In this document: piece after piece, positions 1 through 50,193 of the stretch | Layout of the letters: every line of letters begins with the position of its first letter | Numbering within the stretch: the stretch's first letter is position 1 | From: Phycisphaerae bacterium | Lineage (GTDB): Bacteria; Planctomycetota; Phycisphaerae; SM23-33 | Assembly: GCA_016929245.1 (NCBI GenBank) | Contig: JAFGJE010000025.1 | Span: forward strand, 1-50,193 | Length of the DNA stretch: 50,193 nt | Direction of reading: 5' to 3' | The notes under the pieces: model-generated | Seen by the model: the letters and a program-made list of their open reading frames with translations, nothing else | Databases searched by the model: none | What the model was told of the DNA's origin: nothing | Translations under genes and position numbers: made by a program

Positions 1-20
1 AGAAGATCGAGTAAAATTGG

Positions 21-161
21 CTTAAAATTGCAACCTCCCAAAAACAAAGATGTTCTGACGGCAGTGCCATTCGTACCTGACCCCTTTATCCCCGCTTAAA
101 ATTGCAACCTCCCAAAAACAAAGATGTTCTGACGGCAGTGCCATTCGTACCTGACCCCTTT
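21..161. repeat. Two-copy tandem direct repeat, period 74 bp
   Basis: A 67-bp stretch beginning cttaaaattgcaacctccca at 21-87 recurs without visible change at 95-161; the copies are separated by 7 bp. It ends in ctgacccctttt. No gene is visible in 1-640. The upstream edge of the window cuts the context, so more copies may lie outside. Confidence 0.9.
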
Positions 162-282
162 TCCTGCCCTCTATGTTGCGGTCCTGTATACGTGGGGGTG
201 CACTTCATAAACGTGCGCGTGATCAGTCATTCTCCAGCGGGTCAAAGAGATGATTCCCCGGAAGAAAGAATAGCACCTATCT

Positions 283-511
283 TGGTCCCGAAGGGACCGA
301 AAGCGTTTAGCCGGGGCGTGAGCGTAGCGAACCCCCGGAAAACGTTGTATTTTTATGTAAGTCCCAACGGGACGGCAGCGATGTTGGGATTTCACCGAAT
401 GGAATGAGACCCCCGATTCGCTGTCGTCCCGTTGGGACTCCGATTCGGAAATCCTGTACCGGGGGTTCGCTGCGCTCACACCCCGGCTAAACGCTGTCAA
501 CCCTTCGGGTT
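283..511. repeat. Composite palindromic repeat, copy A
   Basis: A roughly 230-bp inverted repeat. From the outside in: a small hairpin (gtcccgaagggac), an arm with gcgtttagccggggcgtgag and gaacccccgg, an inner arm gtcccaacgggacggcagcg, a unique centre, then the same modules in reverse complement. Two further copies occur at 6628-6860 and 25197-25429. The arms are conserved and the centres differ. It lies between the window edge and dut; no coding function is supported. Confidence 0.85.
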
Positions 512-640
512 TACTGTCGAATCATTTGATATCAGAAATTCATCCCGCAGCGACATCGTATACCTCCGCTTGACGAAGCGCCACTGATCCAGTACAGCGT
601 TCCGGCGCATCCCGCCGATAATATTTGCATTGGAGAAACT

Positions 641-1096
641 ATGCGCGAAGGTCCGATAACACTACAAATACGCCGGAAACCCGGCTGTGACGACGTCCCC
701 CTGCCGCGGTACATGTCCCAGCACGCGTCGGGCATGGATCTCCACGCCGCGTGCGAGAAGGACGTGGTCCTCGAACCGGGCGATATCAAGCTGATTCCGT
801 GCGGATTTTACATGGCTGTGCCTGTTGGGTACGAAGCCCAGGTTCGCCCTCGCAGCGGCTTGGCGATCAAGCACGGGATCACGCTGCCGAACACGCCCGG
901 AACGATCGACGCGGACTACCGCGGCGAGGTGTGCGTGATATTGGGCAACATCGGCAGAGAACCGTTCACGGTGACGCGCGGCATGCGCATCGCCCAGATG
1001 ATACTCGCCCCGGTCACGCGAGCGAACGTGACGGAAGTGGACGCCCTCGACGAAACCCAACGAGGCGAAGGCGGGTTCGGGCATACGGGCGTGTGA
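641..1096 (+). CDS. dut: Deoxyuridine 5'-triphosphate nucleotidohydrolase (dUTPase)
   Basis: Hydrolyses dUTP to dUMP and pyrophosphate, keeping uracil out of DNA and feeding thymidylate synthesis; cytoplasmic homotrimer in the family. The 151-residue protein has all five trimeric dUTPase motifs in order: ASGMDL near residue 29, RPRSGLA near 69, [10 protein letters not shown] near 88 (the catalytic Asp lies here), RIAQMI near 116, and the glycine-rich [10 protein letters not shown] at the C-terminus. Length is normal for the family. The ATG at 641 has a GGAG Shine-Dalgarno element 5-6 nt upstream. It is followed on the same strand by ftsK with a 186-bp gap containing small palindromes, so a shared transcript is possible but not shown. 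Confidence 0.95.
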
Positions 1097-1118
1097 AGAA
1101 TTGCGGACTCGTGCTCTT

Positions 1119-1180
1119 TGCTCTGCGAAGCCGCTACGCAAAGCAGAGTCGCAGCGAAGCGCCGCTTCGCAGAGTAGCAT
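1119..1180. repeat. Palindromic intergenic element between dut and ftsK
   Basis: Perfect 11-nt arms CTCTGCGAAGC and GCTTCGCAGAG flank a loop that itself contains smaller inverted copies (gcaaagcagag). It is followed by a short repeat of ggattgcggattg. It could form a large hairpin in a dut-ftsK transcript. No T-run follows, so it is not a typical intrinsic terminator. Confidence 0.6.
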
Positions 1181-1282
1181 TGTGGAATGCGGATTGCGGA
1201 TTGAAACAATACAGATAATTGGCAGTTGTCTCTTCTCCTGACTACCGACTCCTGACTACAAATAAACAAAGGAACGCCACGG

Positions 1283-3742
1283 ATGGCACGAAAAACTCAA
1301 AAGACGACACGGACGAAAACCTCCCCGACCCCCAAAATCCCGCCGGCCAAAACCCCGCCGCGGTTCGCGCGGTATTGTCTGACGCTGCTGATCTTCGGGG
1401 CGATGGTCCTGGCGTGGCTGAGCATGACGAGTTTCAGCCCCACCGACCCGCCGAATTCGCTGGTGTATCCCCCCAAAGACCCCGTCGAGAATCGCGTGGG
1501 GCTGGTCGGGTCGTACCTCGCCTACGCGCTGCGCTACTGGATGGGCGGCGGCGCGTTTGTGGGCATGTTCCTCGTGACGATCTGGTCGGCGATGGGCGTC
1601 CTCGGGCGACGCATCGGCGATCTGCCCTGGCGGCTGTCGGGCATGATGCTGCTGATCGCCGCGTGGAGCGGCGCGGCGTGGCTGTTGCATCCCTCGTTTC
1701 TCGGCGAATGGATCGAAAGCCCGCACGGCGTGCTCGGTCTGGCGCTGGGGCGGTTCCTCCTGGAGCGGTTCGGGCCGACGGGCAGTTGGGTGATCCTGCT
1801 GATCGGCGGATGCATCGGGCTGCTGCTGACGGCGGACAATCTGCTCAAGGCGCTGGGGCGTCACATCTGGCGAAGGCGCAACGACGTGGCGGAGAAATTT
1901 TCGCGGCTTCGCGCCCGCAAGCTCGCGGTCGTCGCGGCCGGCGCATCGGCAGCCCCCCCCGCCGCGCCGGCGCCCCCGGCGGCGCCGCGCGTCACCGCGC
2001 CGGGATTAAAACCCGCCGTCCCCGCCAAATCCGTCGACGAGACGCCCGCGGAGACTCCCGAACCCAAACCCGCCAAAAAGCCCATGCGCCTCCTGCCGGG
2101 ATTCTCTCGCCCGGACCGGCCTCAGTCGCCGAACGCCAAGGAACCCGCCCGGGAAAAACCCGAAAAGAAATCCCGGAAGAAATCCGCCCCCGTCGTGAAG
2201 GAAGCGCCGCCCAAGCCCCCGCGGATGGCCGACCTTCCGAGTATCGATCTCCTGCGGGATCCCGAAGGCGGGTACAGCGAGGCCGCCGAAATCCAGGCCG
2301 CCCAACGAAAACTCGTCCTCCAGCAGACGCTCGATGATTTCAACATCGAAGCGAAGGTCGTGGGATACATGACCGGGCCGGTGATCACGCTCTTCGAGGT
2401 GGCGCTGTCGCCGGGCGTGAAGGTCGCCCAGATCGGCGGTCTCGCCACGGACATCGCCCGCGCGCTGGCGGTCCCGGGCGTGCGCGTCGTCCCGCCGCGC
2501 TTCGGGAAAGACACCGTCGGCATCGAAGTGCCGAACCTGGAGAAGGAAACCGTCCGCCTGAAGGAACTGATGACCCGCCGATCCGACGCGGAGAAGAAAA
2601 TGACCCTCCCGCTGTACCTGGGCAAGGACGCCGGCGGCGACGCGATCGTCGTGGACCTGGCGAAAATGCCCCACATGCTCATCGCCGGAACGACCGGGTC
2701 CGGAAAGAGCGTGTGCATCAACACGATCGTCATGTCGCTGCTGATGACGCGCAAGACCGAAGACGTCCGCTTCATCCTCGTCGATCCGAAGATGGTCGAG
2801 ATGGCCGCCTTCGAGAAACTGCCCCACCTGCTGTGCCCGACGATCAACGACATGAAGAAGGCCGAGGACATCCTCGAATGGGCCGTCACGAAAATGGACG
2901 AGCGCTACGAGCTGCTGCGGGAAGCCGGCGTGAAAAACCTCGCCCAGTTCAACCGCCTGAGCAAGAAGGAAATTTTCGAGCGATTCCACGTGGAGACCGA
3001 CGAAGAGAAGGCCCGCATCCCCACGCACCTGCCCTGCTACGTGATTATCATCGACGAACTGGCGGACCTGATGATGACCTCCAGCAAGGAAGTGGAGGCC
3101 TACATCATCCGCATCGCGCAGAAAGCCCGCGCGGTGGGCATCCACCTGGTGCTGGCGACGCAGCGTCCCAGCGCGAACGTCGTGACGGGTCTGATCAAGT
3201 CCAACATGCCCTGCCGCGTGAGTTTCCGGGTCGCCAGCGGCCAGGAGAGCCGCATCGTGCTGGATTCCAAGGGCGCGGAAATCCTGCTCGGTCAGGGCGA
3301 CATGCTCCTGCTCGAGCCGGGCGACAGTTCGCTCGTGCGGGCCCAGGGCACGTTCGTGGACGACGGGGAAATCCACGCCGTCGTGAAGGAACTCGAAAAA
3401 ACCGGCGATCAGAGCTTCGACGCGGAACTGATGAAAATCCAGAGCGGCGCGGCCGGCGAGTTGAGCAACGAGCGGGACGAACTGTTCGACCAGGCCGTCG
3501 AGATCGTCCTGGCGACCGAGCGGGGAAGCGTTTCGCTGCTCCAGCGGCGGATGCAGATCGGCTACGGCCGCGCCAGCCGCATCATCGACCAGATGGGCGA
3601 AGCCGGCATCTTAGGCGCCCACAAAGGCTCCCAGGCCCGCGAGTGCATGATCACCCTGGACGACTGGGAGCAAATGAAAGCCGGCATCGCCGCCGACCAG
3701 TCCGGCGCCAACAGCGCAAACGGCGAACCGACGAGCGTGTAA
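1283..3742 (+). CDS. ftsK: DNA translocase FtsK/SpoIIIE family
   Basis: Membrane-anchored ATP-driven DNA pump that clears chromosome termini from the division septum. The 819-residue protein has four N-terminal hydrophobic segments (about residues 30-50, 75-107, 118-137, 148-188), a Pro/Ala/Lys-rich linker to about 300, the FtsK alpha-beta motor with Walker A GTTGSGKS near 470 and the Walker B region IIIDELADLMM, and a C-terminal winged-helix gamma domain (about 735-800) that in the family reads KOPS sequences. Intact. The ATG at 1283 lies after a purine-rich AAAGGAACG. It follows dut and is followed by a palindromic repeat at 3770-3872, not by an obvious T-run terminator. Confidence 0.95.
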   Translation: MARKTQKTTRTKTSPTPKIPPAKTPPRFARYCLTLLIFGAMVLAWLSMTSFSPTDPPNSLVYPPKDPVENRVGLVGSYLAYALRYWMGGGAFVGMFLVTIWSAMGVLGRRIGDLPWRLSGMMLLIAAWSGAAWLLHPSFLGEWIESPHGVLGLALGRFLLERFGPTGSWVILLIGGCIGLLLTADNLLKALGRHIWRRRNDVAEKFSRLRARKLAVVAAGASAAPPAAPAPPAAPRVTAPGLKPAVPAKSVDETPAETPEPKPAKKPMRLLPGFSRPDRPQSPNAKEPAREKPEKKSRKKSAPVVKEAPPKPPRMADLPSIDLLRDPEGGYSEAAEIQAAQRKLVLQQTLDDFNIEAKVVGYMTGPVITLFEVALSPGVKVAQIGGLATDIARALAVPGVRVVPPRFGKDTVGIEVPNLEKETVRLKELMTRRSDAEKKMTLPLYLGKDAGGDAIVVDLAKMPHMLIAGTTGSGKSVCINTIVMSLLMTRKTEDVRFILVDPKMVEMAAFEKLPHLLCPTINDMKKAEDILEWAVTKMDERYELLREAGVKNLAQFNRLSKKEIFERFHVETDEEKARIPTHLPCYVIIIDELADLMMTSSKEVEAYIIRIAQKARAVGIHLVLATQRPSANVVTGLIKSNMPCRVSFRVASGQESRIVLDSKGAEILLGQGDMLLLEPGDSSLVRAQGTFVDDGEIHAVVKELEKTGDQSFDAELMKIQSGAAGELSNERDELFDQAVEIVLATERGSVSLLQRRMQIGYGRASRIIDQMGEAGILGAHKGSQARECMITLDDWEQMKAGIAADQSGANSANGEPTSV

Positions 3743-3769
3743 AATCATAACCTGTCATCCTGACCAATA

Positions 3770-3872
3770 TTGTCATCCTGAGCGCAGCGAGTCTTCGAGC
3801 GAAGTCGAAGGACCCCACGGGTAGCTATACGTAAGGTCCTTCGACTCCGCTTCGCTCCGCTCAGGATGACAG
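3770..3872. repeat. TGTCATCCTGAGC inverted repeat, copy 1
   Basis: Inverted repeat with ends tgtcatcctgagc and gctcaggatgaca. Inner arms carry gaagtcgaaggacc and ggtccttcgactccgc. A stray partial end (tgtcatcctgacca) precedes it at 3753-3766. Five related elements lie at 12864, 16101, 17386, 30322 and 35110. It lies directly 3' of ftsK and could fold in RNA as a long hairpin, but lacks a T-run. Confidence 0.85.
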
Positions 3873-3957
3873 AATTAGGAACTTGTCGAAGTTACTCGCA
3901 TATCTGCGCGGCGGTTTTGACAAAAATCCTTTCCCGCCGCGTTTCTTTTAAACCAAC

Positions 3958-4005
3958 ACCGCCGAACGGCAAGCCGAGTCAATATCCGGCTGGCCGTTCG
4001 GCGTC
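3958..4005. repeat. GCCGAGCGGC-family hairpin, copy 1 (diverged)
   Basis: Arms CGCCGAACGGC and GCCGTTCGGCG around a loop containing ccggctgg, followed by tcgtttcttc. It is a diverged relative of three near-identical hairpins at 5674, 29010 and 33728. It lies in the 825-bp gap between ftsK and the REC-GAF gene and may terminate transcription from the ftsK side. Confidence 0.6.
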
Positions 4006-4077
4006 GTTTCTTCTCCCCCACTCCTACCCCCTGATTTTCGATTTCCGAAAAAGAATTTGTAAGTCCACCACGATTTC

Positions 4078-4121
4078 GCATCCTCCTCTTCCGACAAAAA
4101 CGAGGGATGCTCATTTTTTTG
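4078..4121 (+). terminator. Probable intrinsic terminator
   Basis: Stem GCATCC...GGGATGC around a cytosine/adenine-rich loop (4078-4110) is followed by tcatttttttg. No coding region is convincing just upstream, so it may end transcripts read through from ftsK or insulate the downstream leader. Confidence 0.5.
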
Positions 4122-4169
4122 CTCTGTGAAAACAAAATAAATGGTTCCTGCTGTATGGAATATGTTTGG

Positions 4170-4222
4170 CATTAAGGCCGGTAAGAATATATCGAAATTC
4201 TTCCTCGATTCACCCTAATGCC
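4170..4222. repeat. Inverted repeat GGCATTA...TAATGCC
   Basis: Perfect 7-nt arms GGCATTA and TAATGCC enclose a smaller AT-rich near-palindrome (agaatatatcgaaattct). It sits between the probable terminator at 4078 and the structured leader candidate at 4253, in an AT-rich patch that could hold a promoter, although no convincing -35/-10 pair was identified. Confidence 0.4.
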
Positions 4223-4252
4223 AAGGCCCTCAAAAACGATAATCTAATAGGA

Positions 4253-4494
4253 AAGGTCTGAATCCTCGGAAAACAGACCTTCCCTGGCTGAGGTGGTATG
4301 GAATATCGTGAGTAACGGACGGCGAAACGATATGCCTATAACCAATAACGCCTTACATCATAACAGTACGCCGGAATTCCCACCGGAACGGCAACGAAAC
4401 CGGGAATTTCAGCGAAAAAACCGTAATCCAGTATTACGGAACGGGTGCGAGTCCAGGGCCCGTATGGGAACCATTGTGAGGGTTCCGACTCACA
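4253..4494 (+). ncRNA. Candidate structured leader RNA upstream of the REC-GAF gene
   Basis: Non-coding stretch with at least five ordered stems on the plus strand: AAGGTCTG/CAGACCTT (4253-4281), ATATCGT/ACGATAT (4303-4333), GGAATTCCC/GGGAATTTC (4373-4410, one G-T or mismatch position), CCGTAAT/ATTACGG (4421-4439) and GGAACC/GGTTCC (4467-4486). The loop of the last stem contains TGTGAG, which is complementary to CTCACA at 4489-4494. That gives either a very tight pseudoknot or two mutually exclusive hairpins, as in switch RNAs. The element ends about 70 nt before the ATG at 4568. It does not match a riboswitch class I can recognise. The function is inference. Confidence 0.45.
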
Positions 4495-4567
4495 GGCCGC
4501 TTTGAAACCAAGGCCGTGGGAGTAATTTGGAGTTGATCGAACACGCATGACGCCGGGAGTATGAGAA

Positions 4568-5515
4568 ATGGCACAGGGAAGGAATGCTCGAATCCTGATC
4601 GTGGACGACGAACCGGAGTTGCGGGAACTTCTGTTCGACGCGTTCAACGACGGCGAAATGATCGTCAGCGTCGCGGCCAGCGGATCGGAGGCGATCCAAC
4701 TGGCCAAGGCCCAGAGACCCGACATCGTCATCACGGACCTTTGCCTGGGCGATTGCAGCGGTCTGGACGTGATTGACAACCTCCGCGACAACGTCGGCGA
4801 CGTCCCTGCCGTCGTGATCACCGGGCACAGCGACGCGGAAAGTCTCACCGAGGCCTCCCGTCATCGTCCCATCGAGTTGATGACCAAACCCCTGAACCTG
4901 GACCGTCTTCGGACGACCATCGCCCAGGAACTCCACCGTCTCGCCCAGGGAAACGAAGCCAAAACCCGCGTGTCGGAAGACCTGCGAGGCACGTGCCTCG
5001 ATATGACCCGTTCCTACCGCACCTTGAGCGACCAGGTGCTGCACCATCGTTTGATGATCCAGTTCCAGCAGGGACTGCTGGCGTCCAAGACCGACGACGA
5101 CGTGTTCCGGGCGTTTTTCCGGACGTTCGTCCGCCGCGCCGGCGCGGTCTCCGGGGCCGCGTTGGTCTGCGACTCCAGCGCCGAGCTGCGCGTCATCGGA
5201 CGCTTCGGCGTGCCCCAGCCGGACAGCCTGGAATTCTGCAAGCGTCTGGCGGACCCGATGATCGACATTCTGCTGGCCGACCCGCACGTGCAGCTCGTGG
5301 ACGGCGGCGAGGAAGTCGAACTGTTCGACGAGTCCATTCGCCGGTTCGTGCCGGGCATGAATCTGCTGGTGATTCCGCTGATCCCCGCTCCGGGCGAGAT
5401 GATCGGCGTGGTGATCCTGTACCGAAAAGGCGAACAACCCTTCAACACCGAGGAAATCGACCTGGCGAAGATGATGTCCTATCCGACCGCCATCGCCGTG
5501 CGACGAAACGATTGA
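4568..5515 (+). CDS. Response regulator with REC and GAF-like domains
   Basis: The 315-residue protein begins with a receiver domain (about 7-125): acidic pocket D13-D14, phosphoacceptor D57 in VITDL, T85 and K107 are all present, so phosphorylation is expected. Residues about 130-160 look like a helical linker. Residues about 165-312 resemble a GAF domain (ending in GVVILYRKGE and a helix). There is no DNA-binding or enzymatic output domain, so it probably acts by protein interaction or ligand binding. No histidine kinase is adjacent; it is an orphan in this window. It stands alone between a structured leader candidate and a strong intrinsic terminator, suggesting a single-gene unit. The ATG at 4568 follows gggagtatgag. 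Confidence 0.85.
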   Translation: MAQGRNARILIVDDEPELRELLFDAFNDGEMIVSVAASGSEAIQLAKAQRPDIVITDLCLGDCSGLDVIDNLRDNVGDVPAVVITGHSDAESLTEASRHRPIELMTKPLNLDRLRTTIAQELHRLAQGNEAKTRVSEDLRGTCLDMTRSYRTLSDQVLHHRLMIQFQQGLLASKTDDDVFRAFFRTFVRRAGAVSGAALVCDSSAELRVIGRFGVPQPDSLEFCKRLADPMIDILLADPHVQLVDGGEEVELFDESIRRFVPGMNLLVIPLIPAPGEMIGVVILYRKGEQPFNTEEIDLAKMMSYPTAIAVRRND

Positions 5516-5554
5516 CTGTAGCGACCTACACTTTCCATTCTCTCCTTTCTTCCG

Positions 5555-5592
5555 AAACGACGTCCCTTAGGTAAGGGGCGTCGTTTTGTTTC
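5555..5592 (+). terminator. Intrinsic terminator after the REC-GAF gene
   Basis: Stem AAACGACGTCCCTT / AAGGGGCGTCGTTT with loop aggt, followed by a T-rich run (tgtttctcc). It lies 40 nt after the stop codon at 5515, in the right orientation. Confidence 0.85.
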
Positions 5593-5673
5593 TCCCATGT
5601 TTTCGAATATTCGAATGAAAACCCGCGCAATCGGAAATCGTTCAAGTCGCGTTTTTGCCATGTGGGTCAAAGT

Positions 5674-5732
5674 CCAACAGCGCCGAGCGGCAAGCCGGTC
5701 CGCGAATCGGCTTGCCGCTCGGCGCTGTTGGG
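5674..5732. repeat. GCCGAGCGGC-family hairpin, copy 2
   Basis: Long near-perfect hairpin with arms CCAACAGCGCCGAGCGGC... and its complement around gtccgcgaat. It lies between the REC-GAF terminator and the 3' end of the MFS remnant, whose stop codon is at 5746, so it could terminate transcription from either side. Confidence 0.8.
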
Positions 5733-5745
5733 AAATATGGATATC

Positions 5746-6356
5746 TCAGGCGTCCTGAATGATTTCAGATCCGCTTGTTGGTTGTCGTCGTTTTCGCGGG
5801 GTCAGCAGGATCAGCACGATCAGGAGCAGTTGCGCCGCGGCGGTGGCGAGGAACGGAATCCGCAATCCCATTTTCATCGCCAGCGTTCCGCCGATCGTCG
5901 GACCGACGGCGTTTCCGATGAAGACCGTCGCCTGCATCATCCCCAGGGCGAATCCGCTTCGTTTTCTCGGCATGACGCCGGCGACCAGGGCGATGCTGCG
6001 GCCAGCGTGCCGCTGAACACGCCCTGCAACACCCGAAGACAGATCATCTGGGACACGCTTTGGGCGAAGGACATCAGGAACACCGCGATGGACGCGCCGA
6101 CCATCGCCCGGCAGACCATGGGCTTGCGCCCGTAGCGGTCGGCGAAAATGCCCCAGATCGGGGCGAACAGGGCGTACGACACCGCCCCCGACGCCAGCAC
6201 GATTCCCGCCCAGAAGGCCTGCTGCCCTTTTTCCGTGATCCCCACTTCCTTCACGAAAAACGGAAGAAACGGCGTGCAGAAGGAGATCCCCACGATGCTC
6301 AGAAACTGCGCGGCGAACGAGAAGACAAAGGTTCGTTTCCAATGTGGCTCGTTCAC
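5746..6356 (-). pseudogene. Frameshifted, half-length MFS transporter
   Basis: Two minus-strand frames together encode the N-terminal half of a major facilitator superfamily exporter. The first part (from a GTG at 6356 preceded by GGAG) has TM1 and TM2, motif A (GIFADRYGRKP), TM3 and the start of TM4. Near 5994-6000 the reading moves to another frame, which continues TM4 (SIALVAGV), TM5 with a PTIGG motif, and TM6, ending at TGA 5746. A single missing base near ctgcggcc explains the shift. The total is about 200 residues and six TM segments, against about 400 and twelve in the family; no second half is found. It is either a decayed gene or an assembly error plus truncation. Confidence 0.8.
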
Positions 6357-6627
6357 GCGGGCGTCTCCGGCTAGAAAAAAGGGATCCCAAAAGGGGGCAT
6401 AATAAAAACAACGGAACCAATATACACTTCCCTGGAACGAAATTCGAGAGCCAACTCCCGCGAAATCAGAGAGGGGCGTGGCTGGAAAATCAATGCCGGA
6501 AATCAACAATATAAGAACTACTAAAAGAACCCAAATATTGGCCCGTCTCCAACGACAATTCGTTGAGAGGAAAAGGTTCTTTTAGATTCTCTAAATATCA
6601 GTTCCGTTGACCTTCCTATAAAGAAAG

Positions 6628-6860
6628 GCTTAAGGCCCGAAGGGCCGACATCGTTTAGCCGGGGGTGAACGCGGCGAACCCCCGGTACAAAATTTCTGAA
6701 TCGGAGTCCCAACGGGACGACAGCGAATCGCAAATATCCTTCCATTGGGTAAAATCCAACCACGCTGCCGTCCCGTTGGGACTTGTTGGAATAGAACGTT
6801 TTCCGGGGGTTCGCCGCGCTCACCCCCGGCTAAACGCTACCAGCCCTTTCGGGCTTCAAG
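6628..6860. repeat. Composite palindromic repeat, copy B
   Basis: Second copy of the family at 283-511: outer hairpin gcccgaagggc, arm with cgtttagccgggggtgaacg, inner arm gtcccaacgggacgacagcg, unique centre, then reverse-complement modules ending cccggctaaacgctaccagccctttcgggct (two short blocks). It fills the gap between the start of the MFS remnant and the 3' end of the Fe-S protein gene at 6887. The stretch 6420-6627 shows nothing else clear. Confidence 0.85.
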
Positions 6861-6886
6861 ACCGTGTGATTTGTGTTTTTCAGGTA

Positions 6887-7939
6887 TTATTGATTATTCT
6901 CGGCCGTGCGATTCGGCAGCAGCCATCTTGGACGCTTGATGAACTCGCCGTTTTCGTAGGTCTGCTCGATCCGGCCTTGCTTTTCGAGATAGTGGAAACA
7001 ACTCCGCATACAGCCGCGCGAACCGCCGATACCGTAACTGGTGTCGCCGCCCCATTCACAAATTTTGGCGTGCCCTTCAATGATGTATCCGGAGTTGTCC
7101 TCCTCCGTCCTTCGCCACGAGCCCTTGGAGAACGGCCAGCACATTTTGTAGGCCATGTCCTCGGTGATATTCTGCCTGCTCGCGTCGAATTCATATCCGG
7201 GGAACGACTTGTGAATAAAAGGCGATACAGCCGGATCGCCGCCGTGATAACTTAGAGTACACCGTCCCATCCGCACGTCGCCCCATTCGTAGATTTTATC
7301 CTCGATCTGAACCTTGACGGTCCTGCCTTCCTTGACGTGCGGAATCGCGCTGGAGGGACATCCCTTCACGCAGGCCATGCAGCGATTGCACAGGCTGCCC
7401 GGTTCCACCAGCGGGTCGGGCTGAAGTTCCGCGTCGGTGATGATCGCGTGCAGGCGCACGCGCGGGCCGAATTTCTTCGTCATGAACACCTTCGACCAGC
7501 CCATTTCGCCCAACCCGGCCGCCATCCCCGCGATGCGAATCGCCAGGTGCACGTCGGGCGCGACGGCGCCGGGACGGATCGGTTCGTCGGGCGGCATGAC
7601 TTCCGGGGCGCCGGGATAATACGGAACCGCCTCCCAGCCGAAATCCTCGATGAAGCAGGCCGTCTCGTACAGCGGCATGGGAATGAAAAAGGAGTTCAGT
7701 AATCCGTGATATCCGAAATACGTATAATTCGGCCAATAGGTGCCTTCCTCGATTCCCCGCCAGTTTCCGCGCAGAATTCTGCGGATGACGACGATCACGG
7801 ACTTCGCGTGCGGCATAATCGACGCGGGATGCATTCGCTCCGGCGCGCCGTCAAAACGCTCGATATTGGCGACTCCCACCAGGTCCAGGCCCTGACGGAG
7901 CGCGAATTCCTTGACCATGGCTGACGTGAGCGTTCTCAT
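6887..7939 (-). CDS. 4Fe-4S protein, QueG/reductase-like, second of a pair
   Basis: The 350-residue protein has an N-terminal domain like that of epoxyqueuosine reductase and reductive dehalogenase relatives (DLVGVANI, then KSVIVVI, then GLGEMGWSK and FGPRVRLHAIITDAEL), followed by a ferredoxin-like cluster C184, C187, C190 and C194-P. Further cysteines (GRC, KMC, KIC, GCMRSC) extend into an unusual 150-residue C-terminus. QueG itself is soluble, carries two 4Fe-4S clusters and cobalamin; the exact reaction here is unknown. The ATG at 7939 overlaps the TGA of the upstream paralogue by 4 nt (ATGA), so translation is probably coupled. An ORF extension upstream of 7939 exists but is disfavoured by this overlap. 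It belongs to an iclR-led operon. Confidence 0.75.
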   Translation of the reverse strand: MRTLTSAMVKEFALRQGLDLVGVANIERFDGAPERMHPASIMPHAKSVIVVIRRILRGNWRGIEEGTYWPNYTYFGYHGLLNSFFIPMPLYETACFIEDFGWEAVPYYPGAPEVMPPDEPIRPGAVAPDVHLAIRIAGMAAGLGEMGWSKVFMTKKFGPRVRLHAIITDAELQPDPLVEPGSLCNRCMACVKGCPSSAIPHVKEGRTVKVQIEDKIYEWGDVRMGRCTLSYHGGDPAVSPFIHKSFPGYEFDASRQNITEDMAYKMCWPFSKGSWRRTEEDNSGYIIEGHAKICEWGGDTSYGIGGSRGCMRSCFHYLEKQGRIEQTYENGEFIKRPRWLLPNRTAENNQ

Positions 7940-8811
7940 GGCCTGCCCTCCGAAACGAGATTCGCCCTTCCACTCGGTCCGATTTCCCAGGCGGCACGCT
8001 GCCGGAACGAGTTTTGGAACGTCCGGTTCAACAGGTTCTTCTCCTGCAGATGACACAGACATTCCCTCATGCAGGCCGCCGCCAGTTTATCCGTGGAGCA
8101 GGCGGCGTGATACGGATTGGGCGTCGCGCCGTTTTTACAGGTTCGGCAGATATTTTCATCGATTCGCGCCACTTTCATTCGCAAGCCGCAGATTTCGACT
8201 TCGTTGGTTTCTTCCAGCGAGATCGCCTCTAAGGGGCAGGCCCGGGCGCAGCGGCCGCACTGATCGCACACGTCGCGCTCGCACAGCGGATCGCTCTTCA
8301 GGACGGCGTCGGTCAGGATCAGTTGGCATCTCTGGAGAGGTCCGAATTCCGGCGTCATCAGTTCACCGGTCAGACCGATCCGTCCCAAACCCGCCCGGAC
8401 GGCCGCCGCGGACACGTCGATCATCACGTTGGGCGCCGGCGCGTCGTCGCGCACGGGCACGCCCATCGCGGGAACGTCCGCCGGCAGGCCCGGTAAAGGA
8501 ACCGCTTCCCAGCGATGATCCTCCAGGAAACTCGCCGTCGTGACGGTCGTGACCGCCAGGAAGCGATTGGGCACCCAGTTCGCGGCGTACTGGTTGTACA
8601 GGGAAAACTGCGTGCCTTCCTCGACGCCCCGCAGACACCCGCGCGTGATCCGCTTGGCGATCACGATCACGGATTTCGTCTCCGGGAAAATCGAACACGG
8701 GTGATGCTCCGGCGCGACGCCCTCAAAGCGGTCGATCGACGCGACGCCCACCAGATCCGCGCCGGCTTGCGTGGCGGCCGACTTCAATGCGTTGGTTAAT
8801 TCCTCATTCAT
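7936..8811 (-). CDS. 4Fe-4S protein, QueG/reductase-like, first of a pair
   Basis: The 291-residue paralogue of the next gene shares the same N-terminal pattern (DLVGVASI, KSVIVIAKR, GVEEGT, GLGRIGLTGE, FGPLQRCQLILTDA) and a ferredoxin motif C182, C185, C188, C192-P. A second Cys-rich region follows (ICRTCK, ACMRECLCH). Likely a soluble Fe-S oxidoreductase; the substrate is unknown. Two ATGs are possible: 8820 lies directly against AAAGG, whereas 8811 leaves 6 nt spacing and is preferred. It starts 4-13 nt after the iclR stop and overlaps the next gene by 4 nt, so three genes form one tight operon. The pairing suggests two subunits or two sequential enzymes. Confidence 0.75.
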   Translation of the reverse strand: MNEELTNALKSAATQAGADLVGVASIDRFEGVAPEHHPCSIFPETKSVIVIAKRITRGCLRGVEEGTQFSLYNQYAANWVPNRFLAVTTVTTASFLEDHRWEAVPLPGLPADVPAMGVPVRDDAPAPNVMIDVSAAAVRAGLGRIGLTGELMTPEFGPLQRCQLILTDAVLKSDPLCERDVCDQCGRCARACPLEAISLEETNEVEICGLRMKVARIDENICRTCKNGATPNPYHAACSTDKLAAACMRECLCHLQEKNLLNRTFQNSFRQRAAWEIGPSGRANLVSEGRP

Positions 8812-8823
8812 GATGATCATCCT

Positions 8824-9576
8824 TTATGCTAATCCTTCCACAACCATGCGATTCGCGGAATAGCCCATGGCGAACGACAGCCCCTTGGCCGCCTGCAATA
8901 CCGCGTTTTTGAATTGCGGCTGATACCGCCGATCCCAGTCGGCTTGCAGGATCGACGCGCCCAGCGCCGCGATCACCTCGCCGCGGGAATTCCGCACCGC
9001 CGCGGCCACCCCGACCACCTCCGGCTGATCCCGCCGAACTTTATGAATCACCGCCACGCCGGTCTGTTCGGCGTCCTCCAAATCCATCGCGAAGTCCTCC
9101 GTGTCCGGGAGATTCTTCGGACGATGTTCCGGTTTCATGTGCGCCAGCAACACCCGCCCCATCGCCGAATCGTGCAACTCCATCGTGCTGCCGAATCCCG
9201 GCGAGTCTTCGCTATACACCCCGGCCGGATACACGGTCTGCACCGTCAGCACCTTCCCGAGATGCAACAGTCCCAGATAACTCGGCGATTTCGTCCGCTC
9301 GGTCAGTTCATGCAGGTACGTCAGACCCATGCGGCGAAGCTCCATCCGCTCCAGAATGGACGCCGAAAGTTCCAGCGTTCGCAGTCCGATCTGGTATCCG
9401 CGCGACGCGGAACTCCGAACGACGTACCCCTGCCGCACCAGCGACTTGAGCAGGCGGCAGGCGTGACTCTTGGCCAACCCGGTCAGTTCCGCCAGCTCCG
9501 CCAGCGAAAACTCCCGGGCTTCGACGGACATCGTCTCCAGCACGAGCAACCCTTTTTCCAGTGTTGCGTTTCTCAT
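8824..9576 (-). CDS. IclR family transcriptional regulator
   Basis: The 250-residue protein has an N-terminal winged helix-turn-helix (about 5-65: SLAELAELTGLAKSHACRLL type pattern) and the C-terminal IclR effector domain (about 80-245: LHELTERTKSPSYLGLL, then MGRVLLAH, then the GVAAAVRNSRGEVIAALG core). IclR proteins bind small organic acids or aromatics and control neighbouring catabolic genes, often themselves. It is first gene of the operon with the two Fe-S proteins, so it probably regulates its own operon. The ATG at 9576 follows an AT-rich region with a strong promoter at 9605-9632. Confidence 0.9.
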   Translation of the reverse strand: MRNATLEKGLLVLETMSVEAREFSLAELAELTGLAKSHACRLLKSLVRQGYVVRSSASRGYQIGLRTLELSASILERMELRRMGLTYLHELTERTKSPSYLGLLHLGKVLTVQTVYPAGVYSEDSPGFGSTMELHDSAMGRVLLAHMKPEHRPKNLPDTEDFAMDLEDAEQTGVAVIHKVRRDQPEVVGVAAAVRNSRGEVIAALGASILQADWDRRYQPQFKNAVLQAAKGLSFAMGYSANRMVVEGLA

Positions 9577-9604
9577 ATCGTTTCCTAAAGTGCAATTACT
9601 AATA

Positions 9605-9632
9605 ATTATATTGCCTAATAGGAAATTGTCAA
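9605..9632 (-). promoter_or_regulatory. Sigma-70-type promoter of the iclR operon
   Basis: On the minus strand, TTGACA (9627-9632) and TATAAT (9605-9610) are separated by 16 nt: both hexamers match the consensus fully. The spacer contains the palindrome CCTA-TAGG, and a GCAAT...ATTGC inverted repeat spans the -10 region, a plausible operator for IclR itself (inference). Confidence 0.75.
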
Positions 9633-9637
9633 GAAAA

Positions 9638-9796
9638 TTATCTATATTTTTTCAATTTCATAGATATTCCAAGGGAATCGACCAAAAACGCGGAGACCCC
9701 ATCCGGATCTCCGCGTTTGATCGATTTCAAAAAATGTTCCCGGAGCTGGTAATGGACATCCACGCCGGCGGTGGTTATCCTGGTCTGCATCTTCAT
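9638..9796 (-). CDS. Possible small protein (52 aa), uncertain
   Basis: A minus-strand ORF of 52 codons starts at ATG 9796 with a good Shine-Dalgarno (GGAAGGAG, 6-7 nt spacing) and begins MKMQTRITTAGVDVHYQL. It has no recognisable domain. Oddly, a strong hairpin with a T-run (9674-9716) lies inside the second half of the frame, so transcription may end before the stop codon at 9638. It is either a real short peptide gene with an internal attenuator or a chance frame beside a terminator. Confidence 0.25.
   Translation of the reverse strand: MKMQTRITTAGVDVHYQLREHFLKSIKRGDPDGVSAFLVDSLGISMKLKKYR
9674..9720 (-). terminator. Hairpin with T-run, probable terminator on the minus strand
   Basis: Stem AAACGCGGAGA / TCTCCGCGTTT with loop about tccggatgggg, followed on the minus strand by TTT and GGTC. 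It lies upstream of the iclR promoter and would insulate the operon from transcription entering from the right. Confidence 0.6.
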
Positions 9797-9904
9797 GGCT
9801 GTCTCCTTCCCATTTTCGGGGTTAAAAAGTTTTCCAAAGGATAATCGTTAGGAGGCAGCCTTTCATGAGATTACAACTGGTGAAATTGCGGAAATCAAAA
9901 CCAG

Positions 9905-10337
9905 CCACAAAGGGCACAGAGGACACGAAGGGTTTTTGAAAATGAAAATCCGGCGGGAAATCAAGGCGTTGTTGTTTGGGATCGGGATCGTGTTATTGCT
10001 GGTCATTCTGTTATGGTTCATTCATATTTTTACGGTGCTTCGCCCCGAAACCACAACACTGGAGGACGGTACGGAAATCACAACGTATTACAGCAGATTT
10101 GGATACACACCGAAAGAGAGATACGTGAAATATGCGGACGGGCCATACATTCGCGCATCCGGGGATCTTACGGAATCGGGAAAACTACACGGTTGCTGGT
10201 GGTATGAAAAACGTAGATGCGATCCGCCGTGGGATAAATTTGATAAAATATGGTACTGGTACGGCGAGGAATGCACGGAAGGCGATTTTGTGAAATGGAA
10301 TAAATAAAAACCTTTGTGACCTTTGTGCCCTTTGTGG
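9905..10337. repeat. Inverted repeat pair flanking one small gene
   Basis: Left arm 9905-9931 (ccacaaagggcacagagg...) and right arm 10311-10337 (...tttgtgccctttgtgg) are complementary at 24 of 27 positions. The gene at 9942-10307 fills the loop almost exactly: the left arm ends about 10 nt before its ATG and the right arm begins 3 nt after its stop. A related palindrome is at 22732-22808. Confidence 0.75.
9942..10307 (+). CDS. Small membrane protein of unknown function
   Basis: 121 residues. One strong N-terminal hydrophobic segment (about 9-32, LLFGIGIVLLLVILLW...) follows a basic start (KIRREIK), giving an N-in single-pass topology or an uncleaved signal. The rest (about 33-121) is rich in Tyr, Trp, Gly and charged residues, with a loose MORN-like pattern (GKLHGCWWYEKR, WYWYGEECTEGDF). 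No family is recognised with confidence. The ATG at 9942 is preferred to a TTG at 9936; the Shine-Dalgarno is weak. It is AT-richer than its neighbours and lies precisely between inverted repeat arms, suggesting that gene and repeats moved or were maintained together. Confidence 0.6.
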   Translation: MKIRREIKALLFGIGIVLLLVILLWFIHIFTVLRPETTTLEDGTEITTYYSRFGYTPKERYVKYADGPYIRASGDLTESGKLHGCWWYEKRRCDPPWDKFDKIWYWYGEECTEGDFVKWNK

Positions 10338-10351
10338 CTAAGGAGATCATT

Positions 10352-10915
10352 ATGTCAAATCTGTACAAAATCGGAGTTCCTTTGGTGATCGTGATCGCTG
10401 CGGTGATCTGCCTTAACCCCCCACCCCCAAAGCCAACCCGCCGCCCAACGACAGCAGACCGCCAAAATCAAATTTCCTATCAGCTGGTAGAGCGTGCAAT
10501 TCTTATTGCGCGCGGAATAGAGAACCAATTCAGATTGCGCGTCCCTGAGGGACGCTCTACCAGCTACCAGCTCCGGCGCATAAAATCGGGGCTCCGCTTG
10601 GCGGAGCCCCGTCGCGTCCCCTCCGATGCGCACAATATCACTCATCCAATACGCCGCCGAGGGAGGCGGATATGGAAATTCATTTCGGAAGAAGGCGGAG
10701 AAACTTTTTTATATTTTCAAAATATAAAAAACTCCGGATCGATTGAGTCATCAGGCGTCGAGAAAGCCTGTGGATATTGGATTACATACTATTCTCAGGC
10801 GGCCAGGCAGGAATTCAACCAGACGCCCAGGTCCGCCGGTACGTCCACGAACTGCATTCCGATGTGCGGGCCGGTGTCGTCGTTCCAGGTGCGCACCACC
10901 TTGGCGTGCACGTAG
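10352..10915 (+). pseudogene. Probable remnant of a small secreted or membrane protein gene
   Basis: A frame starts at ATG 10352 behind an AAGGAG element (7 nt spacing) and encodes a hydrophobic leader (IGVPLVIVIAAVIC) followed by a Pro-rich stretch. About 43 codons in, it enters a palindromic element (10482-10565), and the remaining residues are Arg/Ser-rich and run antisense into the PilZ gene, which looks non-coding. Good start signals followed by nonsense fit a gene truncated by repeat insertion. It could instead be a short peptide with chance extension. Confidence 0.4.
10482..10611. repeat. Palindromic element with GGTAGAGCGT arms
   Basis: Perfect 14-nt arms AGCTGGTAGAGCGT (10482-10495) and its complement (10552-10565) with a loop containing gcgtccctgagggacgc, itself palindromic. 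A second small hairpin, ggggctccgcttggcggagcccc, follows at about 10588-10611. It lies inside the gene remnant at 10352. Confidence 0.75.
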
Positions 10916-11148
10916 CGCGTCCTGCCGCTGGGTTCCGGCAGTCCGAGCACGAAATGCTCCCCCTCCGTATGCTCATCGCGAGTGACGGCCCCGAGTCCTC
11001 CCTTGGAGATGTCCACCACCCGGATCATCTCGATAATCCGTCGGCCTTCGGAGCTGACGTATATGGTCTGCAATTCCGCGTTCCATTTCCATCTGGGATA
11101 TCGTCGCCGTTCGGCCACGTCCGGCTGTACCATCGTCAGCGTTTCCAT
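10795..11148 (-). CDS. PilZ domain protein (cyclic di-GMP receptor type)
   Basis: 117 residues from ATG 11148, with an upstream GTG at 11196 possible (133 residues). PilZ hallmarks are present: an RRRYPR segment (the RxxxR motif) near the N-terminus and DISKGGLG (D/NxSxxG motif) about 30 residues later, then a beta-barrel ending in IGMQFVD. In the family these residues grip cyclic di-GMP, so the protein probably binds this second messenger and acts as a stand-alone adaptor. No diguanylate cyclase is in the window; pilT and the PilB-like gene elsewhere are possible but unproven partners. It is divergently placed from cobA-hemD. Confidence 0.85.
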   Translation of the reverse strand: METLTMVQPDVAERRRYPRWKWNAELQTIYVSSEGRRIIEMIRVVDISKGGLGAVTRDEHTEGEHFVLGLPEPSGRTRYVHAKVVRTWNDDTGPHIGMQFVDVPADLGVWLNSCLAA

Positions 11149-11301
11149 AGTCCATTTTCCCTTATCCGCCGTCGGCGGCGGTTCGGTTGCAGGCACGTTT
11201 TGTTTTCAAACCTTCCGCTTTTATTGTCGTGTCGGGGGGGGATAACTTAAGGCCGGATGGATTTTTTTGCCCCCGCCGGGGGGAAGCACTACAATACCCC
11301 C

Positions 11302-12837
11302 ATGACAGGAGCAACGAATTTTGAGGGTTTGGCAGTTCTCCTGGGCGCGGGGCCCGGGGCGGAAGGCCTGCTTACGCGCGAGGGCGAAACGTGGCTAAGT
11401 CGATGTGATTGCGTAATTTATGATCGGCTGGCCAATCCGGCGCTTCTGGACTTGGCGCCCGAGCAGGCCGAGAAAATCGACGTGGGGAAATCGCCCGATC
11501 ATCACACCGTACCCCAAGAGCAGATCAACCGTCTGCTCGTGGAAAAAGTACGGGAGGGAAAAATTGTGGTGCGTCTCAAAGGGGGCGATCCGCTGATCTT
11601 CGGCCGCGGTGGCGAGGAAATCGAAGCCCTGCACGAAGCCGGTTTGGAATTCCGCGTCGTTCCGGGCATCACCGCCGCGATAGCCGCCGGGGCGTACGCG
11701 GGGGTGAGTTTAACCGACCGCCGGTGCGCGTCGAGTGTCGCGTTCGTCACCGGCCATGAGGATCCCGACAAGACCGAGTCCGCCGTCAACTACGAAGCGC
11801 TGGCGGGCGTCGATACCGTGGTGTTCTACATGGGTGTGGGACGGCTGGACGCGATCTGCCGGAGCCTGATCTTGGCGGGCAAATCGCCGGACACCCCCGC
11901 CGTCGCGGTGCAATCGGCCACCTTGCCCCGCCAACGCACGATCCGCGCGACGCTGGGGACGCTGGCGGAGCAGGCCCGCGAACAATCCCTCGCCCCCCCC
12001 GCCGTCGTGATCGTGGGGCAAGTCGCCCGGACGGCTGAGCAGTGGAACTGGTTCGAGCGACTCCCGCTGGCGGGACAATGCGTGCTCGTGACGCGGTCGC
12101 GGAAGCAGGCGTCGCGACTGGCGCGGGGTTTGGCGCTGCATGGCGCGGAGGTGATCGAAGCGCCGACGATCGAAATCCAACCCCCCGAAACCTACACCGC
12201 CGTGGACGCCGCCATCCGCGAAATCGCGCAATTCGACTGGCTGGTGCTGACCAGTCCCAACGGCGTGGAGGCGTTCCTGACTCGTCTGGCGGCGCTGAAA
12301 CTCGACGCGCGGGCGCTGGCGGGCGTGCAGATCGCCGCGTTGGGCGACGCGACGGCCGACGCGCTGCGGCGGGGAGGCCTGCTGCCCGACCGCGTGCCCG
12401 AAACCTTCACCACCGAAGCGCTGGGATGGGCGCTGCTCGAACGGGACGTGAAGGGAAAACGAATCCTGCTGGCCCGGTCGGACATCGCGCCGCCGGACCT
12501 GGCGCAAATGCTCGCCGCCGGGGGGGCGCACGTGGAGGACGTATCCGTCTATCGCACGACCAGGCCGGCGTCGCTACCCGCCGCCGCGCGCGAAGCACTC
12601 CAGGCCGGTCGGGTGGATTGGATCACCTTTACCTCCTCCTCGACGGTGGAGAATTTCCTCGCCCTGGCGGGTGAGCAGGCCTGCCGACACCCCGGCTGCA
12701 AGATCGCCGCCATCGGCCCGGTGACCGCACGGACTCTCCGCCAAGCGGGCGTGGAACCCACCGTCGTCGCCGATCCCCACACCATCGAAGCGCTTATCAC
12801 CGCCGTCACGACGGAAGAAAGCCGCGAGAATCCATAG
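11302..12837 (+). CDS. cobA-hemD: Bifunctional uroporphyrinogen-III C-methyltransferase / uroporphyrinogen-III synthase
   Basis: 511 residues from ATG 11302. The N-terminal half (about 1-245) is a SAM-dependent SUMT methylase with GAGPG, DVGKSPDHHTVPQ, RLKGGDPLIFGRGGEE and VVPGITAA motifs, making precorrin-2 from uroporphyrinogen III. The C-terminal half (about 255-505) is HemD, closing hydroxymethylbilane to uroporphyrinogen III (VLVTR, FDWLVLTSPNGVEAF, ITFTSSSTVENF, AAIGPVTARTL). The fusion routes tetrapyrrole towards siroheme and cobalamin. Such fusions are known in several phyla. An earlier in-frame ATG at 11257 is possible but would add a poorly conserved tail. Stands alone, followed by a palindrome at 12864. 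Confidence 0.93.
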   Translation: MTGATNFEGLAVLLGAGPGAEGLLTREGETWLSRCDCVIYDRLANPALLDLAPEQAEKIDVGKSPDHHTVPQEQINRLLVEKVREGKIVVRLKGGDPLIFGRGGEEIEALHEAGLEFRVVPGITAAIAAGAYAGVSLTDRRCASSVAFVTGHEDPDKTESAVNYEALAGVDTVVFYMGVGRLDAICRSLILAGKSPDTPAVAVQSATLPRQRTIRATLGTLAEQAREQSLAPPAVVIVGQVARTAEQWNWFERLPLAGQCVLVTRSRKQASRLARGLALHGAEVIEAPTIEIQPPETYTAVDAAIREIAQFDWLVLTSPNGVEAFLTRLAALKLDARALAGVQIAALGDATADALRRGGLLPDRVPETFTTEALGWALLERDVKGKRILLARSDIAPPDLAQMLAAGGAHVEDVSVYRTTRPASLPAAAREALQAGRVDWITFTSSSTVENFLALAGEQACRHPGCKIAAIGPVTARTLRQAGVEPTVVADPHTIEALITAVTTEESRENP

Positions 12838-12863
12838 TCTTTGAATGTAATGAAAACCTATGA

Positions 12864-12934
12864 CTGTCATCTCCTAAGGAGCCCCAAGGGGCTGCGCTCC
12901 GCTCAGGCCCTTGGGGCTCCTTAGGAGATGACAG
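12864..12934. repeat. TGTCATCTCCTAAGG inverted repeat, copy 2 of the family
   Basis: Two 27-nt perfect arms start ctgtcatctcctaagg and end ccttaggagatgacag around gctgcgctccgctca. The loop keeps the cgctccgctcagg module of the other copies while the arms carry a CCTAAGGAGCCCCAAGGG module. It lies between the convergent 3' ends of cobA-hemD and the GH2 gene. Confidence 0.85.
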
Positions 12935-12951
12935 TATAAACTTTTTTTGTT

Positions 12952-15900
12952 TTATCCGTCCAAACCCAGCAGTCGTCCCGCGAGGATGCGTGCCGCGGGG
13001 TTGGTTTTCGTGCGGTGTAGCAGGTCCAGTTGGCAGAGGCGCAACACGCCGAGACCGATGTTCTTTTCCGCCGCCGCCAGTTGATGCGTCCAGGTACCCA
13101 GCCAGTTTCCGTTGCCGGCTGTCAGGATCGCCCGCCATCCTTTCGCCTCGAACGTCGCGTGGAGAAACGGCGTGACGTACCCGGCCCGCCGGTCGTACCA
13201 GAATTTCAGATCCGTCGGCTCGAATCCCGCCGCCAGCGGATGCCCCGTCGCGCTGGAGGCGAAATGGATCGGATTCATCCCGCACGGATTGACCTTCACC
13301 TTCCCGCCGGCGACGGCGTACTCGCCCGACGGGATCGGAAGCACCATCGCGGTCGCGCCGTCGCGGACGGCTGCCAGAATCCGCTTCTGTTGCTTCAACA
13401 GCGCCTGGACATCTTCGACAAGAACCACGTCCGTCTGGCGAATCGTCCCGGTAAAGGCGGGCGTCAATCCCAGTTCCCTCGCCAGCGAACCGGCTTGCCC
13501 GTTTCGCGGTCCGACGATATACGCGCGGCGTGCGACGGGTTTGGCGGGTTTGGGAAACACCGTCAGCTCCCGCGCGGAGTCGTGCAGCACCTTTCCGTTC
13601 TTCGCGATCAGCGCGATCCGCGCGGTGACGACCGTCCGCTCGGAAACCTTCGGCGCGGTGAACTTCACGAACCCCTGGAACGCCGAATCGCACGCGGGAA
13701 TTTTCGCGGCCGTCCTGGCGGCGAACGTCACCTTTCCGCCGGCTTCCAACTGGTAGTGCAGCTTCGCGCCGCGTGGAATCTCGTGGAGATCGTTGCACAC
13801 CCACGCTTCCAGGGGCATGGTTTCGCCGGCGAAGAACGCGAACCGGTCCGTTCGCCAGTGAACCTGAAGCGGCATGCAGGCTTCGCGCATGACGAACCAG
13901 CCGGGCTTGGGTCGGCGCTCCACGTCCATGATCGTTTTCATCCACCCGGAGGGAAACGCGTCGATGCCCAGGTGCACGGCGAAGGTGTTCATGTCGCCTC
14001 GTCGTCGGAAAGCTTCAGCCATGATGCGCAATCCCCACGCCTGGTGCTCCCGCGTCACGCGGGACCATTCTTCGAGGCTCGTGGGTTTGTCGTACCACAT
14101 CAATCCGAACTTGCCGCTCTGGGCCTGGGGAATCGAATCCGGCGACCAGGTTTTCTCCTCCTCCGGCGTTCGCGGCAGCCAGTCTTTGGGGTAATACTTC
14201 CGCATCACCTCCGGCGTGTCCAGCGCCTCGGCGCCGAATTCCCCGCAACCGAACATCCAGCCGGGCTTGATCTTCTGCCAGTATCCCTTGTGCAGCTTGC
14301 CGAGTTGCAGGCCGTGCCCGTTGTACCACGTGTTGTAGCAGTGATTGTCCGGCAGACCCGGTCCGGGCGGGTCGTAGTCGCCGTCGACGGCCTTGATGAC
14401 GCGGTCGGGGTTCGCCATCCGCACCACCTGGTCGCAGGCGAGGAAGAAGCTCTCCATCTCGTCGCGCAGCAAAAAACGATGGCCGTTCCCGCCGGCGGCG
14501 GGCGACGGTTCGTTCATGTAACTGATGAGAATGTTGCACGGATGACTCCGCACCAGCCGTTCCATTTCCTCCGCCTGCCGGACGACCTCGCACACCTTAG
14601 GCCGCCGGACGTATCCGAACATCGGCAGGTCGGTCTGCGTCATCATGCCCAGGCGGTCGCAGAATTCGTAAATCTCCGGCTGGACGGGCCGCTGCGTGAG
14701 ACGGAAGAAATTGAAGTTCGCCAGCTTCGACAGCAGGATGTCGTCGCGGAGCTGGTTCCAGTCTTTCTTCATCACGCACTGCTGCATGTGCCCCATGGTG
14801 TTCGGGCCTCGCAGGCGGATTTCCCCGCCGTTGAGATAGAATCGCCCTTTCGGCGTGGAGTGTTCGTCCATGCGGAACGACCGCATGCCGAACTGTCGGC
14901 TCCTCGTGTCCCGCACGCGCCCCTTTTCATCCAGGAGCTTGACCTGGATCCGGTACAGCCAGGGTTCCTCCGGTTCCCAGATCTTCGCGTCGGGGATTTC
15001 AAACGTCACGCGATAATCGTTCCGCCACGCGCGGGCGGGTTTGACCTCGAATACGCGATCGCGAAAGACCGTGCCGCGAAAATTCTGTCCGAAGACGCTG
15101 ATGTTGAATTTCAGATTTTTCTCGTGGCGATCCAGGCTGTTGACCTCGATCCACGCCTCCGCTTCGCCGGCCTCCACGAGCGGGCGGACGAAGATGTCGT
15201 GGATGTGCAGAGGATCGCGACTTTCGACCCGCACGTCCTGGAACAAACCCATGCCCGGAGCGCAATGGTGCCAGCCCGTCACCGGTTCGTCATAGCCCGG
15301 GCCGGTGGCGGCGTAGTTCTTGTCGCCTTCTTCGTCCGGTTTGCTCGCCGCGGGCCAGGAGTTGTTCCCCATCATCACCGCGTCGTTGCGGAGCTTCACG
15401 ACGAGGATATTCTCGCCTTCGCGCACGACGCTGGTCGCGTCGAACTCGAACGGGGCGAAGAACCCTTCGTGCGAACCGAGGTAGTTTCCGTTGCAGAAGA
15501 CGTCCGCGATGTAGTCCGCGCCCTGGAAGCACACGAACACCGCGCCGGGGCGGAGCATGGCCTCGCTCACGCGGAACGTCGCGCGGTAGTACGTCGTCGC
15601 CCGGCCGATCGGACCGTCGAAGTGCGGAATCGTCACCGTCTTCCACGTTCCCTTGCCGGCGAAGGTATAAGCGATGTCGGCCGCGTCGGCGGGGGTTTCC
15701 AGACGCCAGTCGAATTCCCGCAGCGGCACGACGACACGCGGGGACGCGAGCTTCGGCGCGAGATTTTTCAGAAACGGTTCGTAACGTTTCCGTTCCTTCG
15801 CCAGCGCCTGGTGGAGCTTTTTTGACGTGTCGATCTTGGCAGCCGGCTGGAAGGCGGCCGACGGATCGGACTTCGCGGAGGGCAGAAACGTCCGCGGCAG

Positions 15901-15999
15901 CTTCGGCGGCTGGGGTTCGATGAGGCTGGTATCGCGATACTCCATCCGCTGCGCGGCGATGCGGGCGAATACGTCGAGTTTTTCTTCCTTCTTGCTCAT
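12952..15999 (-). CDS. Glycoside hydrolase family 2 protein (beta-galactosidase/glucuronidase-like)
   Basis: 1015 residues. Order: N-terminal extension of about 90 residues, a jelly-roll sugar-binding domain (about 95-260, with GSHEGFFAPFEFD), an Ig-like sandwich (about 262-375), then a TIM barrel with the general acid E497 in MNEPS and the nucleophile E587 in GCGEFGAE, both as in GH2; the last 350 residues form further beta-rich domains. It should cleave beta-linked sugars with retention; substrate not predictable. There is no signal peptide, so it appears to be cytoplasmic, unusual for a large polysaccharide enzyme and suggestive of intracellular oligosaccharide breakdown. A GH4 enzyme is encoded 1.5 kb away across mnmA. 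Confidence 0.85.
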   Translation of the reverse strand: MSKKEEKLDVFARIAAQRMEYRDTSLIEPQPPKLPRTFLPSAKSDPSAAFQPAAKIDTSKKLHQALAKERKRYEPFLKNLAPKLASPRVVVPLREFDWRLETPADAADIAYTFAGKGTWKTVTIPHFDGPIGRATTYYRATFRVSEAMLRPGAVFVCFQGADYIADVFCNGNYLGSHEGFFAPFEFDATSVVREGENILVVKLRNDAVMMGNNSWPAASKPDEEGDKNYAATGPGYDEPVTGWHHCAPGMGLFQDVRVESRDPLHIHDIFVRPLVEAGEAEAWIEVNSLDRHEKNLKFNISVFGQNFRGTVFRDRVFEVKPARAWRNDYRVTFEIPDAKIWEPEEPWLYRIQVKLLDEKGRVRDTRSRQFGMRSFRMDEHSTPKGRFYLNGGEIRLRGPNTMGHMQQCVMKKDWNQLRDDILLSKLANFNFFRLTQRPVQPEIYEFCDRLGMMTQTDLPMFGYVRRPKVCEVVRQAEEMERLVRSHPCNILISYMNEPSPAAGGNGHRFLLRDEMESFFLACDQVVRMANPDRVIKAVDGDYDPPGPGLPDNHCYNTWYNGHGLQLGKLHKGYWQKIKPGWMFGCGEFGAEALDTPEVMRKYYPKDWLPRTPEEEKTWSPDSIPQAQSGKFGLMWYDKPTSLEEWSRVTREHQAWGLRIMAEAFRRRGDMNTFAVHLGIDAFPSGWMKTIMDVERRPKPGWFVMREACMPLQVHWRTDRFAFFAGETMPLEAWVCNDLHEIPRGAKLHYQLEAGGKVTFAARTAAKIPACDSAFQGFVKFTAPKVSERTVVTARIALIAKNGKVLHDSARELTVFPKPAKPVARRAYIVGPRNGQAGSLARELGLTPAFTGTIRQTDVVLVEDVQALLKQQKRILAAVRDGATAMVLPIPSGEYAVAGGKVKVNPCGMNPIHFASSATGHPLAAGFEPTDLKFWYDRRAGYVTPFLHATFEAKGWRAILTAGNGNWLGTWTHQLAAAEKNIGLGVLRLCQLDLLHRTKTNPAARILAGRLLGLDG

Positions 16000-16100
16000 G
16001 GATGCGACCTATGAAAAAAGGATTCGGCACAGAGTCGTAAGGCGGGCATTGTAAAGCGCGATACGAAGAATGCAATGATGATATTGGGTACGATTCTCTT

Positions 16101-16226
16101 CTGTCATCCTGAGCGGAGCGCAGCCCCTTGGGGGCAAGCTACGTCGAAGGACCTTACGGATAGGGAAGCGTGGGGTCCTTCGACGTAGCTTGCCCCCAAG
16201 GGGCTGCGCTCCGCTCAGGATGACAA
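16101..16226. repeat. TGTCATCCTGAGC inverted repeat, copy 3
   Basis: Long arms begin ctgtcatcctgagcggagcg and contain cagccccttgggggcaagct, with the exact complement on the other side around cggatagggaagcg. It lies between the start of the GH2 gene (15999) and the stop of mnmA (16260), both on the minus strand, so it may end mnmA transcripts. Confidence 0.85.
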
Positions 16227-16259
16227 AAAACTCCGCGAACCACGGCACCCAACGTTTAT

Positions 16260-17333
16260 TTAAGTGATCCATCCGCCGCCGAGGACGGTGTCGTTTTCGT
16301 AAACGACAGCCGCCTGCCCGGGGGTGATCGCGTGCACGGGTTCGCGAAATTCCACGGTGAAGGATTGCTCGTCGAGAATCTTCACCCGGGCCGGGGCGCC
16401 GCGGTGGTTGTAACGGATCTGGACGACGGCGTCGAACTGGCTCTTTTCGGGCGGGACGTGCCAGTTGGCCCCGTCGGCTCTCAGGCGACGGGAGCAGGCT
16501 TCCTCGCGCGTTCCGAGGGTCACGTCGCCGCTGTCGGGATCGATGCGCGTCACATACATGGGCACGCCGGCGGCGACCTTCAGCCCGCGACGCTGCCCGA
16601 TGGTGAAACGACCGTATCCGTCGTGTCGGCCCAGCTCTTCACCGGCGGTGTTGAGAATACGCCCGGGCTTGAGCGCCTCCGGGGCGCGGGCGGCCAACAG
16701 CGCGGTGTAATCGTCGTCGGGCACGAAGCAGATTTCCTGGCTGTCGGGTTTGTCGTGCACGTCCAGGCCGAATTCCTCGGCCAGGTTTCGCACGGCCTGC
16801 TTGTCGGGCAGTTCGCCGATGGGCAAAAGGATTCTACCGACGTTCTGAGTCGCCACTCCGAACAACGCGTAGGACTGATCTTTCGCGAGATCGGCGGCGC
16901 GGGTGATCACGGGCTTTCCGTTCCGTTCCGCGCGGCGGGCGTGGTGTCCCGTCGCGACGAATTCCACGCCCAGCGAGTCGGCGAGTTCCACAAATCGCCC
17001 GAACTTCAGGAGCGTGTTGCAGTGGACGCACGGGTTGGGTGTTCGCCCGGCGGCGTATTCGGCGACGAAATCATCGATGATCCGCGAAAATTCCTCCCGG
17101 AGATTCAGCACGTGCAGCGGAATGTCGAAATGATTCGCGACGCGTCGCGCGTCGGCCGCGTCTTCGGGTTTGCAGCAGGCGCGGTCCGATCCTTCCGCCT
17201 CCCCGGCGGCGACGCCCATGCACAGGAACACGCCCGTCACGTCGTATCCCTCGCGCAGCAGCAACCCGGCGGCCACCGACGAGTCCACTCCGCCGCTCAT
17301 CGCCAAAATCACCGATTTTTTCCTCTGATTCAT
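16260..17333 (-). CDS. mnmA: tRNA-specific 2-thiouridylase MnmA
   Basis: Inserts sulfur at C2 of U34 in tRNAs for Lys, Glu and Gln, using ATP and a persulfide relay. 357 residues from ATG 17333 (a longer frame exists but starts inside a repeat). The PP-loop SGGVDSS is at 13-19; the catalytic cysteines are C102 (NPCVHCN) and C202 (SQEICFVPDDDY); TGHHAR near 139 and the central GQRRGL segment are also present. Full length. The window also encodes a TusA protein at 44286, which in E. coli delivers sulfur to this enzyme via TusBCDE; only TusA is seen here. Divergent from the GH4 gene. Confidence 0.95.
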   Translation of the reverse strand: MNQRKKSVILAMSGGVDSSVAAGLLLREGYDVTGVFLCMGVAAGEAEGSDRACCKPEDAADARRVANHFDIPLHVLNLREEFSRIIDDFVAEYAAGRTPNPCVHCNTLLKFGRFVELADSLGVEFVATGHHARRAERNGKPVITRAADLAKDQSYALFGVATQNVGRILLPIGELPDKQAVRNLAEEFGLDVHDKPDSQEICFVPDDDYTALLAARAPEALKPGRILNTAGEELGRHDGYGRFTIGQRRGLKVAAGVPMYVTRIDPDSGDVTLGTREEACSRRLRADGANWHVPPEKSQFDAVVQIRYNHRGAPARVKILDEQSFTVEFREPVHAITPGQAAVVYENDTVLGGGWIT

Positions 17334-17385
17334 CGCGGAGGTATTGTACCATCTCGCGCGTAAGAACACGACGCGGTTACCATAT

Positions 17386-17502
17386 TTGTCATCTCCTAAG
17401 GAGCCCCAAGGGCCTGAGCGGAGCGCAGCGAAGTCGAAGGAACTCACGGGTAATAGAGCGTAAGGTCCTTCGACTTCGCTGCGCTCCGCTCAGGATGACA
17501 AT
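17386..17502. repeat. Chimeric TGTCAT inverted repeat, copy 4
   Basis: The left end has the tgtcatctcctaaggagccc module of copy 2, then gcctgagcggagcgcagcga; the right end has the ordinary gctcaggatgaca terminus. The inner arms (gaagtcgaagga / tccttcgacttc) are intact. It occupies almost all of the space between the divergent mnmA and GH4 genes, leaving 26 nt before the GH4 ATG. Confidence 0.85.
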
Positions 17503-17528
17503 TTAACAATTATTCAGGAACCAACATC

Positions 17529-18869
17529 ATGTCGAAACGCTGTAGGATCGTGTTTGTCGGCGGCGGGAGCAACGCGTGGATTCCGAACATCGTCAAGGAC
17601 ATGTTCCTGACCCCGGCCATCAGCGACGCGGAATTCGTGCTGCTGGACATCAACAAACCGGCGGCCGACCTGAACAAAATCTACCTCGAAAAACTCGCCC
17701 GCACGCTGGAGGTGAACCCCAACATCGTCGCCACCAGCAACCAGGCCGCGGCCTTCCAGGGCGCGGATTACGTCGTGATCACCATCTCCACGGGCGGTAT
17801 GAAGGCGATGGCCCACGACCTGGCGATCCCGGAAGACTACGGCGTCTACCACACCGTGGGCGACACGAGCGGCCCGGGCGGCTGGGCGCGGTTCCTGCGG
17901 AACTTCAGCGTGTTCAAAAAACTCGCCGAGGACATCAACCGCCACGCGCCCGGCGCGGTGGTGCTGAACTACTCGAATCCCATGGTCACGCTGACGGACA
18001 CCCTGGCGCGCATCTGCGAGGGTCCCGTCATCGGTCTGTGCCACGGTCTGTTTGAAAACCTTCGGTTTTTCCATAAGTTCTATAAAGCCGGGAGCGAGGA
18101 CGAGATCATCGTCAAATACGCCGGCTTGAATCACTTCTTCTGGATCACGGAAGCGAAAGTCGGCCGGCGCGATATCATCGCCGACATGAAACGCCGCATC
18201 CGAACCCAAAGCTTTTCGGACATGCTCCGGGGTGTGCTTAAAGACGATTTCGGTTTCCACAGCCATCGGGAAGTGGCGACGGAACTGTTCCGGCAAACCG
18301 GCGTGCTGCCGTATCTCGGCGACCGGCACACGTGCGAATATTTCCCGTGGTACATCACGAATAAGAAGAACATGCGGGAGTATAAAATCGTCCGCACGTC
18401 CGTGAAGGAACGACAGCAGCAATTCAACAAACGCGCGAAGAATTTGAAACGACTGGTAGGCTTAAAAAAGTTCGACCGGGATAAAATCAGCCGCAGCCGG
18501 GAGACAGCGGCCGATATCGTCGAGGCGCATTGGAGCGGAAAGACGTTCATCGACGTGGGCAACACCCCCAACGTCGGGCAGGTGTCGAACTTACCCTCCG
18601 GCGCGGTGCTGGAGACGGCCGTCCGCGTGGATCGAAACGGGATCACCCCCGTCACCTTCGGCCCATTACCGCCGGCGGTGCGGGCGATGTGCGAACCGTG
18701 GACGAGAGTCTTCACGATGGTCGTGGACGCCTGCTTCCAAAAGGATAAAAACCTGGCGTTCCAGGCGCTGCGTCTGGATCCGGTCTGTTCGCACCTGAAC
18801 GGGAAACAGGTCACGCAGCTCGGACAACGCCTGCTCCAGGTGCACAAACCGTTTATAAAAGTATTCTAA
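17529..18869 (+). CDS. Glycoside hydrolase family 4 protein
   Basis: 446 residues. GH4 enzymes are NAD- and Mn-dependent and cut alpha- or beta-glycosides (maltose-6-P, cellobiose-6-P, melibiose, galacturonides) by oxidation at C3 and elimination. Visible are the Rossmann motif GGGSNAWIPN (11-20), the substrate/NAD segment NYSNPM around N150, the metal ligand pair C171-H172 in GLCHG and H202 in LNHFFW. These support an active enzyme; the precise substrate is uncertain, and no PTS genes are present. The Shine-Dalgarno is weak (AGGA, 8-9 nt before ATG 17529). Nearly the whole upstream gap is a repeat, so any promoter must lie within it or in the last 26 nt. Confidence 0.88.
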   Translation: MSKRCRIVFVGGGSNAWIPNIVKDMFLTPAISDAEFVLLDINKPAADLNKIYLEKLARTLEVNPNIVATSNQAAAFQGADYVVITISTGGMKAMAHDLAIPEDYGVYHTVGDTSGPGGWARFLRNFSVFKKLAEDINRHAPGAVVLNYSNPMVTLTDTLARICEGPVIGLCHGLFENLRFFHKFYKAGSEDEIIVKYAGLNHFFWITEAKVGRRDIIADMKRRIRTQSFSDMLRGVLKDDFGFHSHREVATELFRQTGVLPYLGDRHTCEYFPWYITNKKNMREYKIVRTSVKERQQQFNKRAKNLKRLVGLKKFDRDKISRSRETAADIVEAHWSGKTFIDVGNTPNVGQVSNLPSGAVLETAVRVDRNGITPVTFGPLPPAVRAMCEPWTRVFTMVVDACFQKDKNLAFQALRLDPVCSHLNGKQVTQLGQRLLQVHKPFIKVF

Positions 18870-18935
18870 TTCGCGGTGGTGTTGGAGTATAATACCCGCC
18901 AACGGCACGGAAGCTCGTATCGCGGAAATCGAATC

Positions 18936-19811
18936 ATGGCTGAAGAACAAGTACAATCCGAAGAAATCACGACGCCCTACGACATCGCCAAACTCGCCCC
19001 CCCGCCGCGCAAGAAACGCGACGTTCCGGACGGCTTGTGGATGCGCTGCGGCGGATGCGAGGCGATGCTGTACCGTAAGACCGTCTCGGAAAACCTGGAG
19101 GTCTGCCCCGAATGCGGCGAGCATTTCCGCGTGGCGGGGCGACAGCGGATCGAGCAACTCGCGGACCCGGGCAGCTTCGAGGAACTCTTCGGGGACGTGG
19201 CGCCGGCCGATCCGCTGGAATTTCACTGGTCCGGAAAAAGCTACGCCGACCGCCTCGCCAAAGAGCAGAAAAACACCGGAAACACCGAATCGATGCTCAC
19301 CGGGGTCGCCTATATCAAAGGGCGGCGCGTCGCGCTGGGCGTGATGGCCGGCGACTTTTTGATGGGTTCGATGGGCTCGGTGCTCGGGGAAAAACTCACC
19401 CGCCTGATCGAACATGCCGCCGAGCAGCAACTGCCCCTCGTGGTGGTGTGCATCTCCGGCGGCGCCCGCATGCACGAGGGCGCGCTGAGCCTGATGCAGA
19501 TGGGTAAAACCTCGGCGGCCCTGGCGAAATACGACGACGCCGGCGGATTGTACATCGCCGTTCTGACCGATCCGACCACCGGTGGAACCACCGCCAGTTT
19601 CGCCATGCTGGGCGACGTGATCCTCGCCGAACCCAAAGCCCTGATCGGATTCGCCGGCCCGCGCGTCATCGCCAACACGATCAAGGCGGAGCTGCCCGAC
19701 GGCTTCCAGCGAGCGGAATTTCTTTTGGAAAAAGGATTTGTGGACATGATCGTCCCCCGCCACGAACTGCGAAGCGAAATCGCCCGCCTGATCGACTACT
19801 GCCAGGCCTGA
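18936..19811 (+). CDS. accD: Acetyl-CoA carboxylase carboxyltransferase subunit beta
   Basis: Transfers the carboxyl group from biotin to acetyl-CoA, with AccA, for fatty acid synthesis. 291 residues from ATG 18936; the frame runs open upstream to 18876 but AccD normally starts just before the zinc ribbon. Four zinc-ribbon cysteines are in MRCGGCEAML and VCPECG (about 35-65). The crotonase-like carboxyltransferase fold follows with GSMGSVLGEK, ISGGARMHEGALSLMQM and GGTTASFAMLGD. Length is normal. accA is not in the window. The gene starts 66 nt after the GH4 stop and could be co-transcribed. Confidence 0.95.
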   Translation: MAEEQVQSEEITTPYDIAKLAPPPRKKRDVPDGLWMRCGGCEAMLYRKTVSENLEVCPECGEHFRVAGRQRIEQLADPGSFEELFGDVAPADPLEFHWSGKSYADRLAKEQKNTGNTESMLTGVAYIKGRRVALGVMAGDFLMGSMGSVLGEKLTRLIEHAAEQQLPLVVVCISGGARMHEGALSLMQMGKTSAALAKYDDAGGLYIAVLTDPTTGGTTASFAMLGDVILAEPKALIGFAGPRVIANTIKAELPDGFQRAEFLLEKGFVDMIVPRHELRSEIARLIDYCQA

Positions 19812-20037
19812 GGCGTATTTCAGAACAGAATCCAACGGTTTCACAAATCCTTCATCCCCTTATAGAAGAAGGTTTTGTGTCTCAAAACGGTTTGGCTCAT
19901 TTCTTCGCTTGTCATTGAAATATTCCAGGAATTTCCAATTCTAATTTCTTTCTTTGTAGAAAGTTACATCCATCTCCACCCATAAAAAAGCCCCATCCCG
20001 TAAGTTTTTTTCCAAAAGAAGTTTACCGTAAAAAATC

Positions 20038-20065
20038 TTGTATTTTTCCGGGAGTATGCTATAAA
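20038..20065 (+). promoter_or_regulatory. Possible promoter of the PEP-CTERM gene
   Basis: TTGTAT (20038-20043) and TATAAA (20060-20065) with a 16-nt spacer, in an AT-rich 430-bp gap. Downstream are a small palindrome (ctgactggtagtcag, about 20075-20090), and a 13-bp tandem duplication gaaagcctattca at about 20210-20237 just before the gene. The rest of 19812-20037 shows nothing clear. Confidence 0.4.
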
Positions 20066-20245
20066 GACATATAGACTGACTGGTAGTCAGAAACATAAGC
20101 GATTTGAAGAAGAGATGAAAGGAGGGCCATGGTAAATCAGGTAGTGAATTTCTGACTTGTAGTACAAAAACCCTTCGCCATGTTTTTGTGTCGTGCATTG
20201 CATGAAAGCCTATTCAGAAAGCCTATTCAGAAAGGAGATCCAAAA

Positions 20246-21217
20246 ATGAATAAGCTGCAAGTATGTCTTGGATGTATCATCGTTTCGCTCGCCTGCGTGC
20301 AGATTCAGGCAGACATGAGTATCGACGGAGACGCCTCGGACTGGGCGGGAATTCTGGTGAATCTGGACGCCCAGGATCGGACGGACAAACTGGACGTGAT
20401 GAAATGGGGGGCTGTCGTGGAAGGCGATTACCTGTATCTCTGCCAGGGATTTGAATACGACATGAACGCCAATTTTCACGGGTCCGGGGAAGGATGCTGG
20501 GAAAACTGGTGGATTGATATCGACGGCGACAATACCAGCGGACATAAAGGATGGCAGTTGACCTCCCTTGGATGGGCGGAAGAAGGCGGTAACGGCGTCA
20601 ACGAAGGGATCGATATCGGTGTTGAGGTGTCCATCTGGCAAACGGATCCCTCTATATTGTATTACACCAACGGAAGCGACGGCCCTTATCAGGCCTGCAC
20701 CGGTTCGTTCATGTTTTCCACGGATGGTCTGTTTCTTGAATGCCGCGTCCCCGTTTCGGAATTGATCGATGCCGCCGTGTATAATCAACTCGTGGATTCC
20801 ACCGTCTACGGCACGATCAATGAAACCGCCGCCGCCGATTACACCAATTGGGAAATCGGAACGCGCATCGACGGTAAGGACGTTTCCCTGGAAATCGGCT
20901 ATGGTAACAACTATTATGGCGGCGACGTAGCCGGTCATGAAGGTTTTCTTGAACTTCCGGTTCTCGCGGGGGACGTCAACCTGGATCATTCCGTTTCCCC
21001 CGCGGATTATACCGTTTGGGCCAACAATTACGGTACGGGGGACACGTGGCTTGAGGGAGATTTAAATTCGGATGGCGACGTCACCTCCGCCGATTATACC
21101 CTTTGGGCCAACAATTACGGTACAACCGCTTCCGGTCCTCCGGTGGGTGTTCCCGAACCGGCGACTTTGAGTCTGCTGGGTGTGGGAATTTTAGGACTGT
21201 CGCGCCGACGGAAATAG
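20246..21217 (+). CDS. Secreted PEP-CTERM protein with dockerin-like repeats
   Basis: 323 residues from ATG 20246, which has a strong AAAGGAG at 8-9 nt. Signal peptide at 1-22 (NKLQVCLGCIIVSLACVQIQA). The mature part opens with SIDGDASDWAG, the typical start of CBM9-like beta-sandwich modules, to about residue 245. Two Ca-binding dockerin-type repeats follow: GDVNLDHSVSPADY and GDLNSDGDVTSADY, each with WANNYGT. The C-terminus has the PEP-CTERM sorting signal VPEPATLSLLGVGILGL and RRRK, which in the family is processed by exosortase. Likely exported and possibly attached to a carbohydrate or a cohesin-like partner. No exosortase or cohesin is in the window. Confidence 0.88.
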   Translation: MNKLQVCLGCIIVSLACVQIQADMSIDGDASDWAGILVNLDAQDRTDKLDVMKWGAVVEGDYLYLCQGFEYDMNANFHGSGEGCWENWWIDIDGDNTSGHKGWQLTSLGWAEEGGNGVNEGIDIGVEVSIWQTDPSILYYTNGSDGPYQACTGSFMFSTDGLFLECRVPVSELIDAAVYNQLVDSTVYGTINETAAADYTNWEIGTRIDGKDVSLEIGYGNNYYGGDVAGHEGFLELPVLAGDVNLDHSVSPADYTVWANNYGTGDTWLEGDLNSDGDVTSADYTLWANNYGTTASGPPVGVPEPATLSLLGVGILGLSRRRK

Positions 21218-21330
21218 TTCCTCTAAAAAATCGATTGGTAACATGATCCCATTACCATGGAGAAACGGGCGATTCCGAAAGGAATCGTCCGTTTTTCATG
21301 GGCCCGGATTGAAATCCGTTTTCCCGGGGT

Positions 21331-22563
21331 TTACTTCACGCCGGTAATGGTGAATTTGAGGATGTTGCTGTCCAGGTCGCCGGACCAGTTGGTGTCTCTG
21401 CCCGGACGGGCGGAGTAGCGGAAGAAGATTTCATACTCGCCGGCCGCGCCGAAACCGAATTTCACCGGCACGTCGAGGGTTTTACCGGGAGCGATTTCGG
21501 CGACACCGGGCAATTCAAAACTCTCCGGCGACGGCGCGCCGTCCCAATCCTCCGCGCCGACGTTCCGATACCGCACGAACAGCGTCATGCCGTGTTTCGG
21601 TTCCGCAAGACGAACCGGCGCGTCGCCGACGTTTCGCAGACGAAAGATCATCGTCACGGGCGTGGTGGTCTTACCGTCCCCGTCGGCGGTGCGCAGGGAA
21701 CACAGAATATGATGGATCTCCTGGCCGTGCGGCGTCCCGGGCGCGGTCTCGTCGAAAACGACCGTCGCGACGGACGGCGCCGTGGTCGGCTGGGATGTCG
21801 GCGCCGCGGTCTGAGGCTCCTCCAGCGGTCCGGCGAGAATCACGGTGCGCTTGGGAGGTTTGACGGACACGTCCGGCAAGGCGGTTTCCTCGACGTCGTC
21901 TTTTTGCGGTTCGCGGATCGTTTGATCCGCTATCCCCGCCCGGCGACGAATGGACCGGTCGATGCGATACGCCAATTCCTCATCCTCCCCCAGCGGGACG
22001 ATATAGTTTTGCAGGCCCCGGAGTTTTTCCCCTCCGCGAAGGCTTCGCATTTGCAGGTCGCTGAATCGTAAATCCGGAAGGTTGGACACCCGCATCTTAT
22101 TGACTTCCACGGCGTTGGTCACTTGAGGCTGGGGACGATCCGTCCGGGCCATCCGCACTTCCACCCGGAAATCGAACGATTCGGGATTCTCCGGCAGACG
22201 GCGAATCTTCACGCGAGCGGCCCGTAAAATGTTCTGGGTCGTATTTTCCCGCAAATAGAACACATTGGAGGCGTCTTTCCGCCACAACGCCTCCAGGCCG
22301 TGCCCGCCGGAAACGGTGTAGGTGGTGATCACACCCTCCCGGCGGTCCTGGCGATCGAGGGAAAATCCATATTGCTTCAACGTCGTGCAGGACGCGTCCC
22401 AGAGGTCGCGGAAATTACGCTCCGCCTGGGTCGCCGGTTCGCGCTCCGTCGGTTTGGTGTACATCGGTCCGCATCCGGCGCAGAGAATCAGCAACAGGAA
22501 AATTCCCATCGTCCGTCGGCCGGTTCGTTTGCCCGGACGCGATTTATATTCTACATTTCCCAT
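21331..22563 (-). CDS. Lipoprotein of unknown function
   Basis: 410 residues from ATG 22563. A basic N-terminus and hydrophobic segment (GIFLLLILCAGC) end in a lipobox-like LCAGC, so export and lipidation at that Cys are likely. Residues about 45-220 form an unrecognised domain with FRDLWDASCTTLKQYGFSLDRQDRREG, similar in style to conserved planctomycete lipoproteins. A Thr/Pro-rich linker (PTSQPTTAPS) follows near 265, then a C-terminal beta-rich domain (about 280-410) that looks Ig-like (IFRLRNVGDAPVRL, LDVPVKFGF). It stands alone; a perfect hairpin tgtccggaa/ttccggaca lies just upstream of the start. Confidence 0.7.
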   Translation of the reverse strand: MGNVEYKSRPGKRTGRRTMGIFLLLILCAGCGPMYTKPTEREPATQAERNFRDLWDASCTTLKQYGFSLDRQDRREGVITTYTVSGGHGLEALWRKDASNVFYLRENTTQNILRAARVKIRRLPENPESFDFRVEVRMARTDRPQPQVTNAVEVNKMRVSNLPDLRFSDLQMRSLRGGEKLRGLQNYIVPLGEDEELAYRIDRSIRRRAGIADQTIREPQKDDVEETALPDVSVKPPKRTVILAGPLEEPQTAAPTSQPTTAPSVATVVFDETAPGTPHGQEIHHILCSLRTADGDGKTTTPVTMIFRLRNVGDAPVRLAEPKHGMTLFVRYRNVGAEDWDGAPSPESFELPGVAEIAPGKTLDVPVKFGFGAAGEYEIFFRYSARPGRDTNWSGDLDSNILKFTITGVK

Positions 22564-22572
22564 AGCGAGTCG

Positions 22573-22593
22573 TGTCCGGAAAGGTTCCGGACA
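22573..22593. repeat. Short perfect hairpin before the lipoprotein start codon
   Basis: TGTCCGGAA / TTCCGGACA with a 3-nt loop, 10 nt upstream of the start codon at 22563 on the minus strand. It could mask or expose the ribosome binding region. Confidence 0.5.
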
Positions 22594-22612
22594 CCCCATC
22601 GTTCAGGCAAGC

Positions 22613-22658
22613 GCCCGTCAGACAACCCCAAACGGTTGCCCGTCGGGCTGCTTTTTTA
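22613..22658 (+). terminator. Intrinsic terminator on the strand opposite to nearby genes
   Basis: Stems GCCCG/CGGGC (22613-22617, 22644-22648) and CAACC/GGTTG (22623-22638) stack into one hairpin followed by tgctttttt on the plus strand. Flanking genes are on the minus strand, so it would stop antisense transcription. Confidence 0.55.
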
Positions 22659-22731
22659 TTCAAACTGACCGAATTCGTCCACAAATTACACGAATTTCAC
22701 AAATACGAAGCCTCTGAAAAACAGAAAGTGT

Positions 22732-22808
22732 ACCACAGAGACACAGAGGGCACAGAGAAAACCGTTAAGAAAATACTTCTTTCTCTGTGACCTCTGTGTC
22801 TCTGTGGT
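22732..22808. repeat. ACCACAGAGACACAGAG inverted repeat
   Basis: Arms accacagagacacagagg and cctctgtgtctctgtggt plus inner acagagaaa/tttctctgt around an AT-rich loop. It is of the same style as the arms flanking the gene at 9942. It lies 3' of the aminotransferase gene (stop at 22836, minus strand). Confidence 0.8.
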
Positions 22809-22835
22809 CAGTTTCTCATAATTCTCATTCGTGTA

Positions 22836-24074
22836 TTATTTCTTTGTTTTTCGTTTCGACGCCGACGGGGCCTTGATTCCCTTGTTCAGGGCGCGGTCCA
22901 TCTGGCGGATCGCCTGGCGGAGGCGCTGCTCGTTTTCCACCAGGGCGATGCGCACGCATCCCTCGCCGTTCTCGCCGAACGCGCGACCCGGCGCGAGGGA
23001 CACTTCCGCTTCGTCCATCAACCGCAGCGAAAAATCGATGCTCCCCTGCCCCGCCAGGTGTTCCTCGGCCACCCGCGCCCAGACGAACATCCCCGCCCGC
23101 GGCGGGTCCACCTGCCAGCCCAGTTTCCGCAGACCGTCCACCACCACGTCCCGCCGAGCCTGGTAAATCCTGTTCTGGGCGGCGATGTCGCCCTCGCATT
23201 CGCGCATGGCGATGATCGAGGCGATCTGGATCGCCTGGAAGATTCCGTAATCGTAATATCCCTTGATCGTGGATAAGGCGCGAACCATTTCGGCGTTGCC
23301 CACGCAGAACCCGATGCGCCACCCGGCCATGTTGTACGGCTTGGACATCGTGACGAATTCCACGCCCACATCCTTGGCGCCCCTGGCCTGCAGGAAACTC
23401 GGGGCTTTGTAATCGTCGAAACAGGTCCGCCAGTACGCGAAATCGTGGATCACGTAGATTCCCGAATGCTTGGCGAGGTCTACGACGGCTTCGTAGAACG
23501 ACACGTCGTCCACGGTGCTGGCCGTCGGATTGTGCGGGTAGTTCAGGATCAGCACCTTCGGTTTGGGATACAGGTGCTCCACGACGTAGCGGATGCGGTC
23601 GAGGAACGCCTGGTCGTTGCCCATCGCCACGTTGATCACGTTCGCGCCCGCCAGCGCCACACCGTACACGTGGATCGGGAAGTACGGGTCGCCCACGACG
23701 GCCGTGTCGCCCGGGCCCATCAGCGCCAAACACATATGGGAGAAGCCTTCCTTCGACCCGATCGTGGCGATGACTTCCTTCTCCGGATCGAGGGAGACGT
23801 CGTACACCCGCTCGTACAGTTGCGCCAGGTCGCGGCGCAGGTTATAAATTCCGATCGAGGCGCTGTAGCGCTGGTTGCGCGCATCCCTGGCGGCCTCGCA
23901 GAGTTTCTCCACCACCGCGTCGGGGGTCGGGTCCATGGGGTTGCCCATCCCCAGGTCGATGATATCCACGTCCGCGCGGCGCTTTTCGTACTTCATCTTG
24001 TTAATGCGCCCGAACAGATACGGGGGCAGCCGACGCAGACGGTCGGCGACGTTCAACGTCCATTCTTCCGTCAT
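22836..24074 (-). CDS. PLP-dependent aminotransferase, AlaC/YfdZ type
   Basis: 412 residues from ATG 24074. Fold type I class I/II aminotransferase: [14 protein letters not shown] near 38, the cofactor region NYPHNPTAS near 178, YVIHDFAYW near 207 and the Schiff-base Lys K245 in [14 protein letters not shown]. Relatives convert pyruvate and glutamate to alanine and 2-oxoglutarate, or act on LL-diaminopimelate; the first is likelier from motif style, but the substrate is not settled. The short basic C-terminal tail (SKRKTKK) is not part of the domain. The ATG overlaps the stop of the upstream PpiC-type gene by 4 nt, so the two are translationally coupled. Confidence 0.88.
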
Positions 24075-25078
24075 GATTGCACGCCTCGTTTCACCTTGGA
24101 TCGAATGACCGGATCGACGTATTCGATCTCGGCCTTGTCTATCAGTTCCTTCATGAGGATCGGTCGCAGCCGATCGAGGTTCCTGTCCCGAACGAGATAG
24201 CGGAGCTTCCCTTGGACGTCGGAAAATTTCGCCTTCGCCGGCGGGATGATTTCCTCGAGCTTCAGCACGTGGAAATTGCTGCCCACCTGGACGATGTTGG
24301 AAATCTGCCCGGGGGTTTTCATCGCCCGAACCGCCTGGACGACCGGAGGGGGAATGGTGTCCGGCGCGGTGCGCGGGCCGATATCCGGCAACCACGCCCC
24401 CGTCTTGGCGGAAGGGTTGGTGGAATAATGAAACGCCAGTTTCTCGAAGTCCTCGCCCTTGCGGGCCTTGTCCATCACCTCCTGGGCGATGACCATCCGC
24501 TGCACCTGGATATGCCGCGCCTTGAATTTACCGTCGTATTCCTCAAAAAACGCCCGCTGGATATCTTCCTCGGTCACCGTCGCGCGCGGATCCCGCTCCG
24601 CCAGGCGCGCCAGCAACACGTTGCGGGCCATGGAAGCGTCCCAGACGCGACGCGTGAGGTTCTTCTGCGCCAGAAGCTGATTCAGCAGGCTGTCCAGTTG
24701 TTCCGGCGCGGCGGACGTGTCGAACTGGTACAACTGGGACAACGCCCGGCGATTTTCGATCTCCAGTTCCCGGTCCGTCACGTTCGTCGGAAGATTCCGA
24801 CGGCGGAGTTCCTGCAGGACGACTTCGTCGGCGATCAACTGCTGGCTGACGGCTCGGCCGTGATCACGCACCAGCGCGTCGTGGAGTTTGTCCATCGGGA
24901 TCGCCTGCCCGTTCACGCGGGCCATCACGCGGGAGGATTCCTCCCGCGGCGCCGCCGGAGGCGCCTTGGCGGACGGGCGCGGTTCGACCACCGCGCGCCG
25001 CCCGACCGGCTCGCAACCCAGCGACGCGACCATCGCCAATCCGCAAATCGTTATGCTTCTGATTCTCGCACGTCTCAT
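24071..25078 (-). CDS. PpiC/SurA-type peptidyl-prolyl isomerase lipoprotein
   Basis: 335 residues from ATG 25078 (a start at 25108 is also open). A basic start and hydrophobic stretch end in the lipobox ASLGC near residue 21, so it is probably anchored in the periplasm. A SurA-like N-terminal helical region ([19 protein letters not shown]) is followed by a parvulin rotamase domain (about 185-285: [39 protein letters not shown]). It would help fold exported or outer-membrane proteins. Coupled by an ATGA overlap to the aminotransferase downstream, a pairing with no obvious functional logic. Confidence 0.82.
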
Positions 25079-25196
25079 AGTCAGGATATCCTTTTCCTCG
25101 AACGTCATTGATCGCCCCCAATAGACTACGCTGTGGACGACAAAATCTCCACGATTTTCAGGAGGGAAAGTGCTGAACCATCCAGGGAGAATCTTC

Positions 25197-25429
25197 CCGG
25201 TCCCGAAGGGACCGAAAGCGTTTAGCCGGGGCGTGAGCGCAGCGAACCCCCGGTAGCGGTTTTAATTATCACAAGTCCCGAAGGGACGGCGGCGAACCAG
25301 GAATACCATTCCCCCTGAAAATAAACAATAATCGCTGTCGTCCCGTTGGGACTCTTGATTTGGGATTTCTTTCCGGGGGTTCGCTTCGCTCACACCCCGG
25401 CTAAACGCTGACGGCCCCTTTGGGGCCTA
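25197..25429. repeat. Composite palindromic repeat, copy C
   Basis: Third copy of the element at 283 and 6628: outer hairpin gtcccgaagggac, gcgtttagccggggcgtgag, inner arm agtcccgaagggacggcggcg, then reverse-complement modules to ggcccctttggggcc. The right end reaches the stop codon of the sigma factor gene (TAG, 25427-25429). The left side faces the start of the PpiC-type gene. 25109-25196 shows nothing else. Confidence 0.85.
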
Positions 25430-27091
25430 CTCTTCCGGGTTTCCGATCGCTCGGAGTTTGTCGAGGGCCTGGATTTCGATCTGGCGGACGCGCTCCTTGC
25501 TGATCCCGAGCTGCCTGCCGAGTTGATCGAAGGTTTTGGGCGTGGCGTTTTCGTCCAGGCCGTAATGATTCACGAGAATCGTCCGCTCCCGCGCGGAGAG
25601 ATGATCGAGCATCACGGTGATGCTCTCGCGCAGTTCGGCGAGGTTTTCCTCCTCGGGATCGTAGCTCCGCAGGCCCGCGGCGATATCGAGCACTTCCTCG
25701 TGCCCGGTGCTGAAGCGGTCGAGCTGGTAGCGTTCCTTCGGGACGGACCGGGCGAAATTCCGCATGATCGCCCAGGAGGCGTACGTGCTGAAGCGGAATC
25801 CCCGGGCGTAATCGAATTTCTCGACCGCCCGCATGAGCGAGACGTTCCCGTCGCTGATCAGCTCGAAGAGATTCAAAGGCCCGGACACGTGTTTCTTGGC
25901 GATGGACACGACCAGGCGCAGGTTCGCCCGCACGATGCGGTTTTTCGCGACGTTGGCCTGCAGGAGCAACGCCTCGACGTCCTTGATCTGCTGCACGGAG
26001 ATGCGGTTCACGTCGATTTTCTTGCGAAGCTGATCGGCTTTGTACTTGAAATAATTGTACCGGCGGAATTCCTTGAATTCGCTTTCGGCGCTTAAGAGAG
26101 GCACCTCGTAGAGACTCCTGAGATACGGGGGGAGGTCCCTGGGGGCCTTGGCTTTTTCAATGGGTTCGTAGCGTCCCTCCACGTCCGGTTCGGGATCGAC
26201 CAGGATGAGTTCGTCGGCGTCCGGGCGCTCGAATTCCTCGTTGAAGACGTAGGAAATCGGGCGTTCCAGCAGTTGCACCGCCCGCATTTCGTTGACGATG
26301 CGATAGATGCTCCCGCGGGTGCGGTGGTAGCGTTCCGAGAGGCTGGGCACCGGTTCGCCGCGGAGGAAACTCCGGTAGATGCGGCGTTTTTCCTGGTTGT
26401 CCAGCGTGTTGAGCAGGTGGGGAAACAGCGCCCGGTCGGGATGGTCGTTGTCGTGCTTTCGGATGGTGTAGCGGATGGTCTCGACGGCCCGTCCGGTCTG
26501 ACGGGCCAGGCGACGGGCGACGTCGCTGAGGCTGCATTGCGTGGTTTCGATCATGTGCCGGGACTTTTGAAGAATATCCTGCTTTTCCGCTTCGGTCAGT
26601 TGCGAAAAGCGGATCGACCGCTGGATTTCCTTCTGATGCCCCTCGAGGAACCAGCGAACGGAACTGTCGAGGAATCCCACGCGTCGCCGGCCGTCCGGAA
26701 AGATCACCCGCCGCGCGGGCAAACCCCGGTTGCGCCAGCGCTGGACGGTCTTGGTCGACACGTTGAACCGCTGCGACAGCGCGGGAGTGTCGTAGACCAC
26801 CTCGTCGTGATCGCTCGTGTGCAGATCAAAACTCTCCGAAACGTCCAGGATCAGTTGGAGAAGATCGTGCTGGAGAGAGCGTCCTTCCAGCAGCATCCCC
26901 GGACCGGCCGATCCGCCGGGACGATACCCCGTTAAGCGGTGGACCACAAACTCGTAAGGATATTCCTGGGAAGGTTCGATGAGACGAAGGAGTTCTTCGG
27001 CGTGATCGAGATATCCCCGTCGCAGCCTGGCGAGGCCCGACCCTAACTCGACAGCCAATTCCGCGATCGGCTTGTTCCTGTATTTTCTCAT
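25427..27091 (-). CDS. Sigma-70 family factor with N-terminal helix-turn-helix block
   Basis: 554 residues from ATG 27091. The C-terminal half has sigma region 2 (about 385-455: NLRLVVSIAKKH, LISDGNVSLMRAVEKFDYARGF, FSTYASWAIMRNFA) and region 4 (about 497-548: LSARERTILVNHYGL and the -35 HTH GISKERVRQIE); region 3 is short. The N-terminal 380 residues replace regions 1.1/1.2 and contain three HTH-like segments: a MerR-like one at 101-125 (TPALSQRFNVSTKTVQRW), one at 186-210, and one at 247-270. Probably a group 2/3-like sigma factor that could bind extra DNA sites. It lies alone, with a 200-bp AT-rich upstream region. Confidence 0.85.
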   Translation of the reverse strand: MRKYRNKPIAELAVELGSGLARLRRGYLDHAEELLRLIEPSQEYPYEFVVHRLTGYRPGGSAGPGMLLEGRSLQHDLLQLILDVSESFDLHTSDHDEVVYDTPALSQRFNVSTKTVQRWRNRGLPARRVIFPDGRRRVGFLDSSVRWFLEGHQKEIQRSIRFSQLTEAEKQDILQKSRHMIETTQCSLSDVARRLARQTGRAVETIRYTIRKHDNDHPDRALFPHLLNTLDNQEKRRIYRSFLRGEPVPSLSERYHRTRGSIYRIVNEMRAVQLLERPISYVFNEEFERPDADELILVDPEPDVEGRYEPIEKAKAPRDLPPYLRSLYEVPLLSAESEFKEFRRYNYFKYKADQLRKKIDVNRISVQQIKDVEALLLQANVAKNRIVRANLRLVVSIAKKHVSGPLNLFELISDGNVSLMRAVEKFDYARGFRFSTYASWAIMRNFARSVPKERYQLDRFSTGHEEVLDIAAGLRSYDPEEENLAELRESITVMLDHLSARERTILVNHYGLDENATPKTFDQLGRQLGISKERVRQIEIQALDKLRAIGNPEE

Positions 27092-27383
27092 ATCGCGTTT
27101 TTTCACCGGCGGGAACCCAAACCCACCGGATGTCCCCCAGAGATACCCAACCGCGACAGGACATGTACTAATACTCCATCCGAAAGGAGATTGCAAGGAT
27201 AATTTCGGGATTATTTTGAATAATCTCAAAAAACTGTCCTGTAGGCCAAAACCCTTATTTTTCGGGGTTTTTTGATTGTACAAATTTAACCATGTTCCTG
27301 TCCTCCCACGCATTCGTCAGAAAAAGATTATTTTATATCCTCTTGAAAATAATGTTCTTATATATTTTTCCAACGAAACAATC

Positions 27384-27413
27384 TTGACAATTCCGATCAT
27401 GGATGGTTAGAAT
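27384..27413 (+). promoter_or_regulatory. Probable promoter of the PilB-like gene
   Basis: TTGACA (27384-27389) and TAGAAT (27408-27413) with an 18-nt spacer. The predicted start point is near 27420, giving a leader of about 125 nt. The region 27092-27383 between it and the divergent sigma factor gene is AT-rich; I see no gene in it. Confidence 0.6.
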
Positions 27414-27418
27414 GCTTA

Positions 27419-27520
27419 TGGCGATTTAAGGACGCCACCCGGCCTGCGGAAAGGGCATAGCCCACCTTCAATAGGCAAAAAATTTTGAAACCTTCTTTTC
27501 TGCCCTCGCGAGCAGGCCCG
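27419..27520 (+). ncRNA. Candidate structured leader of the PilB-like gene
   Basis: Starts with hairpin TGGCG/CGCCA (27419-27437), then a long-range closing stem GGCCTGC/GCAGGCC (27441-27447 with 27512-27518). Inside are a tight hairpin GGGC-ata-GCCC (27453-27463), which competes with AGGGCA/TGCCCT pairing (27452-27457 with 27501-27506), and the palindrome CTCGCGAG (27505-27512). The alternative pairings suggest a regulated leader. It lacks the conserved GNRA loop and receptor of cyclic di-GMP-I riboswitches. Function is inference. Confidence 0.35.
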
Positions 27521-27546
27521 GGGCGCGAACGAAAGGAAGGTGTCTC

Positions 27547-28977
27547 ATGACACTCTCGTTACCGACCCGTCCCAGTCTGTCGTATCTCCGCAAGCAGGCG
27601 AAGTCTCTCCTGAAACGTCACCAGGCGAAAAACGCGGACGTCTGTTCCATCCTTCGAAATCTGCATCGCTTTACCGACGCGGCGGAGGAGGACATCCTCA
27701 GCGCGAGCGTGTCGCTGGTGGAGGTGCAGTTCGCACTGGCGATGGAATACGGCTTCAAGGACTGGAGCGACCTGAAAACCCACGTCGAGGCGCGGGAAAC
27801 TCCCCCCGTCAAAACGGCTGTCGATCCATCCGCCTGGCCCGAGATGCGGCGGGCGATTCTCACCGAAGCCGTCTCGCTGGGCGCGTCCGACACGCACCTG
27901 GAATGGAACCGGGATCGACTCGTTGTACGGCAGCGCGTGGACGGCGCGTTGCGGCCTTCGGACGTCTCCATCGACAAGGAGCAGTCACGATCGGTTCTCG
28001 ACGGATTCAAGATGCTCGGAGCACTGGACACGACGGTCCATGACGAACCGCAGGTGGGACTCTGCCTGTGCGACGTGAACGGAAAACGCGTCAGCATGCG
28101 CATCTCCGTCGTTCCGTACACCTCCGGAGAATCCATCGTGATTCGTCACCTGCCCGACCAATTGACACTCGACATGAACGCCTTCGGTTGGCCCTCAGAA
28201 ACGCTGGAGCGTTTTCGCCGGTGGATTCGTAGGCCGACGGGACTGATCGTCGTGACCGGACCGACCGGTTCGGGAATGACGACGACCATCTACGGCGCGT
28301 TGCGCGAACTGGCCGCCGACGGCGGCGCGAAAATCATCACGGCGGAGAATCCCGTGGAATATCAGATCGACGGGATTCTTCAGCAGCAGATCGGGCCGTT
28401 GGAAGGCGTTTCCTACGCCCAGGCCGTCACCGCCCAGATGCGTCAGGATCCGGACATCATGTTCGTCGGCGAATGCAAAGACTCCGAAACCCTCGAAGTC
28501 ATCCTCCATGCCGCGATCACCGGGCATCTCGTGTTCACGACCATGCACGCGGACGACGCGCCGGCGTGCCTGCGACGCCTGCTGGATTTGAAAAACGACC
28601 CCTACCGGATCGGCGGCGCCTTAATCGGCGTGCTGTCGCAGCGGCTGGTGCGAAAAATCTGCGAAGATTGTCGCGAATCCCACGAACCGCCGGCCTGGGT
28701 GCGTCAAAGCCTGCCGGAGTTGCCCACGGGCAAATTCTCCCGGGGCAAGGGATGTCCCGCGTGCAGGAACTCCGGATACCGAGGCAGGGTCGCCATCGCC
28801 GAGATGCTCGAAGTGGACGACGCGTACCGAGAACTCCTGGCGCGGAACGCAGCCGTCGAGGAATTCCGAAAGCGGTTCAAAACCTCCGGTACGCATTCGT
28901 TGCGAACGGCGGGACTCCTCGCGGCGGCGGAGGGGATCACGGCCATCGACGAAGTCCTGCGCGTCTGCCCGGGATAA
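27547..28977 (+). CDS. PilB/GspE-like ATPase with altered Walker A and N-terminal fusion
   Basis: 476 residues, ATG 27547 with GGAAGG. Residues 9-80 match a module seen at the start of ankyrin-like and other proteins (LRKQAKSLLKRH and LAMEYGFKDWSDLKTHVE). Residues about 95-475 are the secretion/pilus ATPase: N2-like domain (ASDTHLEW, RVDG), Walker A at 238-245 reading GPTGSGMT with Met244 where Lys is invariant, Asp box TAENPVEY (Asn for the usual Asp), Walker B region DPDIMFVGECKD (usually GEIRD), His box TTMHADDA, and a zinc tetracysteine C372, C375, C403, C406. The codon is atg, so this is not misreading. ATP hydrolysis is doubtful; a regulatory or structural role is inferred. No other secretion genes adjoin. 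Confidence 0.85.
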   Translation: MTLSLPTRPSLSYLRKQAKSLLKRHQAKNADVCSILRNLHRFTDAAEEDILSASVSLVEVQFALAMEYGFKDWSDLKTHVEARETPPVKTAVDPSAWPEMRRAILTEAVSLGASDTHLEWNRDRLVVRQRVDGALRPSDVSIDKEQSRSVLDGFKMLGALDTTVHDEPQVGLCLCDVNGKRVSMRISVVPYTSGESIVIRHLPDQLTLDMNAFGWPSETLERFRRWIRRPTGLIVVTGPTGSGMTTTIYGALRELAADGGAKIITAENPVEYQIDGILQQQIGPLEGVSYAQAVTAQMRQDPDIMFVGECKDSETLEVILHAAITGHLVFTTMHADDAPACLRRLLDLKNDPYRIGGALIGVLSQRLVRKICEDCRESHEPPAWVRQSLPELPTGKFSRGKGCPACRNSGYRGRVAIAEMLEVDDAYRELLARNAAVEEFRKRFKTSGTHSLRTAGLLAAAEGITAIDEVLRVCPG

Positions 28978-29009
28978 TATTGATAACTCGACATAGATTT
29001 TAAAAAAAT

Positions 29010-29074
29010 CAACAGCGCCGAGCGGCAAACCGACATGATTCCCGGCTTGCCGCTCGGCGCTGTTATCTTTTTCG
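29010..29074 (+). terminator. GCCGAGCGGC-family hairpin, copy 3, as terminator
   Basis: Arms CAACAGCGCCGAGCGGCAAACCG (in two blocks) and the complement, then ttatctttttcg. It lies 33 nt after the stop of the PilB-like gene, in the right place for an intrinsic terminator. The stretch to 29216 shows nothing else. Confidence 0.7.
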
Positions 29075-29216
29075 TGAAATCCATCAGGGAATCTTTTCGT
29101 TTCAAATCCTCCCGGAAAAGAGAATTTGCGAATCCTGACGCGGATTTCTATAATTCCACGCTCCGAAACGGTGTTCCGTTTGAAGGATTGTCCTTCTATC
29201 GAACAGGAGCGAAATC

Positions 29217-30302
29217 GTGAATGTAAACGCCGTCGTCGATCAGTATCAGAAGGTTCGTTCGGGCCGGGAATCGCGGACGAAACAATTCCTGGACGGTTCC
29301 CGTAAGTATCTGATCTTTCAAACGCCGGATGGAAACGTCTGGTCCGACGCCCGAACCCCGGAGGAATGTTTCGAGCGAAATATCGAGTACGTCGAAAAAT
29401 CTCTCGACATTCCCAGCGATCACCTGCCGCTGATGGAACCCTGGTTCGGAACGGGCGTGTACGCGAACATGTACGGCTGCGAGTATGTCTGGCGCGACGG
29501 AGAGGCGCCGGCGGTTCATTACCTGTACCATCAGCTGGATGAGGTGGTCGGCCTAGCGAAACCCCGCTGGCAGGACAGTCCCGTCGCGCGGCTCGTGCTG
29601 GAGACGATTCGCTATTTTAAATCGAAACTCGGCGACGCCCTGCCGATCGTCTGGACGGACACCCAATCGGCCAGCGACACCGGAACGCTGATCCTGGACG
29701 CCTGCGAAGTGTTCACCGGCTGCCTGCTCGAACCGGAGAAAATCGAGGCCTTCCTGCGGCAGATCAATTCGCTGATTATCGAATTCAGCAACGTCCAGGC
29801 CGAGGAAATCGGCGAGGCGCTGCTTTCCCCGGGACATATTTTTCTCAGCGGCACGGGATTCGCGGGAATGAGCATTTCGGACGACAACCTGGCCGTCAGC
29901 TCCCCGCGGGTGAACGAACGCTTCAACCTGCCGCTCGCCGAAGAAATCGGCAGGGCGATGGACGGCGTGGCGATACATTCCTGCGGAAACTACGCCCACA
30001 CCATGGGCAGGATCAAGGAACTGGTTCCCTCCTGCGTCGCGCTGGATTGCGCGCTGGACCACGTGGTCGATCCGAATCCGAATTCCCCCGAAGCGGTGCG
30101 GGACGCGCTGGTGGGTTCAAACATGGCGGTCCACGTGCGAATGACCGGCCGGACCGAAGCGATGCTTGAAATCGTCCGGCGGGTGATGCACCCGGATCTG
30201 CGACTGGTGGTGCATCCGTCCTACATCGACGACGAAACGGCGGAGAGAAACTACGCGGCCCTGGATTCCCTGCTGTCGGGGATGAAAGAAAATGTCGCGT
30301 AG
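29217..30302 (+). CDS. Uroporphyrinogen decarboxylase-like (URO-D/MtaA superfamily) protein
   Basis: 361 residues from GTG 29217, which has AGGAG 7 nt upstream and suits the next codons. The URO-D superfamily includes HemE and cobalamin- or corrinoid-dependent methyltransferases (MtaA, CmuA type). Visible are a barrel with LPLMEPWFGTGVYANMYG, WTDTQSASDTGTLILDACEVF and the HSCGNY motif near 262, whose Cys resembles the zinc/thiol site of methyltransferases rather than HemE, where it is not conserved. HemE-defining N-terminal Arg/Asp motifs are absent. It is more likely a methyltransferase-like enzyme than HemE; substrate unknown. No corrinoid protein is adjacent. Confidence 0.75.
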   Translation: MNVNAVVDQYQKVRSGRESRTKQFLDGSRKYLIFQTPDGNVWSDARTPEECFERNIEYVEKSLDIPSDHLPLMEPWFGTGVYANMYGCEYVWRDGEAPAVHYLYHQLDEVVGLAKPRWQDSPVARLVLETIRYFKSKLGDALPIVWTDTQSASDTGTLILDACEVFTGCLLEPEKIEAFLRQINSLIIEFSNVQAEEIGEALLSPGHIFLSGTGFAGMSISDDNLAVSSPRVNERFNLPLAEEIGRAMDGVAIHSCGNYAHTMGRIKELVPSCVALDCALDHVVDPNPNSPEAVRDALVGSNMAVHVRMTGRTEAMLEIVRRVMHPDLRLVVHPSYIDDETAERNYAALDSLLSGMKENVA

Positions 30303-30321
30303 TAAATTACGCGAACTACCG

Positions 30322-30417
30322 TTGTCATCCTGAGCGGAGCGCAGCGGAGTCGAAGGACCTCACGGGTAAGGTAGCGTGAGGTCCTTCGACTCCGCTGCGC
30401 TCCGCTCAGGATGACAG
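30322..30417. repeat. TGTCATCCTGAGC inverted repeat, copy 5
   Basis: Near-perfect palindrome: ttgtcatcctgagcggagcg, gcagcggagtcgaaggacct, short loop cacgggtaaggtagcgtg, then the complement. It lies between the URO-D-like gene and hisF, both on the plus strand. Confidence 0.9.
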
Positions 30418-30587
30418 TCTGGTTGTCTTTCAGTCACCCAATCTTCACCCATCGCGGGGGTGGTAATCGTTTCGCTTCGGCGATACAATACAAGGCTCGG
30501 ATATGCATGCCGTATGTCATGCCGCCGGTGAACAATAATGCGAATCAACTTGAGGATATGGTTTCGCGGAAGTTGGAAAGACCTGTT

Positions 30588-31370
30588 GTGTTAGCCAAAC
30601 GAATCATTCCGTGCCTGGACGTCAACCGGGGCCGCGTCGTGAAAGGCGTGAATTTTCTGAACCTGCGCGACGCGGGCGACCCGGTGGAAATCGCCCGTCG
30701 CTACGAGCGCGAAGGCGCGGACGAGCTGGTGTTCCTGGACATCACCGCCAGCCACGAAGCCCGCGAGATCACGCTGGACGTGGTGCGTCACACCGCCGAG
30801 CAGGTGTTCATGCCCTTAACCGTCGGCGGCGGCGTGCGAACGCTGGACGACTGCCGCATGCTCCTGCAAGCCGGCGCGGACAAGGTGTCGATCAACTCCG
30901 CGGCGATCCGCGATCCGGGTTTCATCACGAAGGCCGCCCGAAAATTCGGTTCGCAGTGCATCGTGGTCGCGATCGATCCGAAGCGCATCCGCACCGGCGG
31001 AACCGAAATGTGGGACGTGCACATCCACGGCGGGCGGATTCCGACCGGAAAGGAAGCCGTCGCCTGGGCGCAGGAAGTCCAGCGGCGCGGCGCGGGCGAG
31101 ATCCTGCTGACCGTCATGGACGCCGACGGCACGCGGGAAGGGTACGACATCGAAATCACCCGCGCGGTCGCGCGGGCGGTGACGATCCCCGTGATCGCCT
31201 CCGGCGGCGCGGGCAAACCCGAACACCTGTACGAAGCCCTCACGGACGGGCAGGCCGACGCGGCGCTGGCCAGCAGCATCTTCCACTTCGGCACGTTCAC
31301 CATCGCCGAAACCAAGGAGTACATCGCCCGTCGCGGCGTGCCGATACGATTGACACAAACAATAACCTGA
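30588..31370 (+). CDS. hisF: Imidazole glycerol phosphate synthase subunit HisF
   Basis: Cyclase half of IGP synthase: joins PRFAR with ammonia delivered by HisH to give IGP and AICAR in histidine synthesis. 260 residues from GTG 30588, chosen because family members start [11 protein letters not shown]; ATGs further upstream (30558 and earlier) are in frame. The (beta/alpha)8 barrel has the catalytic D11 (CLDV) and D130 (AIDPKR), phosphate loops TVGGGVR and [10 protein letters not shown]. Intact. HisH, HisA and other his genes are not in the window, so it is separated from any histidine operon. Confidence 0.95.
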
Positions 31371-31376
31371 TGGTTT

Positions 31377-31478
31377 GGGTGGCGGGGATCCCTCAGGGAC
31401 AGGTCCGTCCCGCCGCCTTCCGAATACAAGAATGACTTGGCGGGACAGACCTGTCCCTGAGGGAGCCCCGCCAAGCAA
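31377..31478. repeat. Palindrome with CCCTCAGGGACAGGTC module
   Basis: Arms gtggcggggatccctcaggg... and its complement (ccctgagggagccccgcc) around gccttccgaatacaagaatg. The core ccctcagggacaggt also forms the ends of the element at 49261. It begins 7 nt after the hisF stop. Confidence 0.8.
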
Positions 31479-31489
31479 ACGTTACATCA

Positions 31490-31682
31490 AGGCTTACAGC
31501 CGCGAAGCGGCGGATGAGAATAGCCACGGGCGCAAGCCCGTGGGAAACAAAGATTGATAAAAACAAGAGCCCCGTACGGGGCGATTGAAATTACCCTTCG
31601 AGATAAATATTCAATCGTCCCTCCGGGACTCAGGAATAAAATAAACAATATCAACCACGGGCTTGCGCCCGTGGCTACTTTC
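31490..31682. repeat. Nested palindromes before pilT
   Basis: Outer arms agccacgggcgcaagcccgt (about 31513) and its complement ending gcccgtggct (about 31675), each arm itself hairpin-forming; inner short hairpins gccccgtacggggc and cctccggg. The element ends 14 nt before the pilT GTG and next to its AAAGGAG, so it forms the whole hisF-pilT leader. I see no gene in 31371-31696. Confidence 0.8.
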
Positions 31683-31696
31683 AAAGGAGCAATACC

Positions 31697-32902
31697 GTGG
31701 GTTCCACACCGAACGCGCCGCAACCGGTTCCGGTCGATCCGGAAGCGAAAACCAAAGAAGCCCAGCCGATCGATCATCACAAGGAAGCGCCCGGCGGAGG
31801 CGTCGATCCGAAGCTGGAAGGATATTTCCAGGCGATGGTCAAACTTGACGCCAGCGACCTGCACATCAAATGCAATTCGACGGTGCACGTGCGCGTCGGC
31901 GCGGTTCTCCGGGCCGTCAAGGAACCGCCGCTGGAATCGAACGTCATCGAGCAGATGGCCTTCAGCCTGATGACGGAGGAACAGCAGGCGTATTTCCACA
32001 AATACGGCAGCATCGACCTGGCGCACGAACTGCCCGAAAGCGACCGGTATCGAATCAACATCTTCCGCCAGCGCGGCGAGATTTCCCTGTCCATCCGCCG
32101 CGTCACGCGGAACATCCCGGACTTTGCCAGCCTGAACCTCCCCCCGGAAATCGCCGGGATCGTGGAAGCCGACCAGGGACTGATCCTGCTGGCGGGGCCC
32201 ACCGGTTCGGGCAAGAGCACCACCATCGCCTCGATGATCGAGCACATCAACACCAACCGCCGCTGCCACATCATCACGATCGAGGACCCGATCGAGTACC
32301 TCTACGAGGACAAGAAAGCGCTCATCAGCCAGCGGGAAATCGGCATCGACGTTCCGAACTTCCCGACCGCCCTGCGCGCGATGCTGCGCGAAGACCCCGA
32401 TATCGTCCTGATCGGCGAAATGCGCGACTACGAAACCTTCGAGGCCGCCATCCAGGCCTCCGAGACCGGGCACCTCGTGTTCGGAACGATCCACGCCAGC
32501 AGCGCCCCGCAGACGATCTCCCGCGTGCTGGAGCTGTTCCCCACGGAAAGCCGCGACCTGATTCTCCAGTCGCTGGCGTTCAGCCTGCGGGCGATTATCT
32601 GCCAGAAACTCCTACCGTCCGTGAAGGAAGGCGTCAGTCGCGTCCCGGCCGTCGAAATCCTGCAGATGAACCCCACCGTGCGCAACCTGCTGGAGAACGG
32701 CAGGGACAACGAACTGGGCGACGTGATCCGCTCCCACGAAGACCAGGGGATGTGCAGTTTCACGCGCAGCTTATACGAACTGATCGAAAAAGACATGATC
32801 GACCCGAAGGTCGCCTACACCGTCGCGCCGAATCCCGAAGACCTCAAGATGATGATCAAGGGCATCTCGCAGTCGCAGCGAGGGCTGGTCGGGCGAAGGT
32901 AG
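31697..32902 (+). CDS. pilT: PilT-type twitching motility / pilus retraction ATPase
   Basis: 401 residues, starting at GTG 31697 with AAAGGAG 8 nt upstream. Hexameric cytoplasmic ATPase that disassembles type IV pili. It has an N-terminal region of about 40 residues rich in Pro and Glu, a PAS-like domain (LDASDLHIKCN), Walker A GPTGSGKST 167-175 with K173, Asp box TIEDPIEY, Walker B DPDIVLIGEMRD, His box TIHASSA and a PilT-style C-terminal region. All catalytic residues are intact, in contrast to the PilB-like protein 3 kb upstream. PilB, PilC and pilin genes are not adjacent. A tRNA gene follows after 82 nt. Confidence 0.9.
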   Translation: MGSTPNAPQPVPVDPEAKTKEAQPIDHHKEAPGGGVDPKLEGYFQAMVKLDASDLHIKCNSTVHVRVGAVLRAVKEPPLESNVIEQMAFSLMTEEQQAYFHKYGSIDLAHELPESDRYRINIFRQRGEISLSIRRVTRNIPDFASLNLPPEIAGIVEADQGLILLAGPTGSGKSTTIASMIEHINTNRRCHIITIEDPIEYLYEDKKALISQREIGIDVPNFPTALRAMLREDPDIVLIGEMRDYETFEAAIQASETGHLVFGTIHASSAPQTISRVLELFPTESRDLILQSLAFSLRAIICQKLLPSVKEGVSRVPAVEILQMNPTVRNLLENGRDNELGDVIRSHEDQGMCSFTRSLYELIEKDMIDPKVAYTVAPNPEDLKMMIKGISQSQRGLVGRR

Positions 32903-32984
32903 GATATTTCCTTGACGATGCGTTTTCCTCCGGGTACCTTTATCGGGAATTCCCGTCGCTTCGGGTTACGGAGCGTCGGCCGAC

Positions 32985-33058
32985 GGCGGCGTAGCTCAGT
33001 TGGTTAGAGCGAGGGATTCATAAGCCCTAGGTCACTGGTTCGAATCCAGTCGCCGCTA
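32985..33058 (+). tRNA. tRNA-Met (CAT anticodon)
   Basis: Acceptor stem GGCGGCG pairs with CGCCGCT (G1-U wobble), D arm GCTCAGTTGGTTAGAGC, anticodon loop TTCATAA with CAT at 33019-33021, T arm ACTGG-TTCGAAT-CCAGT, discriminator A. The last anticodon-stem pair is A-G. CCA is not encoded. The acceptor stem starts with a normal pairing set, unlike initiator tRNA, so elongator tRNA-Met is favoured; the isoleucine (lysidine) tRNA also carries CAT and is not excluded. Confidence 0.9.
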
Positions 33059-33160
33059 GTGAAAATTTTTTTACAAAAAGTCGCAGCCGGACTTGGGTTT
33101 GGCATGGATGGCGGCCGTTAGAGTGTTTTTCACCAATGGAACAGTGAAGGAGTTTTTCCC

Positions 33161-33283
33161 ATGGTTACTACGGGTATTCTTGCCGGTATCGGCGATCTGT
33201 TTGCCTGGTATCAGATTCCGCTTCTGCTGCTGCTGATCATCGTGATCGTGCTGTACGTGATCTACCGCCGCAAGCAGATGTAG
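33161..33283 (+). CDS. 40-residue single-pass membrane protein
   Basis: A 40-codon ORF starting at ATG 33161 behind AAGGAG (9 nt). Sequence pattern: MVTTGILAGIGDLFAWYQ, a Leu/Ile/Val-rich TM helix of about 20 residues, then YRRKQM. The positive tail predicts a cytoplasmic C-terminus. It is too short for routine gene calling; no family is recognised. It lies between tRNA-Met and an ArsR regulator. The good ribosome binding site and coherent topology support reality, but function is unknown. Confidence 0.55.
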   Translation: MVTTGILAGIGDLFAWYQIPLLLLLIIVIVLYVIYRRKQM

Positions 33284-33394
33284 ACATCCCCGACGGCAGG
33301 ATCCCGCGCGGCGAACGGAAGCGGGATCCCCGCGCGACGCCGCGACGACCCCCGCGCGGCGTCGGCGTGAGTGAATTGGAAAGCTGGGACAGGT

Positions 33395-33688
33395 ATGGCC
33401 GGGCAGCAACGGCAAACACACAGTCTCGCCCAGGCGTTTCGCATCCTGGGCGATCCGACGCGATTGGCGATTCTCCTCGCCCTGGGCGCGGAAGAGATGA
33501 ACGTCACCGAACTTTGCCGCAAGCTGCGATTGAACCAACCTACCGTCTCACGACATCTGGGAATTCTCAAGATGTCCGCGTTCGCCCAGGCCCGGCGAAG
33601 CGGGAAGGAAATCTACTATTCCGTGCCCGCCTCAAAGCGACGGTCCCTGCGAAGCGTTCTGGATCGCGCCGAAACCCTCGGACGATAA
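33395..33688 (+). CDS. ArsR family transcriptional regulator
   Basis: 97 residues from ATG 33395 (a GTG at 33371 is also in frame). Compact winged helix-turn-helix: LAQAFRILGDPTRLAILLAL, NVTELCRKLRLNQPTVSRHLGILKMS and the wing EIYYSV. ArsR proteins repress transport or detoxification genes until a metal or other ligand binds. The typical ELCVCDL metal site is not present (MNVTELC has one Cys), so its ligand is unclear. A terminator-like hairpin follows at 33728. The only candidate neighbour target is the small membrane protein upstream. Confidence 0.85.
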   Translation: MAGQQRQTHSLAQAFRILGDPTRLAILLALGAEEMNVTELCRKLRLNQPTVSRHLGILKMSAFAQARRSGKEIYYSVPASKRRSLRSVLDRAETLGR

Positions 33689-33727
33689 CGACGACAACAT
33701 CTGTTTATCTTCGTTCAGAGAAAATAC

Positions 33728-33786
33728 CACAGCGCCGAGCGGCAAGCCGACACCGATGATCGGCTGGCCGCTCGGCGCTGTTTGAA
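33728..33786 (+). terminator. GCCGAGCGGC-family hairpin, copy 4, as terminator
   Basis: Arms CAGCGCCGAGCGGCAAGCCG and complement around acaccgatgat, then tttgaaaa. It lies 40 nt after the ArsR stop and about 50 nt before holA, matching the position of copies 2 and 3 downstream of genes. Confidence 0.65.
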
Positions 33787-33837
33787 AACGGGTATCGTAC
33801 CGCGTTAGAAAGCAATCCACGAGATCAGGAACGACGA

Positions 33838-34791
33838 TTGAGTTCACCGTCCGTCAAACCGATCCACGTCCTTCACGGAAAGGACGCCCATTTGCGCGAC
33901 GCGGCGCGGCGGGACGTCATCGCCCGCGCCGTCGGCGACGCCGATCCCCAGGTATGCGTCAGCTCTTTCGACGCGACGGCGGAACTGGCCGACGTGCTGG
34001 ACGAACTGCGCACCCTGCCCTTCCTCGCGCCGCACCGCGTGGTGATCGTCCGCGACGCCGAATCGTTCGTCAGCGCCAACCGGGAAGCCCTGGAAAAATA
34101 TTTCGACGCGCCGGCCGCCTCCGCGACGCTGATCCTGGAAGTCGGCGCCTGGCCGAGCAACACCAAGCTCGCGAAAAAACTCAAATCCGTCGGCGACCTC
34201 GTCGACTGCGACAGCCCCGAAGGCGCCAAACTTCTCGGCTGGATTCGCGCCGCCGTCGAACAGCGCGGAAAAACCATCGCCCCGGACGCCGCGGGACTGC
34301 TGGCGGATTGGATCGGCCCGAGCCTAACGACGCTGTCCAACGAACTGGACAAGGTCGTGACCTACATCGGCGAGAATCCCGCGATCACGACGCGGGACGT
34401 GACGGCCGTCGTCACGTCCACCGCCGGACCGGAAGCCTTCGCCGTGACCAACGCCCTGACCAACGGCGACGCGAAGTCCGCCCTGCAGGCGACGACGGCC
34501 GCCTTGCAGACGCGCGGCGCGGAATTCGCGCTATTGGGGCAGATCGCATGGCACATCCGACGGGCGATGCAGGTCGCCCAGGACGTCGCGGCGGGGCAGA
34601 ATCCCATGACGGCTATGAAATCCGCCCGCGTGTTCTACGGGCAGCGGGAATTCCAGGCGATGCTCAGGCGGCGAACCCTCCAGCAATTCCAGGCCGACTT
34701 CCGAAAACTCATCGCCGCGGACCTGGGAATGAAAACCGGCCGGGACGCCCTCCCGGCGATGCAACAACTCGTGATCGAACTGTGCCATTGA
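33838..34791 (+). CDS. holA: DNA polymerase III subunit delta
   Basis: Clamp-loader subunit that opens the beta clamp. 317 residues from TTG 33838, with AGGA 8 nt upstream; no ATG near. Family pattern: HVLHGKDAHLRDAARRDVI at the start, FLAPHRVVIVRD near 62, NTKLAKKLKS near 108, and the C-terminal helical collar domain (ALLGQIAWHIRRAMQVA, near 235-310). Sequence is divergent, as usual for HolA, and lacks a nucleotide-binding P-loop as expected of delta. Length is typical. Confidence 0.85.
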   Translation: MSSPSVKPIHVLHGKDAHLRDAARRDVIARAVGDADPQVCVSSFDATAELADVLDELRTLPFLAPHRVVIVRDAESFVSANREALEKYFDAPAASATLILEVGAWPSNTKLAKKLKSVGDLVDCDSPEGAKLLGWIRAAVEQRGKTIAPDAAGLLADWIGPSLTTLSNELDKVVTYIGENPAITTRDVTAVVTSTAGPEAFAVTNALTNGDAKSALQATTAALQTRGAEFALLGQIAWHIRRAMQVAQDVAAGQNPMTAMKSARVFYGQREFQAMLRRRTLQQFQADFRKLIAADLGMKTGRDALPAMQQLVIELCH

Positions 34792-34846
34792 CCATCCATA
34801 TCAAATTTCAAATTTGAGATTTGAGATTTGAGATTTCAAATATGCC

Positions 34847-35101
34847 ATGACCGATTTTGACGACATCAACGAAGGCCCGGACCAGTCCGACGCCGATCTG
34901 CTGGACGAGGACCGCGTGGAACTGATCCCCTGCCCCCACTGCGGTGAAATGCTCAGCGAATTCGCCCAGCAGTGTCCCCACTGCAAACACTGGATCATCA
35001 ACCAGCCGAAAAGCATGTTCGCCGGCAAACGCCTCTGGTGGATCGTCCTGGCGGCGCTGGGCATCGGTATGTTCGTGCTGATTTATGCGCTGTCGGTGTA
35101 A
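34847..35101 (+). CDS. Small zinc ribbon protein with C-terminal TM helix
   Basis: 84 residues. An acidic N-terminus (about 1-25, rich in Asp/Glu) is followed by a zinc ribbon CPHCGEM...CPHCKHW (about 29-48), and a hydrophobic helix (about 65-82: WWIVLAALGIGMFVLIYAL). It probably sits in the inner membrane with the ribbon in the cytoplasm. No known function. It starts 55 nt after holA, so a shared transcript is likely, and is preceded by a short AT-rich repeat of gagattt. Confidence 0.65.
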   Translation: MTDFDDINEGPDQSDADLLDEDRVELIPCPHCGEMLSEFAQQCPHCKHWIINQPKSMFAGKRLWWIVLAALGIGMFVLIYALSV

Positions 35102-35109
35102 TCATAAAG

Positions 35110-35206
35110 TTGTCATCCTGAGCGGAGCGAAGCGGAGTCGAAGGACCTTACGCCATCGAAACTGTAAGGTCCTTCGACTCCGCTTCGCTCCGCTCAGGAT
35201 GACAGT
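35110..35206. repeat. TGTCATCCTGAGC inverted repeat, copy 6
   Basis: Near-perfect palindrome with ends tgtcatcctgagcggagcga and tcgctccgctcaggatgaca around a short loop (cgccatcgaaactg). It lies exactly between the convergent zinc ribbon gene and dinG, touching the dinG stop codon at 35207. Confidence 0.9.
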
Positions 35207-37252
35207 TTAGGTATATTCCCACAACTCATCGGACGCGGCTCCGCCGCCGTCGCGCTGGTTGCAGAATTCGTCGCGTATTACCTCGATGTCCGGCAACGCC
35301 TGCAGGAACGCCCTGCCGTAGGATTTCGTCACGATTCGATGATCCAGCACGACCACGAATCCCGTGTCGCTCCGGGAGCGGATCAGCCTGCCGAAACCCT
35401 GCTTGAACAGAATGATCGCCTGGGGCAGTTGAAATTCCGCGAACGGATTTCCGCCGGCGTCGCGGATGGAATCCATGCGGGCCTCGATGATCGGCTCGTC
35501 GGGCACGGCGAAGGGCAGCTTGACGATGATCACGTTCGAGAGCGCCTCGCCGGCGACGTCCACGCCCTGCCAGAAGCTCAGCGTCCCCAGCAGCACGCAG
35601 CGCGGCTTGGCGCGGAAATGATCCAGCATCGCCGAGCGCTGCATCGAACCGCCCTGGGCGAGCAGTTCGTAATCGTTGTCGAGGCACCAGGGTTCGATTT
35701 CCTCCGCCAGCGCGTCGAGCATGGCGTAGCTGGTGGTGAGGATGAAGCAACGGCCTTGCGATTCGGCGACGTAATGGCGGATCGCGTCGCCGGCGACGGG
35801 CGTGAACTCGCGCAGTTGGTTCGGATCGCCCAGGCGCGTCTCGACGTACAGCTTCGCCTGCCGTCGGAAATTAAAGGGACTGGCGAGCAGCAAATCCTCG
35901 CCGTCTTCCACGCCCAATCGCCGGCGGATGTACTCGAATCCGCCGGCGCCCGCGCCGTTTTCGCTTCGCACCCCGGCCGTCGAGAGCGTCGCGCTGGTCA
36001 ACACCGCCGAGTGCACCTCGTCAAAGACATATTTCCGCAGCATCGGCGCGACGTGGATCGGCGCGGAGGACAGCGTCACGATCTGCCCGCCGTCTTTTCG
36101 CCGACGACACGTCCGCCAGTAGGCGTGATCGTCCTGCTCCTGGAAAAGCAACTCCTTCAGCATAGTCGTCGTTTCCAGCAGCCGGGCTTCGTACCCGGCC
36201 AGCTCGAATTTCTGCTCATCGTTCTTCGCCTGTTCGCGGATCTCATGGAGTTTCTCCGTCAGCGCCTTCAACGGTCCGGTGACGGTGTCGGGCACGACTT
36301 CCGCCCGTCGCAGCCGTCCGCCGCGGGCGACGTCCCCGCCGGCGTACTCCGCCAGGTCCGCGAAAAACGCCTCGGAGGCCCGGCCGGCTTTATTGACCGC
36401 CGAGATCGCGTCGGAAGCGTCCATGAGTCCCAACAGGCCCCGGTTCGTCCGGTCGTTGTACAGCTCGCGCAGCAGGTTCGCGACGTTTCCGTTCGAGACC
36501 GACCGACCGAACTGGTCGCTCGCGACGGATTCGATGGTGTGGGCTTCGTCCATCACCAGCAGTTTGTACGGACCCAGGATGCGCGACGACGGCGGGTTGG
36601 TCAGGTCCGACAGCAGCATCGCGTGGTTGACCACGAGAATGTTCCCCTCCAGCAATCGCTTCCGGGCCGCCCGGAGATGACAGCGATGGGCGCTCGCGCA
36701 GCGCTGCCCGTAACACAGCGTCGGATCGGAGGAGGCCTTGTTCCACACCGCCGGGGGCGGCTCGAAATCCAGCTCCTGCAATTCACCGGTTTCGGTTCGC
36801 ATCGCCCATTCCGCGAGTCGATCCAGTTGCTTCTGGTGACGCTCGCTCGAGAGGAACTTGTCGCGATTCTTCATCAGCAGCGCCAGGCGACGGAGGCAGA
36901 TGTAATTGCTTCGCCCCTTGCCCAGGACGGCGGAAAACGTAACGGGCGTGTCCTTCAGCGCCTCGGCGAGGAAGGGCAAATCCTTGCGGATCAGTTGCTC
37001 CTGCAGGGCGATGGTGCAGGTGCTCACGACGACGCGCCGCTTGTGCTCCCACGCGTGGAGAATCGCGGGAACGAGATACGCGAAGCTCTTGCCCACGCCC
37101 GTGCCGGCTTCGGCGAGCAGGTGCTCCCGCTCGTCGAACGCCCTTCCGACCGCGTGGGCCATCTCCAACTGTTCGCCGCGGGGTTCGTAGGTCGGGAGAT
37201 TTCGGGCGACCAGGCCCGTCGGGGCGAGAATGTCTTCGATGGTGATGCTCAT
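35207..37252 (-). CDS. dinG: ATP-dependent DNA helicase, DinG/XPD family
   Basis: 681 residues from ATG 37252. 5'-3' Fe-S helicase of superfamily 2 acting on forked DNA, R-loops or damage intermediates. Walker A AEAGTGVGKS near 48-57, helicase motif Ia TCTIALQEQL, DEAH box MDEAH near 240, Fe-S cysteines NYIC, TLC, QRC, HRC between about 115 and 195, motif IV-VI region with TSYAMLDAL, FWQGVDVAGE and QGFGRLIRS. Full length. An ATGA overlap with the membrane protein gene upstream indicates coupling. Confidence 0.9.
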   Translation of the reverse strand: MSITIEDILAPTGLVARNLPTYEPRGEQLEMAHAVGRAFDEREHLLAEAGTGVGKSFAYLVPAILHAWEHKRRVVVSTCTIALQEQLIRKDLPFLAEALKDTPVTFSAVLGKGRSNYICLRRLALLMKNRDKFLSSERHQKQLDRLAEWAMRTETGELQELDFEPPPAVWNKASSDPTLCYGQRCASAHRCHLRAARKRLLEGNILVVNHAMLLSDLTNPPSSRILGPYKLLVMDEAHTIESVASDQFGRSVSNGNVANLLRELYNDRTNRGLLGLMDASDAISAVNKAGRASEAFFADLAEYAGGDVARGGRLRRAEVVPDTVTGPLKALTEKLHEIREQAKNDEQKFELAGYEARLLETTTMLKELLFQEQDDHAYWRTCRRRKDGGQIVTLSSAPIHVAPMLRKYVFDEVHSAVLTSATLSTAGVRSENGAGAGGFEYIRRRLGVEDGEDLLLASPFNFRRQAKLYVETRLGDPNQLREFTPVAGDAIRHYVAESQGRCFILTTSYAMLDALAEEIEPWCLDNDYELLAQGGSMQRSAMLDHFRAKPRCVLLGTLSFWQGVDVAGEALSNVIIVKLPFAVPDEPIIEARMDSIRDAGGNPFAEFQLPQAIILFKQGFGRLIRSRSDTGFVVVLDHRIVTKSYGRAFLQALPDIEVIRDEFCNQRDGGGAASDELWEYT

Positions 37253-37713
37253 GGGCCCGACGGGGGTAAAGGGTTGGGCGGCGTCGTCTGGTCCGCCGGG
37301 CGGACGATGGGATGCTGGAAGTGATCCACGAAGGTGTGGATGAACTGGAAAATCATTCCGCCCGTGAAGACTCCGATGACCACCGCCAGGACCGTGCAGA
37401 ACGTCCTGCCGCGCACGGCGGCCGACTGCATCGAATCGGCGATGCGATCCTTCGCCAGCGTCAGCATCGCCAGCATGACGGCGGCGACACTGATCCACAG
37501 AACAATCGAGTGAACGCCCATGTAAATGAAAACACCGCGTCCGACCGCCTGTCCGTTGTCCAGCTCGTAGGTCCGCTCGCCGCCGGCGCGATCCTCATAC
37601 ACCTTGCCGCGCACCGACTCCCCGCCGACGACGGTATACCCGATCGTATACGCGAGAAAATTCGCCATCCCGATAACGATCACCCAAAGACAGATTTTCG
37701 TGCGAAGATCCAT
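37249..37713 (-). CDS. Membrane protein of unknown function
   Basis: 154 residues. Three hydrophobic segments (about 7-27, 62-87, 105-127) separated by a hydrophilic loop that holds DRAGGERTYELDNGQAVG. The C-terminal 20 residues are Pro-rich (PADQTTPPNPLPPSGP). I do not recognise a family. The gene overlaps the start of dinG by 4 nt. Upstream, an AT-rich hairpin (actggtt/aaccagt, about 37739-37770) may contain its promoter region. Confidence 0.65.
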   Translation of the reverse strand: MDLRTKICLWVIVIGMANFLAYTIGYTVVGGESVRGKVYEDRAGGERTYELDNGQAVGRGVFIYMGVHSIVLWISVAAVMLAMLTLAKDRIADSMQSAAVRGRTFCTVLAVVIGVFTGGMIFQFIHTFVDHFQHPIVRPADQTTPPNPLPPSGP

Positions 37714-37738
37714 GTTGGTTCGGTTCCCTGGTGAATTG

Positions 37739-37834
37739 GTTGACTGGTTGACTAGTTAACCAGTTCCATGGGGAATTCGTCAACTATTCTTTTCGAGGAT
37801 CACGTGGCACCTTCAAGCGAGTCTTCTCGCTTGT
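37739..37834. repeat. Two small hairpins between the membrane protein and pgi genes
   Basis: ACTGGTT...AACCAGT (about 37748-37767) and AAGCGAG-tctt-CTCGCTT (about 37816-37833). The pair lies between divergent genes and could be part of regulatory leaders; no T-run on either side. Confidence 0.45.
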
Positions 37835-37960
37835 GGGTGCTCTTACCACACTCGCGAATGAAAAGAGAATCCACAACAACCCTTGCCAAATGGTCCATGG
37901 ATGAATAAGCTGGTAGACCTGAGTGTTGCGAATCTCCTTACAGAACCAAGGAAACGATCC

Positions 37961-39364
37961 ATGATTCGAGTTTATTGGAAAAGCGCTAGTCACAGAATCG
38001 TAGGCCGAAAGCACGGCGTGACGCCCGGCGACCTGGCGGCCGTCGAGGGCGCCCTGTCCCAGGCCCACCAGACCGTCGTCGAGCGATGTCGGCAGGGCAA
38101 ACTCGGTTACGCCGCCCTGCCTTCGCACCCCACCTACGCCAAGCAGGTCAAGAACCTGGTCGCGAAGTACAAACCCGACACCACCGACCTGGTCGTGCTG
38201 GGCATCGGCGGAAGCGCCCTGGGCAACATCGCCCTGCACCACGCGCTGAATCCCGTGACGTACAATCTCCTCTCGGAACGCAAGCGCGGCGGGCCCAGGT
38301 TGTTCGTGCTGGACAACGTCGACCCGATGCTCATCAGCGACACGCTGAAATTCGTGGGCCGGCGACTCAATACCACGCTGTTCAACGTCATCAGCAAGTC
38401 CGGTGAGACCGCGGAGACCGCGTCGCAGTTCATGGCCATCCGCGACATGCTGCGGAACAAACTCGGCGACAACTTCGCGCGACACATCGTCGCGACCACC
38501 GACCCCGAAAAAGGAACGCTGCACAAGATCGCCAAAGAAGACGGCCTGGACATGCTGCCCGTGCCCGGCGATGTCGGCGGACGCTTCAGCGTGCTCTCGC
38601 CGGTCGGTCTGTTCTCCGCGGCGATGTGCGACATCGACATCGACGCCGTCCTCCGCGGCGCCGAGGCGATGCGACAGGTCGTCGAAGTCATGGACCTCAT
38701 GCAGAACCCCGCCGCGGTCCTGGCGGCCGTCAAGTACATCAGCTTCATGAAAAAGGGCAAACCCATGCACGTGATGATGCCCTATTCCAACCGCCTGTAC
38801 ATGCTGGCCGACTGGTATCGGCAACTCTGGGCCGAGAGCCTCGGTAAGCAGACCGACCGCGAAGGAAACGAAATCTTCACCGGTCCGACGCCGATCAAGG
38901 CCCTGGGCACGACCGACCAGCACAGCCAGGTCCAACTCTACCGCGAAGGACCCAACGACAAGCTGATCGTCTTCCTGGAAGTGCTCAAGCACCCCAGGGA
39001 CGTCCGCCTGCCGCGCGACATGTTCGAGGACGTCCCCGGCCTGACGTATCTCCGCAACGCCCGAATGAGCAAGCTCCTCCAGGCCGAGAAACGGGCGACG
39101 GAATTCGCCCTCGCCCAGTCGCAACGACCGAGCGTGACGATCCAGTTCCCGGAAATCAAGCCCGAAACCATCGGGCAGTTCTTCTACCTGTACGAGTTCA
39201 CGACCAGCCTGATGGGCGAACTGCTGAACATCAACGCCTACGATCAGCCGGCCGTCGAACTGGGCAAACAGGCGACGTTCGCCCTGATGGGCCGCGACGG
39301 GTACGACGAAATGATCAAACCGATCAAGCGGTTCATGCGCGTCGACCGGAAGTACCTGGCGTAG
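37961..39364 (+). CDS. pgi: Glucose-6-phosphate isomerase
   Basis: Interconverts glucose 6-phosphate and fructose 6-phosphate in glycolysis and gluconeogenesis. 467 residues from ATG 37961 with AAGGA 8 nt upstream; a start at 37883 (493 residues) is open but adds a tail unlike PGI. SIS-domain motifs: LGIGGSALGNIALHHAL, VISKSGETAET, the phosphate loop and GGRFSVLSPVGLFSAA, and GTTDQHSQVQLY with its catalytic His. The active-site Lys region is near the end (ELGKQATFAL). Resembles the short bacterial PGI group rather than the 550-residue E. coli type. Confidence 0.93.
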   Translation: MIRVYWKSASHRIVGRKHGVTPGDLAAVEGALSQAHQTVVERCRQGKLGYAALPSHPTYAKQVKNLVAKYKPDTTDLVVLGIGGSALGNIALHHALNPVTYNLLSERKRGGPRLFVLDNVDPMLISDTLKFVGRRLNTTLFNVISKSGETAETASQFMAIRDMLRNKLGDNFARHIVATTDPEKGTLHKIAKEDGLDMLPVPGDVGGRFSVLSPVGLFSAAMCDIDIDAVLRGAEAMRQVVEVMDLMQNPAAVLAAVKYISFMKKGKPMHVMMPYSNRLYMLADWYRQLWAESLGKQTDREGNEIFTGPTPIKALGTTDQHSQVQLYREGPNDKLIVFLEVLKHPRDVRLPRDMFEDVPGLTYLRNARMSKLLQAEKRATEFALAQSQRPSVTIQFPEIKPETIGQFFYLYEFTTSLMGELLNINAYDQPAVELGKQATFALMGRDGYDEMIKPIKRFMRVDRKYLA

Positions 39365-39484
39365 GGTTCGGATGGGTCGGATGTCCTGATTTTCCGAACC
39401 GATCCGGGGAAAATTGTCATTGTCCCGCACTGAAAAGAGGGTATAGTAAAGGTTGCCCCGCTTCCCAAAAAAGGAACTTGAGGA

Positions 39485-40228
39485 ATGATGGATTTCTCCA
39501 GCGTTGCCGACGACTTTTTCGTGAACTTAAACGTGCAGACGACCATGAAACTGCCCGACAGCCGGGAGACCGTTCTGCACTTCTTCGAAGCCGCCCAGAA
39601 GGAATTCGGCGCGATGGCGTCGTTCTTCCAGCGGGAGTCCGGCGAGTTCGTCCTCGAAGGCGACCGGGAGGCAGGCAACTACCGCTGGAGCGAACTGCAC
39701 CCCCACCGACTCTGCGCGGGATATTTCAATCCGCCGTCGCTGGAAGACGCCTACCACCTGCACAACTGGCTGCTGGAGCGCAGTCAATATTATCTCGGGA
39801 TCAGCGGCCTGGACGTCGAGGCGATGGATCTGCTGTTCGGATTCAACCTCGACTACCAGGGCAACCGCGACGGTATCGTCGCCGAGGCGCTGCTGGGCGA
39901 TTCCCCGCTGGCGGGATTCTGCGAGGATCCCACGATCAAGCCGATCGAATTCGAGCCGAACATGGTCGTCTCGCTGGACGAGGACTGCTACGTCCAGGGG
40001 CGCATTTCGATTGAAACCCGCGGCACGAGCTACCAGGTGCGCACCGGCCAGTACGACGAGGAACCCATCAGCATCTACTTCACGGTCCGCCGCTACCCCG
40101 CCCCGCAGCAGCCGATCGACATCATGGAATCGTTCCGGCAGCAGTGCGAAGCCTGCGAAGACATCACCAGCCGCATCGTCCTGCCCCGAATCCTCAACCC
40201 CATCGCCGACGCCATCGCCGCGGGGTAA
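39485..40228 (+). CDS. Conserved protein of unknown function
   Basis: 247 residues; ATG 39485 or 39488 both follow TTGAGGA. No TM segment or signal. N-terminal helix region with AQKEFGAMASFFQRESGEFVLEG, centre with HLHNWLLERSQYYLGISGLDVEAMDLLFGFNLDY, C-terminal half with beta-rich pattern and PISIYFTVRRYPAPQQP. I do not recognise a domain; overall style is that of a soluble, acidic planctomycete-specific protein. It stands between pgi and nadB, with 120 nt after pgi. Confidence 0.6.
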   Translation: MMDFSSVADDFFVNLNVQTTMKLPDSRETVLHFFEAAQKEFGAMASFFQRESGEFVLEGDREAGNYRWSELHPHRLCAGYFNPPSLEDAYHLHNWLLERSQYYLGISGLDVEAMDLLFGFNLDYQGNRDGIVAEALLGDSPLAGFCEDPTIKPIEFEPNMVVSLDEDCYVQGRISIETRGTSYQVRTGQYDEEPISIYFTVRRYPAPQQPIDIMESFRQQCEACEDITSRIVLPRILNPIADAIAAG

Positions 40229-40342
40229 GAACTCCGTCTCGCATACGAATACGAATCCCACAACGAGCGGTGGGTGTAAACCCGCCGTTTCTTCGGGAAA
40301 GGGAAAAAAACACCGCGTTGACACGAGGTGCTCGTAGGATTC

Positions 40343-42040
40343 CTACTCCACCACCAATTGATGTTCCGTTCTTCGGACCACCTGGTGGCGGGTCCAGTGG
40401 GGGTCGGTGTTGGGGAAGTCCTGGCGGTAGTGGACTCCGCGGGTTTCCGTGCGGCGCAACGCCAGTTCCGTCGCGAGGTACGCCACCGTCAGCATGTTCT
40501 GCACCTCCCAGCCGCGCCGGCCCGCTCCGGCGGTTCCGCCCAGCACGTCCACCGGGCGATGCTGCCAGGATTCGGAATAGAACTCCTTGTCCATCACGTA
40601 GCGCCCCCAGAATTCGATAATCTCCAGCGATTCGCTCAGCCGCTGCCCGTCGCGGACGATCCCGACGTTCCGCCACATCATCGAACGCAGCGAATTGCGA
40701 ATGTCCGTCAAGTCCAGCTCCGTCCGCTCCGACGGTTCGATGGTCCACTCGGCCTGGCCGGTGGAGTTGTTGTTCTCGTTAGCGAGCGCCTCGCCGGCGG
40801 TGCGTCCCGCGCGCCGCCCGAACACCAGCGCCTCGGAGAGCGAATTGCTCGCCAGGCGGTTCGCGCCGTGCAGCCCGGTGCAGGCCGCCTCCCCGCAGGC
40901 GAGCAGGCCCGGCAGACTCGTGCGCGTTTGAAGGTCCACCCGCACACCCCCGACCATGTAATGGGCGGCCGGGTGCACGGGGATCAGGTCCTTACCGGGA
41001 TGGATATCGAAGGAGCGACACTGCTGGTCGATGAAGGGGAATCGCGCGGCGAAGGCTTCGGCGCCCATGTGCCGCACGTCCAGGAATACCTTGTTCGTAC
41101 CGGTTTTGACCATGCGGTCGAGGATCGCCCGGCTGACGACGTCGCGCGGCGCCAGTTCGCCCATGTCGTCGTACTCGGCCATGAACCGCACACCGTCGCG
41201 ATCCAGCAGGTGGGCGCCCTCGCCGCGAACGGCTTCGGAGATCAGCGACCGCGTGGATCCCGCGACGTACAGCGTGGTCGGGTGAAACTGCATCATTTCC
41301 AGGTCCGCCAGGGCAGCGCCGGCCCGGAAGGCCATCGCCACCCCGTCGGCGGTCGCGCCGGTGGGATTGGTCGTCTCGCGCCAGAGCACCCCCGCCCCGC
41401 CGGCGGCGAGGATCGTCCGCCGCGCGTGGATCACCTGCATCCCGAACCGGGGATGGTCCGTCAGCGCCCCGACGCACCGGGCGTCCCTGCCGCCTTCCGG
41501 CGGGTCGGTCAGCAGATCCAGCGAGAAGCATTCGTCGAAAATTTTGAGATTGTCCGTCGCTTGCGCCCGGGCGAACAGGAATTCCTCCAGCGCCCGTCCC
41601 GTCGCGTCGCCGTGCGAATGCACCACGCGATGCGCCCCGTGTCCGCCTTCCCTGCCGAGGTGCAATTCGCCGTCGTCGCAATCGAATTCCATCCCCCAGG
41701 CGCGCAATTCGGCGATCTGCCGCGGCGCGGACGAAATGCACTCCCGCACCGCGCCGTCGTCGCAGAGTCCCACGCCCGTCCGGAGGGTGTCGGCGATATG
41801 GTCCTCGATGGAATCGTCCTTCGCGATGACGGCCGCCAGCCCGCCCTGGGCGTACAACGTGTTGGACTCTTTGGGACGGTCCTTCGTCAGCAGGATCACC
41901 TGGCCGTACTGGGCGGCTTCGATGGCGGCGCGCAACCCCGCCGCCCCGCCTCCGACAATCAGGACATCGGTAAAAATATGCGGCAGCCGGCGGGTGGCGA
42001 AGCTAACCAGGTATCGGCGTTGAAGATAGCTGTTCGGCAT
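40343..42040 (-). CDS. nadB: L-aspartate oxidase
   Basis: FAD-dependent oxidation of aspartate to iminoaspartate, the first step of de novo NAD synthesis with NadA. 565 residues. FAD-binding GGGAAGLRAA near 30-39, NTLYAQGGLAAV near 60, GREGGHGAHRVVH near 128, FHPTTLY near 252, RGEGAHLLDRDGVRF near 269, and the flavin-anchoring GLHGANRLASNSLSEALVFG near 395. C-terminal helical capping domain intact. nadA and nadC are not in the window. The 42156-42671 gene lies just upstream on the same strand. Confidence 0.92.
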   Translation of the reverse strand: MPNSYLQRRYLVSFATRRLPHIFTDVLIVGGGAAGLRAAIEAAQYGQVILLTKDRPKESNTLYAQGGLAAVIAKDDSIEDHIADTLRTGVGLCDDGAVRECISSAPRQIAELRAWGMEFDCDDGELHLGREGGHGAHRVVHSHGDATGRALEEFLFARAQATDNLKIFDECFSLDLLTDPPEGGRDARCVGALTDHPRFGMQVIHARRTILAAGGAGVLWRETTNPTGATADGVAMAFRAGAALADLEMMQFHPTTLYVAGSTRSLISEAVRGEGAHLLDRDGVRFMAEYDDMGELAPRDVVSRAILDRMVKTGTNKVFLDVRHMGAEAFAARFPFIDQQCRSFDIHPGKDLIPVHPAAHYMVGGVRVDLQTRTSLPGLLACGEAACTGLHGANRLASNSLSEALVFGRRAGRTAGEALANENNNSTGQAEWTIEPSERTELDLTDIRNSLRSMMWRNVGIVRDGQRLSESLEIIEFWGRYVMDKEFYSESWQHRPVDVLGGTAGAGRRGWEVQNMLTVAYLATELALRRTETRGVHYRQDFPNTDPHWTRHQVVRRTEHQLVVE

Positions 42041-42155
42041 ATGTCACTTGAGAATCAGTGTAAACTTCGCGGAATCCCATGTCGATGTAAATTCCGGAGG
42101 TATCCACAGGCGCCGGGGCCTATGATGTTGTGAAGCGCCCTGGAGGATTGAAAAC

Positions 42156-42671
42156 CTAACATCCACCCCCATCCCGCGGGGAATCCGCGGAGGGTCCGCC
42201 CTCGACGGCGTCGCGTCGGGATCGAGTTTCCTTGACAATCCGGCGGAGGTAGCTTCGCTCCGTGGGCAATCCCGCGGCGTCCCAGTCCGAGTGAATCGCC
42301 TCGACGATCTTCGCGTTGTTGGCCTTGAGCTCCTGGAGCATCGCGTAATCGGGCGTGCCGGGACGGGCCTGCAAGATCGCGTCGTGGGCGTCCACGCTGA
42401 ACAGGAACACCGGGCGATTGGGAGGCCGGGACACGCGAAGCTTCATGTGCGGATAGGCGAAATTCCCGAGTCGAAAGGCCGCCGACCGCAGGGACTCGAG
42501 GGTCGCGTCCGGCGGGTCGCATTCGGCCGCCGGTCCCGTCAACCACGCGACCGGATCGACGCCCGGTCCGGGAAGCAGCGGCTGGAGCGACTCCGGCGCC
42601 CGCCCGTCCCAGGCGTGCTGGAGATAAATTTTCACGGCAAGTAAAATTTGTTCTGGCGTGGGCAACTGCAT
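42156..42671 (-). CDS. Conserved protein of unknown function
   Basis: 171 residues. The N-terminus LPTPEQILLAVKIYLQHAWDG looks helical. The middle (about 75-100: HMKLRVSRPPNRPVFLFSVDAHDAIL) is beta-rich, followed by a helix (ELKANNAKIVEAIHSDWDAAGLPTERSYL, two blocks) and an Arg- and Gly-rich tail. No catalytic motif recognised, no signal peptide. It starts opposite the CheY-like gene, and its stop is 115 nt upstream of nadB, so it may share a transcript with nadB. Confidence 0.6.
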   Translation of the reverse strand: MQLPTPEQILLAVKIYLQHAWDGRAPESLQPLLPGPGVDPVAWLTGPAAECDPPDATLESLRSAAFRLGNFAYPHMKLRVSRPPNRPVFLFSVDAHDAILQARPGTPDYAMLQELKANNAKIVEAIHSDWDAAGLPTERSYLRRIVKETRSRRDAVEGGPSADSPRDGGGC

Positions 42672-42820
42672 TGTATAGAATCCACGTTCCGCGTTGGAAA
42701 ATAATGTGTTCGCCGTTCATGTCCGGCGCGGAGTTAACACGATACAGTCTGATAAGACCTTTGACAACCCCTGCCAGGTTGTAGGCTGCATTTTTAAGAA
42801 TTCTGGAAAAGGCAGGTCAC

Positions 42821-43198
42821 GTGTCAGATATGCCCCTTATCCTGGTCGTCGAAGACGACATGGAAATGAACGAGTTGCAACGGGAACTCCTCTCGCTGCA
42901 CGGGATGGAGACGGTGCCGGCGTACAGCGGTCGGCAGGCGTTGGAACTGTGCGACCAGTACTCCGCGAACGCGATTCTCCTGGACGTCATGCTGCCCGAA
43001 ATGGACGGTTTTGAAACCTGCCGCCTGATCCGCCAGCGGGAGGACGGAAGGCATCTTCCGATCATCATGCTGACCGCCCTGGACAGCGACGACTGCCGGC
43101 AACGCGGACTCGCCTGCGGCGCCGACGCCTACTTCATCAAACCCTTCGACCCCGACGAAGTCGTCCGAACGCTCCTGGACCTCATGGGCGAAGCGTGA
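42821..43198 (+). CDS. Single-domain response regulator (CheY-like)
   Basis: 125 residues from GTG 42821 (ATG 42830 also possible). Stand-alone receiver domain: acidic pair E11-D12-D13, phosphoacceptor D55 in ILLDVMLPEMDG, T85 in MLTALDS, K107 in FIKPFDP. All catalytic residues present; no output domain, so signalling is by protein interaction. The hybrid kinase at 44546 on the other strand is the closest possible partner, with no direct evidence. Confidence 0.85.
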   Translation: MSDMPLILVVEDDMEMNELQRELLSLHGMETVPAYSGRQALELCDQYSANAILLDVMLPEMDGFETCRLIRQREDGRHLPIIMLTALDSDDCRQRGLACGADAYFIKPFDPDEVVRTLLDLMGEA

Positions 43199-43217
43199 CG
43201 GCTCGCGAGGAATTTCT

Positions 43218-43811
43218 TTATCCCTTCAGGGACCCGTTGGTTTTTCGTCGCACGAAGTAAAACCAGATCCATCCGAGAACCACCAGAACTCCCGTGACAT
43301 AGGCCGCCTGCACGCCCGCCAAACCCGGCAGGAGCGCGTTTTGTATGACATCCGCTTTCCGCCCCTCCAACCACGGATTCAGGCCGTACACCACCACCGC
43401 CATTCCGGGGATGAAGGAAACGAACACGACCAGGAACAGCAGGTTCCCCTCGCCGATCTGGCGAAGCGTTCCGAGGATGCATCCGCCGTTGAGCAGAATC
43501 CCCGCCCCGAAGAGAATTCCCGACAGGACGTTGTAAAACCCGTACCCGCGAATCTGTCCGATGGGTTTCAAGCCGACCTTCGTGGAGTCCAGGCCCAGCC
43601 ATTCGTAAATGTACCCGCTGAGCAGGAACCCGATGCTCGTGAGGATAAAAATCACGAGGAACAGGCGGAGGATGCGTTTCCCCCGGCCGATGAAGATTTC
43701 CCCCAGCCCGTGGGCGAAACACAGACCGGCCCGCTGGACGAAGAACCCGAATCCGACGCCGAACAGAATTCCAATCGCGCATAATAATGGAAATTTTTCT
43801 GATAAATTCAT
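43218..43811 (-). CDS. YeeE/YedE family sulfur transport protein, N-terminal-type half
   Basis: 197 residues from ATG 43811. Multi-pass membrane protein with about five or six TM helices. The family (thiosulfate/sulfur uptake, TsuA-like) uses conserved Cys in the pore: RAGLCFAHG near 28 and GGCILGTLRQ near 112 are visible. Full-length YeeE proteins are about 350 residues, so this is a half-length protein partnered with the next gene. Its start overlaps the stop of that gene by 4 nt (ATGA). Fourth gene of the kinase-tusA operon. Confidence 0.8.
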   Translation of the reverse strand: MNLSEKFPLLCAIGILFGVGFGFFVQRAGLCFAHGLGEIFIGRGKRILRLFLVIFILTSIGFLLSGYIYEWLGLDSTKVGLKPIGQIRGYGFYNVLSGILFGAGILLNGGCILGTLRQIGEGNLLFLVVFVSFIPGMAVVVYGLNPWLEGRKADVIQNALLPGLAGVQAAYVTGVLVVLGWIWFYFVRRKTNGSLKG

Positions 43812-44254
43812 CGTGAGCACCTCCCCATGGTCAGTTTGTAGGTGATGTATCCGCCGATGAAGATCCCCGCCGCCGACAGGAACGAGGACACCGACAGCAT
43901 CGGCATGCCGGTCACGAAGGCGGTGGTGCAGGTTCCCGGACAGACCGTCACGCCCATGCCGATCAGGATTCCGCCGAGGACGGCTTTGGGGATCGACTTC
44001 AGGCGAGGCGCCCGAAGGCGAAATTCCTTACTGACCGTCGCCCCGAGGAACGCCCCGAGGATCACGCCCATGTTCACGAGAAACGCGAACAGAAACGCGT
44101 TGGGCGCCCCGGGTTTGCCCAGCTTGCCGACCATCGGCAGGAAGCTGCTTCCGCCGATCCAGAATTTCTGAATCAGCAGGTACATCGCCACGTTGAGCAC
44201 CGCGAAACAACCGACCAGAAACGTCGGCTTTTTGATGAATTCCTTGAGTTTCAT
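43808..44254 (-). CDS. YeeE/YedE family sulfur transport protein, second half
   Basis: 148 residues from ATG 44254 (a longer start at 44278 is open). About four TM helices; the family hallmark GMGVTVCPGTCTTAFVTG near 105-122 has two pore Cys. Short proteins of this type normally pair with another half. It starts 31 nt after the tusA stop and overlaps the next half by 4 nt, so the three are translated together. Probable role: channel sulfur (thiosulfate or polysulfide) across the inner membrane to TusA. Confidence 0.8.
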   Translation of the reverse strand: MKLKEFIKKPTFLVGCFAVLNVAMYLLIQKFWIGGSSFLPMVGKLGKPGAPNAFLFAFLVNMGVILGAFLGATVSKEFRLRAPRLKSIPKAVLGGILIGMGVTVCPGTCTTAFVTGMPMLSVSSFLSAAGIFIGGYITYKLTMGRCSR

Positions 44255-44285
44255 AATGATCCTTTCCCGTAAGTTCACGAAGGAT

Positions 44286-44531
44286 TCACGCGGAACGCCG
44301 AACGATGATTTCCCAGTACGACCCCTTCTTTTCGATCGTCATGGCAATATCGCCGTACTCTTCCAGTTCTTCGGGCGCGGATTTGATCGCCAGCGGGTCG
44401 TCCACGAGGAATCGGGCGGATTGTCCCTTCTCCAGGCGATCCGTCTGCTGCACGATGCTGACCACGGGATAGGGACACACTTTTCCCGTCAAATCCAGGT
44501 CGTAATCAAACAGCGCGTGATCGGAATCCAT
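44286..44531 (-). CDS. tusA: TusA-like sulfurtransferase
   Basis: 81 residues. Small two-layer alpha/beta persulfide carrier with the hallmark CPYPV motif near residue 19, whose Cys carries the sulfane sulfur. The rest (ALFDYDLDLTGKV before, then VDDPLAIKSAPEEL and IEKKGSYWEIIVR) matches the fold. In YeeE-YeeD systems the TusA-like partner receives sulfur from the membrane protein. It lies 15 nt after the kinase gene and directly before the two YeeE halves. Sulfur may then feed tRNA thiolation (mnmA at 16260) or other pathways. Confidence 0.88.
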   Translation of the reverse strand: MDSDHALFDYDLDLTGKVCPYPVVSIVQQTDRLEKGQSARFLVDDPLAIKSAPEELEEYGDIAMTIEKKGSYWEIIVRRSA

Positions 44532-44545
44532 GGATATCTCTCCCG

Positions 44546-47500
44546 TTATTTCGCACCGAGGATTCGCTGAATTTCCAGGAACATGTCTTCCTTCCGCAAA
44601 GGCTTGGTCAGGTAGCCGTCCATCCCTGCCGCCAGGCAGCGTTCCTGGTCTCCTTTCATCGCGTGGGCCGTCAAGGCGATGATCGGGACGTGCCGGGGAG
44701 TGTTGAGTTCCAGCGATCGGATCGCCGCCGTCGCTTCCAGGCCGTCCATCTCCGGCATCTGGATGTCCATCAGGATCAGATCAAACGACTCGGCGGCGTA
44801 GGCGTCGCACGCCTCGCGGCCGTTGTTGGTCGCCTTGACGGAATGCCCCGATTTTTCCAGAAACCGAACGACCACCTTCTGGTTAATGACGTTGTCCTCG
44901 GCCAGTAAAATGCGCAGGGACGCCGGGTTCTCCAAAGCAGTCGGTTCGGACGGCCCTGCCACGACGGATTTGGAATCCGCTTTCCATCCCAGCGCGTGGA
45001 CGAGAACCTCCGCCAGCGAACCCGGGCGAATGGGCTTGGACACGTACGAGACGCCCAGGGACTGACAGTGTCTGCGATCTTCCGCGGGCGACGTCGAGGG
45101 ACACATCATCACGATCGGCGTCCCGGCGACGAGTTCCCGCAGCTTGGGAACCAATTCAAAACCGTCCGCGTCCGGCATGCAGGCGTCCAGGAGAATCACG
45201 TCGAACGTCTCCGTGTCCAGGACTCTCAGGGCGTCGTCCCGACCGGCGACGGTCCGGCAGGACATTCCCCAGGATTCGAGCAACGTCTGAAACATTTTTT
45301 GGGAGGAATCGTTGTCGTCGATCACCAGCGCCGACGTTCCGGACAGGAGTACGGCGTTCTCATTTTCGGGAGGCTGCTTTCCTTCCGGGGCGGGTTTGAA
45401 CGGAAGCGTAATCCGGAAACTGCTGCCCTCGCCCACGGTGCTGTGCACGTTGATTTTCCCGCCCAGGATTTCCGCCAGTTGGGCGGAAATCGCCAGTCCC
45501 AGTCCGCTGCCTCCGAACCGGCGCGACGTGGACCCGTCCACCTGCTCGAAGGCGGTGAAGATATTCTCCTGCTTGTCGTGGGGAATGCCGATTCCCGTGT
45601 CGCGCACCTCGAAGAACAGTTGTACTTCCTCATCGGAACACCCGATGACTTCCACGTACAACACGATCTCCCCGTGATCCGTGAATTTAAGGGAATTGCC
45701 CGTGAGATTGACCAGAATCTGGCGCAACCGTCCCGGCGCCCCGCGCAGCCAGTCCGGAACGTCCGGCTGCACGTGGCAGATCAGCTCGATGCTCTGCAAA
45801 TTGGCCTGCGAGGAAAACACGCCCACCACGTCGTCCATGAGGGTTCGCAGGGAGAAATTGGTCTCGTCGATTTTCAGTTTCCCCGCTTCGATCCAGGAAA
45901 AATCCAGGATGTCGTCGATGATCGTCAGCAGCGCCTCGGCGGAGGACTTCGCGGTCGTGAGCAGGTCGCGCTGCTCGTCGGTCACGTCCGTCTGGAGCGT
46001 CAGGTCGGTCATACCGAGAATTCCGTTCATCGGGGTGCGGATTTCGTGGCTCATCCGCGCGAGAAACTGGCTTTTGGCCTTGCTGGCGGCCTGGGCTTCC
46101 TCCTGGGCGCGCACCATCGCGGAGACGTCCACGAACGACTCCACGCCCCCGATCACGTTGCCCTGTTCGTCGCGGAGGGGTTCGACGTTTTTGAGCACCA
46201 TCAGTTCCTCCCCGTCCCGGGAATAGATTTCGCAGCGTTTTTTCCGAACCGTCGCCACGCCGTCTTTCCGCTGCAGACTGCAATGCTCCCGGCACCCCAG
46301 ACCGCGAATCATTTCACACGTCTGTCCGATCACTTCCCGGGCTTCGTATCCGGTCACTTCGCAAAACGCCTTGTTGACGCTCGTGATCCGCCGGTTGCGA
46401 TCCACCGTGAAGAAGGCCGTCACGGACGTGTCGAGAATCTTCTGCTGAAATTCCATCGACTCCTGGAGCTTGCGGTTGACCAGGCGTCGTTCATGGCTTT
46501 GAATCGCCTGGGCGATCAGGTCGCCCACGGACGCGGCGAAGCGCTGCTCATCCGCCGCCCAATGCCGCAACGGTCCGATGTGCTCGTGACAGACCACTCC
46601 GATCAGTTCCCCCTCCAGGCGAATCGGAGCGTCCAGCATCGAGGTAATGCCCAACGGCGCGAGATACTCCAGCAATACCCCCGTCACCGCGTCCCGCTGG
46701 GCGTCGTCGGCGACGATGGTTCGCTCCGTCTGGAGCGCGTGAAAATACACCGGATACTGAGCGGCCGTGATGACCGCTCCGGAACTGTGATGCGCCCGGG
46801 ACAATTCATACAAATCCCGGCACCGGAGCTTCTCCCGGTCGGGATCAAACAGCCAGATTCCCGCCCGCTGCACATTCAGCGTTTTGGCGGAGGTTTCGAC
46901 GATACTCTGGAAAATCATGTCCAGATCATCGCCGCGGAATCGCTCGGCGCCGGCGAGTTCCACTAACGAACGGTTCTGCATTTGCAACCGTCGGCTGGAT
47001 TCCCGCAAGGCCGCGTCCCAATGAACCCGCTGGATCATCAACGCCGCCAAATCAAGGTATGTCCCCAGAATGTCCTTGGCGCGAATCTTCCCCCCGGGGG
47101 GAAGCTGCACCACCGCAACCGCGATGAGTTCCTCCTCCTGCACGCAGGCCGCCGTAAACCGCGGCGCGTCGTTCGAGTCGGGGTGCATCTCCTCCAGCCA
47201 ACGCGACGGACTGACGCCCGTGAAGTCGTCAAACGAGGAATGAAGAACCGAATCGCGGGAAACCAACTGTCCTATCACCTCGCCGGACAGCTCCAGTTCC
47301 TCCAGCGAAACCTTCGCGGGCGCCGGGAACGTCTCGGATTGCGCGGAGGCTTTCACGCACAATTGCCGGGAGGACGGATCGAACACCGCCAGCAACGCGA
47401 CGTCCGCCTGTATCATCTTCTGCAGATTCTGACAGAGGACTTCGTACAGACGCTGATCATGCAGCGGCGCCGCCTGCACCACCGTGTCGTACAGGACGCG

Positions 47501-47662
47501 AAACATCCGATTACGACGTTCCAGAACGTCCTCGGCATGATCGTCCACCAGGACTTTGCTTCCGTTTTCGTTCAAACAAAACACTCCCTGGCACGAGGAT
47601 TGCTTCCAGGATCGAGCCCGTGTGTCCCAAACGTCCCCTCGAAATACGGAGCACACCGACAT
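44546..47662 (-). CDS. Hybrid sensor histidine kinase (GAF-GAF-PAS-HisKA-HATPase-REC-REC)
   Basis: Up to 1038 residues; the true start may be internal. Domains: GAF-like about 55-215, second GAF about 245-390, PAS about 405-520, HisKA with the phosphorylated H539 in ARMSHEIRTP, ATPase (NLTGNSLKF near 652, DTGIGIP near 688, GSGLGLAIS near 718), REC1 about 775-890 (acceptor D826 in VILLDACMPD, K876), REC2 about 915-1035 (acceptor D966). No TM segments, so it is a cytoplasmic sensor. The PAS holds a Cys cluster (C449, C457, C461) that could sense redox or metals. It leads the operon with tusA and the YeeE halves, linking it to sulfur uptake (inference). Confidence 0.9.
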   Translation of the reverse strand: MSVCSVFRGDVWDTRARSWKQSSCQGVFCLNENGSKVLVDDHAEDVLERRNRMFRVLYDTVVQAAPLHDQRLYEVLCQNLQKMIQADVALLAVFDPSSRQLCVKASAQSETFPAPAKVSLEELELSGEVIGQLVSRDSVLHSSFDDFTGVSPSRWLEEMHPDSNDAPRFTAACVQEEELIAVAVVQLPPGGKIRAKDILGTYLDLAALMIQRVHWDAALRESSRRLQMQNRSLVELAGAERFRGDDLDMIFQSIVETSAKTLNVQRAGIWLFDPDREKLRCRDLYELSRAHHSSGAVITAAQYPVYFHALQTERTIVADDAQRDAVTGVLLEYLAPLGITSMLDAPIRLEGELIGVVCHEHIGPLRHWAADEQRFAASVGDLIAQAIQSHERRLVNRKLQESMEFQQKILDTSVTAFFTVDRNRRITSVNKAFCEVTGYEAREVIGQTCEMIRGLGCREHCSLQRKDGVATVRKKRCEIYSRDGEELMVLKNVEPLRDEQGNVIGGVESFVDVSAMVRAQEEAQAASKAKSQFLARMSHEIRTPMNGILGMTDLTLQTDVTDEQRDLLTTAKSSAEALLTIIDDILDFSWIEAGKLKIDETNFSLRTLMDDVVGVFSSQANLQSIELICHVQPDVPDWLRGAPGRLRQILVNLTGNSLKFTDHGEIVLYVEVIGCSDEEVQLFFEVRDTGIGIPHDKQENIFTAFEQVDGSTSRRFGGSGLGLAISAQLAEILGGKINVHSTVGEGSSFRITLPFKPAPEGKQPPENENAVLLSGTSALVIDDNDSSQKMFQTLLESWGMSCRTVAGRDDALRVLDTETFDVILLDACMPDADGFELVPKLRELVAGTPIVMMCPSTSPAEDRRHCQSLGVSYVSKPIRPGSLAEVLVHALGWKADSKSVVAGPSEPTALENPASLRILLAEDNVINQKVVVRFLEKSGHSVKATNNGREACDAYAAESFDLILMDIQMPEMDGLEATAAIRSLELNTPRHVPIIALTAHAMKGDQERCLAAGMDGYLTKPLRKEDMFLEIQRILGAK

Positions 47663-47831
47663 AAATCCTTATCTTCATCGGAGAAAGAACATACAAACTT
47701 CAACGCCGTTCCCGCGGAATTTCCCGCACGTCCCATGCGACGCCCGGTCCGGTTCCGTAAAAAGCGCTTGTCATACATCCCCGGTGAAGCACGTTCTTCA
47801 CCCTAATTCTTCGCGAACGCACCCCCGACAA

Positions 47832-49235
47832 TCAACCCAATAACCAACAGGCCAGGAAATATCGTGCCGCGAACAGTCCCGCCACGACATACACGACCAT
47901 GGGACATTTCCGCCCCTGCCCGGTCAGCAGCTTGCCCAGCGCGTAGGCGATAAACCCCGCCGCGATCCCGTGGGAAATGCTCATCGTTAAGGGCATGATA
48001 ATCGCCGCCAGGAACGCCGGCAGGTATTCCGTGATATCGCCCCAATCGACGTGGCGGATCGCGCGGAGCATCAACGCCCCCACGAACAGCAGCGCCGGGG
48101 CGATCAGCGGATGTTTATACACGCCGGGCGCAATTTCCACCCCGCCGCCGATCACTTCGATCAAAGGACGGAAAAACAGCGCCAAAATCAGCAGCACACC
48201 CGTGACGACGGCCGCCAGGCCCGTCCGGGCGCCCATCGCCACACCCGTCGCCGATTCGACGTAGCTCGTGACGGTGCTCGTGCCCAGCGCGCCCCCGAGC
48301 GTCGTTCCCACGGCGTCCGCGACCAGCGCCCGGCGGATATTCGGCAGTTTTCCGTCCACCATCAATCCCGCCTCCCCCGCGACGCCCACCAGCGATCCGA
48401 TCGTGTCGAACACGTCCATGAACAGCAGCACGATCGCGAAGACGATCACCTCGCCGGCGTGATGATGCGTCATCGCCTTACCGATCCCCGCGAATCCCTC
48501 GAATCCGCCGGTGATGGTCGCGCCCACACCGGTGAAAATCTCGTGCGAAAAGATATCCCCGGGCCGGCCGATCAATCCGAACGCGAAAATCGCCAGCAAC
48601 CCGTTGACGAAAATACCGATCAGCACCGCGCCGGGCACGCGCAACGCCGTCAGCACGAACACGATCAGCAGGCCGATCAGCGTCAGCCAGGCGGCCGGAT
48701 TGTTCGCCAGGGACACCATCTGCGGCGTGGGACCGGAAAAAGTAACGAGATTCCCGAATCCCAGCCCCACCGTGGCGATCAGCAGTCCGATCCCCGCCGC
48801 GACCCCGTACCGCAACGCCGCGGGCATGGCGTCGACGACGTACCGACGAAATCCCGTCCAACTGAGCAGGAAAAACACCACGCCGACGAACATCACCAGC
48901 GCCAGCGCCGGTTTCCAGCCGGGCATGTCCAGGCCCCACCCAGCCGTCCCCATCATGCCGGCGATCATGGCGAAGTAAAAATTCTCCCCCATCCCCGGCG
49001 CCAGGGCGATGGGATAATTGGCCCACAAACCCATGATAAAACACGCCCCCGCCGACGCGACGCACGTGGCGAAAATGATCCCGCCGGCCGGCATGTCCAC
49101 CGAACCGAGAACCGCCACCTGCACGAACAGGATATAACTCAGCGCCAGAAACGTCGTCAGCCCGCCCAAAACCTCCCGCCAGACGCTGCTGCCCCGCCGC
49201 CGTATCTGAAACAACGAATCGAGTCCGTTCAACAT
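47832..49235 (-). CDS. NCS2 family purine permease (AzgA-like)
   Basis: 467 residues, 12-14 hydrophobic segments. It has the AzgA-type pattern: VWREVLGGLTTFLALSYILFVQ near 18-40, MGLWANYPIALAPGMGENFYF near 67-88, FMDVFDTIGSLVGVA near 270, GTSTVTSYVESATGVAMGARTG near 320 (the Glu/Ser substrate region). Likely a proton symporter for adenine, guanine or hypoxanthine; uracil is less likely. Start ATG 49235 with AAAGGA upstream. The gene stands alone; a large inverted repeat separates it from lpxB. Confidence 0.85.
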   Translation of the reverse strand: MLNGLDSLFQIRRRGSSVWREVLGGLTTFLALSYILFVQVAVLGSVDMPAGGIIFATCVASAGACFIMGLWANYPIALAPGMGENFYFAMIAGMMGTAGWGLDMPGWKPALALVMFVGVVFFLLSWTGFRRYVVDAMPAALRYGVAAGIGLLIATVGLGFGNLVTFSGPTPQMVSLANNPAAWLTLIGLLIVFVLTALRVPGAVLIGIFVNGLLAIFAFGLIGRPGDIFSHEIFTGVGATITGGFEGFAGIGKAMTHHHAGEVIVFAIVLLFMDVFDTIGSLVGVAGEAGLMVDGKLPNIRRALVADAVGTTLGGALGTSTVTSYVESATGVAMGARTGLAAVVTGVLLILALFFRPLIEVIGGGVEIAPGVYKHPLIAPALLFVGALMLRAIRHVDWGDITEYLPAFLAAIIMPLTMSISHGIAAGFIAYALGKLLTGQGRKCPMVVYVVAGLFAARYFLACWLLG

Positions 49236-49260
49236 CGTTTCTATCCTTTCCTGGAAATAA

Positions 49261-49434
49261 GAGAACGCGAATCCCTCAGGGACAGGTCAGACGAATAAGA
49301 ACGAATAAGACGAATTGTTTTATTGTGTTTCATGTCTTTTTTTTATGGTTCATCCTATGAAGGCAAAAACTCAAAAAACATTCGTCTTATTCGTCTTCAT
49401 TCGTCTGACCTGTCCCTGAGGGATTCGCGTTCTC
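49261..49434. repeat. Long inverted repeat (55-nt arms) reaching into lpxB
   Basis: Left arm 49261-49315 (gagaacgcgaatccctcagg...) and right arm 49380-49434 are complementary except at about two positions; they carry ccctcagggacaggtc and repeats of gacgaataag. The AT-rich centre has a run of eight T. The right arm overlaps the last 16 codons of lpxB, whose stop codon (49387-49389) lies inside it. Confidence 0.9.
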
Positions 49435-50193
49435 TTCTCCTGTGATCATTCCCGCGACGATGTCGGCTGTGTTTTCGGCGGCGGTGCGTCCGTTTCCCGC
49501 CGGGAGCGGCTGGGTCAGGTTCAGCAGTTTTTCCCGCGTCGTCGTCAGCCAGCCGATATCGTCCATGCAACGCGTCACGGCGTCAAGAAGCTGCCTCGCG
49601 TCGCCGTACCAGGGCATCAATTCGGGCACGATCCCACGTCCCGCGAGGATGTTCACCAGCGAGAGATATTTCGTGTGGATCAGCCGGCGCCCGATCAGGT
49701 TGAACAGGACACGCTCGAACGTCCCCACGCGGTGCAGAATCACCATCGGCACTCCGAAATGCGCGACCGAAAGCGTCACCGTTCCGCTGGCGACGACGGC
49801 GAAATGCGCCTCGGCGAGCACCTCTTCCGTTTTCGCCGCGGCGATGTCCAGATCGTCCCTGCCGGCGCGGGTTCGTATGAGTTCTTCCGCCTGTTCGTTG
49901 ACGGCTGTGAATGTACATTTTGCTTCAGGCCAGCGTTCGCGAATCGCGTCGGCGATTTCCGCCAGACCGGCCGCGTGCCCCTTGATTTCACCAGGCCGAG
50001 ACCCCGGCAGCAGCGCGACGCGCCAGCGTCCCGTCCGCCAGGCGTCGATCAGGTCCGGGCATTCCTCGGCCTTTCGCCGGGCGGGTAGGGAATCGAACAG
50101 CGGATGGCCGACGAAGGTCGCCTTCACTCCGCGATCGCGGAAATACGCCTCCTCGAACGGCAGCAGGCAGGCGACGTGATCGGTCAGCCGGCG
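49387..50193 (-). CDS. lpxB: Lipid-A-disaccharide synthase, partial (N-terminus beyond window)
   Basis: Transfers UDP-2,3-diacylglucosamine onto lipid X, giving the lipid A disaccharide at the inner membrane. About 268 C-terminal residues are present; the frame continues to the window edge (LLPFEEAYFR before GVKATFVGHPLFDS). GT-B family motifs: LLPGSRPGEI near the middle, then VVASGTVTLSVAHFGVPMVILHR and KYLSLVNILAGRGIVPELM (two blocks). The extreme C-terminus (NPSGTGQTNEDE) is encoded by a repeat arm and looks foreign to the family. Presence of LpxB implies lipopolysaccharide-type outer membrane. Confidence 0.92.
   Translation of the reverse strand, partial: RRLTDHVACLLPFEEAYFRDRGVKATFVGHPLFDSLPARRKAEECPDLIDAWRTGRWRVALLPGSRPGEIKGHAAGLAEIADAIRERWPEAKCTFTAVNEQAEELIRTRAGRDDLDIAAAKTEEVLAEAHFAVVASGTVTLSVAHFGVPMVILHRVGTFERVLFNLIGRRLIHTKYLSLVNILAGRGIVPELMPWYGDARQLLDAVTRCMDDIGWLTTTREKLLNLTQPLPAGNGRTAAENTADIVAGMITGEENANPSGTGQTNEDE

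Follow-up and report, generated by a model that had tools for sequence, protein, structure and literature searches.

The gene at positions 27547 to 28977 (+ strand) of the 50,193-nucleotide stretch of Phycisphaerae DNA analyzed here (the window) encodes a module–T2SSE fusion of 476 residues, in which an N-terminal helical module is joined to a GspE/PilB-like ATPase domain, and its start codon directly follows a structured leader RNA. We read its product as a mimic of a pilus or secretion ATPase that is soluble, defective as a motor, and made under translational gating, and assign this reading a probability of roughly 0.5; that the leader–module family to which the gene belongs is real we regard as almost certain.

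As described in the initial annotation, the frame is open throughout its 476 codons, and GC by codon position (0.64/0.46/0.77) has a third-position bias like that of the adjoining genes. Residues 102 to 472 (27850 to 28962, + strand) match the Pfam profile T2SSE (PF00437) with an E value of 5.7e-90 and GspE/PilB structures (1p9r, E 1e-82). The protein lies far below the NCBIfam equivalog cut-offs for both GspE (349.5 versus 630 bits) and PilB (312.3 versus 676 bits). The N1 domain normal for PilB/GspE is absent, with the module standing in its place and the T2SSE match beginning at residue 102, and no stretch of the protein is hydrophobic enough for a membrane segment. The window genome, a draft assembly of 263 contigs, returned 17 matches to the query protein, nearly all of them T2SSE-type ATPases. 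Among the related genomes searched, we found no second genome carrying the fusion gene and no orthologue close enough for a dN/dS estimate, and a same-genus genome (G001) yielded no orthologue.

The catalytic motifs were compared in an alignment of about 80 homologues drawn from the window genome and related genomes. The reported loss of the Walker A Lys is borne out: Met244 (codon 28276 to 28278, + strand) occupies this position in GPTGSGMT, and the window protein is the only sequence to lack a Lys that the other 79 of 80 homologues carry. GECKD (residues 308–312; 28468 to 28482, + strand) likewise replaces GEIRD, keeping the catalytic Glu and exchanging Arg for Lys (R311K); the Arg is present in 81 of 82 homologues, the window protein being the exception. 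The Asn reported in the ASP box is also there (Asn268 in TAENPVEY), but as a mark of a dead motor it is ruled out, because Asn occurs in five of 80 homologues, normal-looking paralogues among them. What had been taken for a HIS-box remnant is in fact an intact box, with both H327 and H334 in place, and the zinc-type tetracysteine is complete (C372, C375, C403, and C406; 28660 to 28764, + strand). The alignment also shows no change in the ASP-box Glu, the catalytic Glu, or either arginine finger, and the residues kept here, including the HIS box and tetracysteine, are conserved in the family or clade (PMC5424180).

The region upstream of the gene holds a promoter-like site, TTGACA-18-TAGAAT (27384 to 27413, + strand; 11 of 12 matches), whose −10 hexamer ends 2 nt ahead of the leader model; several other leaders are preceded by similar TTGACA/TAnnAT sites. 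The leader itself, of about 130 nt, extends from 27415 to 27546 (+ strand) up to the start codon, and had gone unseen in the first reading of the sequence. The covariance model R1 matches 27415 to 27549 with 129 bits (E 1e-31), a score to be read knowing that the window sequence is itself part of the model. The fold comprises four helices and two pseudoknots, all on the + strand. Hairpin P1 (TGGCG/CGCCA; 27419 to 27437) presents a loop AAGG (27428–27431) that pairs with CCTT (27465–27468) to form pseudoknot 1, and is followed by hairpin P2 (GGGC/GCCC; 27453 to 27463). P3 (27490 to 27541) is an 11-bp helix that holds the Shine–Dalgarno sequence and pairs ACCTTCTTTTC (27490–27500) with GAAAGGAAGGT (27531–27541). 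It encloses the inner helix P4 (GCCC, 27502–27505, with GGGC, 27521–27524), and pseudoknot 2 joins GGCCTGC (27441 to 27447) to GCAGGCC (27512–27518) in the P4 loop.

These helices and pseudoknots were first assigned by hand from the roughly 130 nt common to the upstream regions of module genes, and covariation supports them. In an alignment of 13 sequences, two-sided changes occur at 13 of 36 pairs, a count reached in none of 500 shuffles; in the alignment of 60 sequences obtained by the R1 search, all 35 tested pairs show them (0 of 500 shuffles), 94.4% of cells are paired where shuffles give 82.7%, and pairing falls to 53 to 56% when partners are offset by one column. The pairing of the nested helices depends partly on R1, which built this alignment; pseudoknot 2 is 99.7% paired and covaries in all six counted pairs, though R1 contained no such helix. 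G–U pairs are tolerated on one strand. The window leader folded alone, pseudoknots left out, is not markedly more stable than its shuffles (z −1.4), and the case for the leader thus rests on covariation rather than on energy. Scans of the window, of the companion locus L057 discussed below, and of nine further loci against Rfam 15 returned only chance matches. We also considered an exchange among two GAAGG and two CCUUC stretches as a general switch; this was ruled out, since the ankyrin-type leaders form pseudoknot 1 from CAGG/CCTG, which does not resemble a Shine–Dalgarno sequence. The leader probably keeps translation gated.

Leader and module travel together. An RNA-only search of 392 genomes of the phylum found 31 leaders, spread over 20 genomes, and every one leads directly into a module, including one whose start looks out of frame by 1 nt (L099) and one cut by a contig end once the first module helix has begun (L085). 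Conversely, a module-only protein search of GTDB gave 26 loci, with a leader at each that has enough upstream sequence. Among new GTDB loci independent of the model, 18 of 18 testable cases carry the leader, as do six of six plasmid or chromid records (Burkholderia, Methylosinus, Variovorax, Nonomuraea, and Gemmatirosa, the Nonomuraea match being weak at 19.9 bits) and the module gene of G057, so that 25 of 25 independent testable module genes have it overall. They span about ten phyla by record title, several of the records being metagenome assemblies: Planctomycetota, Hydrogenedentota, Lentisphaerae/Victivallales, Armatimonadota, Sumerlaeota, Coatesbacteria, Zixibacteria, Pseudomonadota, Gemmatimonadota, and Actinomycetota. 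A single leader (L139, 2430–2566) turned up with no module behind it; it precedes a gene that opens instead with a lipoprotein-like signal, and whose body is, by eye, of a type placed behind modules elsewhere; module and leader are thus not strictly inseparable.

The module (residues 1–88; 27547 to 27810, + strand), with its LRKQAK...YGFxxW signature, is modeled by AlphaFold2 as five helices with a pLDDT of 82. The earlier proposal of a head of about 80 residues shared with ankyrin proteins holds, and extends further: the module, of about 85 residues, heads ankyrin proteins and many others. It was found 14 times among 60 relatives, positioned N-terminally or nearly so, with unrelated bodies behind it, and two genomes (G006 and G021) carry adjoining copies of the leader–module head. 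Charges of the examined modules stay close to zero (−2 to +3). Neither a sequence match in the PDB to the module profile nor a significant PDB fold match to the AlphaFold2 model was found (best E 1.2), and the search used returned no relatives in viral contigs. The N-terminal part of Glyoxalase_8 (PF20066) weakly resembles the module in eight of 27 members (best E 0.008), but the module scores 15.6 bits against a gathering threshold of 23.7, and nothing in the remainder of that profile is matched.

The commonest bodies behind the module are ankyrin repeats; others include an uncharacterized domain resembling BtrH_N faintly (E 0.14), TIGR03067, APH, DUF1835, and repeats. A body of about 350 residues recurs in L117, L119, L121, L129, L131, L141, and L142, with BtrH_N faintly similar in one of them, and is possibly a new enzyme family. 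An antibiotic-response theme suggested by the APH and GNAT-like bodies was set aside, as most bodies do not fit it. In a minority of cases the body is a cytosolic component of a motility machine: GspE in the window, two GspF domains in L057, GspF plus GspE in L114 of genome G070, a PilN-like INLLPW peptide (by eye) followed by PilM in L125 (4001–5398; E 7e-114), and the cytoplasmic loop of MotA that lies between membrane segments in L135 (4001–4639; E 8e-10). The fusion proteins of the window, L057, L114, and L125, the four checked, contain nothing hydrophobic enough to span a membrane. The L125 record, a metagenome-assembled genome, is titled Pseudomonadales, a label that may be wrong.

The closest relative of the window ATPase domain is that of G070, from another family of the same phylum (339 bits versus at most 312 for any other), where leader, module, GspF, and GspE are combined in one protein (L114, 5835–7574, − strand). 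The two ATPases are sisters in the tree with a support of 0.99, on branches of 1.1 (window) and 0.42 (G070) substitutions per site. The fusion is therefore conserved beyond the window genome, but Met244 is not: G070 retains the Walker A Lys, which makes Met244 specific to the window lineage or genome. The initial annotation had held that Lys in homologues of identical architecture would point to a lone mutation, and such evidence has been found in part, in this G070 protein. G070 has lesions of its own, however, with the second HIS-box His replaced by Asn and the Walker B Gly by Ser, each unique among the roughly 80 homologues; by spacing, the lost His corresponds to PilB H420, which coordinates the γ-phosphate (PMC5424180). 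The second leader–module gene of the window genome (L057, 276–1562; G000:C2) encodes two GspF domains and a region collinear with the N-terminal domain of the G070 GspE (E 3e-11), and probably represents the remaining part of a module–GspF–GspE ancestor that split.

Taken together, these features mark the fusion gene as a transcription unit of its own, in a family that combines a folded leader RNA, a fixed module, and an exchangeable body. The leader would hold translation off until a signal, be it a ligand, a protein, or an RNA, opens P3, and the protein then made would be soluble and probably unable to run an ATPase cycle. That the protein is an evolved pseudo-ATPase is about an even call. 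The suggestion of a noncatalytic fused motor outlives the comparison with G070, since lesions at invariant sites in both fused ATPases support a noncatalytic role, and different lesions in two fused ATPases of one lineage fit a relaxed demand for catalysis. The fused protein may then act on the motor of a type IV pilus or type II secretion system, whether as adaptor or as decoy, a role we put forward only tentatively; it might do so by joining hexamers or by taking up the GspF/PilC-type platform, for instance. Both roles have precedent in Vibrio, where over-expressing PilT and PilU with mutated Walker A motifs disrupts native motors and PilU is still supported by ATPase-dead PilT (PMC6821130). 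Counting against a motor theme, the ankyrin, BtrH_N-like, TIGR03067, and APH bodies that make up most of the family have no link to motility, and the theme could therefore mirror domain abundance in planctomycete genomes.

The leading challenge to a motor-defective protein is that K244M arose by mutation only recently, is polymorphic, or reflects an assembly or sequencing error, in which case the fused ATPase would be competent and the leader–module family still real. A single-nucleotide change from AAG to ATG is enough, the G070 homologue has Lys, and the gene is found in no second genome and comes from a draft of 263 contigs; this account also fits the retention here of every other catalytic residue that the family holds invariant, along with the tetracysteine (the ASP-box and catalytic Glu, the arginine fingers, and the HIS-box His pair being the residues in question). 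Weighing against it are the second unique change in GECKD, the long window branch relative to that of G070, and the invariant-site losses of G070 itself, and on balance we consider it rather unlikely. That same long branch could instead record decay of the gene under relaxed selection since the ancestral module–GspF–GspE protein split in the window lineage, as could the degraded GspE N-terminal part that is all the companion L057 retains of this domain and the missing orthologue in the same-genus genome; an intact frame, a third-position GC bias like that of the neighbors, an intact promoter-like site, and a well-paired leader nonetheless make decay improbable.

Two further alternatives concern the leader. 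It might be a DNA-level site of recombination or capture rather than an RNA switch, with leader and module having spread as the head of a body-capturing cassette, and the unrelated bodies found under one head in about ten phyla, together with the neighboring copies in G006 and G021, speak for such an element. A position between promoter-like site and start codon, a Shine–Dalgarno sequence inside a conserved helix, and G–U tolerance on one strand fit RNA, however, and leave the cassette account very doubtful. Within the gated-mimic reading itself, the module might bind its own leader and autoregulate, like a ribosomal protein on its leader, instead of a small molecule serving as the signal. We hold this to be a substantial possibility, if short of an even one. 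The module is perhaps a common handle, for localization or for such feedback; the nearly perfect one-to-one coupling of leader and module favors feedback, and the module-free L139 leader and the near-neutral modules disfavor it, as does a predicted module fold that matches no RNA-binding structure.

Compared with known systems, the window protein shares with PilB/GspE ATPases (PF00437; 1p9r, 5tsg) the fold, the ASP-box and catalytic Glu, the arginine fingers, the HIS box, and the tetracysteine, but departs from them in lacking the Walker A Lys, in carrying the module in place of N1, and in being encoded by a stand-alone gene with its own leader. The G070 fusion has the same leader, module, and ATPase lineage and differs by its GspF domain, its Lys, and its loss of the second HIS-box His and Walker B Gly. 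Like the leaders that gate translation in riboswitches and ribosomal-protein operons, the window leader occupies a 5′ untranslated position, adopts a covarying pseudoknotted fold, and sequesters the Shine–Dalgarno sequence; it differs in having no Rfam 15 match and in being tied to one N-terminal domain rather than to one pathway. Both leader RNAs that hide the Shine–Dalgarno sequence and proteins that combine one constant head with differing bodies are familiar, but we know of no system that joins the two. A literature search, incomplete in coverage, found no description of the leader–module pair, and the family is apparently uncatalogued. The leader may have been glimpsed before as the Rhodopirellula-1 motif, a possible cis-regulatory element of Planctomycetes and Proteobacteria for which no Rfam accession is listed (Weinberg 2010; PMC2864571); its taxonomic label is similar to that of our leader, a comparison made by description only.

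What is unusual here is a structured RNA, strongly supported yet outside Rfam 15, that occurs in about ten phyla and is linked to a protein domain instead of a pathway, making a regulon whose common feature is a protein head. It opens to test both the signal sensed by the leader and the purpose of the "ankyrin-type" N-terminal module. As a speculative extension that we would not favor at present, this widespread new leader class could supply the regulation in a portable "RNA switch plus protein head" that bacteria join to unrelated bodies; in one branch these bodies would be soluble, catalytically crippled pieces of pilus and flagellar motors (GspE, GspF, PilM, and the MotA loop) serving as signal-controlled decoys; if the motor-part branch does consist of decoys, it would represent a new translation-level control of pili or flagella.

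Finally, the fusion gene does not belong to the pilT operon, since it has its own promoter-like site and leader and is separated from pilT by two unrelated genes. A URO-D/MtaA-like methyltransferase-type gene lies in this interval (29217 to 30302, + strand). A terminator-like 20-bp inverted repeat is found 3′ of the fusion gene (29014 to 29061), listed on the − strand, opposite to that gene. On the other side, a sigma-70-like factor (25427 to 27313, − strand) is encoded divergently from the fusion gene with 233 nt between them, and has an extra N-terminal region that by eye resembles parts of a helix-turn-helix.
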